A stretch of 64,000 nt of DNA from Sandaracinobacteroides saxicola (GTDB taxonomy: Bacteria > Pseudomonadota > Alphaproteobacteria > Sphingomonadales > Sphingomonadaceae): NCBI RefSeq assembly GCF_014117445.1, contig NZ_CP059851.1, positions 2,964,501 through 3,028,500 of the forward strand, read 5' to 3'. The notes beneath the pieces were generated by a model. It was not told the DNA's origin, made no database searches, and saw nothing but the letters and a program-made list of their open reading frames with translations. Below, in pieces: positions 1 through 64,000 of this stretch. The position numbers and the translations under genes are program-made. Every line of letters begins with the position of its first letter. The stretch's first letter is position 1.

Positions 1-2
1 AG

Positions 3-401
3 ACGCGGCCCGAGCCGACAACGGCGGACGCGATGTGCGAGGCGGCGCGGGAAATCCAGGCGATCGTGGGGGCGAAGGCGGTGGTGTGCTTCACCACGTC
101 GGGATCGACGGCGCGGCGGGTGAGCCGGGAGCGGATTCCGGCGCCGCTCCTCGTGCTGACGCCGAAGCTGGCGACGGCGCGGCGCGCGGGCATCTTGTGG
201 GGCAGCCATGCGGTGCACACGCGCGACGTGCACGATTTCGAGGAGATGGTGGGCAAGTCGAAGCGCATGGCGCTGCGGCACGGGCTGGCGGCGGCGGGCG
301 ACCGGCTGGTGCTGATGGCCGGTGTGCCGTTCGGCGTGCCGGGCAGCACCAACGTCGTTCATGTGGTGCGGCTGGCGGGGGATGAGCTGGACAAGCGATA
401 G
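3..401 (+). CDS. pyk: Pyruvate kinase, C-terminal part (5' end outside window)
   Basis: This is the last 132 residues of pyruvate kinase, which converts phosphoenolpyruvate and ADP to pyruvate and ATP in the final step of glycolysis. The reading frame is open from the first bases of the window, so the gene begins upstream. The visible part is the regulatory C-terminal alpha/beta domain: TADAMCEAA helix, TTSGSTAR loop, a strand followed by VLTPKLATARR, the GILWG stretch, and the final GVPFGVPGSTNVVHV segment that is typical of the family. The catalytic barrel is not in view. The stop at 399-401 is followed at once by a convergent gene. Confidence 0.93.
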   Translation, partial: TRPEPTTADAMCEAAREIQAIVGAKAVVCFTTSGSTARRVSRERIPAPLLVLTPKLATARRAGILWGSHAVHTRDVHDFEEMVGKSKRMALRHGLAAAGDRLVLMAGVPFGVPGSTNVVHVVRLAGDELDKR

Positions 402-403
402 GC

Positions 404-880
404 TCAGCGCCCGCGCGGGGTAAGGGGGAAGACCAGGCAGGTGGTGGTGCCGGTGGCGAGCAGCCGGCCTTCGGCGTCGACGATGCTGCCGCGCGCGGTG
501 GCGATGCGCTTGCTGGCGCTGATCACCTCGCCACGGGCGGTGACGCGGCCGGTCGCGTCGGTCATGGCCTTCAGATAGGTGATGTTGAGGTCGACCGTGG
601 TGTAGCCGAAGCCGGCGGCGACGCGGGTGTGGACGGCGCAGGCCATGCAGCTGTCCAGCAGCGTGGCCGCGAAGCCGCCGTGGACGGTGCCGATGGGGTT
701 GTAGTGCGCGGCGGTGGGGGTGGCGAAAAACTCCACCCAGCCGTCGCCGACGCTCATGCCGTTGAAGCCCATCAGCTCGCCGATGGGGGCGCGCGGCAGG
801 GCGCCGCTGGCCATCGCCTGCATCAGTTCGAGGCCGCTCATCGAGGCGAGGGCGTCCTTGGGGAGCGGTGCGCTGCTCAT
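404..880 (-). CDS. PaaI/hotdog-fold thioesterase
   Basis: The 158-residue product is a single hotdog-fold domain of the PaaI/YdiI type, expected to hydrolyse acyl-CoA thioesters. The family signature is clear: NPIGTVHGGFAATLLDSCM (helix and catalytic region), then VDLNITYLKA and GRVTARGEVI. The ATG at 880 was chosen because it overlaps the stop of the upstream secreted-protein gene in an ATGA arrangement, which suggests translational coupling. It is the last gene of a three-gene minus-strand operon led by a MarR regulator, so it may act on an aromatic or fatty acyl-CoA whose level the regulator senses. The substrate cannot be read from the sequence. Confidence 0.88.
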   Translation of the reverse strand: MSSAPLPKDALASMSGLELMQAMASGALPRAPIGELMGFNGMSVGDGWVEFFATPTAAHYNPIGTVHGGFAATLLDSCMACAVHTRVAAGFGYTTVDLNITYLKAMTDATGRVTARGEVISASKRIATARGSIVDAEGRLLATGTTTCLVFPLTPRGR

Positions 881-1176
881 TGGGCGGCACATTTCGCCAG
901 GGTTTCGGCGGCGACCGGGGTGGCATCGACGGTGAAGGCCGCGACCGCCCCGGCGGCGCGGACGATGTCGGCGCAGACGCGGGCGGCGGAGCGGGGGCGG
1001 CGGTCGACGACGGAGCCGGTGCAGGCGGCGCCGTCGCAGCGCCAGGGCCGGCCGTCCGCGACCAGTTCCAGCGGTTTGGCGAGCGGGGTGGCGAGGGTGG
1101 CGGTGGCGGGCGTGTCGGCATGCGCCGGCGCCGACAGGGCGATGGATGCAATTGCAGCAATAAGCAGGGTCTTCAT
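877..1176 (-). CDS. Small secreted cysteine-containing protein (CC_3452-like)
   Basis: This 99-residue protein starts with a Sec signal peptide (MKTLLIAAIASIALSAPAHA, probable cleavage after AHA). The mature part has a DGRPWRCDGAACTG segment and RPRSAARVCADIV, three conserved-looking cysteines plus one near the C terminus (KCAAQ). I believe it belongs to the uncharacterised alphaproteobacterial family often named after Caulobacter CC_3452; that match is from memory. It sits between the MarR gene (18-base gap) and the thioesterase (4-base overlap). Function is unknown; a periplasmic location is likely. Confidence 0.75.
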   Translation of the reverse strand: MKTLLIAAIASIALSAPAHADTPATATLATPLAKPLELVADGRPWRCDGAACTGSVVDRRPRSAARVCADIVRAAGAVAAFTVDATPVAAETLAKCAAQ

Positions 1177-1194
1177 GGCTTCTTCCTTGACAGG

Positions 1195-1623
1195 TTACAG
1201 ACGGGGGAGGGCGGAATCGATGGCGCGGTGAAGCTCGGCGCGGTCCTCGCCCAGGCGGGCGCTGACCTGCCGGTCGGCGGTTTCCCAGCCGGCGAGCGCG
1301 GCGCGGACGCGGGCGGCGCCCTTGTTGGTGAGGCGCAGCGCGCGGGCGCGGGCGTCGTAGGGATCGGTTTCGGAGACCACCAGCCCTTCGGCGATCAACG
1401 GTTTCAGCAGTCGGGACAAAGTGGAGGCATCGGCCATCATGTCGTCTGCCAGGTCCATCACGCGGCGGGCGCGGCTGCGGCGGAGGCGGCCCAGCAGGCC
1501 GAACTGGCCGATCGTCATGCCGTGCGGGGCGAGCGCGGCATCGTAGATGGCGTTGACCCGGCGCGCCAGCTTGCGCGCCCGCATGGCGAGGCACTGGGTT
1601 TCGGCGGGGTGGGGCAGTGCCAT
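1195..1623 (-). CDS. MarR-family transcriptional regulator
   Basis: The 142-residue protein is a winged-helix MarR regulator. It shows the usual order: an N-terminal dimer helix (RKLARRVNAIYDAAL), HGMTIGQFGLLGRL, the recognition-helix region MADASTLSRLLKPL, and the wing EGLVVSETDPYDARARALRLT. The ATG at 1623 is preferred over an in-frame TTG at 1659, because the TTG start would place a palindromic operator-like site inside the coding sequence. It heads an operon with a small secreted protein and a thioesterase, and probably represses that operon and itself. Confidence 0.88.
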   Translation of the reverse strand: MALPHPAETQCLAMRARKLARRVNAIYDAALAPHGMTIGQFGLLGRLRRSRARRVMDLADDMMADASTLSRLLKPLIAEGLVVSETDPYDARARALRLTNKGAARVRAALAGWETADRQVSARLGEDRAELHRAIDSALPRL

Positions 1624-1644
1624 GACAGGCGCTCTCTCACTGCG

Positions 1645-1654
1645 TGCAATTGCA
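1645..1654. promoter_or_regulatory. Palindromic operator candidate for the MarR regulator
   Basis: The perfect palindrome TGCAATTGCA lies 22-31 bases upstream of the MarR ATG, the usual place for an autoregulatory MarR operator. The same 10 bases recur at 1147-1156 near the start of the second operon gene. The role is inferred from position and symmetry only. Confidence 0.45.
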
Positions 1655-1694
1655 GGCAATCTGGCGGAATTGAGAGGCGTGGGAGGATTTGGGT

Positions 1695-1800
1695 TAGAGC
1701 AAGCAGCGCAAAATCTGGCGCAGACTGCTTGCTCTATCTCTTTGCAATCGCATCGCTCATTGCAAAAAACCGGTTCCCACTTTTTTGCGCGATGCTCTAA
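1695..1800. repeat. Intergenic palindromic repeat (AACCGGTTCCCAC type), copy 1
   Basis: Two hairpins sit side by side. The first is a perfect 12-base inverted repeat (TAGAGCAAGCAG at 1695-1706 with its complement at 1725-1736). The second pairs GCATCGC (1750-1756) and TGCAAAA with TTTTGC and GCGATGC (1789-1795) around AACCGGTTCCCAC (1768-1780). The second hairpin recurs at 15509-15554. Elements with this core are common between genes in alphaproteobacteria. Confidence 0.8.
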
Positions 1801-1803
1801 GGA

Positions 1804-2070
1804 TCAGATGTTGGCGGCCATCCAGAGCAGGGCGGCGTCTTCGGCTGCTGTTTCGGCCGGGGCGGCGCGGCGGTTCGTGACCATGCGGGCGTGCAGCGCG
1901 GTGATGGCGCGGCTGCCGGTGGTGCGGCAGAGGCCGGGGATGAGGGCGTGGACGAAGCAGGCGGCGGAGGCGCGGGCGAGCGCCCAGCCGAAGCCGGCGG
2001 CGACGGCGGCATGCTCGGCGTAGCTTTCGCCGACGTCCCGAGGATGATCGATGAACAATGTGCGCAGCAT
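1804..2070 (-). CDS. DUF6356 family protein
   Basis: The 88-residue protein begins MLRTLFIDHPRDVGESYAEH, which matches the DUF6356 family of small alphaproteobacterial membrane-associated proteins. A hydrophobic helix (about residues 29-50, WALARASAACFVHALIPGL) is followed by TGSRAITALHARM and a short acidic tail. The function is not known. The ATG at 2070 has an upstream GAGG sequence (CAGGGAGGCCTTC on the coding strand). It is transcribed divergently from the Lrp-type regulator, 107 bases away, so the two may share regulatory DNA. Confidence 0.75.
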   Translation of the reverse strand: MLRTLFIDHPRDVGESYAEHAAVAAGFGWALARASAACFVHALIPGLCRTTGSRAITALHARMVTNRRAAPAETAAEDAALLWMAANI

Positions 2071-2137
2071 GAAGGCCTCCCTGCGCCGGATATAGCGCGG
2101 CCGCGGGCGAATCCTTTTGCGATTCTGCCTGCCATTG

Positions 2138-2165
2138 CCATGGATGGAGAAAACTGCTTCCATGG
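2138..2165. promoter_or_regulatory. Inverted repeat in the divergent DUF6356/Lrp promoter region
   Basis: CCATGGA at 2138-2144 and TCCATGG at 2159-2165 form an inverted repeat with a 14-base AT-richer spacer, ending 12 bases before the Lrp start codon. Lrp/AsnC proteins often autoregulate through such symmetric sites. The assignment is positional and unproven. Confidence 0.3.
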
Positions 2166-2177
2166 TTTCCGGCCCCG

Positions 2178-2651
2178 ATGAAACAGCTTTCCACCGAACT
2201 CGATCTGATCGACACGCGCATCCTGCGGGAGGTGCAGCGCGACGCGACGCTGTCGCTGGCGGAGCTGGCGGCGAAGGTCGGCCTGTCCGCCACGCCATGC
2301 TGGAAACGGATCAAGCGGATGGAGGCCGCGGGCATCATCACCAAAAGGGTGACGCTGGTCAACCGCGAGGCGGTGGGGCTGGGGGTGACGGCCTTCGTGT
2401 CGATCCGGGCGGGGGCGCATGACGAGGGCTGGCTGGAGCGGTTCGCCGGCGGGGTGTCGGCGATCCCGGAGGTGGTGGAATTCTACCGGATGGCGGGAGA
2501 GGTGGATTACCTGCTGAAGGTGGTGTGTCACGACATCGCCGATTATGACCGCATCTACAAGAAGCTGATCAAGGTGGCGCCGATGGGGGATGTGTCCTCC
2601 GCCTTCGCCATGGAGCAGATCAAGTTCACCACCGAAATGCCGCTTTTATGA
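2178..2651 (+). CDS. Lrp/AsnC-family transcriptional regulator
   Basis: The 157-residue protein has the Lrp/AsnC layout: an N-terminal helix-turn-helix (DTRILREVQRDATLSLAELA, then KVGLSATPCWKRIKRMEAAG), a hinge at ITKRVTLVNREAVG, and a C-terminal RAM/ligand-binding domain (about residues 65-150) including VVEFYRMAGEVDYLLKV. Such proteins respond to amino acids or other small metabolites. It reads away from the DUF6356 gene; an MFS transporter gene follows after a pair of hairpin repeats. The regulated genes and ligand cannot be inferred beyond likely autoregulation. Confidence 0.92.
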   Translation: MKQLSTELDLIDTRILREVQRDATLSLAELAAKVGLSATPCWKRIKRMEAAGIITKRVTLVNREAVGLGVTAFVSIRAGAHDEGWLERFAGGVSAIPEVVEFYRMAGEVDYLLKVVCHDIADYDRIYKKLIKVAPMGDVSSAFAMEQIKFTTEMPLL

Positions 2652-2652
2652 G

Positions 2653-2793
2653 CCCGGCTGCGCCGGGAGAAGGCGGCGCACTGGCGCCGGCGCCCGGTCG
2701 GGCTTGCCGCCTTCGGCGTTTTTGTGCCCGGCTGACGCCGGGAGAAGGCGGCGCACTGGCGCCGGCGCCCGGTCGGGCTTGCCGCCTTCGGCG
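2653..2793. repeat. Tandem pair of 66-base hairpin repeats
   Basis: Two almost identical copies (2653-2718 and 2727-2793) differ by one inserted base and are separated by 8 bases. In each copy GAAGGCGGC pairs with GCCGCCTTC to form a stem enclosing a very GC-rich loop. The pair fills the gap between the Lrp and MFS genes and may attenuate read-through. Confidence 0.85.
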
Positions 2794-2802
2794 GATCAGA
2801 CC

Positions 2803-4185
2803 TTGACGCAGCGGACAGGCTCCCGGCTGCCCGGCTCCGCGATTGCCTGGGCGAGTTTCGAGGGGTTGCGCAATCCGCTGATCATCCTGTGCACCATCTA
2901 TGTGTTCGCGCCCTATTATGTCGGCACGGTGGCGGCGTCGCCGGTCGCCGGGCAGGCGCTGATCGCGCAGGCGAACCAATATGCCGGCTGGATGGTGGCG
3001 CTGACCGCGCCGCTGATGGGGGTGGTGGTCGACCGGATGGGGCCGCGCAAGCCGGGGCTGGCCATCATCGTGGCGCTGCTGCTGCCGATCCTGTGGACGC
3101 TGTGGTTCGTGGTGCCGGGCGGGCCGATCGGCGCCGGCGCTGTGTTGATGCTGTTCACCGCCTATACCGCACTGTTCGCCTGGACCGAGGTGTTCCACAA
3201 CGCGCTGCTGGTGCCGGCGGCGAAGGGCGAGGTGGCGCACACGTCCGGTCTGGGGCTGGCGCTGGGCAACCTGTTCAGCGTGGCGGCGCTGGTGGCGGTG
3301 CTGTGGATGTTCGCGCTGCCAGGCAGTGTCGATTGGCCGGGCGTGCCCGATGCGCCGCTGTTCGGGGTGGATGCGGCGGCGCATGAGCCGGCGCGGCTGG
3401 TGGGGCCACTGTCCGCAGTGCTGGTGGCGCTGGGGTTGCTGGTGATCGTGCTGGGCGTGCCCGATGCGCCAAGGACCGGCGTGCGGCTGGGGGCGGCGCT
3501 GCGCGCGGGGCTAGCGGATTTGCGGGCGATGCTGGGGGAGTTGAAGCGCAACCGCGAGGCGGCGAAGTTCCTGCTGGCGCGGATGCTCTATGCCGACGGC
3601 AAGACGGTGATCATCGCCATGGGGGGTGTGCTGGCGTCCGGCGTGATGGGCTGGGGGACACTGGACATGCTGGCGTACGGCATCATCCTGTCGGTGTTTG
3701 CCGTTCTGGGCGGGTTCCTGGCGGGGCCGCTGGACAATGCCATCGGGCCGAAACGCGCGATCCTGATCGAGATCGGCGTGACGAGCGCGGTGCTGGTGGC
3801 GCTGCTGCTGAGCGACCAGGGACGGATCGCCGGGTTCGCGGTGCCGGCGGCGCCGCTGTGGGGCGGGCCGGTGTTCCAGACGCTGCCGGAGCTGGGCTAT
3901 CTGGCGCTGGCGTGCATCAGCGCGGTGAGCATCACCGCGGCCTACGCGAGCAGCCGGACGATGCTGGCGGTGCTGGTGCCGGTGGAGAAGAGCGCGAGTT
4001 TCTTCGGCCTTTATGTGTTGTCCGGCACGGCGACGATGTGGCTGGGGCCGACGCTGCTGGCGATCGCCACCAGTTATTTCCAGTCGCAGCAGGCCGGGTT
4101 CGCGACGGTGCACCTGCTGCTGGGGGCGGGGTTCGCGGTGTTGCTGACGGTGCGGGCACCGGGGGGTCGGGTGGTGGCGGTGTAG
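2803..4185 (+). CDS. MFS transporter, UMF1/Atg22-like
   Basis: A polytopic membrane protein of 460 residues with about 11-12 hydrophobic segments. The N-terminal FEGLRNPLIIL...FAPYYVG region, the large first periplasmic loop, and GVVVDRMGPRKP (the MFS loop 2-3 motif) match the UMF1/Atg22 branch of the major facilitator superfamily. Substrates of this branch in bacteria are poorly known. The TTG at 2803 was chosen because the frame upstream runs through the hairpin repeats; no better start lies downstream before the first membrane segment. It follows the Lrp gene in the same direction but across the repeats. Confidence 0.8.
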   Translation: MTQRTGSRLPGSAIAWASFEGLRNPLIILCTIYVFAPYYVGTVAASPVAGQALIAQANQYAGWMVALTAPLMGVVVDRMGPRKPGLAIIVALLLPILWTLWFVVPGGPIGAGAVLMLFTAYTALFAWTEVFHNALLVPAAKGEVAHTSGLGLALGNLFSVAALVAVLWMFALPGSVDWPGVPDAPLFGVDAAAHEPARLVGPLSAVLVALGLLVIVLGVPDAPRTGVRLGAALRAGLADLRAMLGELKRNREAAKFLLARMLYADGKTVIIAMGGVLASGVMGWGTLDMLAYGIILSVFAVLGGFLAGPLDNAIGPKRAILIEIGVTSAVLVALLLSDQGRIAGFAVPAAPLWGGPVFQTLPELGYLALACISAVSITAAYASSRTMLAVLVPVEKSASFFGLYVLSGTATMWLGPTLLAIATSYFQSQQAGFATVHLLLGAGFAVLLTVRAPGGRVVAV

Positions 4186-4189
4186 GATC

Positions 4190-4312
4190 ATGGAAGGCTT
4201 GGCGAAAAAAGGGCGTTTTGATTCAAGGGGTTGGGGGAAAGGCGGTTTTTTCGCGCTGCGTTTGGTGTTGGTTGCGCCAGGGGTGCTGAAACAAGTTCAG
4301 CAGGACGGGTTG
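4190..4312 (+). repeat. Dispersed repeat shared with 62957-63079 (copy A)
   Basis: From 4190 the sequence TGGAAGGCTTGGCGAAAAAA, then TTGATTCAAGGGGTTGG, and at the end GTGCTGAAACAAGTTCAGCA and GGACGGG, follows the same order as the reverse complement of 63079-62957. The CTGAA...TTCAG part (4286-4300) is a small palindrome that is very common between genes in sphingomonads. Confidence 0.75.
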
Positions 4313-4381
4313 GATTTTGCAGGGAGAGGGCGCTGTCATCGGAGGGGCGTCACCCCTCCCGCACTGCGGGAGAAGGGGGAC

Positions 4382-5068
4382 TCAACGAACGGTGCTGGCG
4401 TTCTGGTGGAAGAGGGCTTTTTTCTGGTCTTCGGTGATCGGGCCGGTTTGATATTCCGGGCGTTGCGCGAGGGCGTAGGCGCGGGCGGTGGCGGGGCGGG
4501 CGGCGATGCTGTCCACCCAGCGGGCGAGGTTCGGCATGGCGGTGCCTTCGGGGAGCATTCTGGTGCCGAGCATGGCCCAGGGGTAGCTGGCCATGTCGGC
4601 GATGCTGTAATCGTCGCCGGCGAGGAAGGCGCGGTCGGCGAGGCGCTTGTCCATCACCTTCAACAGGCGCAGCGTTTCGTTGGTGTAGCGTTCCAGCGCA
4701 TAGGGGATGGGTTCGGGGGCGTAATTGCGGAAGTGACCGGCCTGCCCCATCATCGGGCCGAGGCCGGCCATCTGCCAGAACAGCCATTGCAGGGTTTCGG
4801 CGCGGCCGGCGGGGTCGGTGGCGAGGAAACGGCCGGTCTTTTCGGCAAGGTGGAGGAGGATGGCGCCCGATTCGAACAGGGTGAGGCCGGTTTCGTCATC
4901 CTCGATCGCCGGCATGCGGTTGTTGGGGGCGATCTTCAGGAACGCGGGCTTGAACTGGTCGCCCTCGCGGATGTTGACGGGGTGGAGTGTGTAGGGGAGC
5001 GCCGCTTCCTCGAGGAAGAGCGTGACCTTGTGGCCGTTGGGGGTGGGCCAATAGTGGAGGTGGATCAT
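4382..5068 (-). CDS. Glutathione S-transferase, YfcG-like
   Basis: The 228-residue protein has an N-terminal thioredoxin-like GST domain (about 1-82: HYWPTPNGHKVTLFLEEA, then PNNRMPAI and LFESGAILLHLAEKTG) and an all-helical C-terminal domain (about 88-205) with DYSIADMASYPW, the usual N-capping box. The TPNGHK start and FRPEF-like spacing match the YfcG/YghU (Nu) class, whose members act as glutathione-dependent disulfide reductases rather than conjugating enzymes. The ATG at 5068 gives the family's normal N terminus. It is transcribed away from the P450 cluster, which may indicate detoxification roles for both. Confidence 0.92.
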   Translation of the reverse strand: MIHLHYWPTPNGHKVTLFLEEAALPYTLHPVNIREGDQFKPAFLKIAPNNRMPAIEDDETGLTLFESGAILLHLAEKTGRFLATDPAGRAETLQWLFWQMAGLGPMMGQAGHFRNYAPEPIPYALERYTNETLRLLKVMDKRLADRAFLAGDDYSIADMASYPWAMLGTRMLPEGTAMPNLARWVDSIAARPATARAYALAQRPEYQTGPITEDQKKALFHQNASTVR

Positions 5069-5109
5069 GGCGGTGCTCCGTCCAAAGGGATGGCGCATGG
5101 TAGCGGACG

Positions 5110-5150
5110 GCCCCACCCCCGGCCCCTCCCCTGAAGGGGAGGGGAGTGGT
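5110..5150. repeat. GC-rich palindromic repeat (CCCTCCCC/GGGGAGGG family), copy 1
   Basis: CCCCTCCCC-TGA-AGGGGAGGGG centred near 5133 is a near-perfect palindrome preceded by GGCCCCACCCCCGG. The same unit, in the other orientation, is found at 60455-60512 and 61416-61455. It lies between the divergent GST and P450 genes. Confidence 0.8.
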
Positions 5151-5189
5151 TTGGGCTTTGGTGGCAAAGCGGGGGAAGGGAGAGCGCAT

Positions 5190-6512
5190 ATGGCGGATCA
5201 GGTGGCACCATTCGGGGGGTTCAGCCGGGCGACGCCGGACGATGCGCTGGTGAACCCCGAGGTCTATACCGACATGGACGAGATCCACGCGCTCTACACG
5301 CAGCTGCGGGAGGGCGATCCGGTGCACTGGTGCACGCCGGCGGGGTTCCGGCCCTTCTGGGCGATCACGAAACATGCCGACATCCTGGCGGTGAGCAAGG
5401 CGAACGACCGCTTCATCAATCGGGAGCGCACCTATCTCTCGCCGATCGAGGGGGAGGAATGGATCCGGTCGATGACCGGGGACACGCACCTGTTCCGGAC
5501 GCTGGTGGACTTGGACGACCCCGAGCATCGCAAGCTGCGCGCCATCACCAACGGCTGGTTCCAGCCGGGGGCGGTGCGGGCGCGGCTGGAGGGGGAAATC
5601 CGCGCGCTGGCGCGGAGCCACGTGGCGCACATGCGGTCTTTGGGGCCGGAACTGGATTTCGTGAACGAGGTCGCGCTCTTCTATCCGCTGCGGGTGATCA
5701 TGCGCATCCTGGGGGTGCCGCCGGCGGACGAGCCGCTGATGCTGAAGCTGACACAGGAGACGTTCGGCGCGATCGACCCCGATGTGGTGGCGCGCAGCCA
5801 GCGGCTGACCGAGGGTGCCGGGCTGTGGAGCGGCAGCAGCGGCAATGCGCAGGTCGACCTGCTGGCGCTGGCGCAGACCTTTTTCCAGTATTTCGGCGCC
5901 GTGCTGGCCGACCGGCGGGCGAACCCGCGCGACGACGTGGCGAGCGTGATCGCCAATTCGACGATCGACGGTGCGCCGATTCCGGAACGCGAGGCGCTGA
6001 GTTATTATGTGATCATCGCGACCGCCGGCCATGACACGACGAGCAGCACCGCGGCGGGCGGGTTGCTGGAGCTGGCGAAAAACCCGGCGGAGTTGCGCAA
6101 GTTGCAGGCGGACCCCGGCCTGATCCCGCGGTTCGTGGAGGAATCGATCCGCTGGGTGACGCCGGTGAAGCATTTCATGCGGACGGCGACCGAGGATACG
6201 GCGCTGGGCGGCAAGACCATCCGCAAGGGCGACGGGCTGGCGCTGTTCTATTGGAGTGGCAATCGCGACGCGGATGTGTTCGAGGCGCCGTTCGAGTTCA
6301 GGGCCGACCGCGAGCATAACCCGCACATCGCCTTTGGCCATGGCGTGCATCTGTGCCTGGGGCTGCATCTGGCGCGGCTGGAGCTGCGGATCCTGTTCGA
6401 GGAGCTGTTGCCGCAGATCGCGACGCTGGCGGTGGCCGGCGAGCCGAAGCTGAGCCTGGCGAACTTCGTCAGCGGGCTGAAGACGCTGCCGGTGCGGGTG
6501 GGCTGGAACTGA
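5190..6512 (+). CDS. Cytochrome P450
   Basis: A 440-residue soluble bacterial P450. All landmarks are present: I-helix oxygen-activation motif AGHDTT (about residues 279-284), the K-helix ExxR as EESIR (about 317-321), and the heme loop FGHGVHLCLG with the heme-ligating cysteine at about 389. There is no membrane anchor, and no ferredoxin or ferredoxin reductase gene nearby, so electrons must come from elsewhere. The ATG at 5190 follows a strong GGAAGGGAG ribosome-binding site. It is the first gene of a run of five overlapping or closely spaced genes (thioesterase, SnoaL-like, ABM, SDR). Sequence style resembles the CYP108/125/142-like terpene and steroid hydroxylases of actinobacteria and sphingomonads, but substrate is not determinable. 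Confidence 0.95.
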   Translation: MADQVAPFGGFSRATPDDALVNPEVYTDMDEIHALYTQLREGDPVHWCTPAGFRPFWAITKHADILAVSKANDRFINRERTYLSPIEGEEWIRSMTGDTHLFRTLVDLDDPEHRKLRAITNGWFQPGAVRARLEGEIRALARSHVAHMRSLGPELDFVNEVALFYPLRVIMRILGVPPADEPLMLKLTQETFGAIDPDVVARSQRLTEGAGLWSGSSGNAQVDLLALAQTFFQYFGAVLADRRANPRDDVASVIANSTIDGAPIPEREALSYYVIIATAGHDTTSSTAAGGLLELAKNPAELRKLQADPGLIPRFVEESIRWVTPVKHFMRTATEDTALGGKTIRKGDGLALFYWSGNRDADVFEAPFEFRADREHNPHIAFGHGVHLCLGLHLARLELRILFEELLPQIATLAVAGEPKLSLANFVSGLKTLPVRVGWN

Positions 6513-6961
6513 TGGCGTACAAGGATGATGCGCGGCGGTTGGCGGTGGAAAGCTGGGCCTGGCAGCTGCTGGTGCCGACGCGCTTTGCCGACATGGACCC
6601 GAACCGGCACCTGAACAACACGGCGATCGCCCGGCTGTGCGAGGAAGGGCGGGTGCGGTTCCATTGGCATCTCAGGAAGGCGCATCCGGCGATCGGCCAT
6701 CCGCATTTCCTGGTGGCGCATGTCGGCGTGGATTATCTGGCGGAGGGGCATTATCCGCACGACGTGACGCTGGGGCTGGCGGTGACGCGGGTAGGCAGCA
6801 GCAGCTACACCATCGCGCAGGGACTGTTTCAGGTGCGCCAGGGCGCGTTGCGGGCCTTCGCGCTGGCGGAGAGCGTGCTGGTGCACCGTGACGAGGCGAT
6901 GCGGCCACTGGCGATGCCGGCGGCCCTGACGGCGGCGCTGGGGGAGTATGGGCTGCGATGA
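6512..6961 (+). CDS. Acyl-CoA thioesterase, 4HBT type
   Basis: A 149-residue hotdog-fold protein with the YbgC/FadM-type signature TRFADMDPNRHLNNTAIARL, in which the aspartate after RFA is the expected catalytic residue. It should cleave acyl-CoA thioesters. The start overlaps the P450 stop by one base (TGATG), so translation is coupled. In this cluster it probably releases or edits a CoA-bound intermediate of the compound handled by the P450 and the SDR, though this is inference from neighbourhood only. Confidence 0.88.
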   Translation: MAYKDDARRLAVESWAWQLLVPTRFADMDPNRHLNNTAIARLCEEGRVRFHWHLRKAHPAIGHPHFLVAHVGVDYLAEGHYPHDVTLGLAVTRVGSSSYTIAQGLFQVRQGALRAFALAESVLVHRDEAMRPLAMPAALTAALGEYGLR

Positions 6962-7335
6962 GCCGGGACGCGATTCGGGCGCTGAACGACGCCTATGCCG
7001 ATGCGGTGTTCCGGCGCGATGCGGCGGCCTGGGGCGCGCTGTGGACGGCGGACGCCGTGTGGACATTGATGGGCGCCCGCATTGAGGGACGGCACGCCAT
7101 CGTGGCGGCGTGGCAGGGGGCGATGGCGCAGTTCGGCTTCGTGGGGTTCTTCGTGCAGCTGGGGGCGGTGACAGTGGACGGCGATGCGGCGGATTGCGTT
7201 GTCTATACGCATGAGGTGCTGGCGGCGGCGGACGGGTCCGTGCGGCGGCCGGTGGGGCGCTATGCCGACCGCTGCGTGTTGACCGACGAGGGATGGCGCT
7301 TTGCGGCGCGGGATTTTAGCCTGTTGTGGGGGTGA
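6958..7335 (+). CDS. SnoaL-like/NTF2-fold protein
   Basis: A 125-residue single-domain protein of the NTF2/SnoaL-like fold: IRALNDAYADAVFRRDAAAW, then LWTADAVWTLMG, GRHAIVAAWQ, and the C-terminal GRYADRCVLTDEGWRFAAR strand pair. Members include cyclases, isomerases, dehydratases and binding proteins. The ATG overlaps the thioesterase stop (ATGA). Its place between a thioesterase and a monooxygenase-like gene suggests it works on the same small hydrophobic compound, but no catalytic residue set can be assigned. Confidence 0.85.
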   Translation: MSRDAIRALNDAYADAVFRRDAAAWGALWTADAVWTLMGARIEGRHAIVAAWQGAMAQFGFVGFFVQLGAVTVDGDAADCVVYTHEVLAAADGSVRRPVGRYADRCVLTDEGWRFAARDFSLLWG

Positions 7336-7337
7336 GC

Positions 7338-7685
7338 ATGAGAATCGTGATTGCGGGGGAAGTGGACCTGACGCCGGGGGTGCGGGAGGCGGCGCTGGCG
7401 GGGGCGGCACCGTTCATCGCCATGGCGCTCGCGGAGGAAGGCTGCCGGCATTATGCCTGGAGCGCGGACCCGGCGCTGCCCGACCGGGTGCATGTGTTCG
7501 AGGAATGGGACGACGCGGCGACGCTTCAGGCGCATCTGGAAGGCGACGCCTATCGCGCGATGCTGGGGCATCTGGGCGGCTTCGGCATCGTGGCGGCGGA
7601 CACGCGGAAATATCGGGTGACGAAGCAGGCGCCGGTTTATGGCGCGGATGGCGTGGCGAGCGCCCGGTTCGGGGACGAGGCATGA
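7338..7685 (+). CDS. ABM-domain (antibiotic biosynthesis monooxygenase-like) protein
   Basis: A 115-residue dimeric alpha+beta barrel (ABM) protein. The family pattern is visible as RIVIAGEVDL, AEEGCRHYAWSADP, VHVFEEWDDAATLQAHLEG and YRAMLGHLGGFG. Such proteins are cofactor-free quinol or anthrone monooxygenases, or stress proteins. The ATG at 7338 is preferred over an in-frame TTG at 7326, since it starts directly at the first strand and leaves a two-base gap to the upstream stop. It ends with an ATGA overlap to the SDR gene. Confidence 0.85.
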   Translation: MRIVIAGEVDLTPGVREAALAGAAPFIAMALAEEGCRHYAWSADPALPDRVHVFEEWDDAATLQAHLEGDAYRAMLGHLGGFGIVAADTRKYRVTKQAPVYGADGVASARFGDEA

Positions 7686-8461
7686 AGGGCAAGGTCGCAC
7701 TGGTGCTGGGCGCCGCGGGCGCGGGCAACATGGGGCAGGTGATCGCGCGGCGGCTGGCCGGCGCGGGCGCGCGGGTGTGGGTGGCGGGGCGGCGGCTGGA
7801 GCCGCTGCAAGCGCTGGCGGCGGCGATCGGCGGCGTGGCGGCGCGGTGCGACATCACGGTGAAGGCCGAGGTGGAGGCGCTGGCGGCGGACATGCTGGCC
7901 GCCGAGGGCCGCGTGGATGTGGCGGTGAACGCCACCGGCTGGGGATTGATGAAAGGGCTGCACGAGGTGACCGAGGACGAGCTGGACGCGATGTGCGCGT
8001 TGCAGTTCAAGGGTGTGCATCATTTCCTGAGCGCCTTCGTGCGGGCGATGCCGCATGGTGGCTCGATCATCCAGGTGAGCAGCGCCACCACGCAGGTGCC
8101 GATTTTCGACCATGCCGCCTATATCGGCACCAAGGCGGGGTCGGAGGCGCTGGTGCGGGCGGTGGCGAACCAATATGGCAGTCAGGGCCTGCGGGTGAAT
8201 TGCGTGTCGCCGGGGCTGACGGCGTCCCCCATGACCGCGGATGCGATGGCCGCGCCGGGGCTGGAGGCGGCGTTCGCCAAGGAATATCCGCTGGGGCGGA
8301 TCGGCACGAGCGAGGATATCGCCGACGCGGTGCTGTGGCTGGCGGGCGATGGCGCGTTCGTGACCGGTCAGAACATCCAGGTGAACGGCGGGTTGACACT
8401 GCGGCGCAATCCGCGCCCTGAGGAGATCGGCGCGGCAATCGCCGCCGCGATGGGCCAATGA
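7682..8461 (+). CDS. Short-chain dehydrogenase/reductase (SDR)
   Basis: A 259-residue classical SDR. The nucleotide-binding loop is LGAAGAGNMG (residues 9-18), the NNAG motif is replaced by NATG (about 83-86), and the catalytic residues are S134, Y147 and K151 in YIGTK. It ends with the usual VTGQNIQVNGG. It should oxidise an alcohol or reduce a ketone with NAD(P). It closes the P450 cluster and overlaps the ABM gene by four bases, so a hydroxylation followed by oxidation of the new alcohol is a reasonable guess for the pathway. Confidence 0.92.
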   Translation: MKGKVALVLGAAGAGNMGQVIARRLAGAGARVWVAGRRLEPLQALAAAIGGVAARCDITVKAEVEALAADMLAAEGRVDVAVNATGWGLMKGLHEVTEDELDAMCALQFKGVHHFLSAFVRAMPHGGSIIQVSSATTQVPIFDHAAYIGTKAGSEALVRAVANQYGSQGLRVNCVSPGLTASPMTADAMAAPGLEAAFAKEYPLGRIGTSEDIADAVLWLAGDGAFVTGQNIQVNGGLTLRRNPRPEEIGAAIAAAMGQ

Positions 8462-8476
8462 CGGGGGCGTGACCTG

Positions 8477-9490
8477 ATGGATTTTTATTCGGACAATGCC
8501 GCCGGGGTGCACCCGGCGGTGCTGGCGGCGGTGACCGGTGCGGCGGGGCCGCATGCGAAGGGCTATGACGCCGACGATTGGACGGCGCGGCTGGACGCCG
8601 CGTTCGGCGCGCTGTTCGAGACGCCATGCCGCGTGTTCGCGGTGCCATCGGGCACGGCCGCCAATGCGCTGGGGCTGGCCGCCATGCTGCCGCCCTGGGG
8701 GGCGCTGTGGTGCGAGCGGGAGGCGCATGTCGAGGTGGATGAAGCGGGTGCCGTGCCCTTCTACAGCGGCGGGGCGACGCATCTGCTGGTGGCGGGCGCG
8801 CATGGCAAGTTGTCGGTCGAGGCGTTAAGCGAAGCGGCGGGGCGGCGGCGGGGCGACGTGCACCAGACGCAGGCGGCGGCGCTCAGCCTGACGCAGGCGA
8901 CCGAGGCGGGCACGGTCTATGCGCCCGATGAAATCGCGGCGCTGTCCGCCTGGGCGCGGGCGCGGGGCTGCCGGGTGCATATGGACGGCGCGCGTTTCGC
9001 CAACGCCGTGGCGCATCTGGGCTGCGCGCCGGCGGACGTGACCTGGCGCGCCGGGGTGGAGATATTGAGTTTCGGCTGCATCAAGAATGGCGGCATGAGC
9101 GCCGAGGCGCTGGTGGTGTTCGCCCCCGACCTGGCGGCGAGCATCCCGCACCGGCGCAAGCGGGCGGGGTTGATGCCCTCCAAAGGCCGGTTTGCCGCGG
9201 CGCAGCTGCTGGCGATGATCGACGGCGGCGTGTGGCTGGCCAATGCGCGGGCGGCCAATGCCGGCGCGGCGGCGATTGCGGCGGCGGTGCCGCAACGCCT
9301 GCTGCATCCGGTGCAGGCGAACGAAGTGTTCCTGCGGCTGGACGCGGACGAACGGCAAGCGCTTCGGCGGCAGGGGTTCGGCTTTTACGAGTGGGAAAGC
9401 GATGGGCCGGGCGCGGCGCGGCTGGTGGTGCGCTGGGATGCGGACAGCCATGCAATCGCGGCGCTTGTTGCCGCGTTGCGCGCCCTCTAA
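8477..9490 (+). CDS. ltaE: Low-specificity L-threonine aldolase
   Basis: A 337-residue PLP enzyme of fold type I that splits L-threonine or L-allo-threonine into glycine and acetaldehyde. Seen features: FYSDNAAG at the N terminus, PSGTAAN (57-63) for cofactor phosphate binding, VHMDGARFANA with D170, and the lysine K203 in ILSFGCIKNGGM, which is the form of the PLP-lysine loop in the alphaproteobacterial branch. It lies 15 bases after the SDR and is followed by an EamA exporter 9 bases later, so it may be co-transcribed with both, though its chemistry does not obviously belong to the P450 cluster. Confidence 0.9.
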   Translation: MDFYSDNAAGVHPAVLAAVTGAAGPHAKGYDADDWTARLDAAFGALFETPCRVFAVPSGTAANALGLAAMLPPWGALWCEREAHVEVDEAGAVPFYSGGATHLLVAGAHGKLSVEALSEAAGRRRGDVHQTQAAALSLTQATEAGTVYAPDEIAALSAWARARGCRVHMDGARFANAVAHLGCAPADVTWRAGVEILSFGCIKNGGMSAEALVVFAPDLAASIPHRRKRAGLMPSKGRFAAAQLLAMIDGGVWLANARAANAGAAAIAAAVPQRLLHPVQANEVFLRLDADERQALRRQGFGFYEWESDGPGAARLVVRWDADSHAIAALVAALRAL

Positions 9491-9499
9491 CCCGGCCGC

Positions 9500-10396
9500 A
9501 TGACCTATCCGGCGCGCACCTGGTGGCAGTTCGCCGCGGTCACGATGATCTGGGGGACCACCTGGCTGATCATCAAGACGCAGCTGGGGGTGGTGCCGCC
9601 GACCTGGTCGGTCGCGTACCGCTTCGCCATCGGCGGCGTGGCGCTGGGGCTGTGGTGCCTGTGGCGCGGCCAGAGCCTGCGGCTGCCGGCGGCGGCGCAC
9701 CGGTTCGCGCTGCTGGTGGCGGCGTTCCAGTTCGTGGGCAACTTCAACTTCGTCTATCGGGCGGAGGAGCATGTCGCGTCCGGCATCGTCGCCGTGGGGT
9801 TCGCGCTGTTGATGGTGCCCAATGCGCTGATGGCGTGGCTGTTCCTGCAGCGGCGGGTGAGCGCGCGCTTTCTGGCGGGCAGCGTGGTGGGGATCGCCGG
9901 CGTGGCGCTGCTGTTCGCGAAGGAACTGGGGGCGCCGACCGCGGGCAGCGGCGATGTCGCGCTGGGACTGGCGCTGTTCTGCGGCGGGTTGCTGTGCGCG
10001 TCGACCAGCAACGTGTTGCAGGCGACGGAGACGGCGCGGCGTTTTCCCTTCCTGCCGGTGCTGGCGGTGGGGATGCTCTATGGCGCGGTGGCCAACGCCG
10101 GGCTGGCGCTGTGGTGGGACGGCGCGCCGGTGTGGGACCCGCGGCCCGCCTATCTGGCGGGGTTGCTGATGCTGGGGGTGATGGCGAGCGCGGTGGCGTT
10201 CGCCTGTTATTTCGACATGATCCGGGTGATGGGGCCGGGCGAGGCGGCCTGGTCGAGCGTGCTGATCCCGGTGATCGCGATGGCGATCTCGACGGTGTTC
10301 GAGGGTTATGAGTGGACCGCGCTGTCCTTCGCCGGCGCCGGGCTGGCGGTGGTGGGGATGGTGGTGGCGTTGGGGCCGGGGCGACGGATTGCATGA
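9500..10396 (+). CDS. EamA/DMT-superfamily exporter
   Basis: A 298-residue inner-membrane protein with about ten transmembrane helices arranged as two EamA repeats (about 10-140 and 152-290). The N-terminal TMIWGTTWLIIK and PPTWSVAYRFAIGG motifs and the final GAGLAVVGMVVAL are typical. Members export amino acids and other metabolites. It begins 9 bases after the threonine aldolase stop, so an amino-acid or glycine/threonine-related export role is possible, but the substrate is unknown. Confidence 0.9.
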   Translation: MTYPARTWWQFAAVTMIWGTTWLIIKTQLGVVPPTWSVAYRFAIGGVALGLWCLWRGQSLRLPAAAHRFALLVAAFQFVGNFNFVYRAEEHVASGIVAVGFALLMVPNALMAWLFLQRRVSARFLAGSVVGIAGVALLFAKELGAPTAGSGDVALGLALFCGGLLCASTSNVLQATETARRFPFLPVLAVGMLYGAVANAGLALWWDGAPVWDPRPAYLAGLLMLGVMASAVAFACYFDMIRVMGPGEAAWSSVLIPVIAMAISTVFEGYEWTALSFAGAGLAVVGMVVALGPGRRIA

Positions 10397-10429
10397 TAGA
10401 CGCTTGACGGAGCGCGACGGGCTGGCACG

Positions 10430-11674
10430 ATGCAGATGTCTGTCGGGAGTGGCGTGGTGCGCAGATTTGCGGGGTGGTTGGGCTTTCTGCTGGCCTGTGT
10501 GGTCGGCGCGGCCGCGGTGTTCGGCGTGCTTTACTTGTTCGCGCCCGTGGCGCCGGCGTTGTGGACGCTGCTGATGGTGCCGCTGCTGGTCGGCACGGCG
10601 CTGGCCTGGTTGCTTGCGCGCATGCTGGGGCCACGCCTTGGACTGCGACCGGCGACGGCGGGCATCGCGGCGGCGTTGATCGCTGCCTTGCCGTTGACAG
10701 GGCTGATCACGGCGATGCTGTTGAGCCCGGCACAGCCGCGCGCTGCGCCGGGCGTCGATCCGCGCGGGCCGCATCAGACGTTGCGCACGCCGGCGGGCTC
10801 GGCGATTGCCTGGTGGTCGCTGCCGCCTGCGGTGCCGAAGCATCGGACGCCGGTGATTTTTCTGCATGGCGGCCCGGGGACATTCATACGTCCCCGCGAT
10901 TTTGCCGTCGGCGATGGCTTTCGCGCCGCGGGCTTTCGCACGGTGTTTTACGATCAGTCGGGTAGTGGTGCGTCGGGGCTATTGCCGGCTGCCGATTATA
11001 CCCTGGCGCGGGCCGTTGCCGATCTGGACGCCTTGCGGGCGGCGTTGGGCGCCGAAAAGCTGGTGCTGTGGGGGCAGAGCTGGGGCGCATCGCTGGCGGC
11101 GGCATATGCACGGGCGCATCCGGATCGGGTTGCGGCGACGGTACTGGATTCGCCGGGCGATTTCCCCGGGGAGCCGCTGCCGCTGGATTATTCAGCCACC
11201 GATACCGATGGTGGCTTTCAGCCGACCTTGCGTGACGCGACGCTGTATCTGCTGATCGGCCATGCGCCGCAACTCGCCGAGCAATGGCAGACGCAGCGCG
11301 ATGCGCAGGCGGTTGGACAGGCGCGCGCGAACCGGAAAATGTTTATGTACGGCTATCAATGCAAGGGCGCGCCGGCGAAGCTGCCCCGGCCGGCTTCACC
11401 GGGTGGCGGCAACCTATATCCGCAACTTTTGCTGCAGAATGATCTGGAACGGCAGGCCAAGGTGACCGGGCCGCTTTCCACCGCGCCGATGCTGCTGATC
11501 CGGCCTGCCTGCGATTTCATCCCGGCGGCAACTACCGCGCGCTACATGGCGGCCTATCCGGCGGCGCGGCGTATCGACGTGCCGGGGCGCGGGCACGGCT
11601 TCTTTGGCCATGACGCGGAATTGCGCGCATTGCTGCAGGGCTTTGCCGCGAAGGATCTTGCGCAGCTACCGTGA
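10430..11674 (+). CDS. Membrane-anchored alpha/beta hydrolase (prolyl aminopeptidase-like)
   Basis: A 414-residue protein with three hydrophobic N-terminal segments (about 12-35, 42-65 and 77-100) followed by an alpha/beta hydrolase domain. The oxyanion region HGGPGT starts near residue 146, YDQSGSG follows, and the nucleophile elbow is GQSWGAS with the serine near 217. The C-terminal GRGHGFFG carries the probable catalytic histidine. The HGGPGT/DQSGSG pair is typical of proline iminopeptidase-like enzymes. Its codons are slightly less GC-rich than its neighbours. Anchoring three segments before the catalytic domain is unusual for this group. Confidence 0.83.
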   Translation: MQMSVGSGVVRRFAGWLGFLLACVVGAAAVFGVLYLFAPVAPALWTLLMVPLLVGTALAWLLARMLGPRLGLRPATAGIAAALIAALPLTGLITAMLLSPAQPRAAPGVDPRGPHQTLRTPAGSAIAWWSLPPAVPKHRTPVIFLHGGPGTFIRPRDFAVGDGFRAAGFRTVFYDQSGSGASGLLPAADYTLARAVADLDALRAALGAEKLVLWGQSWGASLAAAYARAHPDRVAATVLDSPGDFPGEPLPLDYSATDTDGGFQPTLRDATLYLLIGHAPQLAEQWQTQRDAQAVGQARANRKMFMYGYQCKGAPAKLPRPASPGGGNLYPQLLLQNDLERQAKVTGPLSTAPMLLIRPACDFIPAATTARYMAAYPAARRIDVPGRGHGFFGHDAELRALLQGFAAKDLAQLP

Positions 11675-11713
11675 CCGATGGTGCGCGCCGTCAGGGAGTG
11701 GACGTGGCCCGCG

Positions 11714-12202
11714 TCAGTCGCTGCTGTGAAGCCCCGCATAGCGCCCGCGATGATAGAGCAGCGGCGCATGAGCCGGATCGGCGGTGAAGCCCTTGATGTG
11801 GCCGATGAAGATGACATGGTCGCCGGCCTCGATATCCTGTTGCACGGTGCATTCGAAGGTGGCGCAGGCGCCGGTCAGCAGCGGCACGCCGAGGGTGGCG
11901 TGGTGCCAGTTTGCCCCGGCGAAGCGGTCGATGCTGCGCTGGGTGAAGCGGCGGCTGATCGCTTCCTGGTCCACCGCCAGGATGTTGACGCCGAAGGCAC
12001 GGCTGGCGCGGATGGCGGGCAGCGCCGAGACGCCGTGCGCGGCGCAGACCAGCAGCAGCGGCGGTGTGAGGCTGACGCTGGTGAAGCTGTTGGCGGTGAA
12101 GCCGACCGACGCGCCCTCTGCCGTGGTGGCGGTGATGATGGTGATGCCGGTGGCAAAGGCGCCGAAGGCGTCCCGCAGCGCGCGGATGTCTGGGGTGGTC
12201 AT
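11714..12202 (-). CDS. Flavin reductase family protein (HpaC-like)
   Basis: A 162-residue FMN/FAD-binding split-barrel flavin reductase. ALRDAFGAFATGITIITA at the N terminus, VGFTANSFTSVSLTPPLLLVC, and FGVNILAVDQE plus a final LLYHRGRYAGL are the usual family blocks. Such enzymes supply reduced flavin to a partner monooxygenase, but no two-component oxygenase lies next to it. Its start overlaps the stop of the upstream PIN toxin gene by four bases (ATGA), so it appears to be transcribed from the toxin-antitoxin promoter, an odd arrangement. Confidence 0.9.
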   Translation of the reverse strand: MTTPDIRALRDAFGAFATGITIITATTAEGASVGFTANSFTSVSLTPPLLLVCAAHGVSALPAIRASRAFGVNILAVDQEAISRRFTQRSIDRFAGANWHHATLGVPLLTGACATFECTVQQDIEAGDHVIFIGHIKGFTADPAHAPLLYHRGRYAGLHSSD

Positions 12203-12579
12203 GCGGATATCACGTCCGTCCGGCTGAAATCATCCCCCACGAACAGCAGCGGGCAGGCGCGCTCGATCGCCAGTGCATAGGCGAAACAGTCGGCAAGGTT
12301 GAGCGCGGCGGGGTGGACGCCTTTGCCCCATTTGTCATAGGCATCGGCGACACGTCGCGCGAAGGCTTCGGTTACCGAAACAATGTGGAGCTGAGTGTCG
12401 CCTAGCAGATCATCCATTTGTGCAGCTTTGCCGCGCCTGCGTGCAACAATCAGGGTTTCTGCAAGCGTCGCTGCGGAGATAAGGGCGTCATCTGCTGCCA
12501 TCAGGGTTGTCCGACAGCGCAGTGCTTCAGCTTCGCCAAGAATGATTGCCATCAGTGCCGACGTATCGACAATGATCAC
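12199..12579 (-). CDS. vapC: VapC-type PIN-domain toxin
   Basis: A 126-residue PIN-domain ribonuclease. The acidic active-site residues are in place: D5 in IIVDTSAL, E41 in LAETL, D97 in NLADCFAYALA, and D116/D117 in LLFVGDDFSRTD. PIN toxins of this type cut RNA, often initiator tRNA or rRNA loops, until neutralised. The start overlaps the antitoxin stop by four bases and the stop overlaps the flavin reductase start by four bases. The pair forms a type II toxin-antitoxin module. Confidence 0.92.
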   Translation of the reverse strand: MIIVDTSALMAIILGEAEALRCRTTLMAADDALISAATLAETLIVARRRGKAAQMDDLLGDTQLHIVSVTEAFARRVADAYDKWGKGVHPAALNLADCFAYALAIERACPLLFVGDDFSRTDVISA

Positions 12580-12830
12580 AAACCATTCTCGTCATAAAGA
12601 AAATCCTGGCTTCGTGCAGCACATGGTCCGGGCAACGCCGGATGCGTGCGTGCAGCTTCGATAGCACGATCGATCGCTGCCATGCGTCGGGCCATGTCCA
12701 CTTTGGGCGTCACCGGCACCAATCGCACCGCCGGCTTGCCGTTGCGGGTCAGCAGCACGTCTTCCCCTGCTTCGGCACGGCGAACCAGGCTTGTCAGTTT
12801 TCCCTTGGCTTCACTCACCGCGATCTGCAT
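12576..12830 (-). CDS. vapB: Phd/YefM-type antitoxin (VapB)
   Basis: An 84-residue antitoxin with a Phd/YefM N-terminal DNA-binding fold: IAVSEAKGKLTSLVRRAEAG, then EDVLLTRNGKPAVRLVPV. The C-terminal half (DRAIEAARTHPALPGPCAAR, then SQDFLYDENGL) is the expected toxin-binding tail, and the DFLYDE ending is typical of antitoxins paired with PIN toxins. A strong sigma-70-like promoter and a matching palindrome lie directly upstream, consistent with autoregulation by the antitoxin or the complex. Confidence 0.9.
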   Translation of the reverse strand: MQIAVSEAKGKLTSLVRRAEAGEDVLLTRNGKPAVRLVPVTPKVDMARRMAAIDRAIEAARTHPALPGPCAARSQDFLYDENGL

Positions 12831-12843
12831 AGCATGTCCCTTG

Positions 12844-12865
12844 ATGGACCATAGAAATAGTCCAT
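12844..12865. promoter_or_regulatory. VapB operator candidate
   Basis: ATGGAC (12844-12849) and GTCCAT (12860-12865) form a perfect six-base inverted repeat with a 10-base spacer. It covers the -10 hexamer of the vapBC promoter, the standard position for repression by a toxin-antitoxin complex. Confidence 0.6.
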
Positions 12866-12881
12866 TTCATGCCTATGTCAA
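12854..12881 (-). promoter_or_regulatory. vapBC promoter
   Basis: Read on the minus strand, a perfect -35 TTGACA (12881-12876) is followed after 16 bases by TATTTC (12859-12854) as a -10. The start codon of vapB is 24 bases further on. The region between the enoyl-CoA hydratase stop and the promoter is zero bases, so the promoter is tightly packed. Confidence 0.6.
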
Positions 12882-13685
12882 TCATTTGCCCGTGAACACC
12901 GCCGGGCGTTTCTGCAGGAAGGCCATGACGCCTTCGGCGAAGTCCGCGCTGCGGCCGGCGTGGAGCTGGTTGCGGCGTTCGACCATCAGGCCTTCGGTCA
13001 GCGTCTTGTCGAGGCAGTCGCGGATGCCGTGGCGGATGAGCGCGAGCGCTTTCGTGGGGCCGTTCGCCAGCTTGCGGGCGATGGCGCCGGTGTCCGCCAT
13101 CAGCTCCTCGGGCTCGCTGACCTTCCAGATCATGCCCCAGTCGAGCGCGGTCTCGGCCGGAATGCGCTCGCCGAGCATCATCATCGCCTGGGCGCGGGCC
13201 TTGCCGGCAAGACGGGGGAGCAGCCAGGTGGAGCCGACATCCGGCACCAGCCCGATGTTGACGAAAGCCTGCAGGAAATAGGCGCTGCGCGAGGCGACGA
13301 CGATGTCGCCGGCAAGTGCGAAGGAGCAGCCGGCGCCGGCGGCGGCGCCGTTGACCGCGGTGACGAAGGGCACGGGCAGCGCGAACAGCCGTTCCAGCAG
13401 CACGTTGAAATGGGTTTCCAGCACCTTGCCGGCATCGACCGGCCCCTTGCCCATGCTGGTGCCGCCGGCGCCGCCGCCGGAGAGGTCGGCGCCGGTGCAG
13501 AAGCCGCGACCGGTGCCGGTCAGCACGAGGCAGCGCGCGGAGGAGGTGCCGTCGCGGATCTGGTCCACCGCATCGATCATCTCGGCGATGACGCCGGTGT
13601 GGAGCGCGTTCATCACCTGCGGGCGGTTGATGGTAAGCGTCGCGACGCCCTCCTCCTCGGTCCAGAGGATATGTTCATAGCTCAT
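12882..13685 (-). CDS. Enoyl-CoA hydratase/isomerase family protein (PaaG-like)
   Basis: A 267-residue crotonase-fold enzyme. TLTINRPQVMNALH, GRGFCTGADLSGG (oxyanion loop), AVNGAAAGAGCSFALAGDIV and the FVNIGLVPDVGSTWLLPRL block are visible. The aspartate in VPDVGST, rather than a glutamate, together with the LPRLAG extension resembles PaaG-type epoxyphenylacetyl-CoA isomerases, although other hydratases share it. It acts on CoA thioesters in the cytoplasm. The ATG at 13685 gives the usual short N terminus. It stands alone between the helicase and the toxin-antitoxin operon. Confidence 0.9.
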   Translation of the reverse strand: MSYEHILWTEEEGVATLTINRPQVMNALHTGVIAEMIDAVDQIRDGTSSARCLVLTGTGRGFCTGADLSGGGAGGTSMGKGPVDAGKVLETHFNVLLERLFALPVPFVTAVNGAAAGAGCSFALAGDIVVASRSAYFLQAFVNIGLVPDVGSTWLLPRLAGKARAQAMMMLGERIPAETALDWGMIWKVSEPEELMADTGAIARKLANGPTKALALIRHGIRDCLDKTLTEGLMVERRNQLHAGRSADFAEGVMAFLQKRPAVFTGK

Positions 13686-13776
13686 CGGTTGCCCTTCCCG
13701 GCTGGTGTCGGACGCTGTTAGCGTGGTTTGGCGGGCGGGTGGGCTGTGGTTATCGGGAGGGACGCCCGCGCCGGTT

Positions 13777-15372
<1,596 letters not shown>

Positions 15373-15508
15373 GCGGGTTCCTTGGGATTGTTGCGCCCGC
15401 TTGCCGTCATGCCATGCGAAATGTCAATGCGGAGGGCATGCAAAGGGGGGAACGGTTGCCCGTTCCCCCCGCTCCCTCCCCCGAGAGATGAAGAAGACTA
15501 TTGCTGTC

Positions 15509-15554
15509 GCATCGCTTGTCGCCAAAAACCGGTTCCCACTTTTTGGCGCGATGC
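15509..15554. repeat. Intergenic palindromic repeat (AACCGGTTCCCAC type), copy 2
   Basis: GCATCGC (15509-15515) and GCCAAAA pair with TTTTGGC and GCGATGC (15548-15554) around AACCGGTTCCCAC (15527-15539). It is the same hairpin as the second half of the 1695-1800 element and lies just downstream of the TonB receptor stop codon, where it could act as a transcription or mRNA-end signal. Confidence 0.8.
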
Positions 15555-15555
15555 C

Positions 15556-18498
15556 CTAGAACCGAACGCCGACCACTCCGCCGAAGCGCCGCGGTTCCAG
15601 CGTGAAGATGTTGGTGAACAGGCCCGACGACGGGTCGGTCACATATTGGCCGGTGATGCCCTGGTTGTCGAACAGGTTCTGCACGAAGGCGCGGACGTAC
15701 CAGCGCTCCTCCCGGCCGTTCAGCTGGATCGACAGGTTGACGGTTTCATAGGCCTTGATGCGGTCGATCGGCAGGTTGTAGTTGCGGCCCCATTGTTCGC
15801 CGACGAAGTTGAGGTCGGCGCGGATCACCGCGCTCATGTCGTTCGCCATTTCGGCGGTGTATTGCGCGCCGGCGGTGAATTTCCACTTCGGCGAGTTCTG
15901 CAGTTCCTTCCCATCCAGGTTGACCGCGTTGCCGGAGGGCAGGTTGGTGCGGGCGAGGATGGCGGGATCGGTGATCGGCACAAAGCCGGTCGCCGTCGGC
16001 ACGCGGTTGACGCCGGTGGGCAGGGTGATGTTGAACGGCAGGCCCTGGGCCGCGATGGCGGACCCCATGGCAGAGCAGATGCCGAACGCGCCCATGGCGT
16101 TGGTGCCCGGCACGGCCACCGCCGGCCGCAGCAGGCCGCCGGTGGCGGCCGCGTTGAAGCCGTTGACGAAGGCGGCAGCCGACCCGGGCGGCAGGGTGGC
16201 CGCCGGGGTGACGACGCAGTTCGCCGCGTTGGTGACGTCCTTGATGATGACGCTGTCGGCGCGGCCGCCGCTCGGGTCGCGGACATCGACCAGGCTCAGG
16301 TCCTTCACCTTGGTCTTCAGATAGCTGGCGGTGGCGTTGAACTGCCAGTTGCGGGTGGGGGCGACGATGAATTCGCCTTCCACGCCATAGACTTCGGCGT
16401 TGGTGTTGTCGTTGAAGCTGGTGCGGTTGATGATCCGGCTGATCTGGAGATTCTTGTAGTCATAGTAGAAGCCGGTCAGGTTGGCCTGGAAGGTGCCGCC
16501 GGCAAAACGGTTCTTCGTGCCGATTTCGAAGGCGTTCACCTTTTCCGGCAGATAGGTGACGGGCGCCGAGAACAGGGTCGGGTCGAACGGCGGGTTGATG
16601 CCGCCCGGCTTCGAACCGCGGCTGTAGCTGGCGTAGATCAGCGTGTCCTCGGTGAAGCTGACCTCCGGCTTCCAGTCGAGCACGACGCGGCCGGTGACGG
16701 CATCGCTGTTCAGGCGGGCATCGCGGAAGGGCTGGCGGCCGGGCGTGTTGATGTCGGCGTCGACGGTGTCGTTCAGGATGGTGCCGGCGTTGGCTTCACC
16801 CAGCGGCACGAGCGCGTTGAACAGCCGCTGCCGGTCCTGCACGCGCTTCTTGTCGTTGGAATAGCGGGCGCCGATGGTGAGTTTCAGCGTGTCCGTCATC
16901 TGCCAATAGGCTTCGCCGAAAATGCCATAGCTCTTCAGGTCGAAGCGCTGGGTTTCGGAGTTGAAGAAGGGCGAAGCGTTGAAGCGGGTGCCGCCCGATT
17001 GCAGCGCGCCGAGCAGGCCCGAGCCATAGTCAAGGCCGGTCGAGGTGACGAAATAGTCGCTGTCCGACCGGTTCTCCAGATAGATGGCGCCGATGCGGAA
17101 GTTGAACTTGCCCTCGAACTGGCTGGACAGCACGCCTTCGACCGACCATGTGCGCGACGAGCCGTTCGACTGATCATATTGCGTCGGGTCGGGGAAGCAG
17201 CCCAGCGTCGCGCCGCCATAGATGCCGGAATAGAGCCGGCTGGCGTTGGAGATGCAATAGTTGGCCCCGCTGTAGAGACGGTTGGCGACATTCGGGAACA
17301 GCGCCTTCAGTGCCGCATTCTGTCCCGGCCCGGGGCCGGTGACATTGTTGTAATCCTGCCGCGAGGTAACATTCGATTCCTGCCAGCTGCCGGTGACGGC
17401 CAGCGTCATGGTATCGAATTCCTGGTTCAGCTTTGCCTGCACATATTTTTCGCGGGTGCGATAGCTCGGGGTGAAGTTGGTGCTGACGGTGCGCAGGTCG
17501 GCGGGGTTGGTCAGGCCGGTATATTGGCTGGGGCCATAGACGCTGAGGTTGCCGAAGGGCAGTGCCGCGGCACCCAGCGCGATGGCGGCGAATTCGCGGC
17601 TCTGGATGATGTTGCCCAGCGTGGCGTTGCCATTGAGGTAGCCGTTGCCCAGCTTGTCCGGCGAGCAGCCGAGGATGGCGGTGGGATCGCTGTTGCACAG
17701 CTGTTTCTGGATGCGCATCCGGTCGCTGTTCTCGCCGGCATAATAGCCGATGAGGTCGATGGTGGTGGTATCGGTCGGGCGGAAGCGCAGCGACAGGCGG
17801 GCGCTATACTGGTCGCGGCCGTCGATCTTCGTGTTGTTGTAGAGGTTGGTGGTATAGCCGTCGCGCTTGATATACTGCCCGGCGAGGCGGACGGCGAACT
17901 TGTCGCCCAGCGGCAGGTTGATGATGCCCAGGCCGCGGAAGGCATTGTAATTGCCATATTCGCCTTCGACGCGGACGCTGAGGTCGTTCGTCGGCTTGGC
18001 GGTGATAAAGTTCATCACGCCGCCCGTGGCGTTGCGGCCGAACAGGGTGCCCTGCGGTCCGCGCAGCACTTCCAGCCGTTCGAGGTCGAGGAATTCGGTT
18101 TCGAAGATCAGCGGGCCCTGGATGGGCGCATCGTTGTAGTGGATGCCGACACCGGCGTCGCCCGAGGTGGCGACCGCGGGCGAGCCGATGCCGCGGATAG
18201 TCAGGTTGGCGCCGGTGAAGTTGCCCTTGGTGAAGGTGATGTTCGGAAGCGCCAGTTGCAGCTGGCTGGTGTTGTTGAGCTGCTGCCGTTCCAGGTTTTC
18301 GGAGGTGAAGGCGCTGACCGCGATCGGCACGTCCTGCAGGCTCTGCGCCGAGCGCTGCGCGGTGACGACGATTTCCTCGACACCGGTGTTGACCGCGGCG
18401 GGCTGCGCCGTCTGCTGCTGCGCCTGCGCGCCGACCATGCCGAAAAGCGATACCGCCGAAAGCAGCGCAAGGCGCGCCGAAAGCTGGCTGGCTGTCAT
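15556..18498 (-). CDS. TonB-dependent receptor
   Basis: A 980-residue outer-membrane transporter. The signal peptide ends AQAQQQ near residue 29. The TonB box EEIVVTAQRS follows at about 41-50, then a plug domain with LRGPQGTLFGRNATGGVMNF and a long beta-barrel ending in VVGVRF with a terminal phenylalanine. It imports a large substrate using TonB energy. The ATG at 18498 is preferred to an in-frame ATG at 18513 because a GGGAGGA site lies eight bases before it. A loop near residues 740-830 rich in G/A/P is longer than usual. No companion enzyme genes are adjacent, so the substrate is open. Confidence 0.93.
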   Translation of the reverse strand: MTASQLSARLALLSAVSLFGMVGAQAQQQTAQPAAVNTGVEEIVVTAQRSAQSLQDVPIAVSAFTSENLERQQLNNTSQLQLALPNITFTKGNFTGANLTIRGIGSPAVATSGDAGVGIHYNDAPIQGPLIFETEFLDLERLEVLRGPQGTLFGRNATGGVMNFITAKPTNDLSVRVEGEYGNYNAFRGLGIINLPLGDKFAVRLAGQYIKRDGYTTNLYNNTKIDGRDQYSARLSLRFRPTDTTTIDLIGYYAGENSDRMRIQKQLCNSDPTAILGCSPDKLGNGYLNGNATLGNIIQSREFAAIALGAAALPFGNLSVYGPSQYTGLTNPADLRTVSTNFTPSYRTREKYVQAKLNQEFDTMTLAVTGSWQESNVTSRQDYNNVTGPGPGQNAALKALFPNVANRLYSGANYCISNASRLYSGIYGGATLGCFPDPTQYDQSNGSSRTWSVEGVLSSQFEGKFNFRIGAIYLENRSDSDYFVTSTGLDYGSGLLGALQSGGTRFNASPFFNSETQRFDLKSYGIFGEAYWQMTDTLKLTIGARYSNDKKRVQDRQRLFNALVPLGEANAGTILNDTVDADINTPGRQPFRDARLNSDAVTGRVVLDWKPEVSFTEDTLIYASYSRGSKPGGINPPFDPTLFSAPVTYLPEKVNAFEIGTKNRFAGGTFQANLTGFYYDYKNLQISRIINRTSFNDNTNAEVYGVEGEFIVAPTRNWQFNATASYLKTKVKDLSLVDVRDPSGGRADSVIIKDVTNAANCVVTPAATLPPGSAAAFVNGFNAAATGGLLRPAVAVPGTNAMGAFGICSAMGSAIAAQGLPFNITLPTGVNRVPTATGFVPITDPAILARTNLPSGNAVNLDGKELQNSPKWKFTAGAQYTAEMANDMSAVIRADLNFVGEQWGRNYNLPIDRIKAYETVNLSIQLNGREERWYVRAFVQNLFDNQGITGQYVTDPSSGLFTNIFTLEPRRFGGVVGVRF

Positions 18499-18691
18499 CT
18501 GATGTCCTCCCATCCCAAAACTAGATCGCGCGCCAGTGGGCTGGCGTCATTGTCGACACCCAATCACCGGCTCTCCCAAGCCGCCTCCTGGCGCGTTTCA
18601 CATATACAATCAGGGCAATGGCCGCTTGTCCAGCGGCAGCGGGGGGAAAACGGCCCTGTTCATATTGATGAGGGCGAGTGTCGCTTTTCGG

Positions 18692-18711
18692 CAACGGCTG
18701 TGACGCCGTTG
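18692..18711 (-). terminator. Possible terminator hairpin
   Basis: CAACGGC (18692-18698) and GCCGTTG (18705-18711) form a seven-base stem with a six-base loop directly after the stop of the upstream minus-strand gene. There is no T-run, so this is only a candidate. Confidence 0.35.
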
Positions 18712-19128
18712 TCAATATTTCACTTTTCGCATCGAAACGATCGCCGCGATACGGCAGCTGCCGCCTTCACGGCCCATCAGCTTGTCCCGGCCGGCGCACA
18801 ATTGCCCGTCACGACCGCGCTTGTAGTAAAATCCGCCATAATAGGCGAGCTGCGGGCAATCGCTGGCAAAGCGCAGCCGCTTGCGCACCCCGCCGCGCAT
18901 CGACAGCTCCACCGTGCGGCTGCCCAGCACCAGCGCGCCGCCGATGCGGTCGGCGGGGATGCAGGCGCGCGGATCGGGGCGGCCCAGCGCCCAGCCCGCC
19001 GGCGCGGCGAGCAGCGGCGCGGCGCGGACGGCGGGCACATGCGACACCGGTTGCGCCGGCAGCGCCTGCGCCAGGAGCAGGCCGGCGAGCCCGCCGAGCC
19101 ATGAGATCGGATGCCGCACGCCGCTCAC
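18712..19128 (-). CDS. Secreted protein, DUF6491-like
   Basis: A 138-residue exported protein. A hydrophobic N terminus (WLGGLAGLLLAQALPAQP) is followed by a mature part with RACIPADRIGGALVLGSRTVEL, SMRGGVRKRLRFASDCPQL, YYKRGRDGQLCAG and a final cysteine in GGSCRI. Four cysteines and the CIP...VLGSRTVE...CPQL spacing resemble the DUF6491 family of sphingomonad and Caulobacter periplasmic proteins; that link is from memory. A GTG at 19128 is used because no ATG precedes the signal peptide. Function unknown. Confidence 0.65.
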   Translation of the reverse strand: MSGVRHPISWLGGLAGLLLAQALPAQPVSHVPAVRAAPLLAAPAGWALGRPDPRACIPADRIGGALVLGSRTVELSMRGGVRKRLRFASDCPQLAYYGGFYYKRGRDGQLCAGRDKLMGREGGSCRIAAIVSMRKVKY

Positions 19129-19210
19129 GCCAGAAGGAAATCCGGAACCATGCGAAGGGGCATCGGCGGCATCGGGTGAACTTTGGCTGAATTGCCGATG
19201 AATGCAGGGC

Positions 19211-20074
19211 TTAGCGGGCGGGCTTCATGAATTTCAGCGTCATGCGATCGGATTCACCGATGGCGGTGTATTTCTCCCGGTCCTTGTCGCCCAGGCGCAG
19301 GTTGGGTGGCAGGGTCCAGACGCCTTCGGGATGGTCGGCGGTGTCCTTCGGATTGGCGTTGATCTCGCTCGTCGCCACCAGCTTGAAGCCGGCGGCCTCG
19401 GCCATGGCGATCACCGCGGACTGTTTCATGTAGCCGCTCTTCGCCGTCTTCTCGTCCTCGGTGCGGTTTTCCGGCAGGCGGTGCTCCTCGATGCCCAGGA
19501 TTCCGCCGGGTTTCAGCGCGGTGTAGAAAGCCTGGAAGGCCTGCGGCGCGAAGCCCGCCATCTGCCAGTTGTGGACGTTGCGGAAGGTCAGGATCATGTC
19601 GGCACTGCCCGGCGCGGCGATGTTGCCCAGCAGCTGGCGACCGAAGCTGGTGACCGCGGGCTTGCCGAACACCTCGGGCGCGGCCGCCAGGCGGGCGATA
19701 TAGTCCGCCCGCTGTTTCTGGGCGTTGGCGCTGCCGTTGGGGTTGTTGTGGGCGGCGATGAACACGCCCCTGTCTTTCAGCACCGGCGCGATGATGTCGG
19801 TGTACCAGCCGGCCGATGGCGAGATTTCAACGACCGTCATGGTCGGGCGCAGGCCGAAGAACAGCAAGGTTTCCTTGGGGTTGCGATACCGGTCGCGGGC
19901 CTTTGCTGCGGCGCTGCGGTGTTCGCCGGCGATGGCCTTGTCCAGCAGGGCGGCGGTTTCCGCCTCCGCCTTCTGCGCCGCGGCGGGCTTGTTGTGGTTC
20001 TTGTGGTTGTTGGCGAAGCTGGGTGCGGCAAGAAGCGCGAGCGCGGTGGCGGCAAGCAGGCTGGACAGGCGCAA
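19211..20074 (-). CDS. Exported SAM-methyltransferase-like protein
   Basis: A 287-residue protein with a Sec signal peptide (SSLLAATALALLAAPSFA) in front of a class I methyltransferase fold. Motif I is TVVEISPSAGWYTDIIAP and later blocks are ADMILTFRNVHNWQ and ALKPGGILGIEEHR. The start is TTG at 20074, with GGGGAGA eight bases upstream; longer frames upstream lack such a site. Methyltransferases with a signal peptide are puzzling because S-adenosylmethionine is cytoplasmic; the family may bind something else or act before export. It faces a small membrane-protein gene on the plus strand. Confidence 0.8.
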   Translation of the reverse strand: MRLSSLLAATALALLAAPSFANNHKNHNKPAAAQKAEAETAALLDKAIAGEHRSAAAKARDRYRNPKETLLFFGLRPTMTVVEISPSAGWYTDIIAPVLKDRGVFIAAHNNPNGSANAQKQRADYIARLAAAPEVFGKPAVTSFGRQLLGNIAAPGSADMILTFRNVHNWQMAGFAPQAFQAFYTALKPGGILGIEEHRLPENRTEDEKTAKSGYMKQSAVIAMAEAAGFKLVATSEINANPKDTADHPEGVWTLPPNLRLGDKDREKYTAIGESDRMTLKFMKPAR

Positions 20075-20157
20075 GGTTGGTCTCCCCGTTGGATGGCTGA
20101 TGCGCCATATGGGGCGGCCGGTGCATTCGGCAAGCTGAACGGGGCCTGAGGAAAAAG

Positions 20158-20367
20158 ATGGGATATGAGGAAACGGCGTGGATGGCGGGAGTGGCGGCGG
20201 CATTGCTGCTGCTGGCGGGCCTGTTGCACCGCCGCCGGCATCGCCGCGGGCCGGCGGTCGGCGCGCCCTGGGCGCTGCTGCCCTGGGACTATGTCATGCT
20301 GCTGGCCGGCGTCTGCCTGATCGTGTCCATCGTGCACCTGCTGGCGCTGTGGCGGGACGGGTTATAA
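20158..20367 (+). CDS. Small two-helix membrane protein
   Basis: A 69-residue protein with two hydrophobic helices (about 8-22 and 44-63) separated by a basic, histidine- and arginine-rich stretch HRRRHRRGP. A GAGG sequence lies just upstream of the ATG. It is small but has coding-style composition and a plausible start. The stop overlaps the end of the convergent ABM gene by six bases. I do not recognise a family. Confidence 0.6.
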   Translation: MGYEETAWMAGVAAALLLLAGLLHRRRHRRGPAVGAPWALLPWDYVMLLAGVCLIVSIVHLLALWRDGL

Positions 20368-20676
20368 AGCGAGCGGCCGTTCGTTGCTGGCGTCGTACAT
20401 CTTCACGTCCAGGCTGAGCACGGCGCCTTCGGCGGCCTTGTTGAAGGCGGCCATGTGCGGTGCCTTGAAATGCGCCTTCAGCGCCTCCGCATCGGCCCAG
20501 CGTTCGGCGATGCACAGCACGGCAGGATGGCCGTCGCTGCCGTCGCTCTCCACCGCCAGGCTGTAGGACAGGCAGCCGCTTTCCGCCCAGGTGGCGCGCA
20601 TCATGTCGTTGAGCGCGCCGCTGAGGGCCGCGAGCCGCTGCGGCTTCACCTCGGCGCGGCCCATGATGATGATCAT
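20362..20676 (-). CDS. ABM-domain quinol monooxygenase-like protein
   Basis: A 104-residue YgiN-like protein: IIIMGRAEVKPQRLAALSGAL, ESGCLSYSLAVES, AERWADAEALKAHFKAPHM and a final VKMYDAS strand. Such proteins are cofactor-free quinol or menadiol monooxygenases, or members of unknown activity. The start overlaps the grpE stop by four bases, so it is probably transcribed from the hrcA-grpE operon and may belong to the stress response. Confidence 0.85.
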   Translation of the reverse strand: MIIIMGRAEVKPQRLAALSGALNDMMRATWAESGCLSYSLAVESDGSDGHPAVLCIAERWADAEALKAHFKAPHMAAFNKAAEGAVLSLDVKMYDASNERPLAL

Positions 20677-21212
20677 TCAGTGATTCCTGCCTCTGTCTTG
20701 GGTTTGGCGACGGTCACCAGTGCCGGACGCAGCAGGCGATCGCGGAAGACATAGCCGGCCTGCAATTCGCTGACCACCGTGCCGGGCTCGGCTTCATGCT
20801 CCACCTCCACCATCGCCTGGTGCTGGTTCGGGTCGAGCGGCAGGCCGGTCGCCGCCACGCGCTTGATGCCGTGGCGGCCGAAGATGGCGTGCAGCTCGCG
20901 CTCGGTCGCCTCCAGCCCGCCCTTCAGCCCGGCATCGGTGTCGGCTGGGAGCGCGGCGAGCGCCCGGGCGAGATTGTCGGCGACCGCCAGCATGTCCCGC
21001 GCGAAGCCGGCGGCGGCGTAGCTGACGGCGTCGGCCTTGTCGCGCTCCAGCCGGCGGCGCACATTCTCCGCCTCGGCCACCGCGCGCAGCGCGCGGTCGC
21101 GCTCGGCATCGCGCGCCTCGGTAAGGGCGACGATCTCGGCGCGAGCGTCCTCCAGTTGCTGCTCGATGCTCTTTTCCTCGACCGCTTCTTCGGCGGCATC
21201 CGCTTCGTTCAT
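20673..21212 (-). CDS. grpE: Nucleotide exchange factor GrpE
   Basis: A 179-residue GrpE, the factor that releases ADP from DnaK. An acidic start is followed by a long coiled coil (about 15-70, LEDARAEIVALTEARDAERD then RRRLERDKADA), a helical region FARDMLAVADNLARAL, and the beta domain with GIKRVAATG, DPNQHQAM, GTVVSELQAGYVFRDRLLRP. The start overlaps the hrcA stop by four bases. dnaK is not in the window. This hrcA-grpE order is usual in alphaproteobacteria. Confidence 0.96.
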   Translation of the reverse strand: MNEADAAEEAVEEKSIEQQLEDARAEIVALTEARDAERDRALRAVAEAENVRRRLERDKADAVSYAAAGFARDMLAVADNLARALAALPADTDAGLKGGLEATERELHAIFGRHGIKRVAATGLPLDPNQHQAMVEVEHEAEPGTVVSELQAGYVFRDRLLRPALVTVAKPKTEAGITE

Positions 21213-22246
21213 GACATCAACCTGCTCAATCGATTTGCTGTGAAATCCACGATGGGGACGACGCGGGCATAGTTCAACCGGGTCGGCCCGATAACCCCCA
21301 CCACGCCGACAATCCGCCCGTCGGCGCCGCGATAGGGCGCGGTGATGACGCTGGAGCCGGAGAGCGCGAACAGCTTGTTCTCCGCGCCGATGAAGATTTT
21401 GAGCGCGTCGGCCTCCCGCGCCTGGTCGAGCAGGCGGGCCATCTCCTCCTTCGCCTCCAGCTCCTCCAGCAGCAGGCGCGTGCGGTCGAGGTCGCCGCTG
21501 TCGAGCAGGTGCGCGCTGCCGCGCACGATCAGAATGGGGCGGGCACCGTCCGACGACCAGGCGGCCAGCCCCTGCGCGACCATGTCGGCGGTCAGCCGGT
21601 CGAGCTCGGCGCGGTTCGCCGCCACCTCCTGCCGCAGCCGGCCGGAGGCCGCGGTCAGGCTGAGGCCGGAGAGCCGGGCGTTGACGTAATTTTCCGCCTG
21701 CGCCAGCACCGCGGCCGGCAGGTCGGGCGGCAGGTCCAGCACCCGGTTCTCGACGCTGCCGTCCATGCCAACCAGCACCGCCAGCACCCGGCCCGGCGCC
21801 AGCGGCACGAAATTGAGCGCGCGCAATTGCGGCTCCGCCTTGGGCACCACCACCATCGCCGCGCATTGCGACAGGCCGGAGAGCGCCGCGGTGGTGCGCG
21901 ACAGCACCTCCTCCAGCGGGGCGCCCGAGGTGCTGGCCTCCCGGTCGATCAGCGCGGTCTCCCGCGCGTCCGGCTGCGCCACCTGCATCATGCCATCGAC
22001 GAACAGCCGCAGGCCGCGTTCGGTGGGGATGCGGCCGGCGGAGGTGTGCGGCGCCGCCAGCAGGCCCAGCTCCTCCAGATCCTGCATGACGTTGCGGATG
22101 CTGGCCGGCGACAGGCCGAGCGATCCCAGTTTGGACAGCGTGCGCGAACCCACCGGCGTGCCGGTGGTGAGGAAGGAATCGACGAGCTCGCGGAAGATGA
22201 TCCGCGAGCGATCGCTGAGGTCGGAGACGGACAGGGCGGGCTGCAC
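21209..22246 (-). CDS. hrcA: Heat-inducible transcription repressor HrcA
   Basis: A 345-residue HrcA, the repressor that binds CIRCE operators and controls heat-shock chaperone genes. The N-terminal winged helix has LSDRSRIIFRELVDSFLTTG, TPVGSRTLSKLG and LSPASIRNVMQDLEELGLL, and the C terminus ends with IVDFTANRLSRLMS. A GTG at 22246 is used because it gives the usual length and AGGGG lies just upstream (a tight two-base gap, so the site is weak). No CIRCE element (TTAGCACTC type) is visible upstream, so this operon does not appear to be under direct HrcA control. Confidence 0.95.
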   Translation of the reverse strand: MQPALSVSDLSDRSRIIFRELVDSFLTTGTPVGSRTLSKLGSLGLSPASIRNVMQDLEELGLLAAPHTSAGRIPTERGLRLFVDGMMQVAQPDARETALIDREASTSGAPLEEVLSRTTAALSGLSQCAAMVVVPKAEPQLRALNFVPLAPGRVLAVLVGMDGSVENRVLDLPPDLPAAVLAQAENYVNARLSGLSLTAASGRLRQEVAANRAELDRLTADMVAQGLAAWSSDGARPILIVRGSAHLLDSGDLDRTRLLLEELEAKEEMARLLDQAREADALKIFIGAENKLFALSGSSVITAPYRGADGRIVGVVGVIGPTRLNYARVVPIVDFTANRLSRLMS

Positions 22247-22341
22247 TGCCCCTACATAGGGCAGGGTGGCGGTGCCGCCAAGGATGACAGGGCCGCACGG
22301 GGCCGCTATGCCCACTGCCTTACGAAACAAAGGAATTGACC

Positions 22342-23058
22342 ATGCGCCCCAGCGGCCGCGCCCCCGACCAGATGCGTTCGATCACCATGACCCCGCGTTT
22401 CAGCCGCCATGCCGAAGGGTCCTGCCTGGTGGCATTCGGCGACACGCATGTGCTGGTCACCGCCAGCGTGGAAGAACGCGTGCCGCCCTTCCTGCGCGGC
22501 AAGGGCAGCGGCTGGGTGACGGCCGAATATGGCATGCTGCCGCGCGCCACCCACACGCGGGGCAGCCGCGAAGCCGCGAAGGGAAAACAATCGGGCCGCA
22601 CGCAGGAAATCCAGCGGCTGATCGGGCGCAGCCTGCGGGCGGTCACCGACCTGAAGGCGCTGGGCGAGCGGCAGATCACGCTCGACTGCGACGTGTTGCA
22701 AGCCGATGGCGGCACGCGCACCGCGGCGATCAGCGGCGCCTGGGTGGCGCTGCGGCTGGCGCTCGATGGCATCCATGCGGCGACGCCATTTGCGGCCGAT
22801 CCCCTCGCCGTCCATGTGGCGGCGGTGAGCTGCGGCGTGTTCGAGGGGACGCCGGTGCTCGACCTGGATTACCCCGAGGATTCGAATGCGGGGACGGATG
22901 GCAATTTCGTGCTGACCAGCACCGGCGGCCTGGTGGAGGTGCAGGCGACCGCCGAGGGCGAACCCTATGACGAGGAGACGCTGCTGCGCCTGCTGCGCCT
23001 GGCGCGCATCGGCTGCGCCGAGATTTTCAGCTGCCAGCGGGCGGCAACGGGGCGCTAG
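22342..23058 (+). CDS. rph: Ribonuclease PH
   Basis: A 238-residue RNase PH, a phosphate-dependent 3'-to-5' exoribonuclease that trims tRNA precursors. Characteristic blocks are [49 protein letters not shown] and [18 protein letters not shown]. The ATG at 22342 follows an AAAGGAA site. It is divergent from hrcA and starts the rph-rdgB-hemW run, a standard sphingomonad order. Confidence 0.97.
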
Positions 23059-23074
23059 GGTGCGGACAGTGGCG

Positions 23075-23677
23075 ATGCCCGACACGCTGCTCCTCGCCAC
23101 CCACAATGCCGGCAAGGTCGCCGAATTCGCCGCCATGTTCGCGCCGCTCGGCATCACACTGGTGTCGGCGGGGGACCGGGGCCTGCCGGAGCCGGTGGAG
23201 ACGGAAGACAGCTTCATCGGCAATGCCCTGCTGAAGGCGCGGCGTGCCCATGCGCTGACCGGGCAGGCGACGCTGGCGGATGACAGCGGGCTGTGCGTCG
23301 ATGCGCTTGGCGGCGCGCCGGGGGTGCATACGGCCGACTGGGCGGAAACCGGGCAGGGGCGCGACTGGATGCAGGCGATGGCGCGGGTGGAGCGCGAACT
23401 GGCGGCGCAGGGGCCGGGCGTGTCGCGGCGCGCGCATTTTGTCGCGGTGCTGGCGCTCGTGCTGGCGGACGGGACCGAGCATGTGTTCGAGGGGCGTGCC
23501 CATGGCAGCCTCACCTGGCCGCCGCGCGGGCACATCGGCTTCGGCTATGATCCGGTGTTCGTGCCCGATGGCCACAGCCAGACCTTCGCCGAACTGCCCT
23601 TCGAGGCCAAGCAGGCGCTCAGCCACCGGACGCGGGCGTTCGAGGCGCTGCTGGCGGCGGGGGTATTGGCGACGTGA
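23075..23677 (+). CDS. rdgB: Non-canonical purine NTP pyrophosphatase (RdgB/HAM1)
   Basis: A 200-residue house-cleaning enzyme that hydrolyses dITP and XTP to monophosphates. The family pattern is clear: LLLATHNAGKVAEF, ETEDSFIGNALLKARRA, LADDSGLCVDALGGAPGVHTA, and GFGYDPVFVPDGHSQTFAEL. The ATG at 23075 begins the first strand; an in-frame GTG at 23060 would add five residues and sits closer to a GG-rich site, so the exact start is uncertain. It lies 16 bases after rph and its stop overlaps the possible GTG start of hemW. Confidence 0.95.
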   Translation: MPDTLLLATHNAGKVAEFAAMFAPLGITLVSAGDRGLPEPVETEDSFIGNALLKARRAHALTGQATLADDSGLCVDALGGAPGVHTADWAETGQGRDWMQAMARVERELAAQGPGVSRRAHFVAVLALVLADGTEHVFEGRAHGSLTWPPRGHIGFGYDPVFVPDGHSQTFAELPFEAKQALSHRTRAFEALLAAGVLAT

Positions 23678-23679
23678 CG

Positions 23680-23796
23680 TCGGACGGGCTGGCGCTGCCC
23701 CTCCACGCGGGCAAAGCCCGCGCTGCGGGCCAGCCCCACCCGCCGGCCGGAGACGCTCGGGAGTCTGTGGACGTTCAGCCGAATGCGATGCATTCG
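23680..23796. repeat. Palindromic repeats between rdgB and hemW
   Basis: Two hairpins lie in the 110 bases after rdgB: GCGGGC-AAA-GCCCGC (23707-23721) and CGAATGC (23780-23786) pairing with GCATTCG (23790-23796), with the hemW ATG in its loop. The stretch stays open in the hemW frame but does not look like protein-coding DNA of the family. Confidence 0.55.
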
Positions 23797-24939
23797 CCTT
23801 CCACGCCACAGCCCCTCGCGCTCTACATCCACTGGCCCTTCTGCGTCACCAAATGCCCCTATTGCGACTTCAACAGCCATGTCCGGCCGGACCGCGACGA
23901 AGCCGCCTGGGCGGGCGCGCTGCTGGCAGAGTTGGCGCATGAAGCGGCACTAACGCCCGACCACCGGCTGGGCAGCATCTTCTTCGGCGGCGGCACGCCC
24001 TCGCTGATGGCGCCGGCCACGGTTGCCGCGGTGATTGACGCCGCCACCCGGCACTGGCGCGTCGATGCCGACATCGAGATCACGCTGGAGGCCAACCCCT
24101 CAAGCGTGGAGGCGGCGCGTTTCGCGGGGTTCGCGGCCGCCGGCGTCAACCGGGTCAGCCTGGGGTTGCAGGCGCTGGACGACGCGGCGCTGAAGCTGCT
24201 CGGGCGGCCGCATGACCTGGCGGAGGGGCTGGCGGCGCTCGACGTGGCGCAGGCGCATTTCGGCCGCGTCAGCTTCGACCTGATCCATACGCGGCCGGGG
24301 CAGAGCGTGGCGCAGTGGCAGGCCGAACTCGCCCGCGCGCTGGCGTTCGGCACCACGCACCTCAGCGCCTATCAGCTGACCATCGAGCCGGGGACGCGCT
24401 TCGCCAGCCTGTTCGCCAAAGGCCTGCTGACGCTGCCGCACGAAGATGATTCCGCGACCATGTTCGAACTGACAGGGGCGATGTGCGCCGCCGCCGGCCT
24501 GCTGCCCTACGAGGTCAGCAACCATGCCCGGCCCGGCGATGAAAGCCGCCACAATCTCGCCTATTGGCGCTATGACGACTATGTCGGCGTCGGCCCCGGC
24601 GCGCATGGCCGGCGGCACGGCGCCGCGACCGCGCGGCTGAAGCGGCCGGAAAGCTGGATCACGGCGGTGACGGCCGACGGCCATGGCATCGAGACGAGCG
24701 AGGCAATTCCCCCCGCCACCGCGGCGCGGGAGGCGCTGCTGATGGGCCTGCGCCTGGCGGACGGCATCGACCCGGCGCATTTCGCCGCGCGCACCGGCGT
24801 GGCGCTGGACGCGGCCATCGACAGCGTCGCCCGCGCGCGGCTGACCACGCTGGGCCTGCTGCACCCGGGCGAACAGCTGCGCGTGACGGACGCCGGGCGC
24901 AGCGTGCTGAACCGGGTGATCGCCGAGTTGGCGGGTTGA
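23788..24939 (+). CDS. hemW: Radical SAM heme chaperone HemW
   Basis: A 383-residue coproporphyrinogen oxidase-like radical SAM protein now known as the heme chaperone HemW. Near the N terminus LALYIHWPFCVTKCPYCDF holds the iron-sulfur cysteines C19, C23 and C26 in CX3CX2C spacing, and the FF replaces the extra cysteine of true HemN. FFGGGTPSLM, LEANPSS and VNRVSLGLQ follow. The ATG at 23788 gives the family length; a GTG at 23674, overlapping the rdgB stop, would add 38 residues encoded by palindromic repeats. Confidence 0.93.
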   Translation: MHSPSTPQPLALYIHWPFCVTKCPYCDFNSHVRPDRDEAAWAGALLAELAHEAALTPDHRLGSIFFGGGTPSLMAPATVAAVIDAATRHWRVDADIEITLEANPSSVEAARFAGFAAAGVNRVSLGLQALDDAALKLLGRPHDLAEGLAALDVAQAHFGRVSFDLIHTRPGQSVAQWQAELARALAFGTTHLSAYQLTIEPGTRFASLFAKGLLTLPHEDDSATMFELTGAMCAAAGLLPYEVSNHARPGDESRHNLAYWRYDDYVGVGPGAHGRRHGAATARLKRPESWITAVTADGHGIETSEAIPPATAAREALLMGLRLADGIDPAHFAARTGVALDAAIDSVARARLTTLGLLHPGEQLRVTDAGRSVLNRVIAELAG

Positions 24940-24978
24940 AACGCTTGTCTGGCGTCGCGAGCAGGGGTAGAAAGGGGC

Positions 24979-25239
24979 ATGGTTGCCATCGCTCCTGCGC
25001 GCACTCTCACCATGAAGCTTGGGCCCTATTTCGACAGGCTGATCGAAGGCCAGATCGCCAGCGGGAGATATGGCAGCGTTGATGATGTCATTCGCGAGGC
25101 GCTCACCCGACTGCAGGATCATGAAACCCGCGTGGAGGCACTAGGCGAGGCACTGCGAGAGGGGGAAGAAAGCGGCCTGCATGGCCCCCTTGATGCCAAT
25201 GCCTTTCTGCAGGAATGTCGTGCCGCTCGAAGCGCATGA
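24979..25239 (+). CDS. parD: ParD-type antitoxin
   Basis: An 86-residue ribbon-helix-helix antitoxin of the ParD family. LTMKLGPYFDRLIEGQIASG and RYGSVDDVIREALTRLQDHE are family hallmarks; the C-terminal tail binds the toxin. An AAAGGGG site lies just before the ATG. An in-frame ATG at 25012 would start at MKLGPYF. The stop overlaps the ParE start by four bases. It lies 39 bases after hemW and begins a type II module. Confidence 0.93.
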   Translation: MVAIAPARTLTMKLGPYFDRLIEGQIASGRYGSVDDVIREALTRLQDHETRVEALGEALREGEESGLHGPLDANAFLQECRAARSA

Positions 25240-25526
25240 GCTCGGCGCTCTACAGCAACAGGGCGGTCGACGACCTTCGCACCATCGAAACCTACACCGC
25301 AACGCAATGGGGTGATGCCCAAGCCGACCGATATGTTCGGGCCATCATGACGGCAGTGGACAGGCTGGCTGAAAATCCTGCGCTTGGACGGGCAGTTGCC
25401 GTCAACTTCGGACAATATCGACGGATATCATCGGGCTCCCATGTTATCTATGTCGTTGTGCAGGATGGCCAGACGACAGTCGTTCGCATTCTGCACCAGC
25501 GCATGGAACCTGGGCTGCATCTCTGA
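25236..25526 (+). CDS. parE: ParE-type toxin
   Basis: A 96-residue RelE/ParE-superfamily toxin. It shows LYSNRAVDDLRTIETYTATQ (first helices), QADRYVRAIMTAVDRLAENP, RRISSGSHVIYVVVQDGQTT and a final VVRILHQRM, the standard ParE ending. ParE toxins poison DNA gyrase. The ATG at 25236 is inside the parD stop (ATGA), so the toxin is coupled to its antitoxin; the catalytic or gyrase-binding surface cannot be checked by eye. Confidence 0.93.
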   Translation: MSSALYSNRAVDDLRTIETYTATQWGDAQADRYVRAIMTAVDRLAENPALGRAVAVNFGQYRRISSGSHVIYVVVQDGQTTVVRILHQRMEPGLHL

Positions 25527-25616
25527 TCCCTGCCACCCCTTGCCTTCGGCGCCAGGTTTCCCATTTCCTGTTTCTTCCTGCCGCCCCTTCCAACCCGGCA
25601 GATGTGGAGCCCGACC

Positions 25617-26321
25617 ATGATGACCCTGCGCAAGGCCGCCGACCGCGGCGTGGCGGATTTCGGCTGGCTGGACAGCCGGCACAGCTTCTCCTTCGGCCAT
25701 TATCATGATCCCGCGCACATGGGGTTCGGCCCGCTGCGCGTGATCAACGAGGATCGCGTGGCCGGCGGTGGCGGCTTTCCGCCGCATGGCCACGCCGACA
25801 TGGAGATCCTCAGCTATGTGATCGACGGCGCGCTGGAGCATCGCGACAGCATGGGCAATGGCGCGGTCATCCGCCCCGGTGAAATCCAGAAGATGCGCGC
25901 CGGCACCGGCGTGCAGCACAGCGAATACAACGCCAGCAAGACCGATCCGGTGCATTTCCTGCAGATCTGGATCATCCCCGCGCACCGGGGGCTGGCGCCG
26001 GGCTATGAGCAGGTCGCGCTGCCGCCCGTGCCGGCGGGCAACTCCCGGCTCGACCGCATTGCCGCGCCCGGCGGCGGCGAAGGCGTGGTGGACATCGCGC
26101 AGGACGTCACGCTGTGGCGCGCGACGCTGGCGGCCGGCGGCAGACTGAACCACGCGACCGCGCCCGACCGGCGGTTGTGGGTGCAGGCGGCGCGCGGCAG
26201 CGCGCGGGTGAATGACGAGGTCCTTACCGCTGGCGATGGCCTGGCAATCGCCCATATGTCTGCGGTGGACTTCGACGCCGACAGCGAGGCCGAGCTGCTG
26301 TTGTTCGACATGGGGGCATAG
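25617..26321 (+). CDS. Pirin family protein (YhhW-like quercetinase)
   Basis: A 234-residue bicupin pirin. RHSFSFGHYHDPAHMGFGPL at the N terminus, the metal ligands in FPPHGHADMEIL, and MRAGTGVQHSEYN are present, giving three histidines and a glutamate for metal binding. E. coli YhhW, of the same size, is a quercetin 2,3-dioxygenase. The ATG at 25617 (or 25620) starts the usual MTLRKAADRG. It is separated by 90 bases from parE and followed by a small membrane protein. Confidence 0.9.
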   Translation: MMTLRKAADRGVADFGWLDSRHSFSFGHYHDPAHMGFGPLRVINEDRVAGGGGFPPHGHADMEILSYVIDGALEHRDSMGNGAVIRPGEIQKMRAGTGVQHSEYNASKTDPVHFLQIWIIPAHRGLAPGYEQVALPPVPAGNSRLDRIAAPGGGEGVVDIAQDVTLWRATLAAGGRLNHATAPDRRLWVQAARGSARVNDEVLTAGDGLAIAHMSAVDFDADSEAELLLFDMGA

Positions 26322-26389
26322 TTCGGCGCGGGGCTTGGAACAAAGCTCCGCGCTTCCCATTTCCCTCGTCTCATCCACAGGAGGCGTTC

Positions 26390-26674
26390 ATGCTTGGCAA
26401 GATCATCACCGCGCTGGCGGGGCGCAGCATTGCCCGATCGGTCGGCGGTGCCTCCGCCGGGCCAACCGGCGCGATCATCGGCGCGGTGGTACCCACCGTT
26501 TTGCCGCGCATCGCCCGCCGCCTCGGCCCCGTCGGCATGATCGCCGCCGCGGCCGGTGGCTATGCGCTGACGAAATTCCTGGAAAACCGCCGCAAGGTGC
26601 CCGTCACGCCCGCCCTGCCGGCACCTCAAAGCGCCGCGCCACCCGTTGCTGCCACGCCCACACCGCCGGCGTGA
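26390..26674 (+). CDS. Small alanine/glycine-rich membrane protein
   Basis: A 94-residue protein beginning MLGKIITALAGRSIARSVGG, with glycine-rich hydrophobic stretches (about 24-40 and 46-60, VGMIAAAAGGYALTKFL) and a proline/alanine tail. A GGAGG site lies seven bases before the ATG. It resembles small sphingomonad inner-membrane proteins of unknown role. Its last 71 bases overlap the end of the convergent DUF4345 gene. Confidence 0.65.
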   Translation: MLGKIITALAGRSIARSVGGASAGPTGAIIGAVVPTVLPRIARRLGPVGMIAAAAGGYALTKFLENRRKVPVTPALPAPQSAAPPVAATPTPPA

Positions 26675-27020
26675 CCCCCAGCTCCAGCAACAGACCGATG
26701 CGATAGCCGCTGGAGGGCCATCCCTCCAGCAGGCCACCGCCCAGCCGGGCGAGACCGCCCAGCACCACGGCCAGGCAGACGAAACCGAACAGCCGGCCCT
26801 CTCGCTCGATGTGCCGGACGCACGACAGCAGCATGATGCCCAGACCCAGGAAGATGCCCGACAGGTAGCGCCAGTGGCTGCTGACATCCCCCGCCACGGC
26901 GTCGCCCTCCCCCAGCCCCGCCGGACCGCCCAAGGCGCCCAGCAGCCCGACCGACAGCGGCGACAGGGCGAGCAGCAGCAACGTCGCCTGCAACAGCCGC
27001 TTCTCGGCGGCAGGCGTCAC
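26604..27020 (-). CDS. DUF4345-like four-helix membrane protein
   Basis: A 138-residue inner-membrane protein with four helices (about 9-31, 46-66, 75-98 and 104-125). SSHWRYLSGIFLGLGIMLLS, then FGFVCLAVVLGGLARLGG and the final PAVWAWQQRVARRF match the DUF4345 family, whose role is unknown. It starts with GTG overlapping the stop of the oxidoreductase gene upstream (GTGA), so the two are probably transcribed together. Confidence 0.82.
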   Translation of the reverse strand: MTPAAEKRLLQATLLLLALSPLSVGLLGALGGPAGLGEGDAVAGDVSSHWRYLSGIFLGLGIMLLSCVRHIEREGRLFGFVCLAVVLGGLARLGGGLLEGWPSSGYRIGLLLELGVTPAVWAWQQRVARRFEVPAGRA

Positions 27021-28030
27021 TCGGGCGTCACCTCGACCAGCAGCTTGCCGAAATTGCCGCCGGAATAGAGCAGCTTCACGCTGTCGCGCGCATGCTCCAG
27101 GCCCGGGCGAATGTCCTGCCGCGTTTTCACCTGGCCGCCCAGCATCCAGCCGGCAAGGTCGCGGAACGCCTCGCCAAAGCGCGGTGCGAAATCGGTGACG
27201 ATGAAGCCGCGAACCGTCAGCCGCCGCATCAGCATCAGCGTCCAGAACCCGCGCGGCTCGGCATTGCTGGTCGCGTTATAGCCGCTGATCATGCCGCACA
27301 GCGGCATGCGCCCGAACAGCTTCATGCGGCTCACCACCGCCTCCATGATCGGGCCGCCGACCTGTTCGAAATTGATGTCCACGCCGTCGGGCGCCAGCCG
27401 GTCGAGCGCCGCGCCGACATCCTCCGCCTTGTAATCGATGGCGGCGTCAAAGCCCAGTTCGTCGACGATGTAGCGGCATTTGTCCGCGCCGCCGGCGATG
27501 CCGATCACCCGGCAGCCCTTCAGCTTGCCGATCTGGCCGACGATCTGCCCCACGCCGCCCGCCGCCGCGCCGACCACCAGGGTCTCGCCGGGCTTCGGCT
27601 GGCCGATGTCGAGCAGGCCGAAATAAGCCGTCGGCCCCACCACGCCAAAGGTGCCGAACGCCGCCGCCACCGAAATGCCGGGGATCTCCGGCATCGGCGC
27701 CATGCCCTCGCCGCGGCTCACCACGATGTCCGCCCATTCGCCCAGGCCGGCCATCAGCTGCCCCTCGCTCACGCCCTCCTTGCGGCTGGCGATCACGCGG
27801 CCCACCACGCCGCCCCGCATGGGATCGCCCAGCCCGACCGGCGGCATATACTGCTCCATGTCGCTCATCCAGATGCGATTGGTCGGGTCGAGCGACAGGT
27901 AGTTCACCCACACCGCGAACTCGCCGTCGGCCAGCTCGGGCATCGTTTCCGTCACAAAATGCAGGTCGTCGTCCGCGATGTCCCCCACCGGCCGCTTCGC
28001 CAACCGCCACACCCGCCGCGTCATGCTCAT
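27017..28030 (-). CDS. NADP-dependent oxidoreductase, medium-chain (CurA/YncB-like)
   Basis: A 337-residue zinc-free medium-chain reductase of the prostaglandin reductase/leukotriene hydroxydehydrogenase group, which reduces double bonds of alpha,beta-unsaturated carbonyls with NADPH. LSLDPTNRIWMSD (N-terminal), the Rossmann loop VVGAAAGGVGQIVGQIGKL, GIAGGADKC and YNATSNAEPRGF are visible. ATG at 28030 or 28024 are both possible. It overlaps the DUF4345 gene downstream by four bases. Confidence 0.92.
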   Translation of the reverse strand: MSMTRRVWRLAKRPVGDIADDDLHFVTETMPELADGEFAVWVNYLSLDPTNRIWMSDMEQYMPPVGLGDPMRGGVVGRVIASRKEGVSEGQLMAGLGEWADIVVSRGEGMAPMPEIPGISVAAAFGTFGVVGPTAYFGLLDIGQPKPGETLVVGAAAGGVGQIVGQIGKLKGCRVIGIAGGADKCRYIVDELGFDAAIDYKAEDVGAALDRLAPDGVDINFEQVGGPIMEAVVSRMKLFGRMPLCGMISGYNATSNAEPRGFWTLMLMRRLTVRGFIVTDFAPRFGEAFRDLAGWMLGGQVKTRQDIRPGLEHARDSVKLLYSGGNFGKLLVEVTPE

Positions 28031-28087
28031 GCCCGTCTCTCCCGCTCGTTCCCGCCCGCCTTACCGGCGCCGCCCCCGCCACGCCAG

Positions 28088-28726
28088 CTACCGAAAGCGC
28101 CACATCAGGCCGGGCTCCAGCGGCGTCCACAGCCCCACCCGCACGCCCGCCGACGCCAGCGCATCGCGCACCCACTGGTTGCAGGTACGGAGCGCGGAAT
28201 AACGGCCGCGCGCGACATAGAAGGCATCGTCGGCGCCATAGCCGGCGCCGGGCAGCGGCTGCACATCACCGGCGCTGCCCCGGGCAAAACTGGCGGCAAG
28301 GACATCCACCAGCACCGCATATTGCGCCGGCGACAGGCGGATCGGCACGCCCTCGGGCGCGGCCAGCCGGTCGACATGCACCAGCGTCCGGTCGCTGCCG
28401 AGCGCGGCGCTGAGGATGCGGTCGACGCGGGCATCGGCCCAGGTCGGCGTGTTCAGATAGAAGTCGCGCTCGCCCCAGCCGAAGGCAAGCCATTGCTGCC
28501 CCGCCGGCGCCCCGCGAAAATGCCCGTCCCGCACCAGCGCGCGCCAGTCCGCGCCGGCGGTGACCAGCGGCAACACCAGGTAGGCGTGGACACCGTTGCT
28601 CGCCAGGTGAACGGTCACGCCGGCCGGCGCCTGCCGCCAGCCGGCGTTCTGCGGAATGACCGCGCCACCGACCAGCGCGAGCAGCAGCAGCGCGCACGCC
28701 GCCGCCAGCGCGCGCAGCAGCCTCAT
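28088..28726 (-). CDS. DUF2459/TIGR02117 family protein
   Basis: A 212-residue protein with an N-terminal signal anchor (LLRALAAACALLLLALVGG) and a periplasmic domain of the TIGR02117/DUF2459 family (first named from urease gene neighbourhoods). Seen: HLASNGVHAYLVLPLV, WLAFGWGERDFYLNTPTW, and RTCNQWVRDALASAGVRVGL with the cysteine typical of the family. The fold resembles NlpC/P60-like enzymes. No urease genes are nearby. The ATG at 28726 overlaps the stop of the hydrolase upstream by one base. Confidence 0.85.
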   Translation of the reverse strand: MRLLRALAAACALLLLALVGGAVIPQNAGWRQAPAGVTVHLASNGVHAYLVLPLVTAGADWRALVRDGHFRGAPAGQQWLAFGWGERDFYLNTPTWADARVDRILSAALGSDRTLVHVDRLAAPEGVPIRLSPAQYAVLVDVLAASFARGSAGDVQPLPGAGYGADDAFYVARGRYSALRTCNQWVRDALASAGVRVGLWTPLEPGLMWRFR

Positions 28727-29583
28727 CACACGCGCGCCAGCAGGCGGTCGATCGCCGCCAGCGCCTCCGGCTCCGCCAGCGTCGGGGCGTGGCCGACGCG
28801 CGGCACCGTCACCGCCTCCAGCCCCGCCACGTCCCTGACCATGGCGGCCTGCGCCGCCGCGGCGAACACGTCCGACAGCTCCCCCCGCAGGCTGAGCAGC
28901 GGCAGACCCTGGAGGCCGCGCAGCGCCAGCGCCAGATCGACCCCCGAATCGCCCCCGGGCAGCCGGAACGGCGCGGAAATGCGCGGATCATAATCCCACA
29001 CGATCCGGCCCTTCGGGCTCAGCCGGCACAGCCGCTTGGCATGTGCCAGCCAGTCCGGCAGCTGCCAGTCGGGATAGACCCCGGCCTGGCGTTCGGCGAT
29101 GTCGCGCGCCGCGTGCAGCCAGGTCGGCCAGCCGTTGCCGCGGCCCACCTGCGCGCGGATGCGCTCCAGCCCCGCCGCCTCCAGCTGCGGGCCCACGTCG
29201 TTCAGCACCACGCCCGCCAGCCGTGCCCGCTGCGTGACGCCCAGCAGCATCGCCAGCAGCCCACCCAGCGAGGTGCCCACCACCACCACCCGGTCCAGCG
29301 GCACGGTTGCCAGCAGCCGGCCGATATCCTGCACATAGGTCAGCGGCACATAGGTCAGCGGATCCTTGGCATAACCCGATTCGCCCCGGCCGCGCAGCGA
29401 CACGCTGACCACCCGCCAGCCCCGCCCCTGCAGGCGCAGCGCGAGGTCGTGGAAATCCCGGACATTGCGGGTCAGCCCCGGCAGGCAGAGGATCGCCGGC
29501 CGCCCGGCGGCGCCGGCATAGTCGCGGAAATGCAGCCGCACGCTGTCGGCGGACCACCAGTAACCGTCGCTGAAACCGTCCAT
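28726..29583 (-). CDS. Alpha/beta hydrolase
   Basis: A 285-residue alpha/beta hydrolase. The oxyanion region LCLPGLTRNVRDFHDLA, RGRGESGY, the nucleophile elbow VVGTSLGGLLAM, and the C-terminal VGHAPTLAEPE with the catalytic histidine are in the right order. The LPGLTRN block is common in esterases and lactonase-like enzymes of sphingomonads. Its substrate is unknown. It starts a two-gene minus-strand operon with the DUF2459 gene and is divergent from the TetR regulator 117 bases away. Confidence 0.88.
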   Translation of the reverse strand: MDGFSDGYWWSADSVRLHFRDYAGAAGRPAILCLPGLTRNVRDFHDLALRLQGRGWRVVSVSLRGRGESGYAKDPLTYVPLTYVQDIGRLLATVPLDRVVVVGTSLGGLLAMLLGVTQRARLAGVVLNDVGPQLEAAGLERIRAQVGRGNGWPTWLHAARDIAERQAGVYPDWQLPDWLAHAKRLCRLSPKGRIVWDYDPRISAPFRLPGGDSGVDLALALRGLQGLPLLSLRGELSDVFAAAAQAAMVRDVAGLEAVTVPRVGHAPTLAEPEALAAIDRLLARV

Positions 29584-29700
29584 CGCGCGATGCTAGGCCG
29601 GCGGCGAGCGAAAGTCATCGTTAACGCCATGCCGGAACTTTTGACTGCCACTCAGATTCATGGCATAGGCCCCGCACGGATCGGGAAAGAGACAGAAAGA

Positions 29701-30354
29701 ATGGCATCGAAGGCTTCGGACGCTCGCGCGCGCCGCTATGATCCCACCGAAACGCGGCAGCGTGTGGTGGAGGCCGCCTATCAGCTGTTCGCCACCCGTG
29801 GCTATGCCCAGACCGGTACCGCCGACATCGCGCGCGAGGCGGACGTCTCCGAAGGCTCGATCTTCTATCATTTCGGCTCCAAACGCGCGCTCCTGGCCGA
29901 ACTGGGCCGGCTGCACGGCGAAAAGATGGTCGCCGCCATGCAGGGCGATGACGCCATCGAGGATCTGGAACCCGGCATCAACATCCGCCGCTGCTTCGCC
30001 TTCTGCGTGGAGAATGAAACCTGGGAGCGCATGGCGGAGGCCGGCGCGCCCTGCCCCAGCGGCAGCGGGAAGGGGCACAAGAACCACAATCCCGAGGCCG
30101 AACCCTTTTTCAATGCCGCGCGCGAAGTCACCCAGCGCTGGGTGACCGAACAGCTGGTCCGCAGCTTCGCCAAGCGCGGCATCACCGGCATCGATCCCGA
30201 AATCGCCGCCAGCCTGACCTTCACCGTGGTGGGGGATGCGCTGCAGATGGCCTTCGGCGACCCGGCCACCCCGCCCGAGCGCATCGCCTTCATCCAGGAA
30301 CAATGCGTGCGCTTCGTCCGCGCCGCCTGCGGTTATCCCGCCGACCTCGACTGA
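29701..30354 (+). CDS. TetR-family transcriptional regulator
   Basis: A 217-residue TetR regulator. The N-terminal DNA-binding domain (about 15-62) reads TRQRVVEAAYQLFATRGYAQ, TGTADIAREADVSEGSIFYHFGSK. The rest is a helical ligand domain with an unusual histidine/glycine insert GSGKGHKNHN (about 120-130) and C-terminal helices around TFTVVGDALQMAF. The ATG at 29701 follows GAAAGA. It is divergent from the alpha/beta hydrolase and may control it; the ligand is unknown. Confidence 0.9.
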   Translation: MASKASDARARRYDPTETRQRVVEAAYQLFATRGYAQTGTADIAREADVSEGSIFYHFGSKRALLAELGRLHGEKMVAAMQGDDAIEDLEPGINIRRCFAFCVENETWERMAEAGAPCPSGSGKGHKNHNPEAEPFFNAAREVTQRWVTEQLVRSFAKRGITGIDPEIAASLTFTVVGDALQMAFGDPATPPERIAFIQEQCVRFVRAACGYPADLD

Positions 30355-30385
30355 TTGCCAACGCGCCAAAGCCTGCCACACTGGC

Positions 30386-31807
30386 ATGGTGACCGATCCG
30401 CGCCTGCCCCATTTTCGCCCGTCCCGCGCCATCCTGGCGCTGGAAGAACTGCTGTGCGACGTCGTGGCCGCGGCGGAGTTCCCGCAAGCCATCCTGCGCT
30501 ATCGCAACCAGGCGGCCGCCCGCGAGGTGGGCCTGGACCCGCTGTCGGACGGCGAATGGGTGCAGCATTTCGGCCGTTTCGAGCCGCTGAACGGCAGCCT
30601 CTGCCGCCCGCGCGCGCTGCGCTATCACGGCCACCAGTTCCGCCACTACAACCCCGAGCTGGGGGACGGCCGCGGTTTCCTGTTCGCGCAGATGCTCGAT
30701 TCGCGGGGCCGGCTGATGGACCTGGGCACCAAGGGCAGCGGCACCACGCCGTGGAGCCGGCGCGGCGACGGCCGGCTGACGCTGAAGGGCGCGGTGCGCG
30801 AAATCCTGGCGACGGAGATGCTGGCGGCGCTGGGGGTCACCACCAGCCGCACCTTCAGCGTGATCGAAACCGGCGAGGCGCTGGAGCGCGGCGACGAACC
30901 CTCACCCACCCGCAGCGCCGTCCTCGTCCGCCTCAGCCACGGCCATATCCGCTATGGCAGTTTCCAGCGGCTGGCGGCGCTGGAGGATGACGGCGGTCTG
31001 GCGGCGCTGACGCATTATGTGCTCGACCATTTCGCGGACGGCGCGGACAGGTCATCGCCCTATGCCGCCCTGATGGACCATGCCGTCGCCGGCGCCGCGC
31101 GGCTGGTCGCGGAATGGCATGTCGCCGGCTTCGTCCACGGCGTCCTCAATACTGACAACATCAACATCACCGGCGAAAGCTTCGACTATGGCCCGTGGCG
31201 CTTCCTGCCCGCCTGGGACATGGGATTCACTGCGGCCTATTTCGACCAGTTCGGCCTCTACGCCTTCGGACGGCAGGCGGAGGCGCTGCACTGGAACCTG
31301 TTCCAGCTCGCCGGCGCGCTCAAACGGGTGGCGCCGGTCGATGACCTCATCCCCGCGCTGAAGACCTGGCCCGAGCGCGTTGCCGCGAACAGCCGCCGCC
31401 AGGCGCTGTGGCGACTGGGCCTGGAGCCGCAGGACGAGGCGGCCGACATCGCCCTGCTGATGGCGTGGGAGAGCGCGCTGGCGGCCAGCGGCGTGCAGCC
31501 CGACCGCGCCTGGTTCGACTGGCGCGGCGGGCGGCGCAGGCAAGGCTATGACGGCGCGGCGTGGGCAGTGTTCGCGGAAAAGGTCGCCGACCATCCCGCC
31601 GTCCCCGGTGCGCTTGACCATCCCTATTGGGCCGACCCCGCCCCCTGCACCATGCTGATCGAGGAGGTCGAAGCGCTCTGGCGCCCCATCGCCGAGGTCG
31701 ACGACTGGGCGCCCCTGAATGCGAAAATCGCCGCCATCCGCCGCATGGGGACGGCGCACTTGACGTCCTTGCAATGCCCCTCACAGCCATCTATCTTGCC
31801 ATCCTAG
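30386..31807 (+). CDS. selO: Protein adenylyltransferase SelO/YdiU
   Basis: A 473-residue pseudokinase-fold AMPylator that transfers AMP to Ser/Thr/Tyr of redox proteins. Key blocks are HGHQFRHYNPELGDGRG, DLGTKGSGTTPWSRRGDGR (about 112-130), AVREILATEML, and HGVLNTDNINI (about 251-261) followed by FDYGPWRF with the metal-binding N255/D267 type residues. The usual C-terminal cysteine/selenocysteine third from the end is absent; instead a single cysteine sits ten residues from the end (QCPSQPSILPS). A promoter for the next gene overlaps the end of this one. Confidence 0.92.
   Translation: MVTDPRLPHFRPSRAILALEELLCDVVAAAEFPQAILRYRNQAAAREVGLDPLSDGEWVQHFGRFEPLNGSLCRPRALRYHGHQFRHYNPELGDGRGFLFAQMLDSRGRLMDLGTKGSGTTPWSRRGDGRLTLKGAVREILATEMLAALGVTTSRTFSVIETGEALERGDEPSPTRSAVLVRLSHGHIRYGSFQRLAALEDDGGLAALTHYVLDHFADGADRSSPYAALMDHAVAGAARLVAEWHVAGFVHGVLNTDNINITGESFDYGPWRFLPAWDMGFTAAYFDQFGLYAFGRQAEALHWNLFQLAGALKRVAPVDDLIPALKTWPERVAANSRRQALWRLGLEPQDEAADIALLMAWESALAASGVQPDRAWFDWRGGRRRQGYDGAAWAVFAEKVADHPAVPGALDHPYWADPAPCTMLIEEVEALWRPIAEVDDWAPLNAKIAAIRRMGTAHLTSLQCPSQPSILPS
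31769..31797 (+). promoter_or_regulatory. Promoter of the Xre-RES operon
   Basis: TTGCAA (31769-31774) and TATCTT (31792-31797) are spaced by 17 bases, giving a start of transcription near 31804 and the antitoxin ATG at 31821. The promoter lies in the last codons of selO. Confidence 0.45.
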
Positions 31808-31827
31808 AGAGGCAATTGATATGGCAA
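31796..31827. promoter_or_regulatory. Xre-antitoxin operator candidate
   Basis: TTGCC (31796-31800) is mirrored by GGCAA at 31811-31815 and, across the start codon, TTGCCAT (31796-31802) by ATGGCAA (31821-31827). These overlap the -10 and the first codons, a suitable place for autorepression by the antitoxin. Unproven. Confidence 0.35.
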
Positions 31828-32168
31828 CCGCCTTTGCCCCACCAGTGTCGAACGCGCTCGATGGCGTCGTCGATACGTTGCGGCTGACACAGGCCGAAAT
31901 CGCCCGTGCGGCCGGCCTCCCACGCGAGACGCTCGCCCGCAAGGAACGGCTGCACAGCCCGTCTGCCCAGGCCCGCCTCCGGTTGCTCGCCGATATCCTT
32001 ACCCGCGCCTCGGCCTGGACTGGCGGGCCGCTCGCCGCCTTTGCCTGGTATCGCTCCCAGCCCCTCCCCTCCTTCGGCGACATGACCGCCGAGGATCTGG
32101 TCCGCGCCGGGCGGGGCGAGGCGGTGCGCGACTATCTCAGCCGCATCGCGGTGGGCGGTTACGCCTGA
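31821..32168 (+). CDS. Xre/MbcA/ParS-type antitoxin
   Basis: A 115-residue antitoxin. An N-terminal Xre-like helix-turn-helix (LTQAEIARAAGLPRETLARK) is followed by the DUF2384 toxin-binding domain with MTAEDLVRAGRGEAVRDYLS and the RIAVGGYA tail. Partners of this type neutralise RES-domain toxins. The ATG follows an AGAGAGG site. The toxin gene starts 13 bases downstream, so the two form a Xre-RES type II toxin-antitoxin operon. Confidence 0.92.
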   Translation: MATAFAPPVSNALDGVVDTLRLTQAEIARAAGLPRETLARKERLHSPSAQARLRLLADILTRASAWTGGPLAAFAWYRSQPLPSFGDMTAEDLVRAGRGEAVRDYLSRIAVGGYA

Positions 32169-32181
32169 TCCCGAACCCGGC

Positions 32182-32694
32182 GTGACGCTGCCCTTCATCC
32201 GCTTCTCCGGGCTGGTCTTCCGCGCCCACCATCCCGGCTGGGCGCATCAGCCGCTCTCCGGCGACGGCGCGCGGCAATGGGGCGGTCGCTTCAACCCGCC
32301 CGGCATGGCGGCGCTCTACACCTCGCTGCGCTTCGAAACGGCGTGGCTGGAGGCGCAGCAGGGCTTTGCCTTCAAGGCGCAGCCGATGACGCTGTGCGCC
32401 TATCGTGTCGATTGCGCCCATGTCCTGGACCTGACCGACGCCGCGACGCTCACCGCGCTCGACATCGATGCCGCCACCCTCGCCTGCCCCTGGGAAGGCC
32501 TGCTGTCTCGGCGCGCCCCCGTCCCCAGCCATGATCTGGCGAAGCGGCTGGCGGCGCAACGCACGGCCGGCATCATCGTGCCCAGCCACGCCGCTGGTGC
32601 AACTCCCCGCGATCGCAACCTCGTCTTCTGGCGCTGGGGCAAGGCGCCCCACAGTTTGACCCTGATCGACGATTATCAGCGTCTGGCGACCTGA
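32182..32694 (+). CDS. RES-domain toxin (NAD+-consuming)
   Basis: A 170-residue RES-domain protein. The named Arg-Glu-Ser pattern is visible: GGRFNPPG (R36), YTSLRFETAWLEAQQ (E52/E57), and GIIVPSHA (Ser). It ends with NLVFWRW as in the MbcT/RES group. Proteins of this family degrade NAD+ and halt growth until bound by their antitoxin. The start is GTG at 32182 because no ATG fits. The last 19 bases overlap the end of the convergent amidase gene. Confidence 0.92.
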   Translation: MTLPFIRFSGLVFRAHHPGWAHQPLSGDGARQWGGRFNPPGMAALYTSLRFETAWLEAQQGFAFKAQPMTLCAYRVDCAHVLDLTDAATLTALDIDAATLACPWEGLLSRRAPVPSHDLAKRLAAQRTAGIIVPSHAAGATPRDRNLVFWRWGKAPHSLTLIDDYQRLAT

Positions 32695-34070
32695 GTGCCC
32701 GTCAGGAACTCCGCCGCCGCCCGCGCGATTCCCGCCGCCACCGCCCGCTGGCCATCCCGGTCGAACAGATAGTCGCTGTCCTCCGCATTCGACAGGTAAC
32801 CGGTTTCCAGCAACACGGCGGGCACGCCGACATTCTTCAGCACCGCAAAGCCGGCGAAATGGTGGAACCGGCTGCGGAAGCGCACGCCTTCCGGCTCCAG
32901 CGCCGCCTGCAACCCCTGCGCGAAATCCACGCTGGCATTCATCGAATCGCGCTGTGCCAGGTCGATCAGCAGCCCGGTGGTCTCCCGGTCCTGCCCGCGC
33001 AGCGTCACGCCGGCGATGGCATCGGCGTTGTTCTCCTTCGCCGCCAGCCGCGCCGCCTGCGCGTCGGACGCGACCTCGGACAGGGTATAGACGCTCGCCC
33101 CGCGCGCCGCCGCGTTGGGCGCGCTGTCGGCGTGCACACTGATGAACAGGTCGGCGCCCCAGTCGCGCGCCAGCCGCTGCCGCTGCCCCAGCGTCAGGAA
33201 CCGGTCGTCATCGCGCGTCAGCCGCACCCGCAGCCGGCCATCGCGTTCGATCGCGCGCTTCGCCGCCTGCGCGATCGCCAGCGTCACGGTCTTCTCATAA
33301 CCCCCGTTTACCGAGATGGCGCCGACATCCTTGCCGCCATGACCGGGGTCGATCACGACCAGCGGCTTGCGCCCGTCGCGCCCGCGCGGGCGGGGGGCGG
33401 CGGCCGCCGCCTCCGTGGGTGGCGCCACGACGGGTGACGGCGGTGCCGGTGGCGGCGCCGCGGTCGCCGGCGGCTTTCCGGCGGCGGGCCGGGGCGCGGC
33501 CGGCGCGATCACCGGTTTCGCCACCGCCTTCCCCGCGGCCTCCTGCGCCCGCAGCTGTTCGGTCAGGATCGCCTCCACCTCCTCCAGCCGACCGGCCGCC
33601 GGCGCGCCGACCGCCGGCCCGGTAAAGCCGGGAATCGGGTTGCGCCCGCGCGACACCAGCCCGCGAAACCCCGCCGCATCAATGGGCGCCAGCGTCAGCA
33701 GCAGGCGATTTTTCGCGTCCTGCTCTGCCTTCACGATTCGCATCGGCGCGGACAGGTCGATCACCACGCGAACAATGTCCGCATCGAACTGCCCCACCCG
33801 CGCCGCCTTCACCGTGCCGGCACCCCCGGCTTCGATCCGGCTGGCCGACGCGCCCGACAGATCGACCGCCCAGCGCATCGGCTGCGGCAAGGCAAACGCC
33901 CTTGGCGGCGCAGCGAGCGGCCGCGACAGCGGCACGGTCACCGTCACCTCCCGGGCACTGCCCGCCACCGACAGGCCGGTGGCCACCACCGGGCGCGACT
34001 GTTGCGCCAACGCAGGCGCGACCGCGACAATCAGCACGAACAGCAGGCGCAACAGCATCGCGATCTTCAT
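32676..34070 (-). CDS. amiC: N-acetylmuramoyl-L-alanine amidase (AmiC type)
   Basis: A 464-residue exported amidase that cleaves the amide between N-acetylmuramic acid and the peptide stem during cell separation. A signal peptide (cleaved near ALAQ) precedes an AMIN domain (about 28-135), a proline/alanine linker (about 180-235), and an Amidase_3 domain (about 237-460). The zinc ligands are H244 (DPGHGG), E259 (YEK) and H313 (SVHAD), with catalytic E422 (LETGYLSN). The ATG at 34070 was chosen as it begins the signal peptide. It is divergent from the DUF393 gene. Confidence 0.95.
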   Translation of the reverse strand: MKIAMLLRLLFVLIVAVAPALAQQSRPVVATGLSVAGSAREVTVTVPLSRPLAAPPRAFALPQPMRWAVDLSGASASRIEAGGAGTVKAARVGQFDADIVRVVIDLSAPMRIVKAEQDAKNRLLLTLAPIDAAGFRGLVSRGRNPIPGFTGPAVGAPAAGRLEEVEAILTEQLRAQEAAGKAVAKPVIAPAAPRPAAGKPPATAAPPPAPPSPVVAPPTEAAAAAPRPRGRDGRKPLVVIDPGHGGKDVGAISVNGGYEKTVTLAIAQAAKRAIERDGRLRVRLTRDDDRFLTLGQRQRLARDWGADLFISVHADSAPNAAARGASVYTLSEVASDAQAARLAAKENNADAIAGVTLRGQDRETTGLLIDLAQRDSMNASVDFAQGLQAALEPEGVRFRSRFHHFAGFAVLKNVGVPAVLLETGYLSNAEDSDYLFDRDGQRAVAAGIARAAAEFLTGTQVARR

Positions 34071-34157
34071 AGCGACCCGCGCCGCCCATGGGAATCCGCC
34101 CCGCCACCACTTGTCGCAGGGCTGACCATCGGCCGGCGGCCACCCCATATCCGCCGG

Positions 34158-34529
34158 ATGACGGTCACCCTCTGGTATGATGGCGCCTGCCCGCTGTGCT
34201 CGCGGGAGATCGCGCTGCTGCGCCGGCTCGACACACGACGCCAGGTGCATTTCATCGATCTTGCCGACCCAAGCGCCGCCTGTCCGCTCGAGCCTGCGGC
34301 CATGCTGGCCCGCTTCCACGCCCGCGAGGACACGGGCCCGCTGCTCTCCGGCGCGGCCGCTTTCGCCGCCGTGTGGCGCGCGCTGCCACTGCTGCGGCCG
34401 CTCGGTGTGGCGGCGCAATGGCCGCCGTTGCTGCGCCTGCTCGAACGCGCCTATGTCGCTTTCCTGGGCGTGCGCCCGCGCCTGCAACGCTGGCTCACGC
34501 CGCCAGCAGCGCCCTCAGCCGGTCGTTGA
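34158..34529 (+). CDS. DUF393 thiol-disulfide oxidoreductase DCC family protein
   Basis: A 123-residue protein with the DxxCxxC pattern in [20 protein letters not shown], which names the DCC (DUF393) family, predicted to be thiol-disulfide oxidoreductases. [11 protein letters not shown] follows, then [19 protein letters not shown], which packs as helices. The start ATG at 34158 is the first that gives the family N terminus. Its C-terminal 35 bases overlap the 3' end of the convergent gatB gene. Confidence 0.85.
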
Positions 34530-35985
34530 CCATCGCCGGATTCGCCTTGCCGCCGGTCGCCTTCATCACCTGGCCCACGAAAAAGCCGAACAGCTTGTCC
34601 TTGCCGCCGCGATAGTCCGCCACCTTGTCGGCATTGGCCGCCATCACATCGGCGATCGCCGCGTCCACCGCGCCGCTGTCGTTCACCTGTTTCAGCCCGC
34701 GGGCCTCGGCAATCGCGCCCGGATCCTCGCCGGTCTCCAGCATGATCTCGAAAACCTGCTTCGCCAGCGGGCCGGACAGCGTGCCATCCGCCATCAGCGC
34801 CAGCAGCTCCGCGCCCTGGGCGGCCGACACCGGCGACTGCGCGATCTCCAGCCCGCGTTTGTTCAGCGCGCCGAACAGCTCCCCGGTCATCCAGTTCGCC
34901 GCCGCCTTCGCCATCTCCGCCTGCGGCCGGCCGGCCTTCGCCGCGCTGGTCGCCAGCAGCGTCTCGAACCAGGCGGACTGGTCGACGTCCGCCGTCAGCA
35001 CCGCGGCCAGATAGGGGGAAAGCGCCAGTTCCGTCCGATACCGTTCCGCGCGGGCATCGGGCAGCTCGGGCAGGCTCGCCAGGCATTCCGCCACGAAATC
35101 CTCGCTCAGCTCCAGCGGCAGCAGGTCGGGTTCCGGGAAGTAACGATAGTCGTGCGCATCCTCTTTCGACCGCAGCGACCGCGTCTCGCCCCGGTCGGGA
35201 TCGAACAGCCGCGTCTCCTGCACGACGGTGCCGCCCTCCTCGATCAGCTCCACCTGCCGCCGCGCCTCGTAAACGATGGCCTGCTGGATGAAACGGATGC
35301 TGTTCACATTCTTGATCTCGCAGCGCGTGCCGAACGTCGCGCCGGCCTTCCTGACCGACACATTCACGTCGGCGCGCATCGATCCTTCCTGCATGTTGCC
35401 GTCACAGCTTCCCACCGCCCGCAGGATCGCCCGCAGCTTCGTGACATAGGCGGCGGCCTCCGCCGGCGATCGCAGGTCGGGCTTGGAGACGATCTCCATC
35501 AGCGCCACGCCCGACCGGTTCAGATCGACATAGCTTTCGCCCGGCGCCAGGTCATGCACGGACTTCCCCGCATCCTGCTCCAGGTGGATGCGCTCGATGC
35601 CGATCTCCTTGACCGTCCCGTCCTCCAGCTCGATCGGCAGCACGCCTTCGCCCACCACCGGATACTGGAACTGCGAAATCTGATATCCCTGCGGCAGGTC
35701 AGCGTAGAAATAATTCTTCCGGTCGAACCGCGACCAGCGGTTGATGGTGGCACCCAAAGCCAGTCCCGTCCGCACCGCCTGCCGAACACATTCGCCGTTC
35801 AGCACCGGCAGCATCCCCGGCATCGCCGCGTCCACCAGGCTGACCTGCGTGTTCGGTTCCGCGCCGAAATCCGTGGCGGCGCCGCTGAACAGCTTGGACC
35901 TGCTGCTGACCTGGGCATGCACTTCCAGCCCCATCACCAGCTCCCACGGCCCCGTCCGGCCTTCGATCGTGTAAACCTCGCTCAC
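34495..35985 (-). CDS. gatB: Aspartyl/glutamyl-tRNA amidotransferase subunit B
   Basis: A 496-residue GatB, the kinase and tRNA-binding subunit of the GatCAB complex that converts Glu-tRNA(Gln) and Asp-tRNA(Asn) to the amide forms. [58 protein letters not shown], and a C-terminal YqeY-like domain ending RLRALLAA are all present. It starts with GTG and overlaps the acyltransferase stop by four bases, so an unrelated gene sits between gatA and gatB. Confidence 0.96.
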
Positions 35986-37139
35986 GCCTGCTGCCTCGCC
36001 TTCGCGCCGAACCGCCGCCGCGCCCAAAGCTGGCCCGGCACCTCGACAAACCGGTAGGTCAGATAGGAGATTCCGACCACCAGCGCCAGCATCACGAACA
36101 GCAGCAGCGTGCCCTGCACCGGCGTCGCGCCGGCATAATCCACCATTTTTCCGGCATGGAGCATCGGTGTCAGCAGCGTCGCGCCGGTTGCCCGCTCGAT
36201 CAGCTTCAGCAGGTCGTCGAACCGCGCCTGCACCAGCGCGTGCACCATGTAGATGGAGAAGGACAGCAGCCCCAGCCACTGGAACAGCGGCCGCCGCAGC
36301 AGCCGGCTGACCGCCCCCGCCTCGTGCGCGAACAGCAGCACCGCGGCCATGAACAGCGGCGGCAGCAGGATGTTCGCCGGGTTGCCGCCCAAGAGCGGCA
36401 CCAGCAGCAGCAGCAGCGCCACCATCGCCAGCTCCGCCACCGTGCCCGGGGTCGCCCCCGGCCGCCAGGCCGCCACACGCGGCCATAGGGCCCAGGCCAA
36501 CACCCCCAGCGAAAAGCCATAGACGCAGCGGATCATGCCGAAATCCCAGGTCACGTTGACGCCATGGTCGGTCAGCGTCAGCAGCAGCAGGGCACAGGCC
36601 ACCACCGCGGCCAGCAGCGCGGCGTTCAGCCAGCGCCCGCAGGCGACCACCGCCACGGCGAACAGGCCATAGGTCCAGAACTCGGTGGCGATGCTCCAGC
36701 TCGGCTCGTTCCAGGTCAGCCCGCCCGTGGTGTGGAAACTGTGCAGCAGCAGGATGTTGAGACCCAGCGATTCGAGGCTGGTGTGGCCGGTGAACACGTC
36801 GCGCTCCATCACGCTCGCCCCCACGCCGCTCAACCCGATGGCTTCCGACAGCACGAAAAGCCCCAGCATGAACAAATGCAGCGGATAGACGCGCCCGAAC
36901 CGCAGCCCCATGAAGCGCAGCAGCCCGAACCCGTCCGCCAGCCGCTGGCGATAGGTGCAGGCAATGACAAAGCCCGACAGCACGAAGAAGAAATCCACGA
37001 ACAGCCAGCTTTCGCGCACCAGGGCCCAGTCGGCGACCGGGCTGTTCACCCGGAAATGGAACAGGCACACCAACAGGGCGCACAGTCCGCGCAGCGCATC
37101 GAGCACCTCGAAACGGTGCGACGGACCAGTCAACGACAT
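35982..37139 (-). CDS. Acyltransferase 3 family membrane protein
   Basis: A 385-residue OafA/NodX-type acyltransferase with about ten transmembrane helices. [20 protein letters not shown] (catalytic histidine in FHF), [30 protein letters not shown] and [12 protein letters not shown] are family blocks. Such proteins add acetyl or other acyl groups to polysaccharides or lipids at the membrane. It lies between gatA and gatB, overlapping gatB by four bases, which is an unusual place and may reflect recent insertion. Confidence 0.92.
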
Positions 37140-37199
37140 GCGCGACAGGTAGCCGAATGCTGCACCGCGTCAATCGACGAACGATTGGCAGTGCTTATG

Positions 37200-38678
37200 T
37201 CACCACCAGTTGTCGGGGCGTGCCGCAAATCCCGCCGCCCGCTCCAGCGCAAAGCCCGCATTCAGCACCCCCGCCTCGTCCAGAGGCCGCCCGATGACCT
37301 GCAACCCCAGCGGCAGGCCATTGTCGTCCAGCCCCGCCGGCACCGACATCGCCGGCAACCCCGCCAGCGAGGACGGCACGGTGAAGACATCATTGAGATA
37401 CATGGCGATCGGATCGTCGCTCTTGCTGCCCAGCGCGAAGGCGCTGGTCGGCGCGGTCGGCGTCAACAGCAGGTCGCATTGCTTGAACACGTTCTGAAAA
37501 TCCCGCGCGATCAGCGCCCGCACCTTCTGCGCCTGGAGATAATATGCGTCATAATAGCCGGCACTCAGCACATAGGTGCCGATCATGATGCGCCGCCGCA
37601 CCTCCGCGCCGAACCCCGCCGCCCGCGTCGCGGCATACATGTCGTTGAGGTTGCCGCCCTCGGGCGTCACCCGCAGGCCATAGCGAACGCCATCATAGCG
37701 CGCGAGGTTGGAGGACGCCTCCGCCGGCGCCACGATATAATAGGTCGGCAGCGCCTGCGCCGTGTGCGGCAGGCTGACCTCCACGATCTCCGCCCCCGCG
37801 TCGCGTGCCCAGTCCGCGCCCTGTTGCCACAGCGCCTCCAGCCCGGCGTCCATCCCCTCCATGCGATATTCGCGCGGGATGCCGATGCGTTTCCCGCGCA
37901 GGTCGCCATCCAGCGCCGCGGCATAATCCGGCACGGGCACGTCCAGGCTGGTCGAATCGCGCGGGTCGTGCCCCGCCATCACGCCCAGCAGGAGGGCGCA
38001 ATCGGTGACGGTGCGCGCCATCGGCCCGGCCTGGTCCAGGCTGCTGGCGAACGCCACGATGCCCCAGCGGGAACAGCGCCCATAGGTCGGCTTGATCCCC
38101 GCGATCCCCGCGAACGCCGCCGGCTGCCGGATGCTGCCGCCGGTGTCGGTGCCGGTCGCCGCCGCCACCAGTCGCGCCGCCACCGCCGCCGCCGATCCCC
38201 CCGAGGACCCGCCCGGCGTCAGCGCCGCGTTGCTGTTCCGGGCGCGCCACGGCGACAGCACATTGCCGAAGGCACTGGTTTCGTTCGACGATCCCATGGC
38301 AAACTGGTCGAGGTTCAGCTTCCCCAGCATCGCCGCGCCGGCGCCCAGCAGCTTCGCGCTGACGAAACTCTCATATCGCGGCACGAAGCCGCGCAGCATG
38401 TCGGACGCCGCCGTGGTCTCGACGCCCTCGGTGGCGAACAAGTCCTTGATGCCCAGCGGAATCCCCGCCAGCACCCCGGCGCTGCCGCCTGCCAGCGCCG
38501 CGTCCGCCGCCTTCGCCGCGGCAAACGCATGCTCGGGCGTCTCGGTGATGAAGGCGTTCAGCGCCCGAGCGCCCTCCACGGCGGCGACATGCGCCCCCAC
38601 CAGCTCGGTCGCGGAAAATTCCCGCGCCCGCAGCCCCGCCGCCATGTCGGCCAGCGTCAGATCGGTCAGCGCGGTCAT
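37200..38678 (-). CDS. gatA: Aspartyl/glutamyl-tRNA amidotransferase subunit A
   Basis: A 492-residue amidase that releases ammonia from glutamine for the GatCAB reaction. The Ser-cisSer-Lys triad is visible as K78 (GIPLGIKDL), S158 ([12 protein letters not shown]) and S182 ([10 protein letters not shown]). The C terminus ends in DNWW. Its start overlaps the gatC stop by one base. Between it and gatB lies an acyltransferase gene and a 60-base gap. Confidence 0.97.
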
Positions 38679-38965
38679 TATTCGATCACCTTCGGCACCG
38701 CGAAATAGCCGTGGCTCGCCGCCGGCGCGTTCGCCAGCACCGCGTCACGCACCCCGCCGTCGCTGACCACATCCTCCCGCCACGGCGCGGTCTTCGGGAT
38801 CACCGCGGTCATCGGCTCCACGCCCGCGGTATCCACCGCCGCCAGCTGGTCGATCCAGCCCATGATCTTGTTCAATTCGCTGACCAGCGGCGCCACCTCG
38901 TCGTCGCGCAGGGCAATGCGCGCCAGCCCGGCCACCCGCCGCACGATTTTCTCATCAACTGCCAT
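38678..38965 (-). CDS. gatC: Aspartyl/glutamyl-tRNA amidotransferase subunit C
   Basis: A 95-residue GatC that wraps around GatA and stabilises the complex. [40 protein letters not shown], and a final FAVPKVIE are diagnostic. ATG at 38965 gives the family start; an in-frame upstream alternative would add seven residues. It is the first gene of the gatC-gatA-acyltransferase-gatB run. Confidence 0.95.
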
Positions 38966-39013
38966 GGCAGGGGGCGTTAGCGGCAATGGCCGCCTGCCGC
39001 AATGCGGCAGCGC

Positions 39014-39466
39014 TCAGCCGGCGTCGACGAGCATGGCATTGGCCGGCATCGGCTGCGGCATCACGCTGGTGCTCATCCGCGCCAGCAGCCTGCCCGTCTC
39101 ATCCATCATGTCCGCCTCGGCAAAGGCGATGGTGCGCCCGCGCTTCACCACCCGCCCCTCCACATGCACCCAGCCACCCACCCGCGCCGGCGCCAGAAAG
39201 CTCACCTTGAACTCGATGGTGGGCACCACGATCCGCTCCCCGCTGTGCGCGATCACCGCGGTCGCCGCCGCATCGTCCAGCATGGCCGCGATGATGCCGC
39301 CCTGCATGTTGCCCATCGGGTTGCAGAATTCGGGCTTCACCGGAAAGCGCATCCGCGTCTGCCCTTCCGCGATGCTGACGGACAGCATCTCCATCCCCAG
39401 CAAGCGCGCGGTCGGCGGCACGCGGGTGGACATGCGCTGCAGCAGCTCGTCATCGGTCATCGTCAT
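39014..39466 (-). CDS. PaaI-family thioesterase
   Basis: A 150-residue hotdog-fold thioesterase. CNPMGNMQGGIIAAMLDDAAAT carries the catalytic region, followed by VPTIEFKVSFLAPA and GRVVKRGRTIAFAEADM. It should hydrolyse acyl-CoA or aryl-CoA thioesters in the cytoplasm. The ATG at 39466 directly abuts the murI stop (TGAATG), so the two are co-transcribed, although no functional link is apparent. Confidence 0.88.
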   Translation of the reverse strand: MTMTDDELLQRMSTRVPPTARLLGMEMLSVSIAEGQTRMRFPVKPEFCNPMGNMQGGIIAAMLDDAAATAVIAHSGERIVVPTIEFKVSFLAPARVGGWVHVEGRVVKRGRTIAFAEADMMDETGRLLARMSTSVMPQPMPANAMLVDAG

Positions 39467-40255
39467 TCAGAACACCTCGAACGGGGGCAGGCCAAAAGCT
39501 TTCAGGGCCGGTGCATAGCGCTCCAGCCCCGGCACCGCCCCTGTCGCAATCGCGCGGTGACCACCCGGCGCCGGCCAGTGCCGCCCGGCCAGCAGATGCG
39601 CCGTCCGCCGCGCGATTCCCGCCGCCCCATCCACGAAGCGCAACGGCCGCGGCGCCACCGCCGCCAGGCGCTCCGCCACCAGCGGAAAATGCGTGCAGGC
39701 CAGCACCACCACGTCCATCGCGTCGCCCCCCGGCTGCATCAGCAGCCCCTCCAGCGCCGCGCGATAATCGGCATCCGCCGTCGCCTCGCCCCGAAGGTGC
39801 GCCTCCGCCAGCGCCACCAGCGCGCTGCTGCCGTGGCGCAGCACCGTGCAATCGGCGGCGAACCGCGCCGACAGCGCATCGACATAGGGTTGCCGCACCG
39901 TCGACGGCGTCCCCAGCACCCCGATCACCCGGCTCACCGACGCTTCCGCCGCCGGCTTGATCGCCGGCACCGTGCCCACCACGCCGACATCCAGCACGGC
40001 GCGCACATGCGCCAGCGCGATCACGCTCGCGGTGTTGCAGGCGATGACCACCAGCGAGGGCCGCAGCCGCTCGGCGAGCCGCCCCAGCCAGGCCGATACC
40101 CGTGTCGCCACCTCCATCTCGCTTTTCACGCCATAGGGAAAACCGGCGGTATCGGCGGCATAGACCAGCGGCGCCTGCGGCAGCGCTCGCGTCACCTCCC
40201 GCAGCACCGAAAGGCCGCCGATCCCCGAATCGAACAGCAGCACCGGCCCGGTCAA
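39467..40255 (-). CDS. murI: Glutamate racemase
   Basis: A 262-residue glutamate racemase that makes D-glutamate for peptidoglycan. The two catalytic cysteines are C73 in IACNTAS and C187 in LACTHFP; FDSGIGGLSVL at the N terminus and DTAGFPYG confirm the family. It overlaps the stop/start region of the upstream TPM-domain gene (four bases), so it is in one operon with TPM, TPM, and LemA genes upstream and a thioesterase downstream. Confidence 0.95.
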   Translation of the reverse strand: MTGPVLLFDSGIGGLSVLREVTRALPQAPLVYAADTAGFPYGVKSEMEVATRVSAWLGRLAERLRPSLVVIACNTASVIALAHVRAVLDVGVVGTVPAIKPAAEASVSRVIGVLGTPSTVRQPYVDALSARFAADCTVLRHGSSALVALAEAHLRGEATADADYRAALEGLLMQPGGDAMDVVVLACTHFPLVAERLAAVAPRPLRFVDGAAGIARRTAHLLAGRHWPAPGGHRAIATGAVPGLERYAPALKAFGLPPFEVF

Positions 40256-40935
40256 AGCTCGATCAGCCGATCGTCCAGCTCATTGGGGTTCTTCGGGCAG
40301 GGCGGAAAATGCGCCGCCAGCACCGCGCCGGCGATGGCGATCGCCTCCTCGAACGCCCGCGCCGGATCGCCGGCACGAAGGCCCCGCAACAGCGCCTCGT
40401 TGGTCTCCGCCCAGGTTTCCGGCGGCACCTTTTCATAGATGCCCTTGTCCGCCACCACCTCGGAAATCCGGTCCGCCACCGAGACGAACAGCAGCACGCC
40501 GGTCCGCCCCTCGGTCAGGTGGATGCCCTTCGCCAGGAACTGCCGCAGCGCCAGCTCATGCACCCGGTCATGCCGCAGGAAACGCGGCGCGAGACGCTGC
40601 GACAGCGGCGTCAGCCACAGCAGCGCGGCGATCCCCACGAACAGCGCCAGTTGCAGCGCGGCATACAGCTCGATGGCGCGCCGGTCGGCCAGGTCGGCGT
40701 CTCCCGCCAGCCAGCCGGCATCCCGCACCACCGCCAGCCAGGCCGCCGGGCCGAACCCCAGCGCCACCGCCGCGAACGGCAGCACGAACGCGATGAACGC
40801 CGCCACCGACAGCGCGAACCCGGTGTAGCGATGCCGCTCCTGCGTCAGAATGGCGAAAATCTCGCCCGACGTCGTCGCCTCCGCCGCCTTGATGGCGGCG
40901 CGCACCCGGGCATGGTCATCGGCGCTCAGCTGCAT
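40252..40935 (-). CDS. TPM-domain membrane protein
   Basis: A 227-residue protein with a TPM-like fold (TPM_phosphatase family). An N-terminal cytoplasmic part (SADDHARVRAAIKAAEATTSGEI) is followed by two helices (about 40-70 and 86-108), then VHELALRQFLAKGIHLTEGRTGVLLFVSVADR and a final acidic tail. Its start overlaps the upstream TPM gene stop by one base (TGATG). Members occur with LemA and a second TPM protein, as here, and are thought to act at the membrane, but their reaction is not known. Confidence 0.85.
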   Translation of the reverse strand: MQLSADDHARVRAAIKAAEATTSGEIFAILTQERHRYTGFALSVAAFIAFVLPFAAVALGFGPAAWLAVVRDAGWLAGDADLADRRAIELYAALQLALFVGIAALLWLTPLSQRLAPRFLRHDRVHELALRQFLAKGIHLTEGRTGVLLFVSVADRISEVVADKGIYEKVPPETWAETNEALLRGLRAGDPARAFEEAIAIAGAVLAAHFPPCPKNPNELDDRLIEL

Positions 40936-41720
40936 CACCACCCCCCGCTCGATCCGCCGCCGCCAAAGCCGCCGCCGCCACCACCGAAACCACCGCCCCC
41001 AAAACCGCCACCGCCGCCCCCCCAGCCACCGCCACGGTTGCCGCCGCTCAGCATGCCGGTTGCCACGCCCCACAGGAAACTGCTGCCCCCGCCCGAGACC
41101 ACGCCCGAACGCCGCCGGCCCCGCCGCATCGAAAACAGCACCCACAGCAGCAGGAAGCCCAGCCACAGCAAGGCGCCGAGCCCCGGGCCATCATCCTCCG
41201 CCCCCGCGCTGGCGGTCGCCGCCGCCACATTCGCCCGCGCCTGCTCCGGCGGCAGGCCCAGCTGGCGGATGATGGCATCCGCGCCATCGCGCACCCCGCC
41301 CGCCAGGTCCCCGGCCTTGAACCTTGGCAGGATCGCCTGCTGGATGATCACGCTCGACAGCGCATCGGTCAGCACCGGCTCCAGGCCATAGCCCACCTCG
41401 ATCCGCACCCGGCGTTCGTTGGGCGCGACGATCAGCAGCACGCCATCATTCGTCCCCGCCCGCCCGATGCCCCAGGCCCGGCCGAGCTGATAGCCATAAT
41501 CCTCGATTTCCAGGCCCTGCAGGTCGGGCAGCGTCACCACCACGAACTGCGCCTTCGTCGCCGCCTCCAGCGCCGCCGATTTCGCCTCCAGGTCGGCGCG
41601 CACGTCGGCCGGCAGGATGTTCGCCGCATCCACCACCCGCCCCGTCAGCGCCGGGAAGGTTGGCGCCGCCTGCGCCAGCCCGGCAAAGGCCAGCAGCAGC
41701 AGGGCCAGGATCAGGCGCAT
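40935..41720 (-). CDS. TPM-domain protein with glycine-rich tail (YgcG family)
   Basis: A 261-residue exported protein. A signal peptide (cleaved near AQAAP) precedes the TPM domain (about 22-165) with LTGRVVDAANILP, VVVTLPDLQGLEIEDYG, GTNDGVLLIVAPNERRVRIE and GYGLEPVLTD. A membrane helix (about 182-200) is followed by SMRRGRRRSG and a tail of GGG-F repeats (GGGGFGGGG) ending GSSGGW. The order LemA-TPM-TPM is conserved in many bacteria. The tail likely faces the cytoplasm. Confidence 0.9.
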   Translation of the reverse strand: MRLILALLLLAFAGLAQAAPTFPALTGRVVDAANILPADVRADLEAKSAALEAATKAQFVVVTLPDLQGLEIEDYGYQLGRAWGIGRAGTNDGVLLIVAPNERRVRIEVGYGLEPVLTDALSSVIIQQAILPRFKAGDLAGGVRDGADAIIRQLGLPPEQARANVAAATASAGAEDDGPGLGALLWLGFLLLWVLFSMRRGRRRSGVVSGGGSSFLWGVATGMLSGGNRGGGWGGGGGGFGGGGFGGGGGGFGGGGSSGGW

Positions 41721-41730
41721 CCGCCTCGCC

Positions 41731-42318
41731 TCAGAACTCGACCTTTGGTGCCGTCTCCGCGCCAGGGCTGACCGCCTGATAGGGCGTCATCGGCTTGCTG
41801 CCATAGATGATGCGCGCGCCGATGATCGACGGAAAGGTGCGGATCTCGGTGTTGAACGCCTGCACCGCGCTGTTGTAATCGCGCCGCGCGATGGCGATGC
41901 GGTTCTCCGTCCCCTCCAGCTGCGATTGCAGCGCCATGAAATTGGCATTGGTCTTCAGGTCCGGATAGGCCTCCTGCAACCGCTGCACCGCCAGGATGCT
42001 GGTCGACAGCCGCGCCTGCGCCTCGGCAAAACGCGCCATCGCCGCCGGGTCGGACAATTGCTCCCCGCTCAGCTGGATCTGTGTCGCGCTCGCCCGCGCC
42101 TCGGTCACCTCGCGCAGCACGTTGCGCTCCTGCGCCGCCGCGCCCTTCACCGCGCCCACGATCTGCGGCACCAGGTCGGCGCGCCGCTGATACTGGTTCT
42201 GCACCTCGCCCCAGGCCGCCTTCGCCGCTTCCTCCTTGGTGGGAATGCTGTTCACGCCACAGGCCGACAATGAAAGCGCCGCCAGAGCCGGCAGCAGGAT
42301 GCGCATAAAACGGGCCAT
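41731..42318 (-). CDS. lemA: LemA family lipoprotein
   Basis: A 195-residue LemA protein with a lipobox (LSLSACG, lipidated cysteine at 20), unlike many LemA proteins, which are anchored by one helix. The core reads NQYQRRADLVPQIVGAVKG, RASATQIQLS, VQRLQEAYPDLKTNANFMAL, and AVQAFNTEIRTFPS. The start ATG at 42318 follows an AGGAGAGG site. It heads the run LemA, TPM, TPM, murI, thioesterase. LemA proteins support peptide export or membrane integrity in some bacteria; the role here is inferred only. Confidence 0.92.
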   Translation of the reverse strand: MARFMRILLPALAALSLSACGVNSIPTKEEAAKAAWGEVQNQYQRRADLVPQIVGAVKGAAAQERNVLREVTEARASATQIQLSGEQLSDPAAMARFAEAQARLSTSILAVQRLQEAYPDLKTNANFMALQSQLEGTENRIAIARRDYNSAVQAFNTEIRTFPSIIGARIIYGSKPMTPYQAVSPGAETAPKVEF

Positions 42319-42451
42319 CAAACCTCTCCTCAAACGCCGGAACGGCAGCCGCCCGGCTATAGCGGCTCCGCGACAGGCTGTGCACCCCTCCCCCCTTGCC
42401 GCGCCAAGCAAACTGATATTTAATCGGGCAAAGGGTCAGGAGGGGTTGCAA

Positions 42452-42877
42452 ATGCTACAGGAATTCAAGGCATTCGTGCTGCGCGGCAATGTGCTCGACC
42501 TCGCCGTCGCGGTGATCATCGGCGCCGCTTTCGGCGCCATCGTCGCCTCGCTCACTGATGATCTGCTGATGCCGCTCTTGGCCGCCATGATCGGCTCGCC
42601 CGATTTCAGCAGCAATTTCGTCCTGCTCGGCCCCATCCCCGATGGCTATCAGGGCTCGCTGACCGACTATGCCGCGCTGAAAAAGGCCGGCGCCGTGATG
42701 TTCGGCTATGGCGCCTTCATCACCAAGATCGTCAGCTTCCTGATCATCGCCTTTGCCATCTTCATGATCGTCCGCCAGGCCAACAAGATGATGCCCAAAC
42801 CCGCCGAGGCGCCGCCCGCCGGCCCGTCCGAAGAGGTGCTGCTGCTCCGCGACATCCGGGATTCGCTGCGCAAGTGA
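42452..42877 (+). CDS. mscL: Large-conductance mechanosensitive channel MscL
   Basis: A 141-residue MscL. FKAFVLRGNVLDLAVAVIIG at the N terminus, LTDDLLMPLLAAMIG, the periplasmic loop with GYQGSLTDYA, the second helix YGAFITKIVSFLIIAFAIFM and the cytoplasmic helix EEVLLLRDIRDSLRK are all present. The channel opens under membrane tension to release solutes during osmotic down-shock. An AGGAGGGG site precedes the ATG at 42452; LemA reads away upstream. The next gene starts with GTG overlapping the mscL stop (GTGA). Confidence 0.96.
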   Translation: MLQEFKAFVLRGNVLDLAVAVIIGAAFGAIVASLTDDLLMPLLAAMIGSPDFSSNFVLLGPIPDGYQGSLTDYAALKKAGAVMFGYGAFITKIVSFLIIAFAIFMIVRQANKMMPKPAEAPPAGPSEEVLLLRDIRDSLRK

Positions 42878-43662
42878 CCGGCTATCCGCTCGATGCCCTG
42901 CCGCTCGGGGCAACGGCGGTGCTGCTGTTCGTCGGCCTGATGCTGGCCTTCGGCGCCGGGCGGCTGATCGTCGGCCGCACGGCCGACCATGACAGCGACG
43001 ACGAAGGCTTCATCCTCAGCGCCGCCCTCGGCCTCCTCGCGCTCCTCATCGGCTTCACCTTCAGCCTGTCGCTCAGCCGCTACGAGGAGCGGCGCGACCT
43101 GGTGCGCGCCGAGGCCAACGCCATCGGCACCGCCACCTACCGCGCCTATCTGATGCCGAGGAAGTTTCAGGAGACCGCGATCCGCCTGCACCTCGCCTAT
43201 GCTGAGGCACGCCTGTCCATCGCCGCCGCCGGCGAGGACAGCGCGGCGATCGAGGCCGCGGAAGCCCGCGCCGACACCATCGGCCGGCAGATCTGGCGCA
43301 ACGTCATCGCCGCGTCCGAAGACATCGACTCTCCCGCGGTCGATGGCACGATCATCCAGATCAACAACGACATGCTCGATCTCGGCACCATGCGCCACAC
43401 CGCGCTCAGCGCCCGCCTGCCGGTCGCCGTCGTCGGCGCGGTCATCGTTTACGCCCTCGTCACCGCCCTGCTGTTCGGCTATTGCACCGGGCGCTCGCGG
43501 CAGAAGCACCTGTTCGTCTCCGCCATCATGTTCCTGCTGCTCACCATCGCGATCACGCTCATTCTCGATCTCGACCGGCCACGCACCGGTTTCATCACCA
43601 TCAGCCAGATGCCGCTTGAAGAGGTGATCGCCCAGCTGAAAACCGTCCAACCGAAAGGATAA
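42874..43662 (+). CDS. DUF4239 bestrophin-like membrane protein
   Basis: A 262-residue inner-membrane protein with four or so hydrophobic segments (about 10-30, 48-68, 185-205 and 215-235). SRYEERRDLVRAEANAIGTA following the second helix is the hallmark of the DUF4239 (bestrophin-like) family. The middle is a cytosolic helical part. It is coupled by overlap to mscL, so both may respond to osmotic stress; ion transport is a guess from the family name only. The stop is three bases from the next gene. Confidence 0.85.
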   Translation: MTGYPLDALPLGATAVLLFVGLMLAFGAGRLIVGRTADHDSDDEGFILSAALGLLALLIGFTFSLSLSRYEERRDLVRAEANAIGTATYRAYLMPRKFQETAIRLHLAYAEARLSIAAAGEDSAAIEAAEARADTIGRQIWRNVIAASEDIDSPAVDGTIIQINNDMLDLGTMRHTALSARLPVAVVGAVIVYALVTALLFGYCTGRSRQKHLFVSAIMFLLLTIAITLILDLDRPRTGFITISQMPLEEVIAQLKTVQPKG

Positions 43663-43665
43663 GAC

Positions 43666-44094
43666 ATGCGCACCCTGATCCTCGCCGGCGCGCTCCTGCT
43701 GGCCGGCTGCATGGAGGCTCCCGTGGCAAAACCCGCACCCGCCCCCGTCAGCGCCAGCCTCGCCGGCAGCGAGTGGCAGGTCGAAACCCTGGCCGGCGCC
43801 CCCGTCGGCACCGCCCGCGTCACCATGGCCTTCACCGCCGACCGCGTCGCCGGCAGCAGCGGCTGCAACCGCTACACCGGCGGCTGGAGCGGCAGCGGCA
43901 GCGGCATCAAGTTCGGCATGATGGCCGGCACCCGCATGGCCTGCATGGATGAGGCGCTCAGCCGCCTCGAAGCCGATTTCCTGAAATTCCTGGGGGATGC
44001 CAGCAGCTGGCGCATCGACAACGGCGTCCTCACCGTGAAGACCGCCGATGGCCGCGCCCTCACGGCTCGCGCGGCCACGCCCGCACCGCGGTAG
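43666..44094 (+). CDS. META-domain lipoprotein (HslJ-like)
   Basis: A 142-residue lipoprotein with a lipobox (LLLAGCMEA, cysteine at 15) and a META domain (about 34-135): [47 protein letters not shown] and [18 protein letters not shown] proteins such as HslJ are linked to heat and antibiotic resistance. Starts 3 bases after the DUF4239 stop. The last 35 bases overlap the convergent cysA gene. Confidence 0.9.
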
Positions 44095-45091
44095 GGCGCA
44101 GCCTGATCGCGTCGCCCGGCGCCAGCCCGGCGGGCGGCGCCAGCAGCGTCGCCTCCACCGCGCTGCCATCCGCCAGCACGCCATCCACCATCGTGCCCGC
44201 CCCCACCCGCACCAGCCGCTTGACCGTCACCGCCAGGCCATCGTCGGCAACCGCCCAATCATGCGCCCGCACATAGGCGATGCCCGGCCCCGTGCCCGCC
44301 GGCGCCGCGTTGGCGAAATCCCCGCCCGCCACCCGCACCCGCGCGCCCTCCAGCACGCAGGGCAGCTTCGTCGCCGCGCCCAGGAACTGGCAGACGAAGC
44401 CGCTCGCCGGCGTGTCATAGACCTCGGACGGCGTGCCCACCTGCTCGATCACGCCATGGTCCATCACCACCACCCGGTCCGCCAGCTCCAGCGCCTCCTC
44501 CTGGTCGTGCGTCACGAATACGCTGGTCAGCCCCACCGCCTCGTGCAGCTCGCGCAGCCAGCGCCGCAGCTCCTTCCTCACCTTGGCATCCAGCGCACCG
44601 AATGGCTCATCGAGTAGCAGCAGCTTCGGCTCCACCGCCAGCGCCCGCGCCAGCGCCACCCGCTGCCGCTGCCCGCCCGACAGCTGGCTGGGATAGCGCC
44701 CGGCGAGCGACCCCAGCTGCACCAGCTCCAGCAGTTCCTGCACGCGCGCCGCAATCGCCGCCTTCGCCGGCCGCTGCCCGCGCGGCTTCACGGACAGGCC
44801 GAACGCCACATTCTCCGCGACCGTCATGTGCCTGAACAGCGCATAATGCTGGAACACGAATCCCACGCCCCGCGCGCCGGCCGGCCGGTCCGAGACATCG
44901 ACGCCATCGAACGCCACCCGGCCCGAATCGGGAAACTCCAGCCCCGCCATGATGCGCAGCAGCGTCGTCTTGCCCGAGCCGCTCGGCCCCAGCAGCGCCA
45001 GAAACTCCCCCGGCCGCGCCGCCACGCTGACATCGTTGAGCGCGGTGAACGCCCCGAACCGTTTCACCAGATTCTCCACGGATACGGTCAT
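44060..45091 (-). CDS. cysA: Sulfate/thiosulfate ABC transporter ATP-binding protein CysA
   Basis: A 343-residue ABC ATPase that powers sulfate uptake. Walker A is GPSGSGKT (35-42), the signature LSGGQ is at 137-141, and Walker B LLLLDEP at 157-163; D-loop and H-loop [16 protein letters not shown] follow. The last 110 residues are the TOBE-type regulatory domain of CysA. The start overlaps the cysW stop by one base (TGATG). Together with cysT, cysW and the binding protein it forms the complete transporter. Confidence 0.95.
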
Positions 45092-45933
45092 CAGTGCGCC
45101 CTGTGGTTGGCGGCGAGCGCATCGGCGTGCCGCCATTCGAGAAAGGATTTGGCGGCCAGCGTCACCAGCGCCAGCAGCGCCAGCAGGCTGGCGACCGCGA
45201 ACGCCGCCACGAAATTATACTCGTTGTACAGGATCTCGACATGCAGCGGCATGGTGTTGGTCTCGCCCCTGATGTGCCCGCTCACCACGCTGACCGCGCC
45301 GAATTCACCCATGGCACGCGCGTTCATCAGCAAAACACCATAAAGCAGGCTCCAGCGGATGTTGGGAAAGGTCACGCGCCAGAACATCTGCCAGCCGCTC
45401 GCCCCCATGGACAGCGCCGCCTCCTCATCCTCGATCCCCTGCTCCTGCATCAGCGGGATCAGCTCCCGCGCCACGAAGGGAAAGGTGATGAACACCGTCG
45501 CCAGCACAATTCCCGGCACCGCGAAAATGACCTGCACGTCGCGTTCCTGCAACCACGGCCCCAGCCAGCCATGCGCGCCATAAAGCAAGACATAGATCAA
45601 ACCGGAAACCACCGGTGAAACGCTGAACGGCAGGTCGATCAGCGTCGTCAGGAACGCCTTGCCGCGAAACTCGAACTTGGCGATGGTCCAGGCCGCCACC
45701 ACGCCGAACAGCAGGTTCAGCGGCACCGCGATCGCCGCCACGATCAGCGTCAGTCGGATGGCGGCGATGGCATCCGGCTCGACGATCGCCGCCAGATAGG
45801 CATCGACTCCTTGCCGGAACGCCTCGGCGAACACCGCCGCCAGCGGCAGCAGCACCACCAGCGCCAGAAAGCCCAGCGCCAGCAGGGTCAGCGCCATCCG
45901 CACCAGCATCGGCTCGGCGGTCACGCGCTTCAT
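45091..45933 (-). CDS. cysW: Sulfate ABC transporter permease CysW
   Basis: A 280-residue inner-membrane permease with six helices and the EAA-type loop [20 protein letters not shown] (the ATPase contact). [37 protein letters not shown] is the family block near the end (written here in pieces: [11 protein letters not shown] and [11 protein letters not shown]). It pairs with CysT and CysA for sulfate and thiosulfate import. It starts 25 bases after cysT. Confidence 0.94.
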
Positions 45934-45958
45934 GCGCGCGCCCTGAACGGCTTGCGCG

Positions 45959-46801
45959 TCATGACCGCCGCCGGCTCCAGGCCTGCAACAAGTTGATCAC
46001 CAGCAGCATGGCGAAGGAAATCACCAGCATCACCAGCGCGATCGCCGTGGCCCCGGGGTAATTGAACTGCTCCAGCTGCACCACGATCAGCAGCGGCGCG
46101 ATCTCCGACTTGAAGGGCATGTTGCCGGCGATGAAGATCACGCTGCCATATTCCCCCACCGCCCGCGCGAACGCCAGCGCGAACCCCGTCGCCGCCGCCG
46201 GCGCCACGGCGGGCACGATGATGCGGCTGAACACCTGGCCCCGGCTCGCCCCCAGCGTCGCCGCCGCCTCCTCCACCTCGGCCCCCAGGTCGGCCAGCAC
46301 CGGCTGCACCGTCCGCACCGCGAACGGCAGCCCCACGAACACCAGCGCCACCACCACGCCCAGTGGGGTGAACGCCACCTTCACCCCCAGCGGCTCCAGC
46401 AGCTGCCCCACCCAGCCATTGGGGGCATAGAGCGCGGTCAGCGCGATGCCCGCAACGGCCGTGGGCAGCGCGAACGGCAGGTCGACCATCGCATCCACCA
46501 GCCGCTTGCCCGGAAAGCGATAGCGCACCAGCACCCAGGCGACCACGAACCCAAAGACCAGGTTGATGCCGGCCGCCAGGAACGACGCGCCGAAAGACAG
46601 GCGATAGGCCGCCCGCGCCCGCTCCCCCAGCCCCAGTTCCACGAACTGCGCCCAGCTCAGCTCGGTGGTCTTCAGCACCACCGCCGACAGCGGGATCAGC
46701 ACGATCAGCCCCAGCCAGAACAGCGTATAGCCCAGCCCCAAACCGAACCCCGGCAGCACGCTCGGCGCCTTCCACCGCCCCCATGGCACAGCGCCGGCCA
46801 T
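45959..46801 (-). CDS. cysT: Sulfate ABC transporter permease CysT (CysU)
   Basis: A 280-residue permease with six helices; [18 protein letters not shown] and the EAA-type loop [20 protein letters not shown] are diagnostic of CysT. It forms the channel with CysW. It lies 108 bases after the TonB receptor gene and precedes cysW. In most bacteria the binding protein, cysT, cysW and cysA are contiguous; here the receptor intrudes. Confidence 0.94.
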
Positions 46802-46909
46802 CAGCGCGCTGCCCGCCCGCCGCGATTCCGTCGATCCGTCCGCGCCACCCTCATCGCCGCCTGATGACAGCCTTTGCGGGCGATGGGAATGTCGGCGAAA
46901 CCACAGCCC

Positions 46910-49243
46910 CTAAAAGCGCAGCTTCACTGTCGCCCCCCAGGTGCGCGGATCGCCCGGCTGCCCCACGATCAATCCGGTGCTCGCGGGCGCCGCGGTCAGA
47001 AACTCGAAATAGTTGACATCAAACGCATTTCTGACCCAGCCGAACAGCTCCCAGCCGCTCTTCGCACGCCACCCGCCGCGCAGGTTGGTCAGCGCATGGC
47101 CCTCGACATTCTGCACCGCCGACGGCGTCGGGCTGGACGAGAAATCCGACCGGAAGCTGCCGTCCACGCCCAGATACAGCTCGCCGGCATCCACGGGCCA
47201 GCGATATTCCGCGCCATAGCTCAGCGCATAGCGCGACACCCCCGGCATCCGCCCGCCGGAGGCATCGACGAACTGCACGGCGCCGCCGCTCAGCTCCACC
47301 GGCACCGGCGCGCCGGGAAAGCTGACATATTTCGCATCGGTCAGCGCGAAACTGACATAGGCGTTGAACGCCTCGACCGGCCGCACCGTCAGGTCCGCTT
47401 CGATGCCCTGACTGCGCACCTTGGGCACATTCGCGAGATAGCCGCGAATCACCCCGACGCTGCCGTTCACCACCGTCGCCTGGAAATCGCGGATGTCGGT
47501 GCGGAACGCCGCGATGTTCAGCGTCGCGGTGCCGTCCAGCCACCGCGTCTTCAGCCCGGCCTCATAATGATCGACCTTCTCCGGCGCCACATTCGCCGTC
47601 TCCAGCGCCGGCGTCACGCCATCGGCGCGCGTCGGCAGGCCGGACAGGTTGATGCCCCCCGACTTGAAGGACCGGGCATAGGTGACATAGCCCAGCAGGC
47701 CGTCGCGCGGCTTCCACGACAGCGTGATGTCGCCCGACAGGTTCCAGTCGCTGAAGGTCGAGGCATAGCTTTGGCTTTGCAGCACGCCGTTCTTCAGCGC
47801 CTGCTGCGCCGGCGTCGCCGGGGTCAGCCCGCCGCTCACCACCGCGTCATAGACGCCGCGCTTGCGGTCATAGTTCAGCCGCAGCCCCGGCGCGACGCTT
47901 AGCGTCTCGCCGATGTTCCAGGTCAGCTTGCCATAAAGCGCCGCGCTGTCGTTCGAATAGCGGATGTCATTGTCCGACCGCAGCCCGTCCAGCAGCGCCG
48001 GATTGGCGCCATTCGTCGGCCCCAGCAGCCACAGGCTCGCGGCCGAGCCCTGCACCTGCACCCCCTGGGTGTCGATCTTCTGATGGAAATAGAAGGCGCC
48101 GACGACATAGTCGAACCGGTTGCTGCCGTTGGACGCCAGCCGCAATTCCTGGCTCCATTGCTGCTGCTGGGAAGGGTTGGCGGACACGGTGGTGATCGGC
48201 AGCGCCGTGAAATCGCGGTCGTTGCTCGGCTTCCAGTCCCATTTGCGCCAGGCCGAGATCGAGGTCAGCGTCGCTGCTCCCACGTCCCAGTTCGCCAGCA
48301 GCGAGACCCCGGCGATCAACTGCTCCGCCCGAAGCGGCGAATCATTGTCTACCAGCCGGTCCGCCGGGTTGGTGCTGGCGGGCGCGTAGTTGGACAGCCG
48401 CGCCAGGTTGCCAAACTGCCGCGCCGACGCCCGCGCCGTCGGCACGACCTTCGCATAGAGTTGCGTGAAGCCTTCCGGCGACTGCTTGTTATAGTCCCCG
48501 CTCAGCGTCACATCAAAATTGTCGCCTGCCTGCCACAGCAATTGCCCGCGGACGCCGATATTGTCCTGCTCGTTCACCCGTCGCTGCGTCACCGTGTTGA
48601 ACAGCGTGCCGTCGCGCCGCGTGAACGAGGCGCTCAGCCGTGCCGCCAGCCTGTCCGCGACCAACGGGCCGGACACCGACGCCTTCGCCTGCACATAATC
48701 GAGATTGCCATAGCTCGCCTCGGCGCGCAGCTCGGTCTCGAAGCTCGGCTTGCGCGTGCGGATGTTGACCGCGCCCGCCGTGGTGTTCTTGCCATAAAGC
48801 GTGCCCTGCGGCCCGCGCAGCACCTCCACCTGCTCGATATCGACGAAATCCAGCGTCGCGGCGGCGATGCGCGCATAATAGACCTGGTCGATATAGAGGC
48901 CCACCCCCTGCTCGATGCCGTCGTTCGTCAGCCCGAACGGCGCGCCGATGCCACGGATGTTGATCGCCGAATTGCGCGGGTTCGAGGAGATGAACTGCAC
49001 CGAGGGCTGCAACTGCGTCAGCCGGGCGATGTTGAACGTGCCGGTCGCCTCGATCTGCGCCGCCCCCACCGCCGACACCGCCAGCGGCACATCCTGCAAA
49101 TCCTCCGCCCGCCGCCGCGCCGTCACCACGATCTCATCCGCCGCGCCCGCGGCCGCCGCTGCGACCACCGCCCCCTGCGGCGCCGCCCCAACCTCGCCGG
49201 GCGCGAACGCCGCCAGCGACAACAGAAACAACCTCCTGGACAT
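46910..49243 (-). CDS. TonB-dependent receptor in the sulfate operon
   Basis: A 777-residue outer-membrane transporter with an N-terminal signal (MSRRLFLLSLAAFAPGEVGA), TonB box ADEIVVTARRRA (about 35-46), plug with VEVLRGPQGTLYGKNTTAGA and a barrel ending in ATVKLRF. It is inserted between the sulfate-binding protein and the cysT permease, all on the minus strand. This suggests import of a sulfur compound such as a sulfonate, sulfate ester or sulfated glycan, whose sulfur then feeds the sulfate transporter; this is an inference from context. Confidence 0.92.
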   Translation of the reverse strand: MSRRLFLLSLAAFAPGEVGAAPQGAVVAAAAAGAADEIVVTARRRAEDLQDVPLAVSAVGAAQIEATGTFNIARLTQLQPSVQFISSNPRNSAINIRGIGAPFGLTNDGIEQGVGLYIDQVYYARIAAATLDFVDIEQVEVLRGPQGTLYGKNTTAGAVNIRTRKPSFETELRAEASYGNLDYVQAKASVSGPLVADRLAARLSASFTRRDGTLFNTVTQRRVNEQDNIGVRGQLLWQAGDNFDVTLSGDYNKQSPEGFTQLYAKVVPTARASARQFGNLARLSNYAPASTNPADRLVDNDSPLRAEQLIAGVSLLANWDVGAATLTSISAWRKWDWKPSNDRDFTALPITTVSANPSQQQQWSQELRLASNGSNRFDYVVGAFYFHQKIDTQGVQVQGSAASLWLLGPTNGANPALLDGLRSDNDIRYSNDSAALYGKLTWNIGETLSVAPGLRLNYDRKRGVYDAVVSGGLTPATPAQQALKNGVLQSQSYASTFSDWNLSGDITLSWKPRDGLLGYVTYARSFKSGGINLSGLPTRADGVTPALETANVAPEKVDHYEAGLKTRWLDGTATLNIAAFRTDIRDFQATVVNGSVGVIRGYLANVPKVRSQGIEADLTVRPVEAFNAYVSFALTDAKYVSFPGAPVPVELSGGAVQFVDASGGRMPGVSRYALSYGAEYRWPVDAGELYLGVDGSFRSDFSSSPTPSAVQNVEGHALTNLRGGWRAKSGWELFGWVRNAFDVNYFEFLTAAPASTGLIVGQPGDPRTWGATVKLRF

Positions 49244-49318
49244 GACACGACACTCCCTGCCCCGGCGTCACCGCCGACAGCGATTCTGGTGATGAAACCT
49301 GCCTGCCTGGCCTCCTCG

Positions 49319-49461
49319 GAGACCGTTTGAGAAATGGCGCAGGCCGTGGCGAGAGGGGTGATTTGGGAGCCCCGAGGCGCAGCGACCTTCAGGGTCGTGA
49401 GCATCGGAGCGCAGCAAATCGCCCGTCGCAGCCCGGCATGGGCAATTTGTCAGACGGTCCC
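49319..49461. repeat. MITE-like hairpin element between sbp and the TonB receptor
   Basis: The ends form a long imperfect inverted repeat: GAGACCGTTTGAGAAATGGC at 49319 is mirrored by the complement of GCAATTTGTCAGACGGTCCC ending at 49461. The inner part contains GATTTG and a further small hairpin. The element touches the stop codon of the sulfate-binding protein gene. It carries no gene. Confidence 0.6.
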
Positions 49462-50471
49462 TAGCGTTTGGCGGCCTCGAAAATCTGGTCGAACTGACCA
49501 CCGTCGTCGAAATGCGTCTTCTGCGCCGCCGCCCAGCCGCCGAAATCGCGATTGATGGTCAACAGCCGCAGCCTCGGAAACTGCGCGGCGAATTCCTTCG
49601 ACACGCTCTGCACCTGCGGCCGGTAATAATTGCGCCCGATGATCCGCTGCGCCGCCGGCGTGTAAAGGAAATCCAGATAGGCCTGCGCCACCCGCGCCGT
49701 GCCGTTGCGCCGCACATTGGCATCCACCAGCGCCACCGGCGGCTCCGCCAGCACCGAGATGCTCGGCACGATGATGTCCACCTTGTCCGGTCCCAGCTCC
49801 TTCTTCGCCAGGAACGCCTCATTCTCCCACGCCAGCAGCACGTCCCCGATGCCGCGCTGCACGAAGGTGGTGGTCGATCCCCGCGCGCCGGTGTCCAGCA
49901 CCGGCACGTTGCGATACAGCCGCGTCACATAGTCCCGCGCGCTCGCCGGCGATCCGCCGGGCTGGTTCAGCGCCCAGCCCCAGGCCGCCAGATAGTTCCA
50001 GCGCGCGCCGCCGCTGGTCTTGGGATTGGGCGTGATCACCTGCACCCCCGGCTTCACCAGGTCGCCCCAGTCGCGGATGCCTTTCGGATTGCCCTTGCGC
50101 ACCAGGAACACGATGGTCGAGAAATAGGGCGTGCTGTTGAAGCGCAGCCGCTTCTGCCAGTCGCGCGCGATCAGGCCATTCTTCGCGATCTCGTCGATGT
50201 CATAGCCCAGCGCCAGCGTCACCACATCGGCGGGCAGGCCATCGATCACGCTGCGCGCCTGCTTGCCGCTGCCGCCATGGCTCATGCGGATGTTCACCGT
50301 CTGCCCGGTGCGCGTCCGCCAGTCCGCGGCGAAGGCGTCGTTCACATCCTTGTACAGCTCCCGCGTCGGGTCATAGCTGACGTTCAGCAGGGTGACCGTC
50401 TGCGCGGCGACCGGTGCCGCGACCAGAAGCGGGGCCAGCAGGGCCGCGGCAAGCAAAAGGCGTCGGTTCAT
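49461..50471 (-). CDS. sbp: Sulfate ABC transporter substrate-binding protein
   Basis: A 336-residue periplasmic sulfate-binding protein. The signal peptide ends [56 protein letters not shown] and [17 protein letters not shown] are blocks of the Sbp/CysP family, and [12 protein letters not shown] follows. It delivers sulfate or thiosulfate to CysTWA. An AGGAGA site lies eight bases before the ATG at 50471. It starts a minus-strand operon that continues through the TonB receptor to cysA. Confidence 0.95.
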
Positions 50472-50574
50472 CGAGGCGTCTCCTGTTGACGACCCATGGT
50501 CTAACGCGCCGCCCGCCGCCGGTTCACCGCATCTTTGCTATGTCACGACGAAGCGCCGCTTGAGCGCGCCCGCG

Positions 50575-51036
50575 TCACGCCGCGACCGACCGCATGCTGC
50601 GGATGACGCCCGGCTCCCGCGGCGGCTCGCCCTTGGGCAGCGCATCGACATGCTCCATCCCCGATTCCACCTCGCCCCACACAGTATATTGGTTGTCCAG
50701 GAAGCGCGCGTCGCCAAAGCAGATGAAGAACTGGCTGTTGGCGCTGTGGGGCGCGCTGGTGCGCGCCATGCTGCACGTGCCACGCCCGTGCGGCTCGGCG
50801 CTGAACTCCGCCTTCAGGTCGGGCAGGTCGCTGCCCCCCGTGCCGGTGCCCTTCGGGCAGCCGCCCTGCGCCATGAAGCCCGGAATCACGCGATGGAATT
50901 TCACCCCGTCATAGAATCCGGCATCCGACAGCTCGACCAGCCGCGCCACATGGCCCGGCGCCAGGTCCGGGCGCAGGCGGATGCGCACCTCGCCGCTGTC
51001 CAGCGTCATGGTCAGATGGGTGGCGCTGTCGGTCAT
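50575..51036 (-). CDS. Peptidyl-prolyl cis-trans isomerase, cyclophilin type
   Basis: A 153-residue single-domain cyclophilin that speeds prolyl isomerisation. FYDGVKFHRVIPGFMAQGG, CSMARTSAPHSANSQFFICF and TVWGEVESGMEHVD are the standard blocks. There is no signal peptide, so it is cytoplasmic. A GGAGA site lies about ten bases before the ATG at 51036. It is transcribed divergently from tamA. Confidence 0.95.
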   Translation of the reverse strand: MTDSATHLTMTLDSGEVRIRLRPDLAPGHVARLVELSDAGFYDGVKFHRVIPGFMAQGGCPKGTGTGGSDLPDLKAEFSAEPHGRGTCSMARTSAPHSANSQFFICFGDARFLDNQYTVWGEVESGMEHVDALPKGEPPREPGVIRSMRSVAA

Positions 51037-51146
51037 CGCATGGTCTCCGCTGGAAAAACTGCGGCCTCATAACGCAAAACACCGCAGGCGACAGGCCCTG
51101 TTTTTCCTGCCAAGTGCATCCAAAGCGACGATGCTGCGTTGAGGTG

Positions 51147-53180
51147 ATGGTGAAGTCACGCGCGACAATGGAAAAGCCGGGCGGGATGCGCGGCGGGGTG
51201 CTGGGCAGCCTCACCTGCACGATGCTGCTGGTCGCCGCGCCGCTCCACGCCCAGACGGCGCCGCCGCTGCCGGCCGACGCCGTTCCGGAGGTTCCCGCCG
51301 CCACCGAAACCCTGCCGCCGCTCGATCCCGTCATCCCCGACACGCCGCCGCTGCTGCAGCCGCTCACCCCGCTCGGCAGCTTCGATGCCACCCCCGCCGC
51401 CACCAGCGCGCTCACCGGCGAAACCGCCGAAGCCACCGCCCGCTACGGCGTCACCATCGAGGGTCTCGACCCGCTGCGCCTCACCGGCACCTTGAAGGCG
51501 GTGTCCGAACTGTGGAAAGGCCGCAACCGCCCCGCCACCGCCGGGCAGCTCGCCTCGCGCATCAAGCTCGACACCGTCACGATGCGCACGCTCCTCGAAT
51601 CGGAGGGGCACTATGGCGCCGTCATCGACAGCAGCATCACACCCCGCGCCGCCAGGGGCGGCACGTCGCCGGACAATGCCGGCGGCGCCGACGTGCTGCT
51701 GCGCGCCGAGCCCGGCAAGCCCTATGTCTGGAGCAGCATCACCCTCGATGCCATCCCGCCCGGCCGCGGCGACCTCGCCCTCATCTTCGGCCTGAAGGTC
51801 GGCCAGACCATCCGCGCCGCCGAGGTGGAGAAGGCCGAGGCCGACTACCGCCTGCGCCTCGCCAACATCGGCTTCCCCTTCGCCGACCTCGGCCCGCGCG
51901 ATGTCGAGATCGACGACGCGACGCAGACCGGCAGCTACCTGCTCACCGGCACGTCCGGCCCCATCGGCCGCATCGGCCGCATCCGCATGGAGGGCTATGC
52001 CCCCTTCGGCGTCGATCACGCCCAGGTCATCGCCCGCTTCCGCCCCGGCGACCGTTACTCCGCCGTGCTGACCGAGGACTTCCGCCGCGCGCTGGTGCAG
52101 ACCCAGCTCTTCGCCGGCGTCACCATCAAGCCGGTGGACACCGGCGAACGCACGCCCGAAGGCGACGCCATCACCGACATCGTCGTCAACGGCAACCAGG
52201 GCCCCTTGCGCGCGCTCGCCGGCCAGGCCGGCTATTCCACCAGCGAGGGCGTCCGCGTGGAGGCGCAGTGGCGCCACCGCAACCTCGTGAAGCCCGAAGG
52301 CCAGTCCACCGCCCGCATCGTCGCCGGCACCATCGAGCAGGCACTGGGTGCCGAAATCCGCCTCGGCAACTTCCGGCAGCGCGACCGCACCGTCGTCGGC
52401 CTGGCCGAATTCGCCAACATCACCCGCCCCGCCTTCCAGGCGAAGACCCTCACCGTCGCCGCCCGCATCAGCCGCGATTCCACCCCGATCTGGCAGAAGC
52501 GCTGGACCTGGAGCGCCGGTTTCGAGCTGGTCGGCTCCGACGAGCGCGACCGCTCCGCCGGCCGCGACGCCCTCGGCCGGCGCCAGTATCTGGTCGCCGC
52601 GCTGCCGCTGCAACTCGGCTTCGACACCTCGGACGACCTCCTCGATCCCACCAGCGGCTATCGCCTGACCGCCCGGGTCAGCCCCGAAGCCGCGCTGCAG
52701 GGCGGCAGGTTCCGCAGCTACGCCCGCCTCCAGGGCGACGTCTCCGGCTATCAGCGCGCCGGCCCCATCGTCATCGCCGGGCGCATCCGGCTGGGCAGCA
52801 TCACCGGCATCGACCGCGCCGAGGTCGCCCCCACCCGCCGGCTCTACGCCGGCGGCGGTGGCAGCGTGCGCGGCTATGATTTCCAGGGCGTCGGCCCGCG
52901 CAGCGCCAGCAACACGCCCTTGGGCGGCCTCAGCCTGGTCGAGGGCAGCGTCGAGGCGCGCTACCGCTTCGGCGATTTCGGCGCCGTCGCCTTCGTGGAC
53001 GCCGGCCAGGCCTATGAAAGCAGCACGCCTTCCTTCAGCGGCATCCAATATGGCGCCGGCGTCGGCGGCCGCTATTACACCCCCTTCGGCCCGCTGCGCT
53101 TCGACATCGCCCGCGCCATCAACCGCCGGCCGTTCGATCCGAAATTCGCCATCTACATCTCGATCGGCCAGAGCTTCTGA
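51147..53180 (+). CDS. tamA: Translocation and assembly module TamA (BamA-family outer-membrane protein)
   Basis: A 677-residue outer-membrane protein with signal-like N terminus (LTCTMLLVAAPLHAQ), a proline-rich stretch, POTRA domains (about 100-340) and a C-terminal 16-strand barrel of the bacterial surface antigen family. RLYAGGGGSVRGYDFQGVGP is the conserved lid-lock/VRGY motif, and the last residue is F. It works with TamB in outer-membrane biogenesis and autotransporter assembly. The start ATG at 51147 is one of three candidates (51168 and 51186). Its stop overlaps the tamB start by one base. Confidence 0.92.
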   Translation: MVKSRATMEKPGGMRGGVLGSLTCTMLLVAAPLHAQTAPPLPADAVPEVPAATETLPPLDPVIPDTPPLLQPLTPLGSFDATPAATSALTGETAEATARYGVTIEGLDPLRLTGTLKAVSELWKGRNRPATAGQLASRIKLDTVTMRTLLESEGHYGAVIDSSITPRAARGGTSPDNAGGADVLLRAEPGKPYVWSSITLDAIPPGRGDLALIFGLKVGQTIRAAEVEKAEADYRLRLANIGFPFADLGPRDVEIDDATQTGSYLLTGTSGPIGRIGRIRMEGYAPFGVDHAQVIARFRPGDRYSAVLTEDFRRALVQTQLFAGVTIKPVDTGERTPEGDAITDIVVNGNQGPLRALAGQAGYSTSEGVRVEAQWRHRNLVKPEGQSTARIVAGTIEQALGAEIRLGNFRQRDRTVVGLAEFANITRPAFQAKTLTVAARISRDSTPIWQKRWTWSAGFELVGSDERDRSAGRDALGRRQYLVAALPLQLGFDTSDDLLDPTSGYRLTARVSPEAALQGGRFRSYARLQGDVSGYQRAGPIVIAGRIRLGSITGIDRAEVAPTRRLYAGGGGSVRGYDFQGVGPRSASNTPLGGLSLVEGSVEARYRFGDFGAVAFVDAGQAYESSTPSFSGIQYGAGVGGRYYTPFGPLRFDIARAINRRPFDPKFAIYISIGQSF

Positions 53181-56100
53181 TGCGCCGCGCGGCCCTCATC
53201 CTCGTCGCCATCCTCGCGCTGGTCGCCGCCGCCATCCCCGCCGGCCTGTGGTGGCTTGCCCGCACCGACGCCGGCCGCAGCTTCGTCGCCCAGCAGGTGG
53301 CCGGCGTCTCGCCCGCCTCCGGCCTGAAGTTCAAGGTCGGCCGCATCGACGGCGACCTCCTCACCCGCTTCAGCCTGGTCGACGTCCAGGTCTATGACCT
53401 CGACGGCCTGCTGCTCACCGCGCCGCTCGTCGATGTCGCCTGGCAGCCGCGGCAACTGCTGGGCAACAGCATCGCCATCGACGACCTGCGCGTGCCCAGC
53501 GCCCGCATGCTGCGGATGTGGCGCATCAACCCGTCCGATCCGGACGAACCGCTGCTGCCCGACATCGACATCCGCATCGACCGGCTGACGCTCGGCGCGC
53601 TCACCCTCGAACCGGCGCTCGCCGGCCGTCGCACCGTCCTTTCGGCCAACGGCAAGGCCGACATCCGCGACGGCCGCGTGCTGCTCGACCTCGTCACCAG
53701 CAGCGACCGCGCCGACCGCCTCACCCTGCGCGCCGATGCCGAGCCGGACCGCGACCGCTTCGACCTCGCGGCCCGCCTCACCGCCCCCGCCGGCGGCCTT
53801 GTCACCACCATGGCCGGCCTCGCCAAGCCGCTCGCCCTCAGCCTCGATGGCGCCGGCCGCTGGAGCGACTGGCGCGGCCGCGCCATCGCCACGCTGGGCG
53901 GCGCGCGCGCGCTCGACCTTTCCATCACCCAGGCGCGCACCCTCACCCGCGTCCGCGGCAACCTCTTCCCCCCGGCCCTGCTGACCGGCCAGCCCGCTGC
54001 CCTGCTCGGGCCGACGCTGGCGATCGAGGCCGACGCCACCATCGCCGACCGCGCCATCGAGGGGCGCTTCGCCGCCACCGCCACCAGCCTCCGCCTCAGC
54101 GGCGGCGGCGGCTTCGACATCGACGCCAACCGCTTCCGCGCGCTCGCCGTCGAACTCCGCGCCGACAGGCCCGCGGCGCTCTATCCCGGCCTGTCGGGCA
54201 GCGCGCTGCAACTGCGCGCCCGCCTCGATGGCCCCCGCGCCGCTCCCGAATTCACCCTCAACGCCACCGCCGCCAGCCTGCGATACAAGGGCATGGGCGC
54301 CGACGGGCTTCGCCTCAGCGCCAGCGGCACCGCCGACCTGTCCCGCGCGCTCACGATTCCCGTCGATGTCGGCGTCACCCGCCTCGTCGGCCTGCCGGCG
54401 AACGTCGCCGCGCTCGCCGCCAATCCCCGCCTCCTCGCCACCCTGCGCTGGGACAAGGGCACGCTGTCCAGCCAGGACATCCGCCTCACCACCGCTGCCG
54501 CCCGCGCCACCGCCAGCGGCAACTTCACGCCCGCCACCGGCCGCTACGCCGGAACCCTCCGCGCTCAGGTCGACCGCTACGCCGTGCCACAGCTGGGCAG
54601 CATCGCCGCCACCCTCACCGCCAGCGTGGCCTCCACCGGCAAGGGACCCCCCGCCATCCGCGGCGCGCTCGACGCCCGCGCGCTCACCCTTGCCAACGCC
54701 GGCGTGCGGGATTTCCTGGGCGGCCTGCCCACCCTCTCCATCGCCTTCGCACCCGCCGCCGATGGCAGCATCCGCTTCAGCGATGGCCGCCTGACCGCAC
54801 CCAAACTCACCCTCGCCAACACCACCGGCAGCTTCAACCCCTCGACCGGTCGCTTCACCATCAGCACCGCCGGCCGCAGTGCCGACTATGGCCCGCTCAC
54901 GCTGGTGGCAGAGGGCACGCCCGCGCAACCCCGCGCCACCCTCACGCTCGCCCGCCCCGGCTTCGGCTTCGGCATCACCAACCTCGTCGCCGTCATCGAA
55001 CCCGTCGGCAACCAGTTCGCCATCACCGCGCGCGGCCAGAGCCCGCAAGGCCCGCTCGATGGCCGCGTGCGCATCCTGCCGTCGCCGCTCACCCTGGACA
55101 TCGACCGGTTCGCGCTCGCCGGCCTCACCGCCAGCGGCCGCCTCGCCGCCACCGCCGCCGGCCCCTTCGCCGGCACGCTCGCCATCAACGGCCGCGGGCT
55201 GGACGCCGACCTCACCCTGTCGGCGCGCGGCCGGGTGCAGGCGGTGGCCGTCGATGCCCGCGCCAACGGTGCCCGCATCCCGCTCGACACCCCGATCAGC
55301 ATCGCCAACGGCCAGGCCAACGCCACCATCCTGCTGTTCCCCGGCGCACCGCACATCATCGGCGGCTTCAACGCCACCGGCATCCGCATCGGCGAGATCG
55401 CGCTCACCCGCGCCTCCGGTCGCGCCAACCTCGTCGGGCAGCGCGGCAATGCGCTGCTCTCGCTCGCCGGCGCCAACACCGACGGCACGCCCTACAGCGC
55501 CGACCTGGGCGTCACCGCGCTCGCCACCGGCTATCGCGTCGGCCTGACGGGCGCCATCGGGCGCCTGCCGCTGCGGCTCGCCCAGCCCGCCGAGATCGAC
55601 CGCGTCCCCGGCGGCTTCGCGCTGCGCCCGGCTCGCCTGCTGCTGCCCAAGGGCCAGGTCGATGTGCAGGGCGAATGGGCGGCACGCCGCAGCCTGCGCG
55701 CCCGCCTGTCCGGCGTCGACCTGTCGATCGCCACCCTTGCCGATCCCGAACTTCGGCTCGGGGGCGCGCTCAGCGGCGACATCGACCTGGCGCTCGCCCC
55801 CGGCGCCGACCTGCCCACCGGCCGCGTCCGCCTCAACGTCGTCCGCCTCACCCGCGCCGGCCTCACCACCGTCTCCGCCCCCATCGATGTCGCCTTCGCC
55901 GCCGACGCCACCGCCTCGGGCATTGTCGCCGGCGCCACGCTCGCCAATGGCAACACCCCGCTCGGCCGCGCCCGTGTCACGCTCGACCCCGGCCCTGGAG
56001 AGGACGCGGTCGCCCGCCTCATGTCCGGCACGCTCGCCGGCGGCATCCGCTACAACGGCCCCGCCGAGGCGCTCTGGGCGCTTTCGGCCATCGAGGGGCA

Positions 56101-57298
56101 GGAGTTGGAAGGCGCACTCGCGCTCGGCGCCGACGTCAGCGGCCCCGTCCGCCAGCCGGCGATCACGGGCATCGCCCGCGGCCGCAACCTGACCTACAGC
56201 AACAACGCCACCGGCACCGTCATCAGCAACCTGCAACTGGACAGCCGCTTCACCGGCAGCCGGTTCGAGCTGCTCTCGCTCACCGGCACCGCCGGCAAGG
56301 GCAGCCTCAGCGCCAAAGGCGGCGCCAGCCTCGACAATGGCAGCCTCAGCGTCGACATCGGCGCCACGCTGGACAATGCCCGCCTCGCCAACAGCGAACT
56401 CATCGCCGCCACCCTCTCCGGTCCGCTGCGCCTCAGCGGCAGCGCCGGCCGCTACGCGCTCACCGGCGACCTGCGCCTGCTGGAGGCGCGCACCAAGCTC
56501 GTCCGCAGCAACAGCGCCGCCATCCCCGTCATCGCCGTCCGCCGCAAGGGCGAAGTCCGCGTGCCCGACGCGGACTCGCTCAGCCCCGGCCGCATCGCGC
56601 TCGATGTCGCGGTGAAGGCGGACAACAACATCTTCGTCGAGGGCATGGGCCTGGAAAGCGAATGGCGCACCGACATGCGGCTGCGCGGCACGCCGGCCGC
56701 CCCCGAACTGCTCGGCACCGCCCAGGTCGTGCGCGGCACCTTCGAATTCGCCGGCCGCGAATTCACGCTGAAACGCGGCCGCATCGGCTTCAACGGCGCG
56801 CCCCTCGACAGCAGCCTCGACATCCAGGCCGAAACCATCGCCGACACCATCACCGCCACCGTCGCCATCGCCGGCTCCGCCAAGGCCCCCTCCGTCAACT
56901 TCAGCTCGGTGCCCACCCTGCCGCAGGATGAGGTGCTCGCGCGCCTGCTGTTCGGCACCTCGGTCGCCGACCTCAGCCTGACCGAGGCGGTGCAGCTGGC
57001 GACCGCGGTCGCCAGCCTGCAGGGCGGTGGCGGCCTCGACCCCGTCGGCAAGCTCCGCCGCGCCGCCGGCATCGACCGGCTGAAACTGCTGGGCGAAGAC
57101 AAGGCCAGCGGCCGCGGACCCTCATTGGCCGTCGGCAAGCGCCTCAGCCGCAACGTCTATGTCGAGGTCACCACCGACAGCGAAGGCAACGCCGCCACCC
57201 AGGTCCAGCTGTCCTTGAGCCGCGTGCTCAGCCTGCTCGCCCAGGTCGGCAGCTTCAACCGCAACAGCGTCAACCTGCGCTACTCACGGGATTACTGA
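53180..57298 (+). CDS. tamB: Translocation and assembly module TamB
   Basis: A 1372-residue inner-membrane-anchored protein. An N-terminal helix (about 5-25, ALILVAILALVAAAIPAGL) is followed by an AsmA-like region and a very long repetitive beta-taco structure rich in alanine, glycine and threonine; the C-terminal DUF490 domain (about 1050-1372) contains NIFVEGMGLESEWRTDM, the GTFEFAGREFTLKRGRIGF block and SFNRNSVNLRYSRDY at the end. TamB spans the periplasm to bring lipids or proteins to TamA. The start overlaps tamA by one base. Its end overlaps a convergent gene by 29 bases. Confidence 0.95.
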   Translation: MRRAALILVAILALVAAAIPAGLWWLARTDAGRSFVAQQVAGVSPASGLKFKVGRIDGDLLTRFSLVDVQVYDLDGLLLTAPLVDVAWQPRQLLGNSIAIDDLRVPSARMLRMWRINPSDPDEPLLPDIDIRIDRLTLGALTLEPALAGRRTVLSANGKADIRDGRVLLDLVTSSDRADRLTLRADAEPDRDRFDLAARLTAPAGGLVTTMAGLAKPLALSLDGAGRWSDWRGRAIATLGGARALDLSITQARTLTRVRGNLFPPALLTGQPAALLGPTLAIEADATIADRAIEGRFAATATSLRLSGGGGFDIDANRFRALAVELRADRPAALYPGLSGSALQLRARLDGPRAAPEFTLNATAASLRYKGMGADGLRLSASGTADLSRALTIPVDVGVTRLVGLPANVAALAANPRLLATLRWDKGTLSSQDIRLTTAAARATASGNFTPATGRYAGTLRAQVDRYAVPQLGSIAATLTASVASTGKGPPAIRGALDARALTLANAGVRDFLGGLPTLSIAFAPAADGSIRFSDGRLTAPKLTLANTTGSFNPSTGRFTISTAGRSADYGPLTLVAEGTPAQPRATLTLARPGFGFGITNLVAVIEPVGNQFAITARGQSPQGPLDGRVRILPSPLTLDIDRFALAGLTASGRLAATAAGPFAGTLAINGRGLDADLTLSARGRVQAVAVDARANGARIPLDTPISIANGQANATILLFPGAPHIIGGFNATGIRIGEIALTRASGRANLVGQRGNALLSLAGANTDGTPYSADLGVTALATGYRVGLTGAIGRLPLRLAQPAEIDRVPGGFALRPARLLLPKGQVDVQGEWAARRSLRARLSGVDLSIATLADPELRLGGALSGDIDLALAPGADLPTGRVRLNVVRLTRAGLTTVSAPIDVAFAADATASGIVAGATLANGNTPLGRARVTLDPGPGEDAVARLMSGTLAGGIRYNGPAEALWALSAIEGQELEGALALGADVSGPVRQPAITGIARGRNLTYSNNATGTVISNLQLDSRFTGSRFELLSLTGTAGKGSLSAKGGASLDNGSLSVDIGATLDNARLANSELIAATLSGPLRLSGSAGRYALTGDLRLLEARTKLVRSNSAAIPVIAVRRKGEVRVPDADSLSPGRIALDVAVKADNNIFVEGMGLESEWRTDMRLRGTPAAPELLGTAQVVRGTFEFAGREFTLKRGRIGFNGAPLDSSLDIQAETIADTITATVAIAGSAKAPSVNFSSVPTLPQDEVLARLLFGTSVADLSLTEAVQLATAVASLQGGGGLDPVGKLRRAAGIDRLKLLGEDKASGRGPSLAVGKRLSRNVYVEVTTDSEGNAATQVQLSLSRVLSLLAQVGSFNRNSVNLRYSRDY

Positions 57299-57887
57299 GG
57301 GCAAACGCCCGCCGCCGGGCCCGCCGGATCATCCAGCCCACCAGCCCGAATCCCACGATCATCATCGCCCAGGCCTGCGACTCCGGCACCGGCGCCACCT
57401 GCGGCACATTGGCCTGCTCGATCGGCCGCCCCTTGCTCTCGCCCGGCCCCTCCACCGGTGGCGCCTCCCCGCCGCCCGCACTGCCCGGCACGCCGCCGCC
57501 ATCGCCGATGAACGCCGGCGCCGCCGGCATGCCGTTGCTCCCCGGCACCACGCCCGGCAGCGGCAGCGGCACCCCGGCCACGCGCGCCCCGCCCGGTTCC
57601 AGCATCGGCTGCAAGGCCGACAGCCGCGCCACCGTCGCCTCTTGGCTGGAACAACCCTCCTCGCCCCGCTCGGGCACCACCTCCTCGAAGCGCACTTGCT
57701 GCTGCGCCAGGCTCACCTTCGCCCGCGCCGCCTGCGCCCCCGGCGTCGGCGCGGGCTTCGCCGCCTTCACCACCGCCGGCCTCGGCTTCGCCGCCACCTT
57801 CTGCACCGCCACGGTCGTTCCCGCGCCCAGCCCGCCCGCGGCCAGCAGCGCGCACATCTGTTTCAGCGTGGCCTGTGTAACAATCAT
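57270..57887 (-). CDS. PEP-CTERM sorting-domain protein
   Basis: A 205-residue secreted protein. After an N-terminal helix (LKQMCALLAAGGLGAGTTVA) the chain is alanine/proline-rich, with EVVPERGEEGCSSQEATVAR and a glycine-rich middle. The end is VPESQAWAMMIVGFGLVGWMIRRARRRAF: a PE motif, one membrane helix and a basic tail, the pattern of exosortase-processed PEP-CTERM proteins in sphingomonads. The ATG at 57887 has a GGCGGGC-type site upstream and is preferred to earlier starts in the aldehyde dehydrogenase promoter region. Its last 29 bases overlap tamB. Confidence 0.7.
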   Translation of the reverse strand: MIVTQATLKQMCALLAAGGLGAGTTVAVQKVAAKPRPAVVKAAKPAPTPGAQAARAKVSLAQQQVRFEEVVPERGEEGCSSQEATVARLSALQPMLEPGGARVAGVPLPLPGVVPGSNGMPAAPAFIGDGGGVPGSAGGGEAPPVEGPGESKGRPIEQANVPQVAPVPESQAWAMMIVGFGLVGWMIRRARRRAFALSNPVSSAG

Positions 57888-58009
57888 GCCCGCCTTAACG
57901 GCCAGCAACGCATCAGCCTGCGTCCCCTCATGCTTAATGAAACTGACAGGCCCCCACCCCGTTGCCACCACACAGCCACCCACTATGTTCACCGCCGAAG
58001 GGGAAAGAG

Positions 58010-59467
58010 ATGACCGATACGATGATCGACCGCGCCGACGCGCGAGACGCAGCCGCCATGCGCGCCACACTGGAGGCCCAGCGCGCCGCCTTCACCGCCG
58101 AACTCCCCGTCTCCGCCGCGACACGCAAAGACCGCCTGCGCCGCGCGCTCGACCTCGTGCTCGCCAACAAGGACGCCTTTGCAAAGGCGCTGTCCGACGA
58201 TTTCGGCCACCGCAGCATCGAACAGACCATGGTCACGGACATCATGGCCTCGGTGAAACCGCTCAAACACGCGATCAGCCATCTCGACGCCTGGATGCGC
58301 CCGGAAAAGCGCAGCCTCGATTTCCCCCTCGGCCTGCTCGGCGCCAAAGCCAGCGTCGAATGGCAGCCCAAGGGCGTCGTCGGCATCATCGCGCCCTGGA
58401 ACTTCCCGGTGAACCTCACCTTCGCGCCGCTCGCCAACATCCTGGCCGCCGGCAACCGCGCCATGATCAAGCCATCGGAATTCACGCCCGCCACGAGCGA
58501 GCTGATGAAGACCGCCTTCGCGACATATTTTTCGGAGGCCGAGATCGCCGTCATCCTGGGCGGCGCCGAAGCCGGCAAGGCGTTCAGCGAACTGCCCTTC
58601 GATCACCTGATCTTCACCGGCGCCACCAGCATCGGCCGCCATGTCATGGCCGCCGCGGCGAAGAACCTCGTCCCCGTCACCCTCGAACTCGGCGGCAAAT
58701 CCCCCACCATCATCGGCCGCAGCGCCAACCTGCCCCAGGCCGCCGAGCGCGTCGCCATGGGCAAGCTGATGAACGCCGGCCAGATCTGCCTCGCCCCCGA
58801 TTATCTCCTCGTCCCCGCCGAGGCGGAGAATGAGATGGTCGCCCAGCTCCAGGCCGCCACCGCCCGCCTATACCCCACCATGCTGGCGAACGACGATTAC
58901 ACCAGCGTCATCAGCCGCCGCCACCGGGACCGCCTGCAGGCCCATATCGAGGATGCCCGCGCGAAGGGCGCCGAGGTGGTCGAAATCAACCCCGCCAACG
59001 AGGATTTCAGCAAGCAGAACACCAACAAGATGCCCTTGACCGTGCTGCGCAACGTCACCGACGAGATGAGCGTCATGCAGGAGGAAATCTTCGGCCCCGT
59101 CCTCCCCGTCAAGACCTACAAGGCGGTCGACGACGCCATCGCCTACATCAATGCGAAAGACCGCCCGCTGGGCCTCTACTGGTTCGGCACCGACGCCAGC
59201 GAGGAACGCCAGGTCATGGACCGCACCATCAGCGGCGGCGTCACCGTGAACGACGTGCTGTTCCACGTCAGCGCCGAGGACCTGCCCTTCGGCGGCATCG
59301 GCCCCGCGGGCATGGGCAATTACCACGGCCATGACGGCTTCAAGACCTTCAGCCACCCCAAGAGCATCTACCGCCAGCCGAAACTGGACCTCGCCGGCCT
59401 CGCCGGCTTCAAACCCCCCTACGGCCCCAAAACCCGCAAAGCCCTCGCCCGCGAGTTGAAGGCGTAA
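58010..59467 (+). CDS. Coniferyl aldehyde dehydrogenase-like protein
   Basis: A 485-residue NAD(P)-dependent aldehyde dehydrogenase. The catalytic cysteine is C260 in GQICLAPDY and the general base E226 in LELGGKSP; N131 in PWNFPVN stabilises the oxyanion. The 'CLAPDY' and 'GGKSPTI' context matches coniferyl aldehyde dehydrogenases (CalB type), which act on aromatic aldehydes. It lies 122 bases from the divergent PEP-CTERM gene, with a GGGGAAAGAG site before the ATG at 58010. Confidence 0.93.
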   Translation: MTDTMIDRADARDAAAMRATLEAQRAAFTAELPVSAATRKDRLRRALDLVLANKDAFAKALSDDFGHRSIEQTMVTDIMASVKPLKHAISHLDAWMRPEKRSLDFPLGLLGAKASVEWQPKGVVGIIAPWNFPVNLTFAPLANILAAGNRAMIKPSEFTPATSELMKTAFATYFSEAEIAVILGGAEAGKAFSELPFDHLIFTGATSIGRHVMAAAAKNLVPVTLELGGKSPTIIGRSANLPQAAERVAMGKLMNAGQICLAPDYLLVPAEAENEMVAQLQAATARLYPTMLANDDYTSVISRRHRDRLQAHIEDARAKGAEVVEINPANEDFSKQNTNKMPLTVLRNVTDEMSVMQEEIFGPVLPVKTYKAVDDAIAYINAKDRPLGLYWFGTDASEERQVMDRTISGGVTVNDVLFHVSAEDLPFGGIGPAGMGNYHGHDGFKTFSHPKSIYRQPKLDLAGLAGFKPPYGPKTRKALARELKA

Positions 59468-59591
59468 GAATGAAGCCTCAAACCACACCCCTCCTGCCCC
59501 GCGAAGCGGAGAGCGGGAGGGGCGACTCGCGCGACAGCGCGGCGGGGGTGGGTGAACCGCAGGTCGAGCTGACGAACCACGGACCGAGAAA

Positions 59592-60356
59592 ATGACCCCC
59601 CGCTCCATCGCCGGCGCCACCGCCCTCATCACCGGCGCCGCCAGCGGCATGGGCCGCGCCACCGCGCAGCTCTTCGCCGGGGAAGCCGCCCACGTCGCCG
59701 TCACCGACCGCGACCATGAAGGCGCCGAATCCGTCGCCCAGGAAATCCGCGCGCAGGGCGGCTCCGCCCGCGCCTGGCCGCTCGACGTGTCCGACCCCGC
59801 CGCCATCCGCGAAACCGTCGCCCAGGTCGCCGCCTGGCACAACCGCCTCGACATCCTCGTCAACAACGCCGGCATCGCCGGCTTCGCGCCGGTCGACTCG
59901 CCCGATTACGACGCCCTCTTCGCCCGCATGCTCGCCACCAACCTCACCGCCCACCAGCGCCTGATCCGCGCCGCGCTCCCGCACCTTCGCCGGTCCCCCG
60001 CGCCGCGCATCATCAACATCGCCTCCACCGAAGCGCTGGGCGCGACCTCACAGGACAGCGCCTACGCCGCGGCGAAAGCGGGCGTCACCGGCCTCACCCG
60101 CGCGCTCGCCGTCGAACTCGGCCGCGACGGCATCACCGTCAACTGCCTCTGCCCTGGCCCCATCGACACCGGCATGACCGCCACCATCCCCGATGCCGAC
60201 AAGAGCCTCTACGCCAAACGCCGCACCGCGCTGGGCCGCTATGGCCAGCCGCACGAAGTCGCCCACCTCACCCTCGCCCTCGCCCAACCCGGCGCCAGCT
60301 ACATCACCGGCACCACCATCCCCGTCGACGGCGGCCTGATGGCAAGAAACGCCTAA
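59592..60356 (+). CDS. Short-chain dehydrogenase/reductase
   Basis: A 254-residue classical SDR. TGAASGMG (14-21) binds the cofactor and D39 in VTDRD suggests NAD preference; catalytic residues are S145, Y158 and K162 in YAAAK. NNAG (91-94) and CPGPIDTGM follow. It should interconvert an alcohol and a ketone. It follows the aldehyde dehydrogenase by 124 bases and could share its pathway, but the gap holds a palindromic repeat. Confidence 0.92.
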   Translation: MTPRSIAGATALITGAASGMGRATAQLFAGEAAHVAVTDRDHEGAESVAQEIRAQGGSARAWPLDVSDPAAIRETVAQVAAWHNRLDILVNNAGIAGFAPVDSPDYDALFARMLATNLTAHQRLIRAALPHLRRSPAPRIINIASTEALGATSQDSAYAAAKAGVTGLTRALAVELGRDGITVNCLCPGPIDTGMTATIPDADKSLYAKRRTALGRYGQPHEVAHLTLALAQPGASYITGTTIPVDGGLMARNA

Positions 60357-60534
60357 AACCCCTCTCCCGCTCGCTCGGGGTCCCCATGAACTTGTTCATG
60401 GGGTGGTTTGGGAGAGGGCGACGCGCGCCAGCGAGCGGGGCCAGGGCCACCATTCCCCTCCCCTTCAGGGGAGGGGCGACTCGGCAAAGCCGAGCGGGGG
60501 TGGGGCCGTCCAGCACCACCCCCCCAACCCAAGG
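60357..60534. repeat. Palindromic repeat cluster (CCCTCCCC/GGGGAGGG family), copy 2
   Basis: A hairpin near 60385-60400 (CATGAACTTGTTCATG) is followed by the CCCCTCCCC...GGGGAGGGG palindrome at 60455-60476 and the associated ACTCGGCAAAGCCGAG hairpin and GGGGGTGGGGCCGTCC to 60512. It separates the SDR from a convergent PEP-CTERM gene. Confidence 0.8.
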
Positions 60535-61185
60535 CTACCCCATCACCCTCCGCCCCCGCCGCATGCTCACCCCCACCAGCCCGAATCCCATGATCATCAT
60601 CGCCCAGGTCGCCGGCTCCGGCACCGCCGCCGCCGACGCGATGGTCAGATTGTCGATCGCGAAAAACCCGTCCGTCGTCGGCTTGCCTTCGACGCCAAAG
60701 GCAATCGATCGGATCAGCTTGTCGGATGTGATTCCCGGCGTCCCGCCATTCCCCAGCAGCAGCAGCTGCGTGCTGCCGTCCCCGAAGGTGATCAGGGAGG
60801 AGAAGGGCCGAAAGGCATTGGCCACCAGGTCCAGCGCCACGCCATACACCCCGCCCGTGCCGAAATCCGTCTGGTCGAAATGCAGCGTGAAACTGCCCTG
60901 GCAACCGGAACAATAGGCCGTGCCGCCGGCAATCCCCAGCAGCAGGTTGTTGCCCAGGATGCCGGTCGTCTCATAGCGCGTCTGGCCCACCACCGCCGAC
61001 ATCGCCGCATCGCCCAGCACCTGCGGCGACGGCGGATAGCCCAGGGCGGTCTCATAGGTATCGACAAAGTTGGCGCCGACCGCCGCGATGAACGAGGCAC
61101 GGTCGCTGAACAGCGTGGTCGCCGCCGACGCCGGCAAGGCCAGCATCGACACCGCCGCCGCGGTGATGAGGAATTTGAACGTCAT
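60535..61185 (-). CDS. PEP-CTERM sorting-domain protein (extracellular)
   Basis: A 216-residue secreted protein. The signal peptide ends PASAATT. A beta-rich middle (SFIAAVGANFVDTYETALGY, GTAYCSGCQGSFTLHF and RSIAFGVEGKPTTDGFFAID) is followed by the PEP-CTERM end VPEPATWAMMIMGFGLVGVSMRRGRR. Proteins with this end are handled by an exosortase and often contribute to the envelope or biofilm. A GGGAGA site lies upstream of the ATG at 61185. The function of the middle part is unknown; no exosortase gene is in the window. Confidence 0.9.
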   Translation of the reverse strand: MTFKFLITAAAVSMLALPASAATTLFSDRASFIAAVGANFVDTYETALGYPPSPQVLGDAAMSAVVGQTRYETTGILGNNLLLGIAGGTAYCSGCQGSFTLHFDQTDFGTGGVYGVALDLVANAFRPFSSLITFGDGSTQLLLLGNGGTPGITSDKLIRSIAFGVEGKPTTDGFFAIDNLTIASAAAVPEPATWAMMIMGFGLVGVSMRRGRRVMG

Positions 61186-61474
61186 GAAAAATCTCCCGAG
61201 TGCAGGATTGCTCGCCCCCCATGACCCCCACCCGTTGCACGCACCGTTGCCACTGCCGTGTCGGCACCGTGGTTTCTGCTGGAAAATCGCCTGCACAGCT
61301 GAGGGCAAGGCAACGGAAGCCTCCCTCCAGCCCCTCCCCCGCTTGGCGGGGGAGGTGTCAGCGCCGCAGGCGATGACGGAGGGGGCCATCGCCTGCAGGC
61401 GGCACCCAATCGTCTCCCCTCCCCTTCAGGGGAGGGGCCGGGGGTGGGGCCGTCCCTCGATTGCGGTGGATTAG
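61186..61474. other. Repeat-rich intergenic stretch before the Rhs fragment
   Basis: This gap holds no gene I can support. It contains a CCCCCGC...GCGGGGG palindrome near 61326-61350 and copy 3 of the CCCCTCCCC...GGGGAGGGG repeat at 61416-61437 with its GGGGGTGGGGCCGTCCC flank to 61455. The Rhs reading frame opens just after it at 61475, so the repeat may mark the breakpoint where the 5' part of the Rhs gene was lost. Confidence 0.7.
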
Positions 61475-61510
61475 GATTGCTGCACAAGCGATCCGCCGTT
61501 CGGCTATAGC

Positions 61511-62041
61511 GTGTTTGGTTACGATGGGGCGAACCTGGTGGTGGAGAAGAGTTCGAACTATGCCATTACGCGCCGCTATGTTCACGGCCAGGGTGACGAC
61601 GAGCCCTTGGTCTGGTATGAGGGAGCCGGGACGGGTGACAGGCGGTGGCTGGTTGCAGACGAGCGCAACTCGGTCATTGCGGTCACCGATGCCGGCGGAG
61701 CCGCGATCGCCGTGAACCGATACGACGAATATGGCATCCCGGCGTCGAGCAACCTCGGCCGGTTCCAGTATAACGGCCAGATGTGGCTGTCCGATATCGG
61801 CCTCTACCACTACAAGGCCCGCACCTACTCCCCCACGCTGGGCCGGTTCCTGCAGACCGATCCCATCGGCTACGACGATGGCATGAACATGTATGCCTAT
61901 GTGGGCAATGATCCGGTGAATCTCGTTGATTCTACCGGACTAGGTCAGTGTATAGCAGGAGATGTGGGCGGAATCATCATTGTTCAGGTTGGAAATCAGG
62001 GTCAAGACCAAATTAGTAGTCTGATTTGTGGAAAGCGTTGA
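61511..62041 (+). CDS. Rhs repeat-associated core fragment with short C-terminal tip (5'-truncated)
   Basis: The 176-residue fragment (frame open from 61475) is the very end of an Rhs/YD-repeat protein. Visible are YVHGQGDDEPLVWYEGAG, RWLVADERNSVIAV, NRYDEYGIPASSNLGRFQYN, and the core motif SPTLGRFLQTDPIGYDDGMN with YAYVGNDPVN. After DSTGL the last 30-odd residues (GGIIIVQVGNQGQD, ISSLICGKR) are a hypervariable tip encoded by clearly lower-GC DNA. The GTG at 61511 is an uncertain start; the gene probably has lost its 5' part and is not secreted. It is one base away from an AT-rich membrane-protein gene. Confidence 0.75.
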   Translation: MFGYDGANLVVEKSSNYAITRRYVHGQGDDEPLVWYEGAGTGDRRWLVADERNSVIAVTDAGGAAIAVNRYDEYGIPASSNLGRFQYNGQMWLSDIGLYHYKARTYSPTLGRFLQTDPIGYDDGMNMYAYVGNDPVNLVDSTGLGQCIAGDVGGIIIVQVGNQGQDQISSLICGKR

Positions 62042-62042
62042 A

Positions 62043-62390
62043 ATGGATTCTTTATATATTATTCTTTTTTGTATCTGCATACTCGTATTTGATCTGGTAA
62101 ATTGGATTTACTATTTTGTCTATAAAAAACTCAATTCTGAGCTAGATTATCCTCTTTTTAGCAGCATTTACTTTCGGGGCTGGGCTCCAGTTTTTTTTGG
62201 CGTGCTTTTTGTGGGATTTTATGGCTATGTAAATAAGGACGATTTTAGCAGTATTTCTCAGTCAGGTGGGATGGATTTATTTCTGCTGGTGTCGCTTCTT
62301 ATTTTATTTGCGTATATTTTTTTCGCTAGGCCAAGAATAATTGTTCAATATATGAAAAAGAGGAGAAATTGCAACAATAGCAAGTTATAG
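62043..62390 (+). CDS. AT-rich three-helix membrane protein, candidate Rhs immunity protein
   Basis: A 115-residue protein with three predicted membrane helices (about 4-26, 50-66 and 79-97) and a basic tail (KKRRNCNN). By my count the first 180 bases are about 32% G+C in a window of much higher GC, which points to recent acquisition. It starts one base after the Rhs stop (GGAAAG upstream of the ATG), the place where immunity genes to Rhs tips are usually found. A membrane immunity protein would fit a tip acting at a membrane. No family recognised. Confidence 0.6.
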   Translation: MDSLYIILFCICILVFDLVNWIYYFVYKKLNSELDYPLFSSIYFRGWAPVFFGVLFVGFYGYVNKDDFSSISQSGGMDLFLLVSLLILFAYIFFARPRIIVQYMKKRRNCNNSKL

Positions 62391-62518
62391 AACTACGAAT
62401 TACGGTGATGGTGTGGACGGTACTCTGATTGGGGGTTTGGTTCGGCTGTGCCGACCCTTCAAGGTGTAACGTCGAGGTTCACCTGCAGGAGCATCCCCGG
62501 CCTTCGCCGGGGCAGGCT
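62391..62518 (+). other. Leader of the IS110 remnant, structured
   Basis: No gene is seen. Two hairpins lie here: GGTTCGGC...GCCGACC (62439-62456, one bulge) and CCCCGGC-CTTC-GCCGGGG (62495-62512), directly before the transposase start. In IS110-group elements the region upstream of the transposase encodes a structured guide (bridge) RNA, so this may be its remnant; that is an inference. Confidence 0.35.
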
Positions 62519-62698
62519 ATGCCAACGCTACTCTCTGATCTGTCGTCTGTCACCGTTGTCGGGCTTGATCTGGCCAAGGATCTATTCCAAGTGCACGCCC
62601 TTGATGCGGCTGGCCACATCATCGTGGCCCGGGCGCTGTGGCGAAAGGATGAGCCAGCTTTCTTCGCCGCCTTGCCGCCAGCTTATGGGAAGCTTTGA
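62519..62698 (+). pseudogene. IS110-family transposase fragment
   Basis: The 59-residue frame matches only the N terminus of an IS110-type DEDD transposase: VTVVGLDLAKDLFQVHALDA (first catalytic aspartate in GLDLAK) and ARALWRKDEPAFFAALPPA. It stops after about one sixth of the normal 300-400 residues, so this is a dead remnant. It marks past mobile-element activity next to the Rhs fragment. Confidence 0.8.
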
Positions 62699-62809
62699 AA
62701 CAGCTTGCCAAATCCACTCACCTCTGATAACCATATTGGCATCATCGAGTCAGCATCCAACGTCCATCCACCCCGCGCGACCCGCCCAAACCCCCCGAAA
62801 TCGCTAAGT

Positions 62810-62848
62810 CCTTGATTCAGGCTGTCACTTTTTTCGACAAACCTTCCA
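62810..62848 (-). repeat. Dispersed repeat, partial copy C
   Basis: The 39 bases starting CCTTGATTCAGGCTGTCACT and ending ACCTTCCA match 63041-63079 with three differences. This is only the head of the longer repeat found at 4190-4312 and 62957-63079. Confidence 0.75.
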
Positions 62849-62956
62849 AGTTTCAGCGATGCAACAAACCAACAGCCTCACCCATCCCGTCACCCTGGGC
62901 TCGACCCGGGGCCCATTCGACACTCAGCCCACCCCAACAGCCCAACTGTCTCACAA

Positions 62957-63079
62957 ACCCCCGTCCTGCTGAACTTGGTTCAGCACCCATGGTTCCTCCA
63001 ACACCCCACATGGCGCAGAAATCGACCATTTCCGCCAACCCCTTGATTCAGGCTGTCACTTTTTTCGATCAACCTTCCA
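62957..63079 (-). repeat. Dispersed repeat (copy B), homologous to 4190-4312
   Basis: Read on the minus strand from 63079, TGGAAGGTTGATCGAAAAAA, then AATCAAGGGGTTGG, and at the end GGTGCTGAACCAAGTTCAGC and AGGACGGGGG match the plus-strand copy at 4190-4312 in order and spacing, with an indel or two. Confidence 0.75.
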
Positions 63080-63242
63080 TAATCCTACAGCCCCTGCGCG
63101 GCCAAGCCGCGCGAAACGAGCAGTGGCGCAGGCGGAAGGAGCGAAAAGAAGAAAAGTAAGAAGAAAAAGGCGTGGCAAAGCCACGCTGTCGGACGTGTCG
63201 GTCGGCCAAGGCCAACCGCACGCCGGCCAAGCTTGCCTGAGT

Positions 63243-63267
63243 CGGAAAATAGCTACGCTATTTTCCG
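63243..63267 (-). terminator. Perfect 11-base hairpin at the end of the methyltransferase gene
   Basis: CGGAAAATAGC (63243-63253) and GCTATTTTCCG (63257-63267) form an 11-base perfect stem with a 3-base loop. The stem contains the last codons and the stop of the methyltransferase gene. It is a likely transcript-end structure, though without a T-run. Confidence 0.45.
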
Positions 63268-64000
63268 CCAGGCGGCGCTCAGCGCCGTCCCCAACACCAA
63301 CCCCCGCGCGCCCTCCCGAACCCCCAGCTCCCCGCTCTCCACCTCACCCCGCGCGCCCATCACCTGCCGCATCAACGCATCCAGCGCATGCGCGGACAGC
63401 CGCAGCGCATAGGTCGTCAGCACCATGAACCGGCTCTCCGCCCCCAACAGCGCCGCGCAATCGCTAAGCAACGGCGCCAGGTCGCGCGTCAGCTCCCACG
63501 TCTCCCCCGCCGGCCCCCGCCCGAACTTCGGCGGATCCAGCAGGATCCCGGCATAGACCCGCCCCCGCCGCACCTCCCGCGCCACGAACTTGCGCGCATC
63601 CTCCACGATCCAGCGCACGCTCTCCACCCCGTTCAGCGCTGCGTTCGCCCGCGCCGCCTCCACCGCCTTCTTGCTGGCGTCCACATGCGTCACCCGCGCC
63701 CCCGCCTTCGCCGCCACCAGGCTCGCCACCCCGGTATAGCCGAACAGGTTCAGAAACTCGTCCCCGGGCCGCAGCGTGTCGGCGATCATCCGCCAGTGCG
63801 GCATCATGTCGGGGAAGTATGCCAAATGCCGGAACGGCGTACACGCCGCATGGATGTCCACTCCCGGAAACGCCTCCACCACCCAGCTAGCCGGCACCTC
63901 GCCCGGGATGTGCCAGCGCCCGCCGCCCTCCTCGTCACTGCCGCCGATGAACTCGCCATCGGCGCGCCAGTCCGCCCCCGCCGGCGCCCACATCGCCTGC
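63253..64000 (-). CDS. Class I SAM-dependent methyltransferase, RlmI/RlmK-like (5' end outside window)
   Basis: The 249 visible residues belong to a class I methyltransferase of the 23S rRNA methyltransferase group. Motif I is LNLFGYTGVASLVAAKAGA, then THVDASKKAVEAARANAALNG, RWIVEDARKFVAREVRRG, and the catalytic LLDPPKFGRGP. The last 20 residues are low-complexity. The frame continues through QAM at the window edge, so the N-terminal part lies outside. The stop is inside a perfect hairpin. Confidence 0.88.
   Translation of the reverse strand, partial: QAMWAPAGADWRADGEFIGGSDEEGGGRWHIPGEVPASWVVEAFPGVDIHAACTPFRHLAYFPDMMPHWRMIADTLRPGDEFLNLFGYTGVASLVAAKAGARVTHVDASKKAVEAARANAALNGVESVRWIVEDARKFVAREVRRGRVYAGILLDPPKFGRGPAGETWELTRDLAPLLSDCAALLGAESRFMVLTTYALRLSAHALDALMRQVMGARGEVESGELGVREGARGLVLGTALSAAWRKIA

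Follow-up and report, generated by a model that had tools for sequence, protein, structure and literature searches.

A probable orphan rhs-CT/immunity module with a removed toxin in Sandaracinobacteroides saxicola

Layout of the locus and its cassette edges

The locus lies in the window, i.e., the whole 64,000-nucleotide stretch of the Sandaracinobacteroides saxicola genome that was analysed. On the plus strand it carries the 3′ end of an rhs gene, a short tail past the Rhs core, a small open reading frame (ORF) for a membrane protein and a transposon remnant, with dispersed repeats on either side:

61395..61460, no strand: dispersed short G+C-rich intergenic repeat, 5′ of the rhs fragment
61500..61940, plus strand: 3′ fragment of an rhs core (Rhs_assc_core) with no N-terminal part and without a convincing start, delimited by alignment to three Rhs of the genome
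61940..61990, plus strand: post-core linker LGQCIAGDVGGIIIVQV, which resembles the linker of an M15-peptidase Rhs (G000:C1:22848-24446)
61991..62041, plus strand: tip remainder of ~16 residues, GNQGQDQISSLICGKR, and stop, probably the leftover of a toxin C-terminal end
62043..62390, plus strand: candidate membrane immunity gene, 115 aa, two or three membrane helices, 34% GC
62398..62693, plus strand: conserved 3′ cassette flank, a remnant with the N-terminal part of an IS110-type transposase (62520-62698), recognised by DNA identity to other Rhs loci
62693..63120, no strand: longer dispersed repeat with ~20 partial genome copies

The Rhs-bearing ORF that runs through 62041 ends in GRFLQTDPIGYDDGMNMYAYVGNDPVNLVDSTG and a further 33 aa, LGQCIAGDVGGIIIVQVGNQGQDQISSLICGKR, before a TGA at 62039-62041. 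A single base separates this stop from the ATG at 62043 that opens the second ORF (62043-62390, 115 aa). The drop in base composition at the core/tip border that was reported in the initial annotation is clear, with GC falling from ~0.61-0.64 to 0.33-0.40 at 61900-62000 (200-bp windows). The short repeat upstream of the fragment is built on the core CCCTCCCCTTCAGGGGAGGGGCCGGGGGTGGGG and has ~30-35 partial copies genome-wide (query positions ~6-61). Further upstream, two proteins encoded on the minus strand (window 57270-58070 and 60535-61389) carry a PEPxxWA-like sorting signal at their ends (PESQAWAMMIVGFGLVG..., PEPATWAMMIMGFGLVG...).

From 62398 onward, the sequence matches that lying downstream of two other Rhs, at 2812810 (91% identity) and 22848 (89%). 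At the three Rhs loci, 8, 14 and 16 bp separate the stop of the second ORF from the start of this shared DNA. This flank is an IS110-type remnant, found at 62398-62693 of the window and at G000:C1:2811949-2812425, 21941-22392 and 2620133-2620182, the last being a short match; a 50-bp piece of the flank is present at the Rhs remnant at 2619317, and the transposase start that it contains is a weak match (E 0.008). In this genome, the IS110 flank occurs next to Rhs loci only, and the first bases of the remnant, AATTACGGTGATGGTG, mark the 3′ edge of the cassette. The sequence AATTACGGTG, or a near copy of it, is doubled at two of the Rhs loci that carry the IS110 remnant. At three loci, a variable segment (here 61922-62398) lies between the core and the common 3′ flank. 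This position and the flank DNA conserved at three Rhs loci support the earlier proposal of an exchangeable C-terminal cassette.

The rhs fragment, its tail and the membrane ORF

The Rhs core is real, matching the Rhs_assc_core profile TIGR03696 with an E-value of 4.5e-23 over 76/76 profile positions, yet what had been taken for an Rhs gene with its tip is a 3′ fragment of 183 codons. Rhs homology begins at ~61,500, the core runs to ~61,940, and an in-frame stop is located at ~61475, 5′ of the homology. The fragment corresponds to residues 1077-1236 of a 1,414-aa Rhs (G000:C1:2812810-2817054; 64% protein and 77% DNA identity), also aligns with two further Rhs copies of the genome, and comprises only the last ~150 core residues, without the N-terminal region and YD repeats of a full-length protein. 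Its sole start candidate is a GTG at 61511, 5′ of which a sequence scan of the plus strand found no promoter-like site. Rhs core occurs at six places genome-wide, two of which are small remnants, at 199901 and at 2619319, the latter with an in-frame stop. The N-terminus of the full-length 1,414-aa Rhs resembles, by eye, a signal peptide, from which the protein looks to be Sec-exported; a T6SS sheath protein (VipB, 1.8e-130) is also encoded in the genome.

The tail past the core had been described as a tip of about 32 residues with two cysteines. A short tail is indeed there, 33 aa long, with both cysteines and ending in LICGKR, but its first part is linker-like rather than new. Residues 1-17 align with SAKCIGGDVNGTITVTA of the Rhs at 22848-24446 (8/17 identical), in which the linker leads into an M15 peptidase domain (PF13539, 2.3e-8); 4/100,000 shuffles aligned equally well, although the true figure is weaker, since the partner was chosen after the search. 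Because these residues match a linker, only ~16 residues remain as possible toxin. The best 19-residue Kyte-Doolittle mean of the tail is 1.19, and no hydrophobic stretch reaches membrane length. Profile searches of Pfam and NCBIfam gave no family match past the core, and a search for the tail returned no longer version of it. A frameshift was considered as the cause of the short tip and rejected: both alternative frames of 61930-62041 are interrupted by stops, offer no toxin-like reading and leave no room for a longer toxin. The frameshift truncation raised in the initial annotation thus fails, and a deletion fits.

The membrane ORF stays open over its 115 codons in only 0.0002 of composition shuffles, and, judged by openness alone, it is probably a real coding sequence. 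Its product contains two strong hydrophobic segments (~residues 1-28 and 70-104), while a middle helix (39-65) appears solely in a low-confidence single-sequence model (pLDDT 66). Of the three-helix membrane protein annotated one base after the tip, the membrane character and the one-base gap hold, whereas the third helix depends on that weak model. A ribosome-binding-like GGAAAG lies 7 bases 5′ of the ATG. No relative of the protein at a useful E-value was found in 397 family, 396 order and 398 phylum genomes (overlapping sets), nor in plasmids, phages or PDB sequences. Pfam and NCBIfam yielded no match above cut-off and hence no tie to known immunity families, a scan of genome contigs and viral contigs, which reaches close relatives only, found nothing, and comparison with all immunity candidates at related loci gave no significant match. 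Three candidate matches were discarded: one in G049 (E 0.006) runs through two stop codons at a locus with no Rhs, and those in G427 and G469 (E ~0.001) are short stretches within much longer reading frames. Since the ORF lies between the tip stop and the common 3′ flank, it occupies the immunity position. Its product is probably the matching membrane immunity protein, as first annotated, an assignment that this position and the closeness of the flank to the second ORF at three Rhs loci both favour.

Tips and partner genes at related loci

The tail was compared with 58 other closed tips from this genome, its relatives and genome contigs. The median tip length in this sample, whose loci are not phylogenetically independent, is 179 aa. 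A full-length class (n=22) was defined by at least 600 codons before the core end, an approximate assignment that rests on reading-frame length. In this class, none of the 22 rhs genes has a tip shorter than 128 aa. Tips below 100 aa are found at 7/36 shorter reading frames (4, 8, 57, 57, 69, 75 and 75 aa) versus 0/22 full-length genes, and several of them look like frameshifts, in that the next ORF reads as continued toxin. Among loci with tips of at least 100 aa, 31/51 have a start codon no more than 8 bases from the toxin stop. The same arrangement is seen at this locus, so its original tip/immunity junction seems to have been kept.

Partners with at least two membrane segments are encoded at 12/58 loci, where tips measure 146-216 aa. 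A cysteine within the last eight residues is present in 9/12 of these membrane-partnered tips versus 13/46 of the others (Fisher p 0.006), a small statistic that was spotted post hoc among loci related by descent. Tips of ~150-215 aa with a terminal cysteine and membrane partners of at least two segments could possibly represent a class of membrane-acting tips that has so far gone unrecognised; L021 (minus strand), the single member scanned, matches no Pfam family. In several relatives, namely at L070 (G023), L081 (G413) and L062-L063 (G401), Rhs tip fragments and partner genes form long arrays. Such orphan arrays are common in these related bacteria, with G023, G413 and G401 as cases.

Origin of the short tail and likeness to known systems

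The locus is best read as an ordinary genomic remnant of a kind already described and not as a new miniature toxin. It is likely, judging from its sequence, to be an orphan rhs-CT/immunity module that has lost its toxin, probably through an internal deletion that kept the reading frame. The cassette would at first have been a normal one, with a toxin tip of ~150-200 aa, probably membrane-acting, and a membrane immunity protein. The middle of the toxin would then have been lost, leaving the linker and the last residues and, as the tip/immunity junction appears intact, the frame was probably maintained. The resemblance of LICGKR to the ends of membrane-partnered tips likewise suggests a truncated toxin. 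A truncated tip had been offered as the alternative in the initial annotation, and it is the better reading given the fragment, the linker and the tip lengths of relatives.

The orphan fragment could instead have been cut at one deletion junction, its last 16 codons being random read-through before the immunity gene. Chance could supply such a frame: in this AT-rich DNA a random frame runs on average 13 codons without a stop, and 29% of shuffles reach 17 codons or more. This origin is nevertheless unlikely, given that only a single base lies between the stop and the ATG, a spacing like that of many intact pairs, and that the tail ends like other membrane-partnered tips. A genuine mini tip would require all 33 residues of the tail, or just the final 16, to be toxic, possibly with a disulfide between the two cysteines, and the membrane protein to serve as immunity. 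The stop/start junction typical of intact pairs, the intact membrane ORF and the cysteine pair itself agree with such a tip; yet linker makes up about half of the tail, the fragment that carries it lacks a convincing start and an export part, no stretch of the tail is long enough to cross a membrane as a helix, and the full-length relatives sampled have tips of at least 128 aa. For these reasons we consider a mini tip very improbable, and the new small membrane-acting toxin of the initial annotation is not supported. An intact toxic Rhs tip of only 33 residues, active at the membrane and held in check by a membrane immunity protein of unknown family, is hardly to be expected here; if real, it would be far shorter than any in the sampled full-length relatives. 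It is likewise highly doubtful that the membrane ORF is unrelated to immunity, whether as a stray gene or as a toxic protein itself: the searched sets hold no clear relatives of it, which leaves room for such an origin, but its position between the tip stop and the common 3′ flank is exactly that of an immunity gene.

If the locus is an orphan module that lost its toxin, neither synthesis nor secretion of the tail as a toxin would be expected. Having its own ATG and GGAAAG, the second ORF may continue to be expressed and would then confer protection from the lost toxin where neighbours carry it. Recombination with full-length rhs copies could also still take place through the core and 3′ DNA on either side. 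This interpretation removes a misleading candidate for a miniature toxin. For claimed mini tips, the completeness of the gene should be checked, the post-core linker left out of the tip and its length set against those in full-length relatives. The membrane protein without detectable relatives also suggests that an Rhs toxin, probably membrane-acting, is yet to be found in related bacteria.

A literature search on Rhs polymorphic toxins in Sphingomonas found nothing relevant. In the alphaproteobacterium Caulobacter, the CdzC/CdzD-CdzI system (PMC5380434) kills in a contact-dependent manner, and its immunity protein is small and located in the inner membrane. The likeness is one of analogy only; this is a type I secreted bacteriocin pair and not Rhs. 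CDI ionophore toxin/immunity pairs (PMC11630599) combine a membrane-acting polymorphic tip with a specific immunity protein; here too the likeness is one of analogy only, and nothing comparable to their entry domain and five-helix ionophore domain is left at this locus. In CDI and Rhs systems, orphan modules that lack initiation signals and have expressible immunity genes can recombine with the main gene (PMC3150448, PMC3967940). The orphan modules tested in those studies encode working toxins, whereas the toxin part is nearly gone at this locus, and the known modules lie directly downstream of their full-length copy, whereas the present fragment is far from one. In other respects, the locus is like the orphan rhs-CT/rhsI and cdiA-CT/cdiI modules (Poole et al. 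2011, PMC3150448; Koskiniemi et al. 2014, PMC3967940), with which it shares a core fragment with no evident initiation or export signals, a tip, an immunity ORF with its own start, nearby transposon remnants and homology to full-length copies for recombination.
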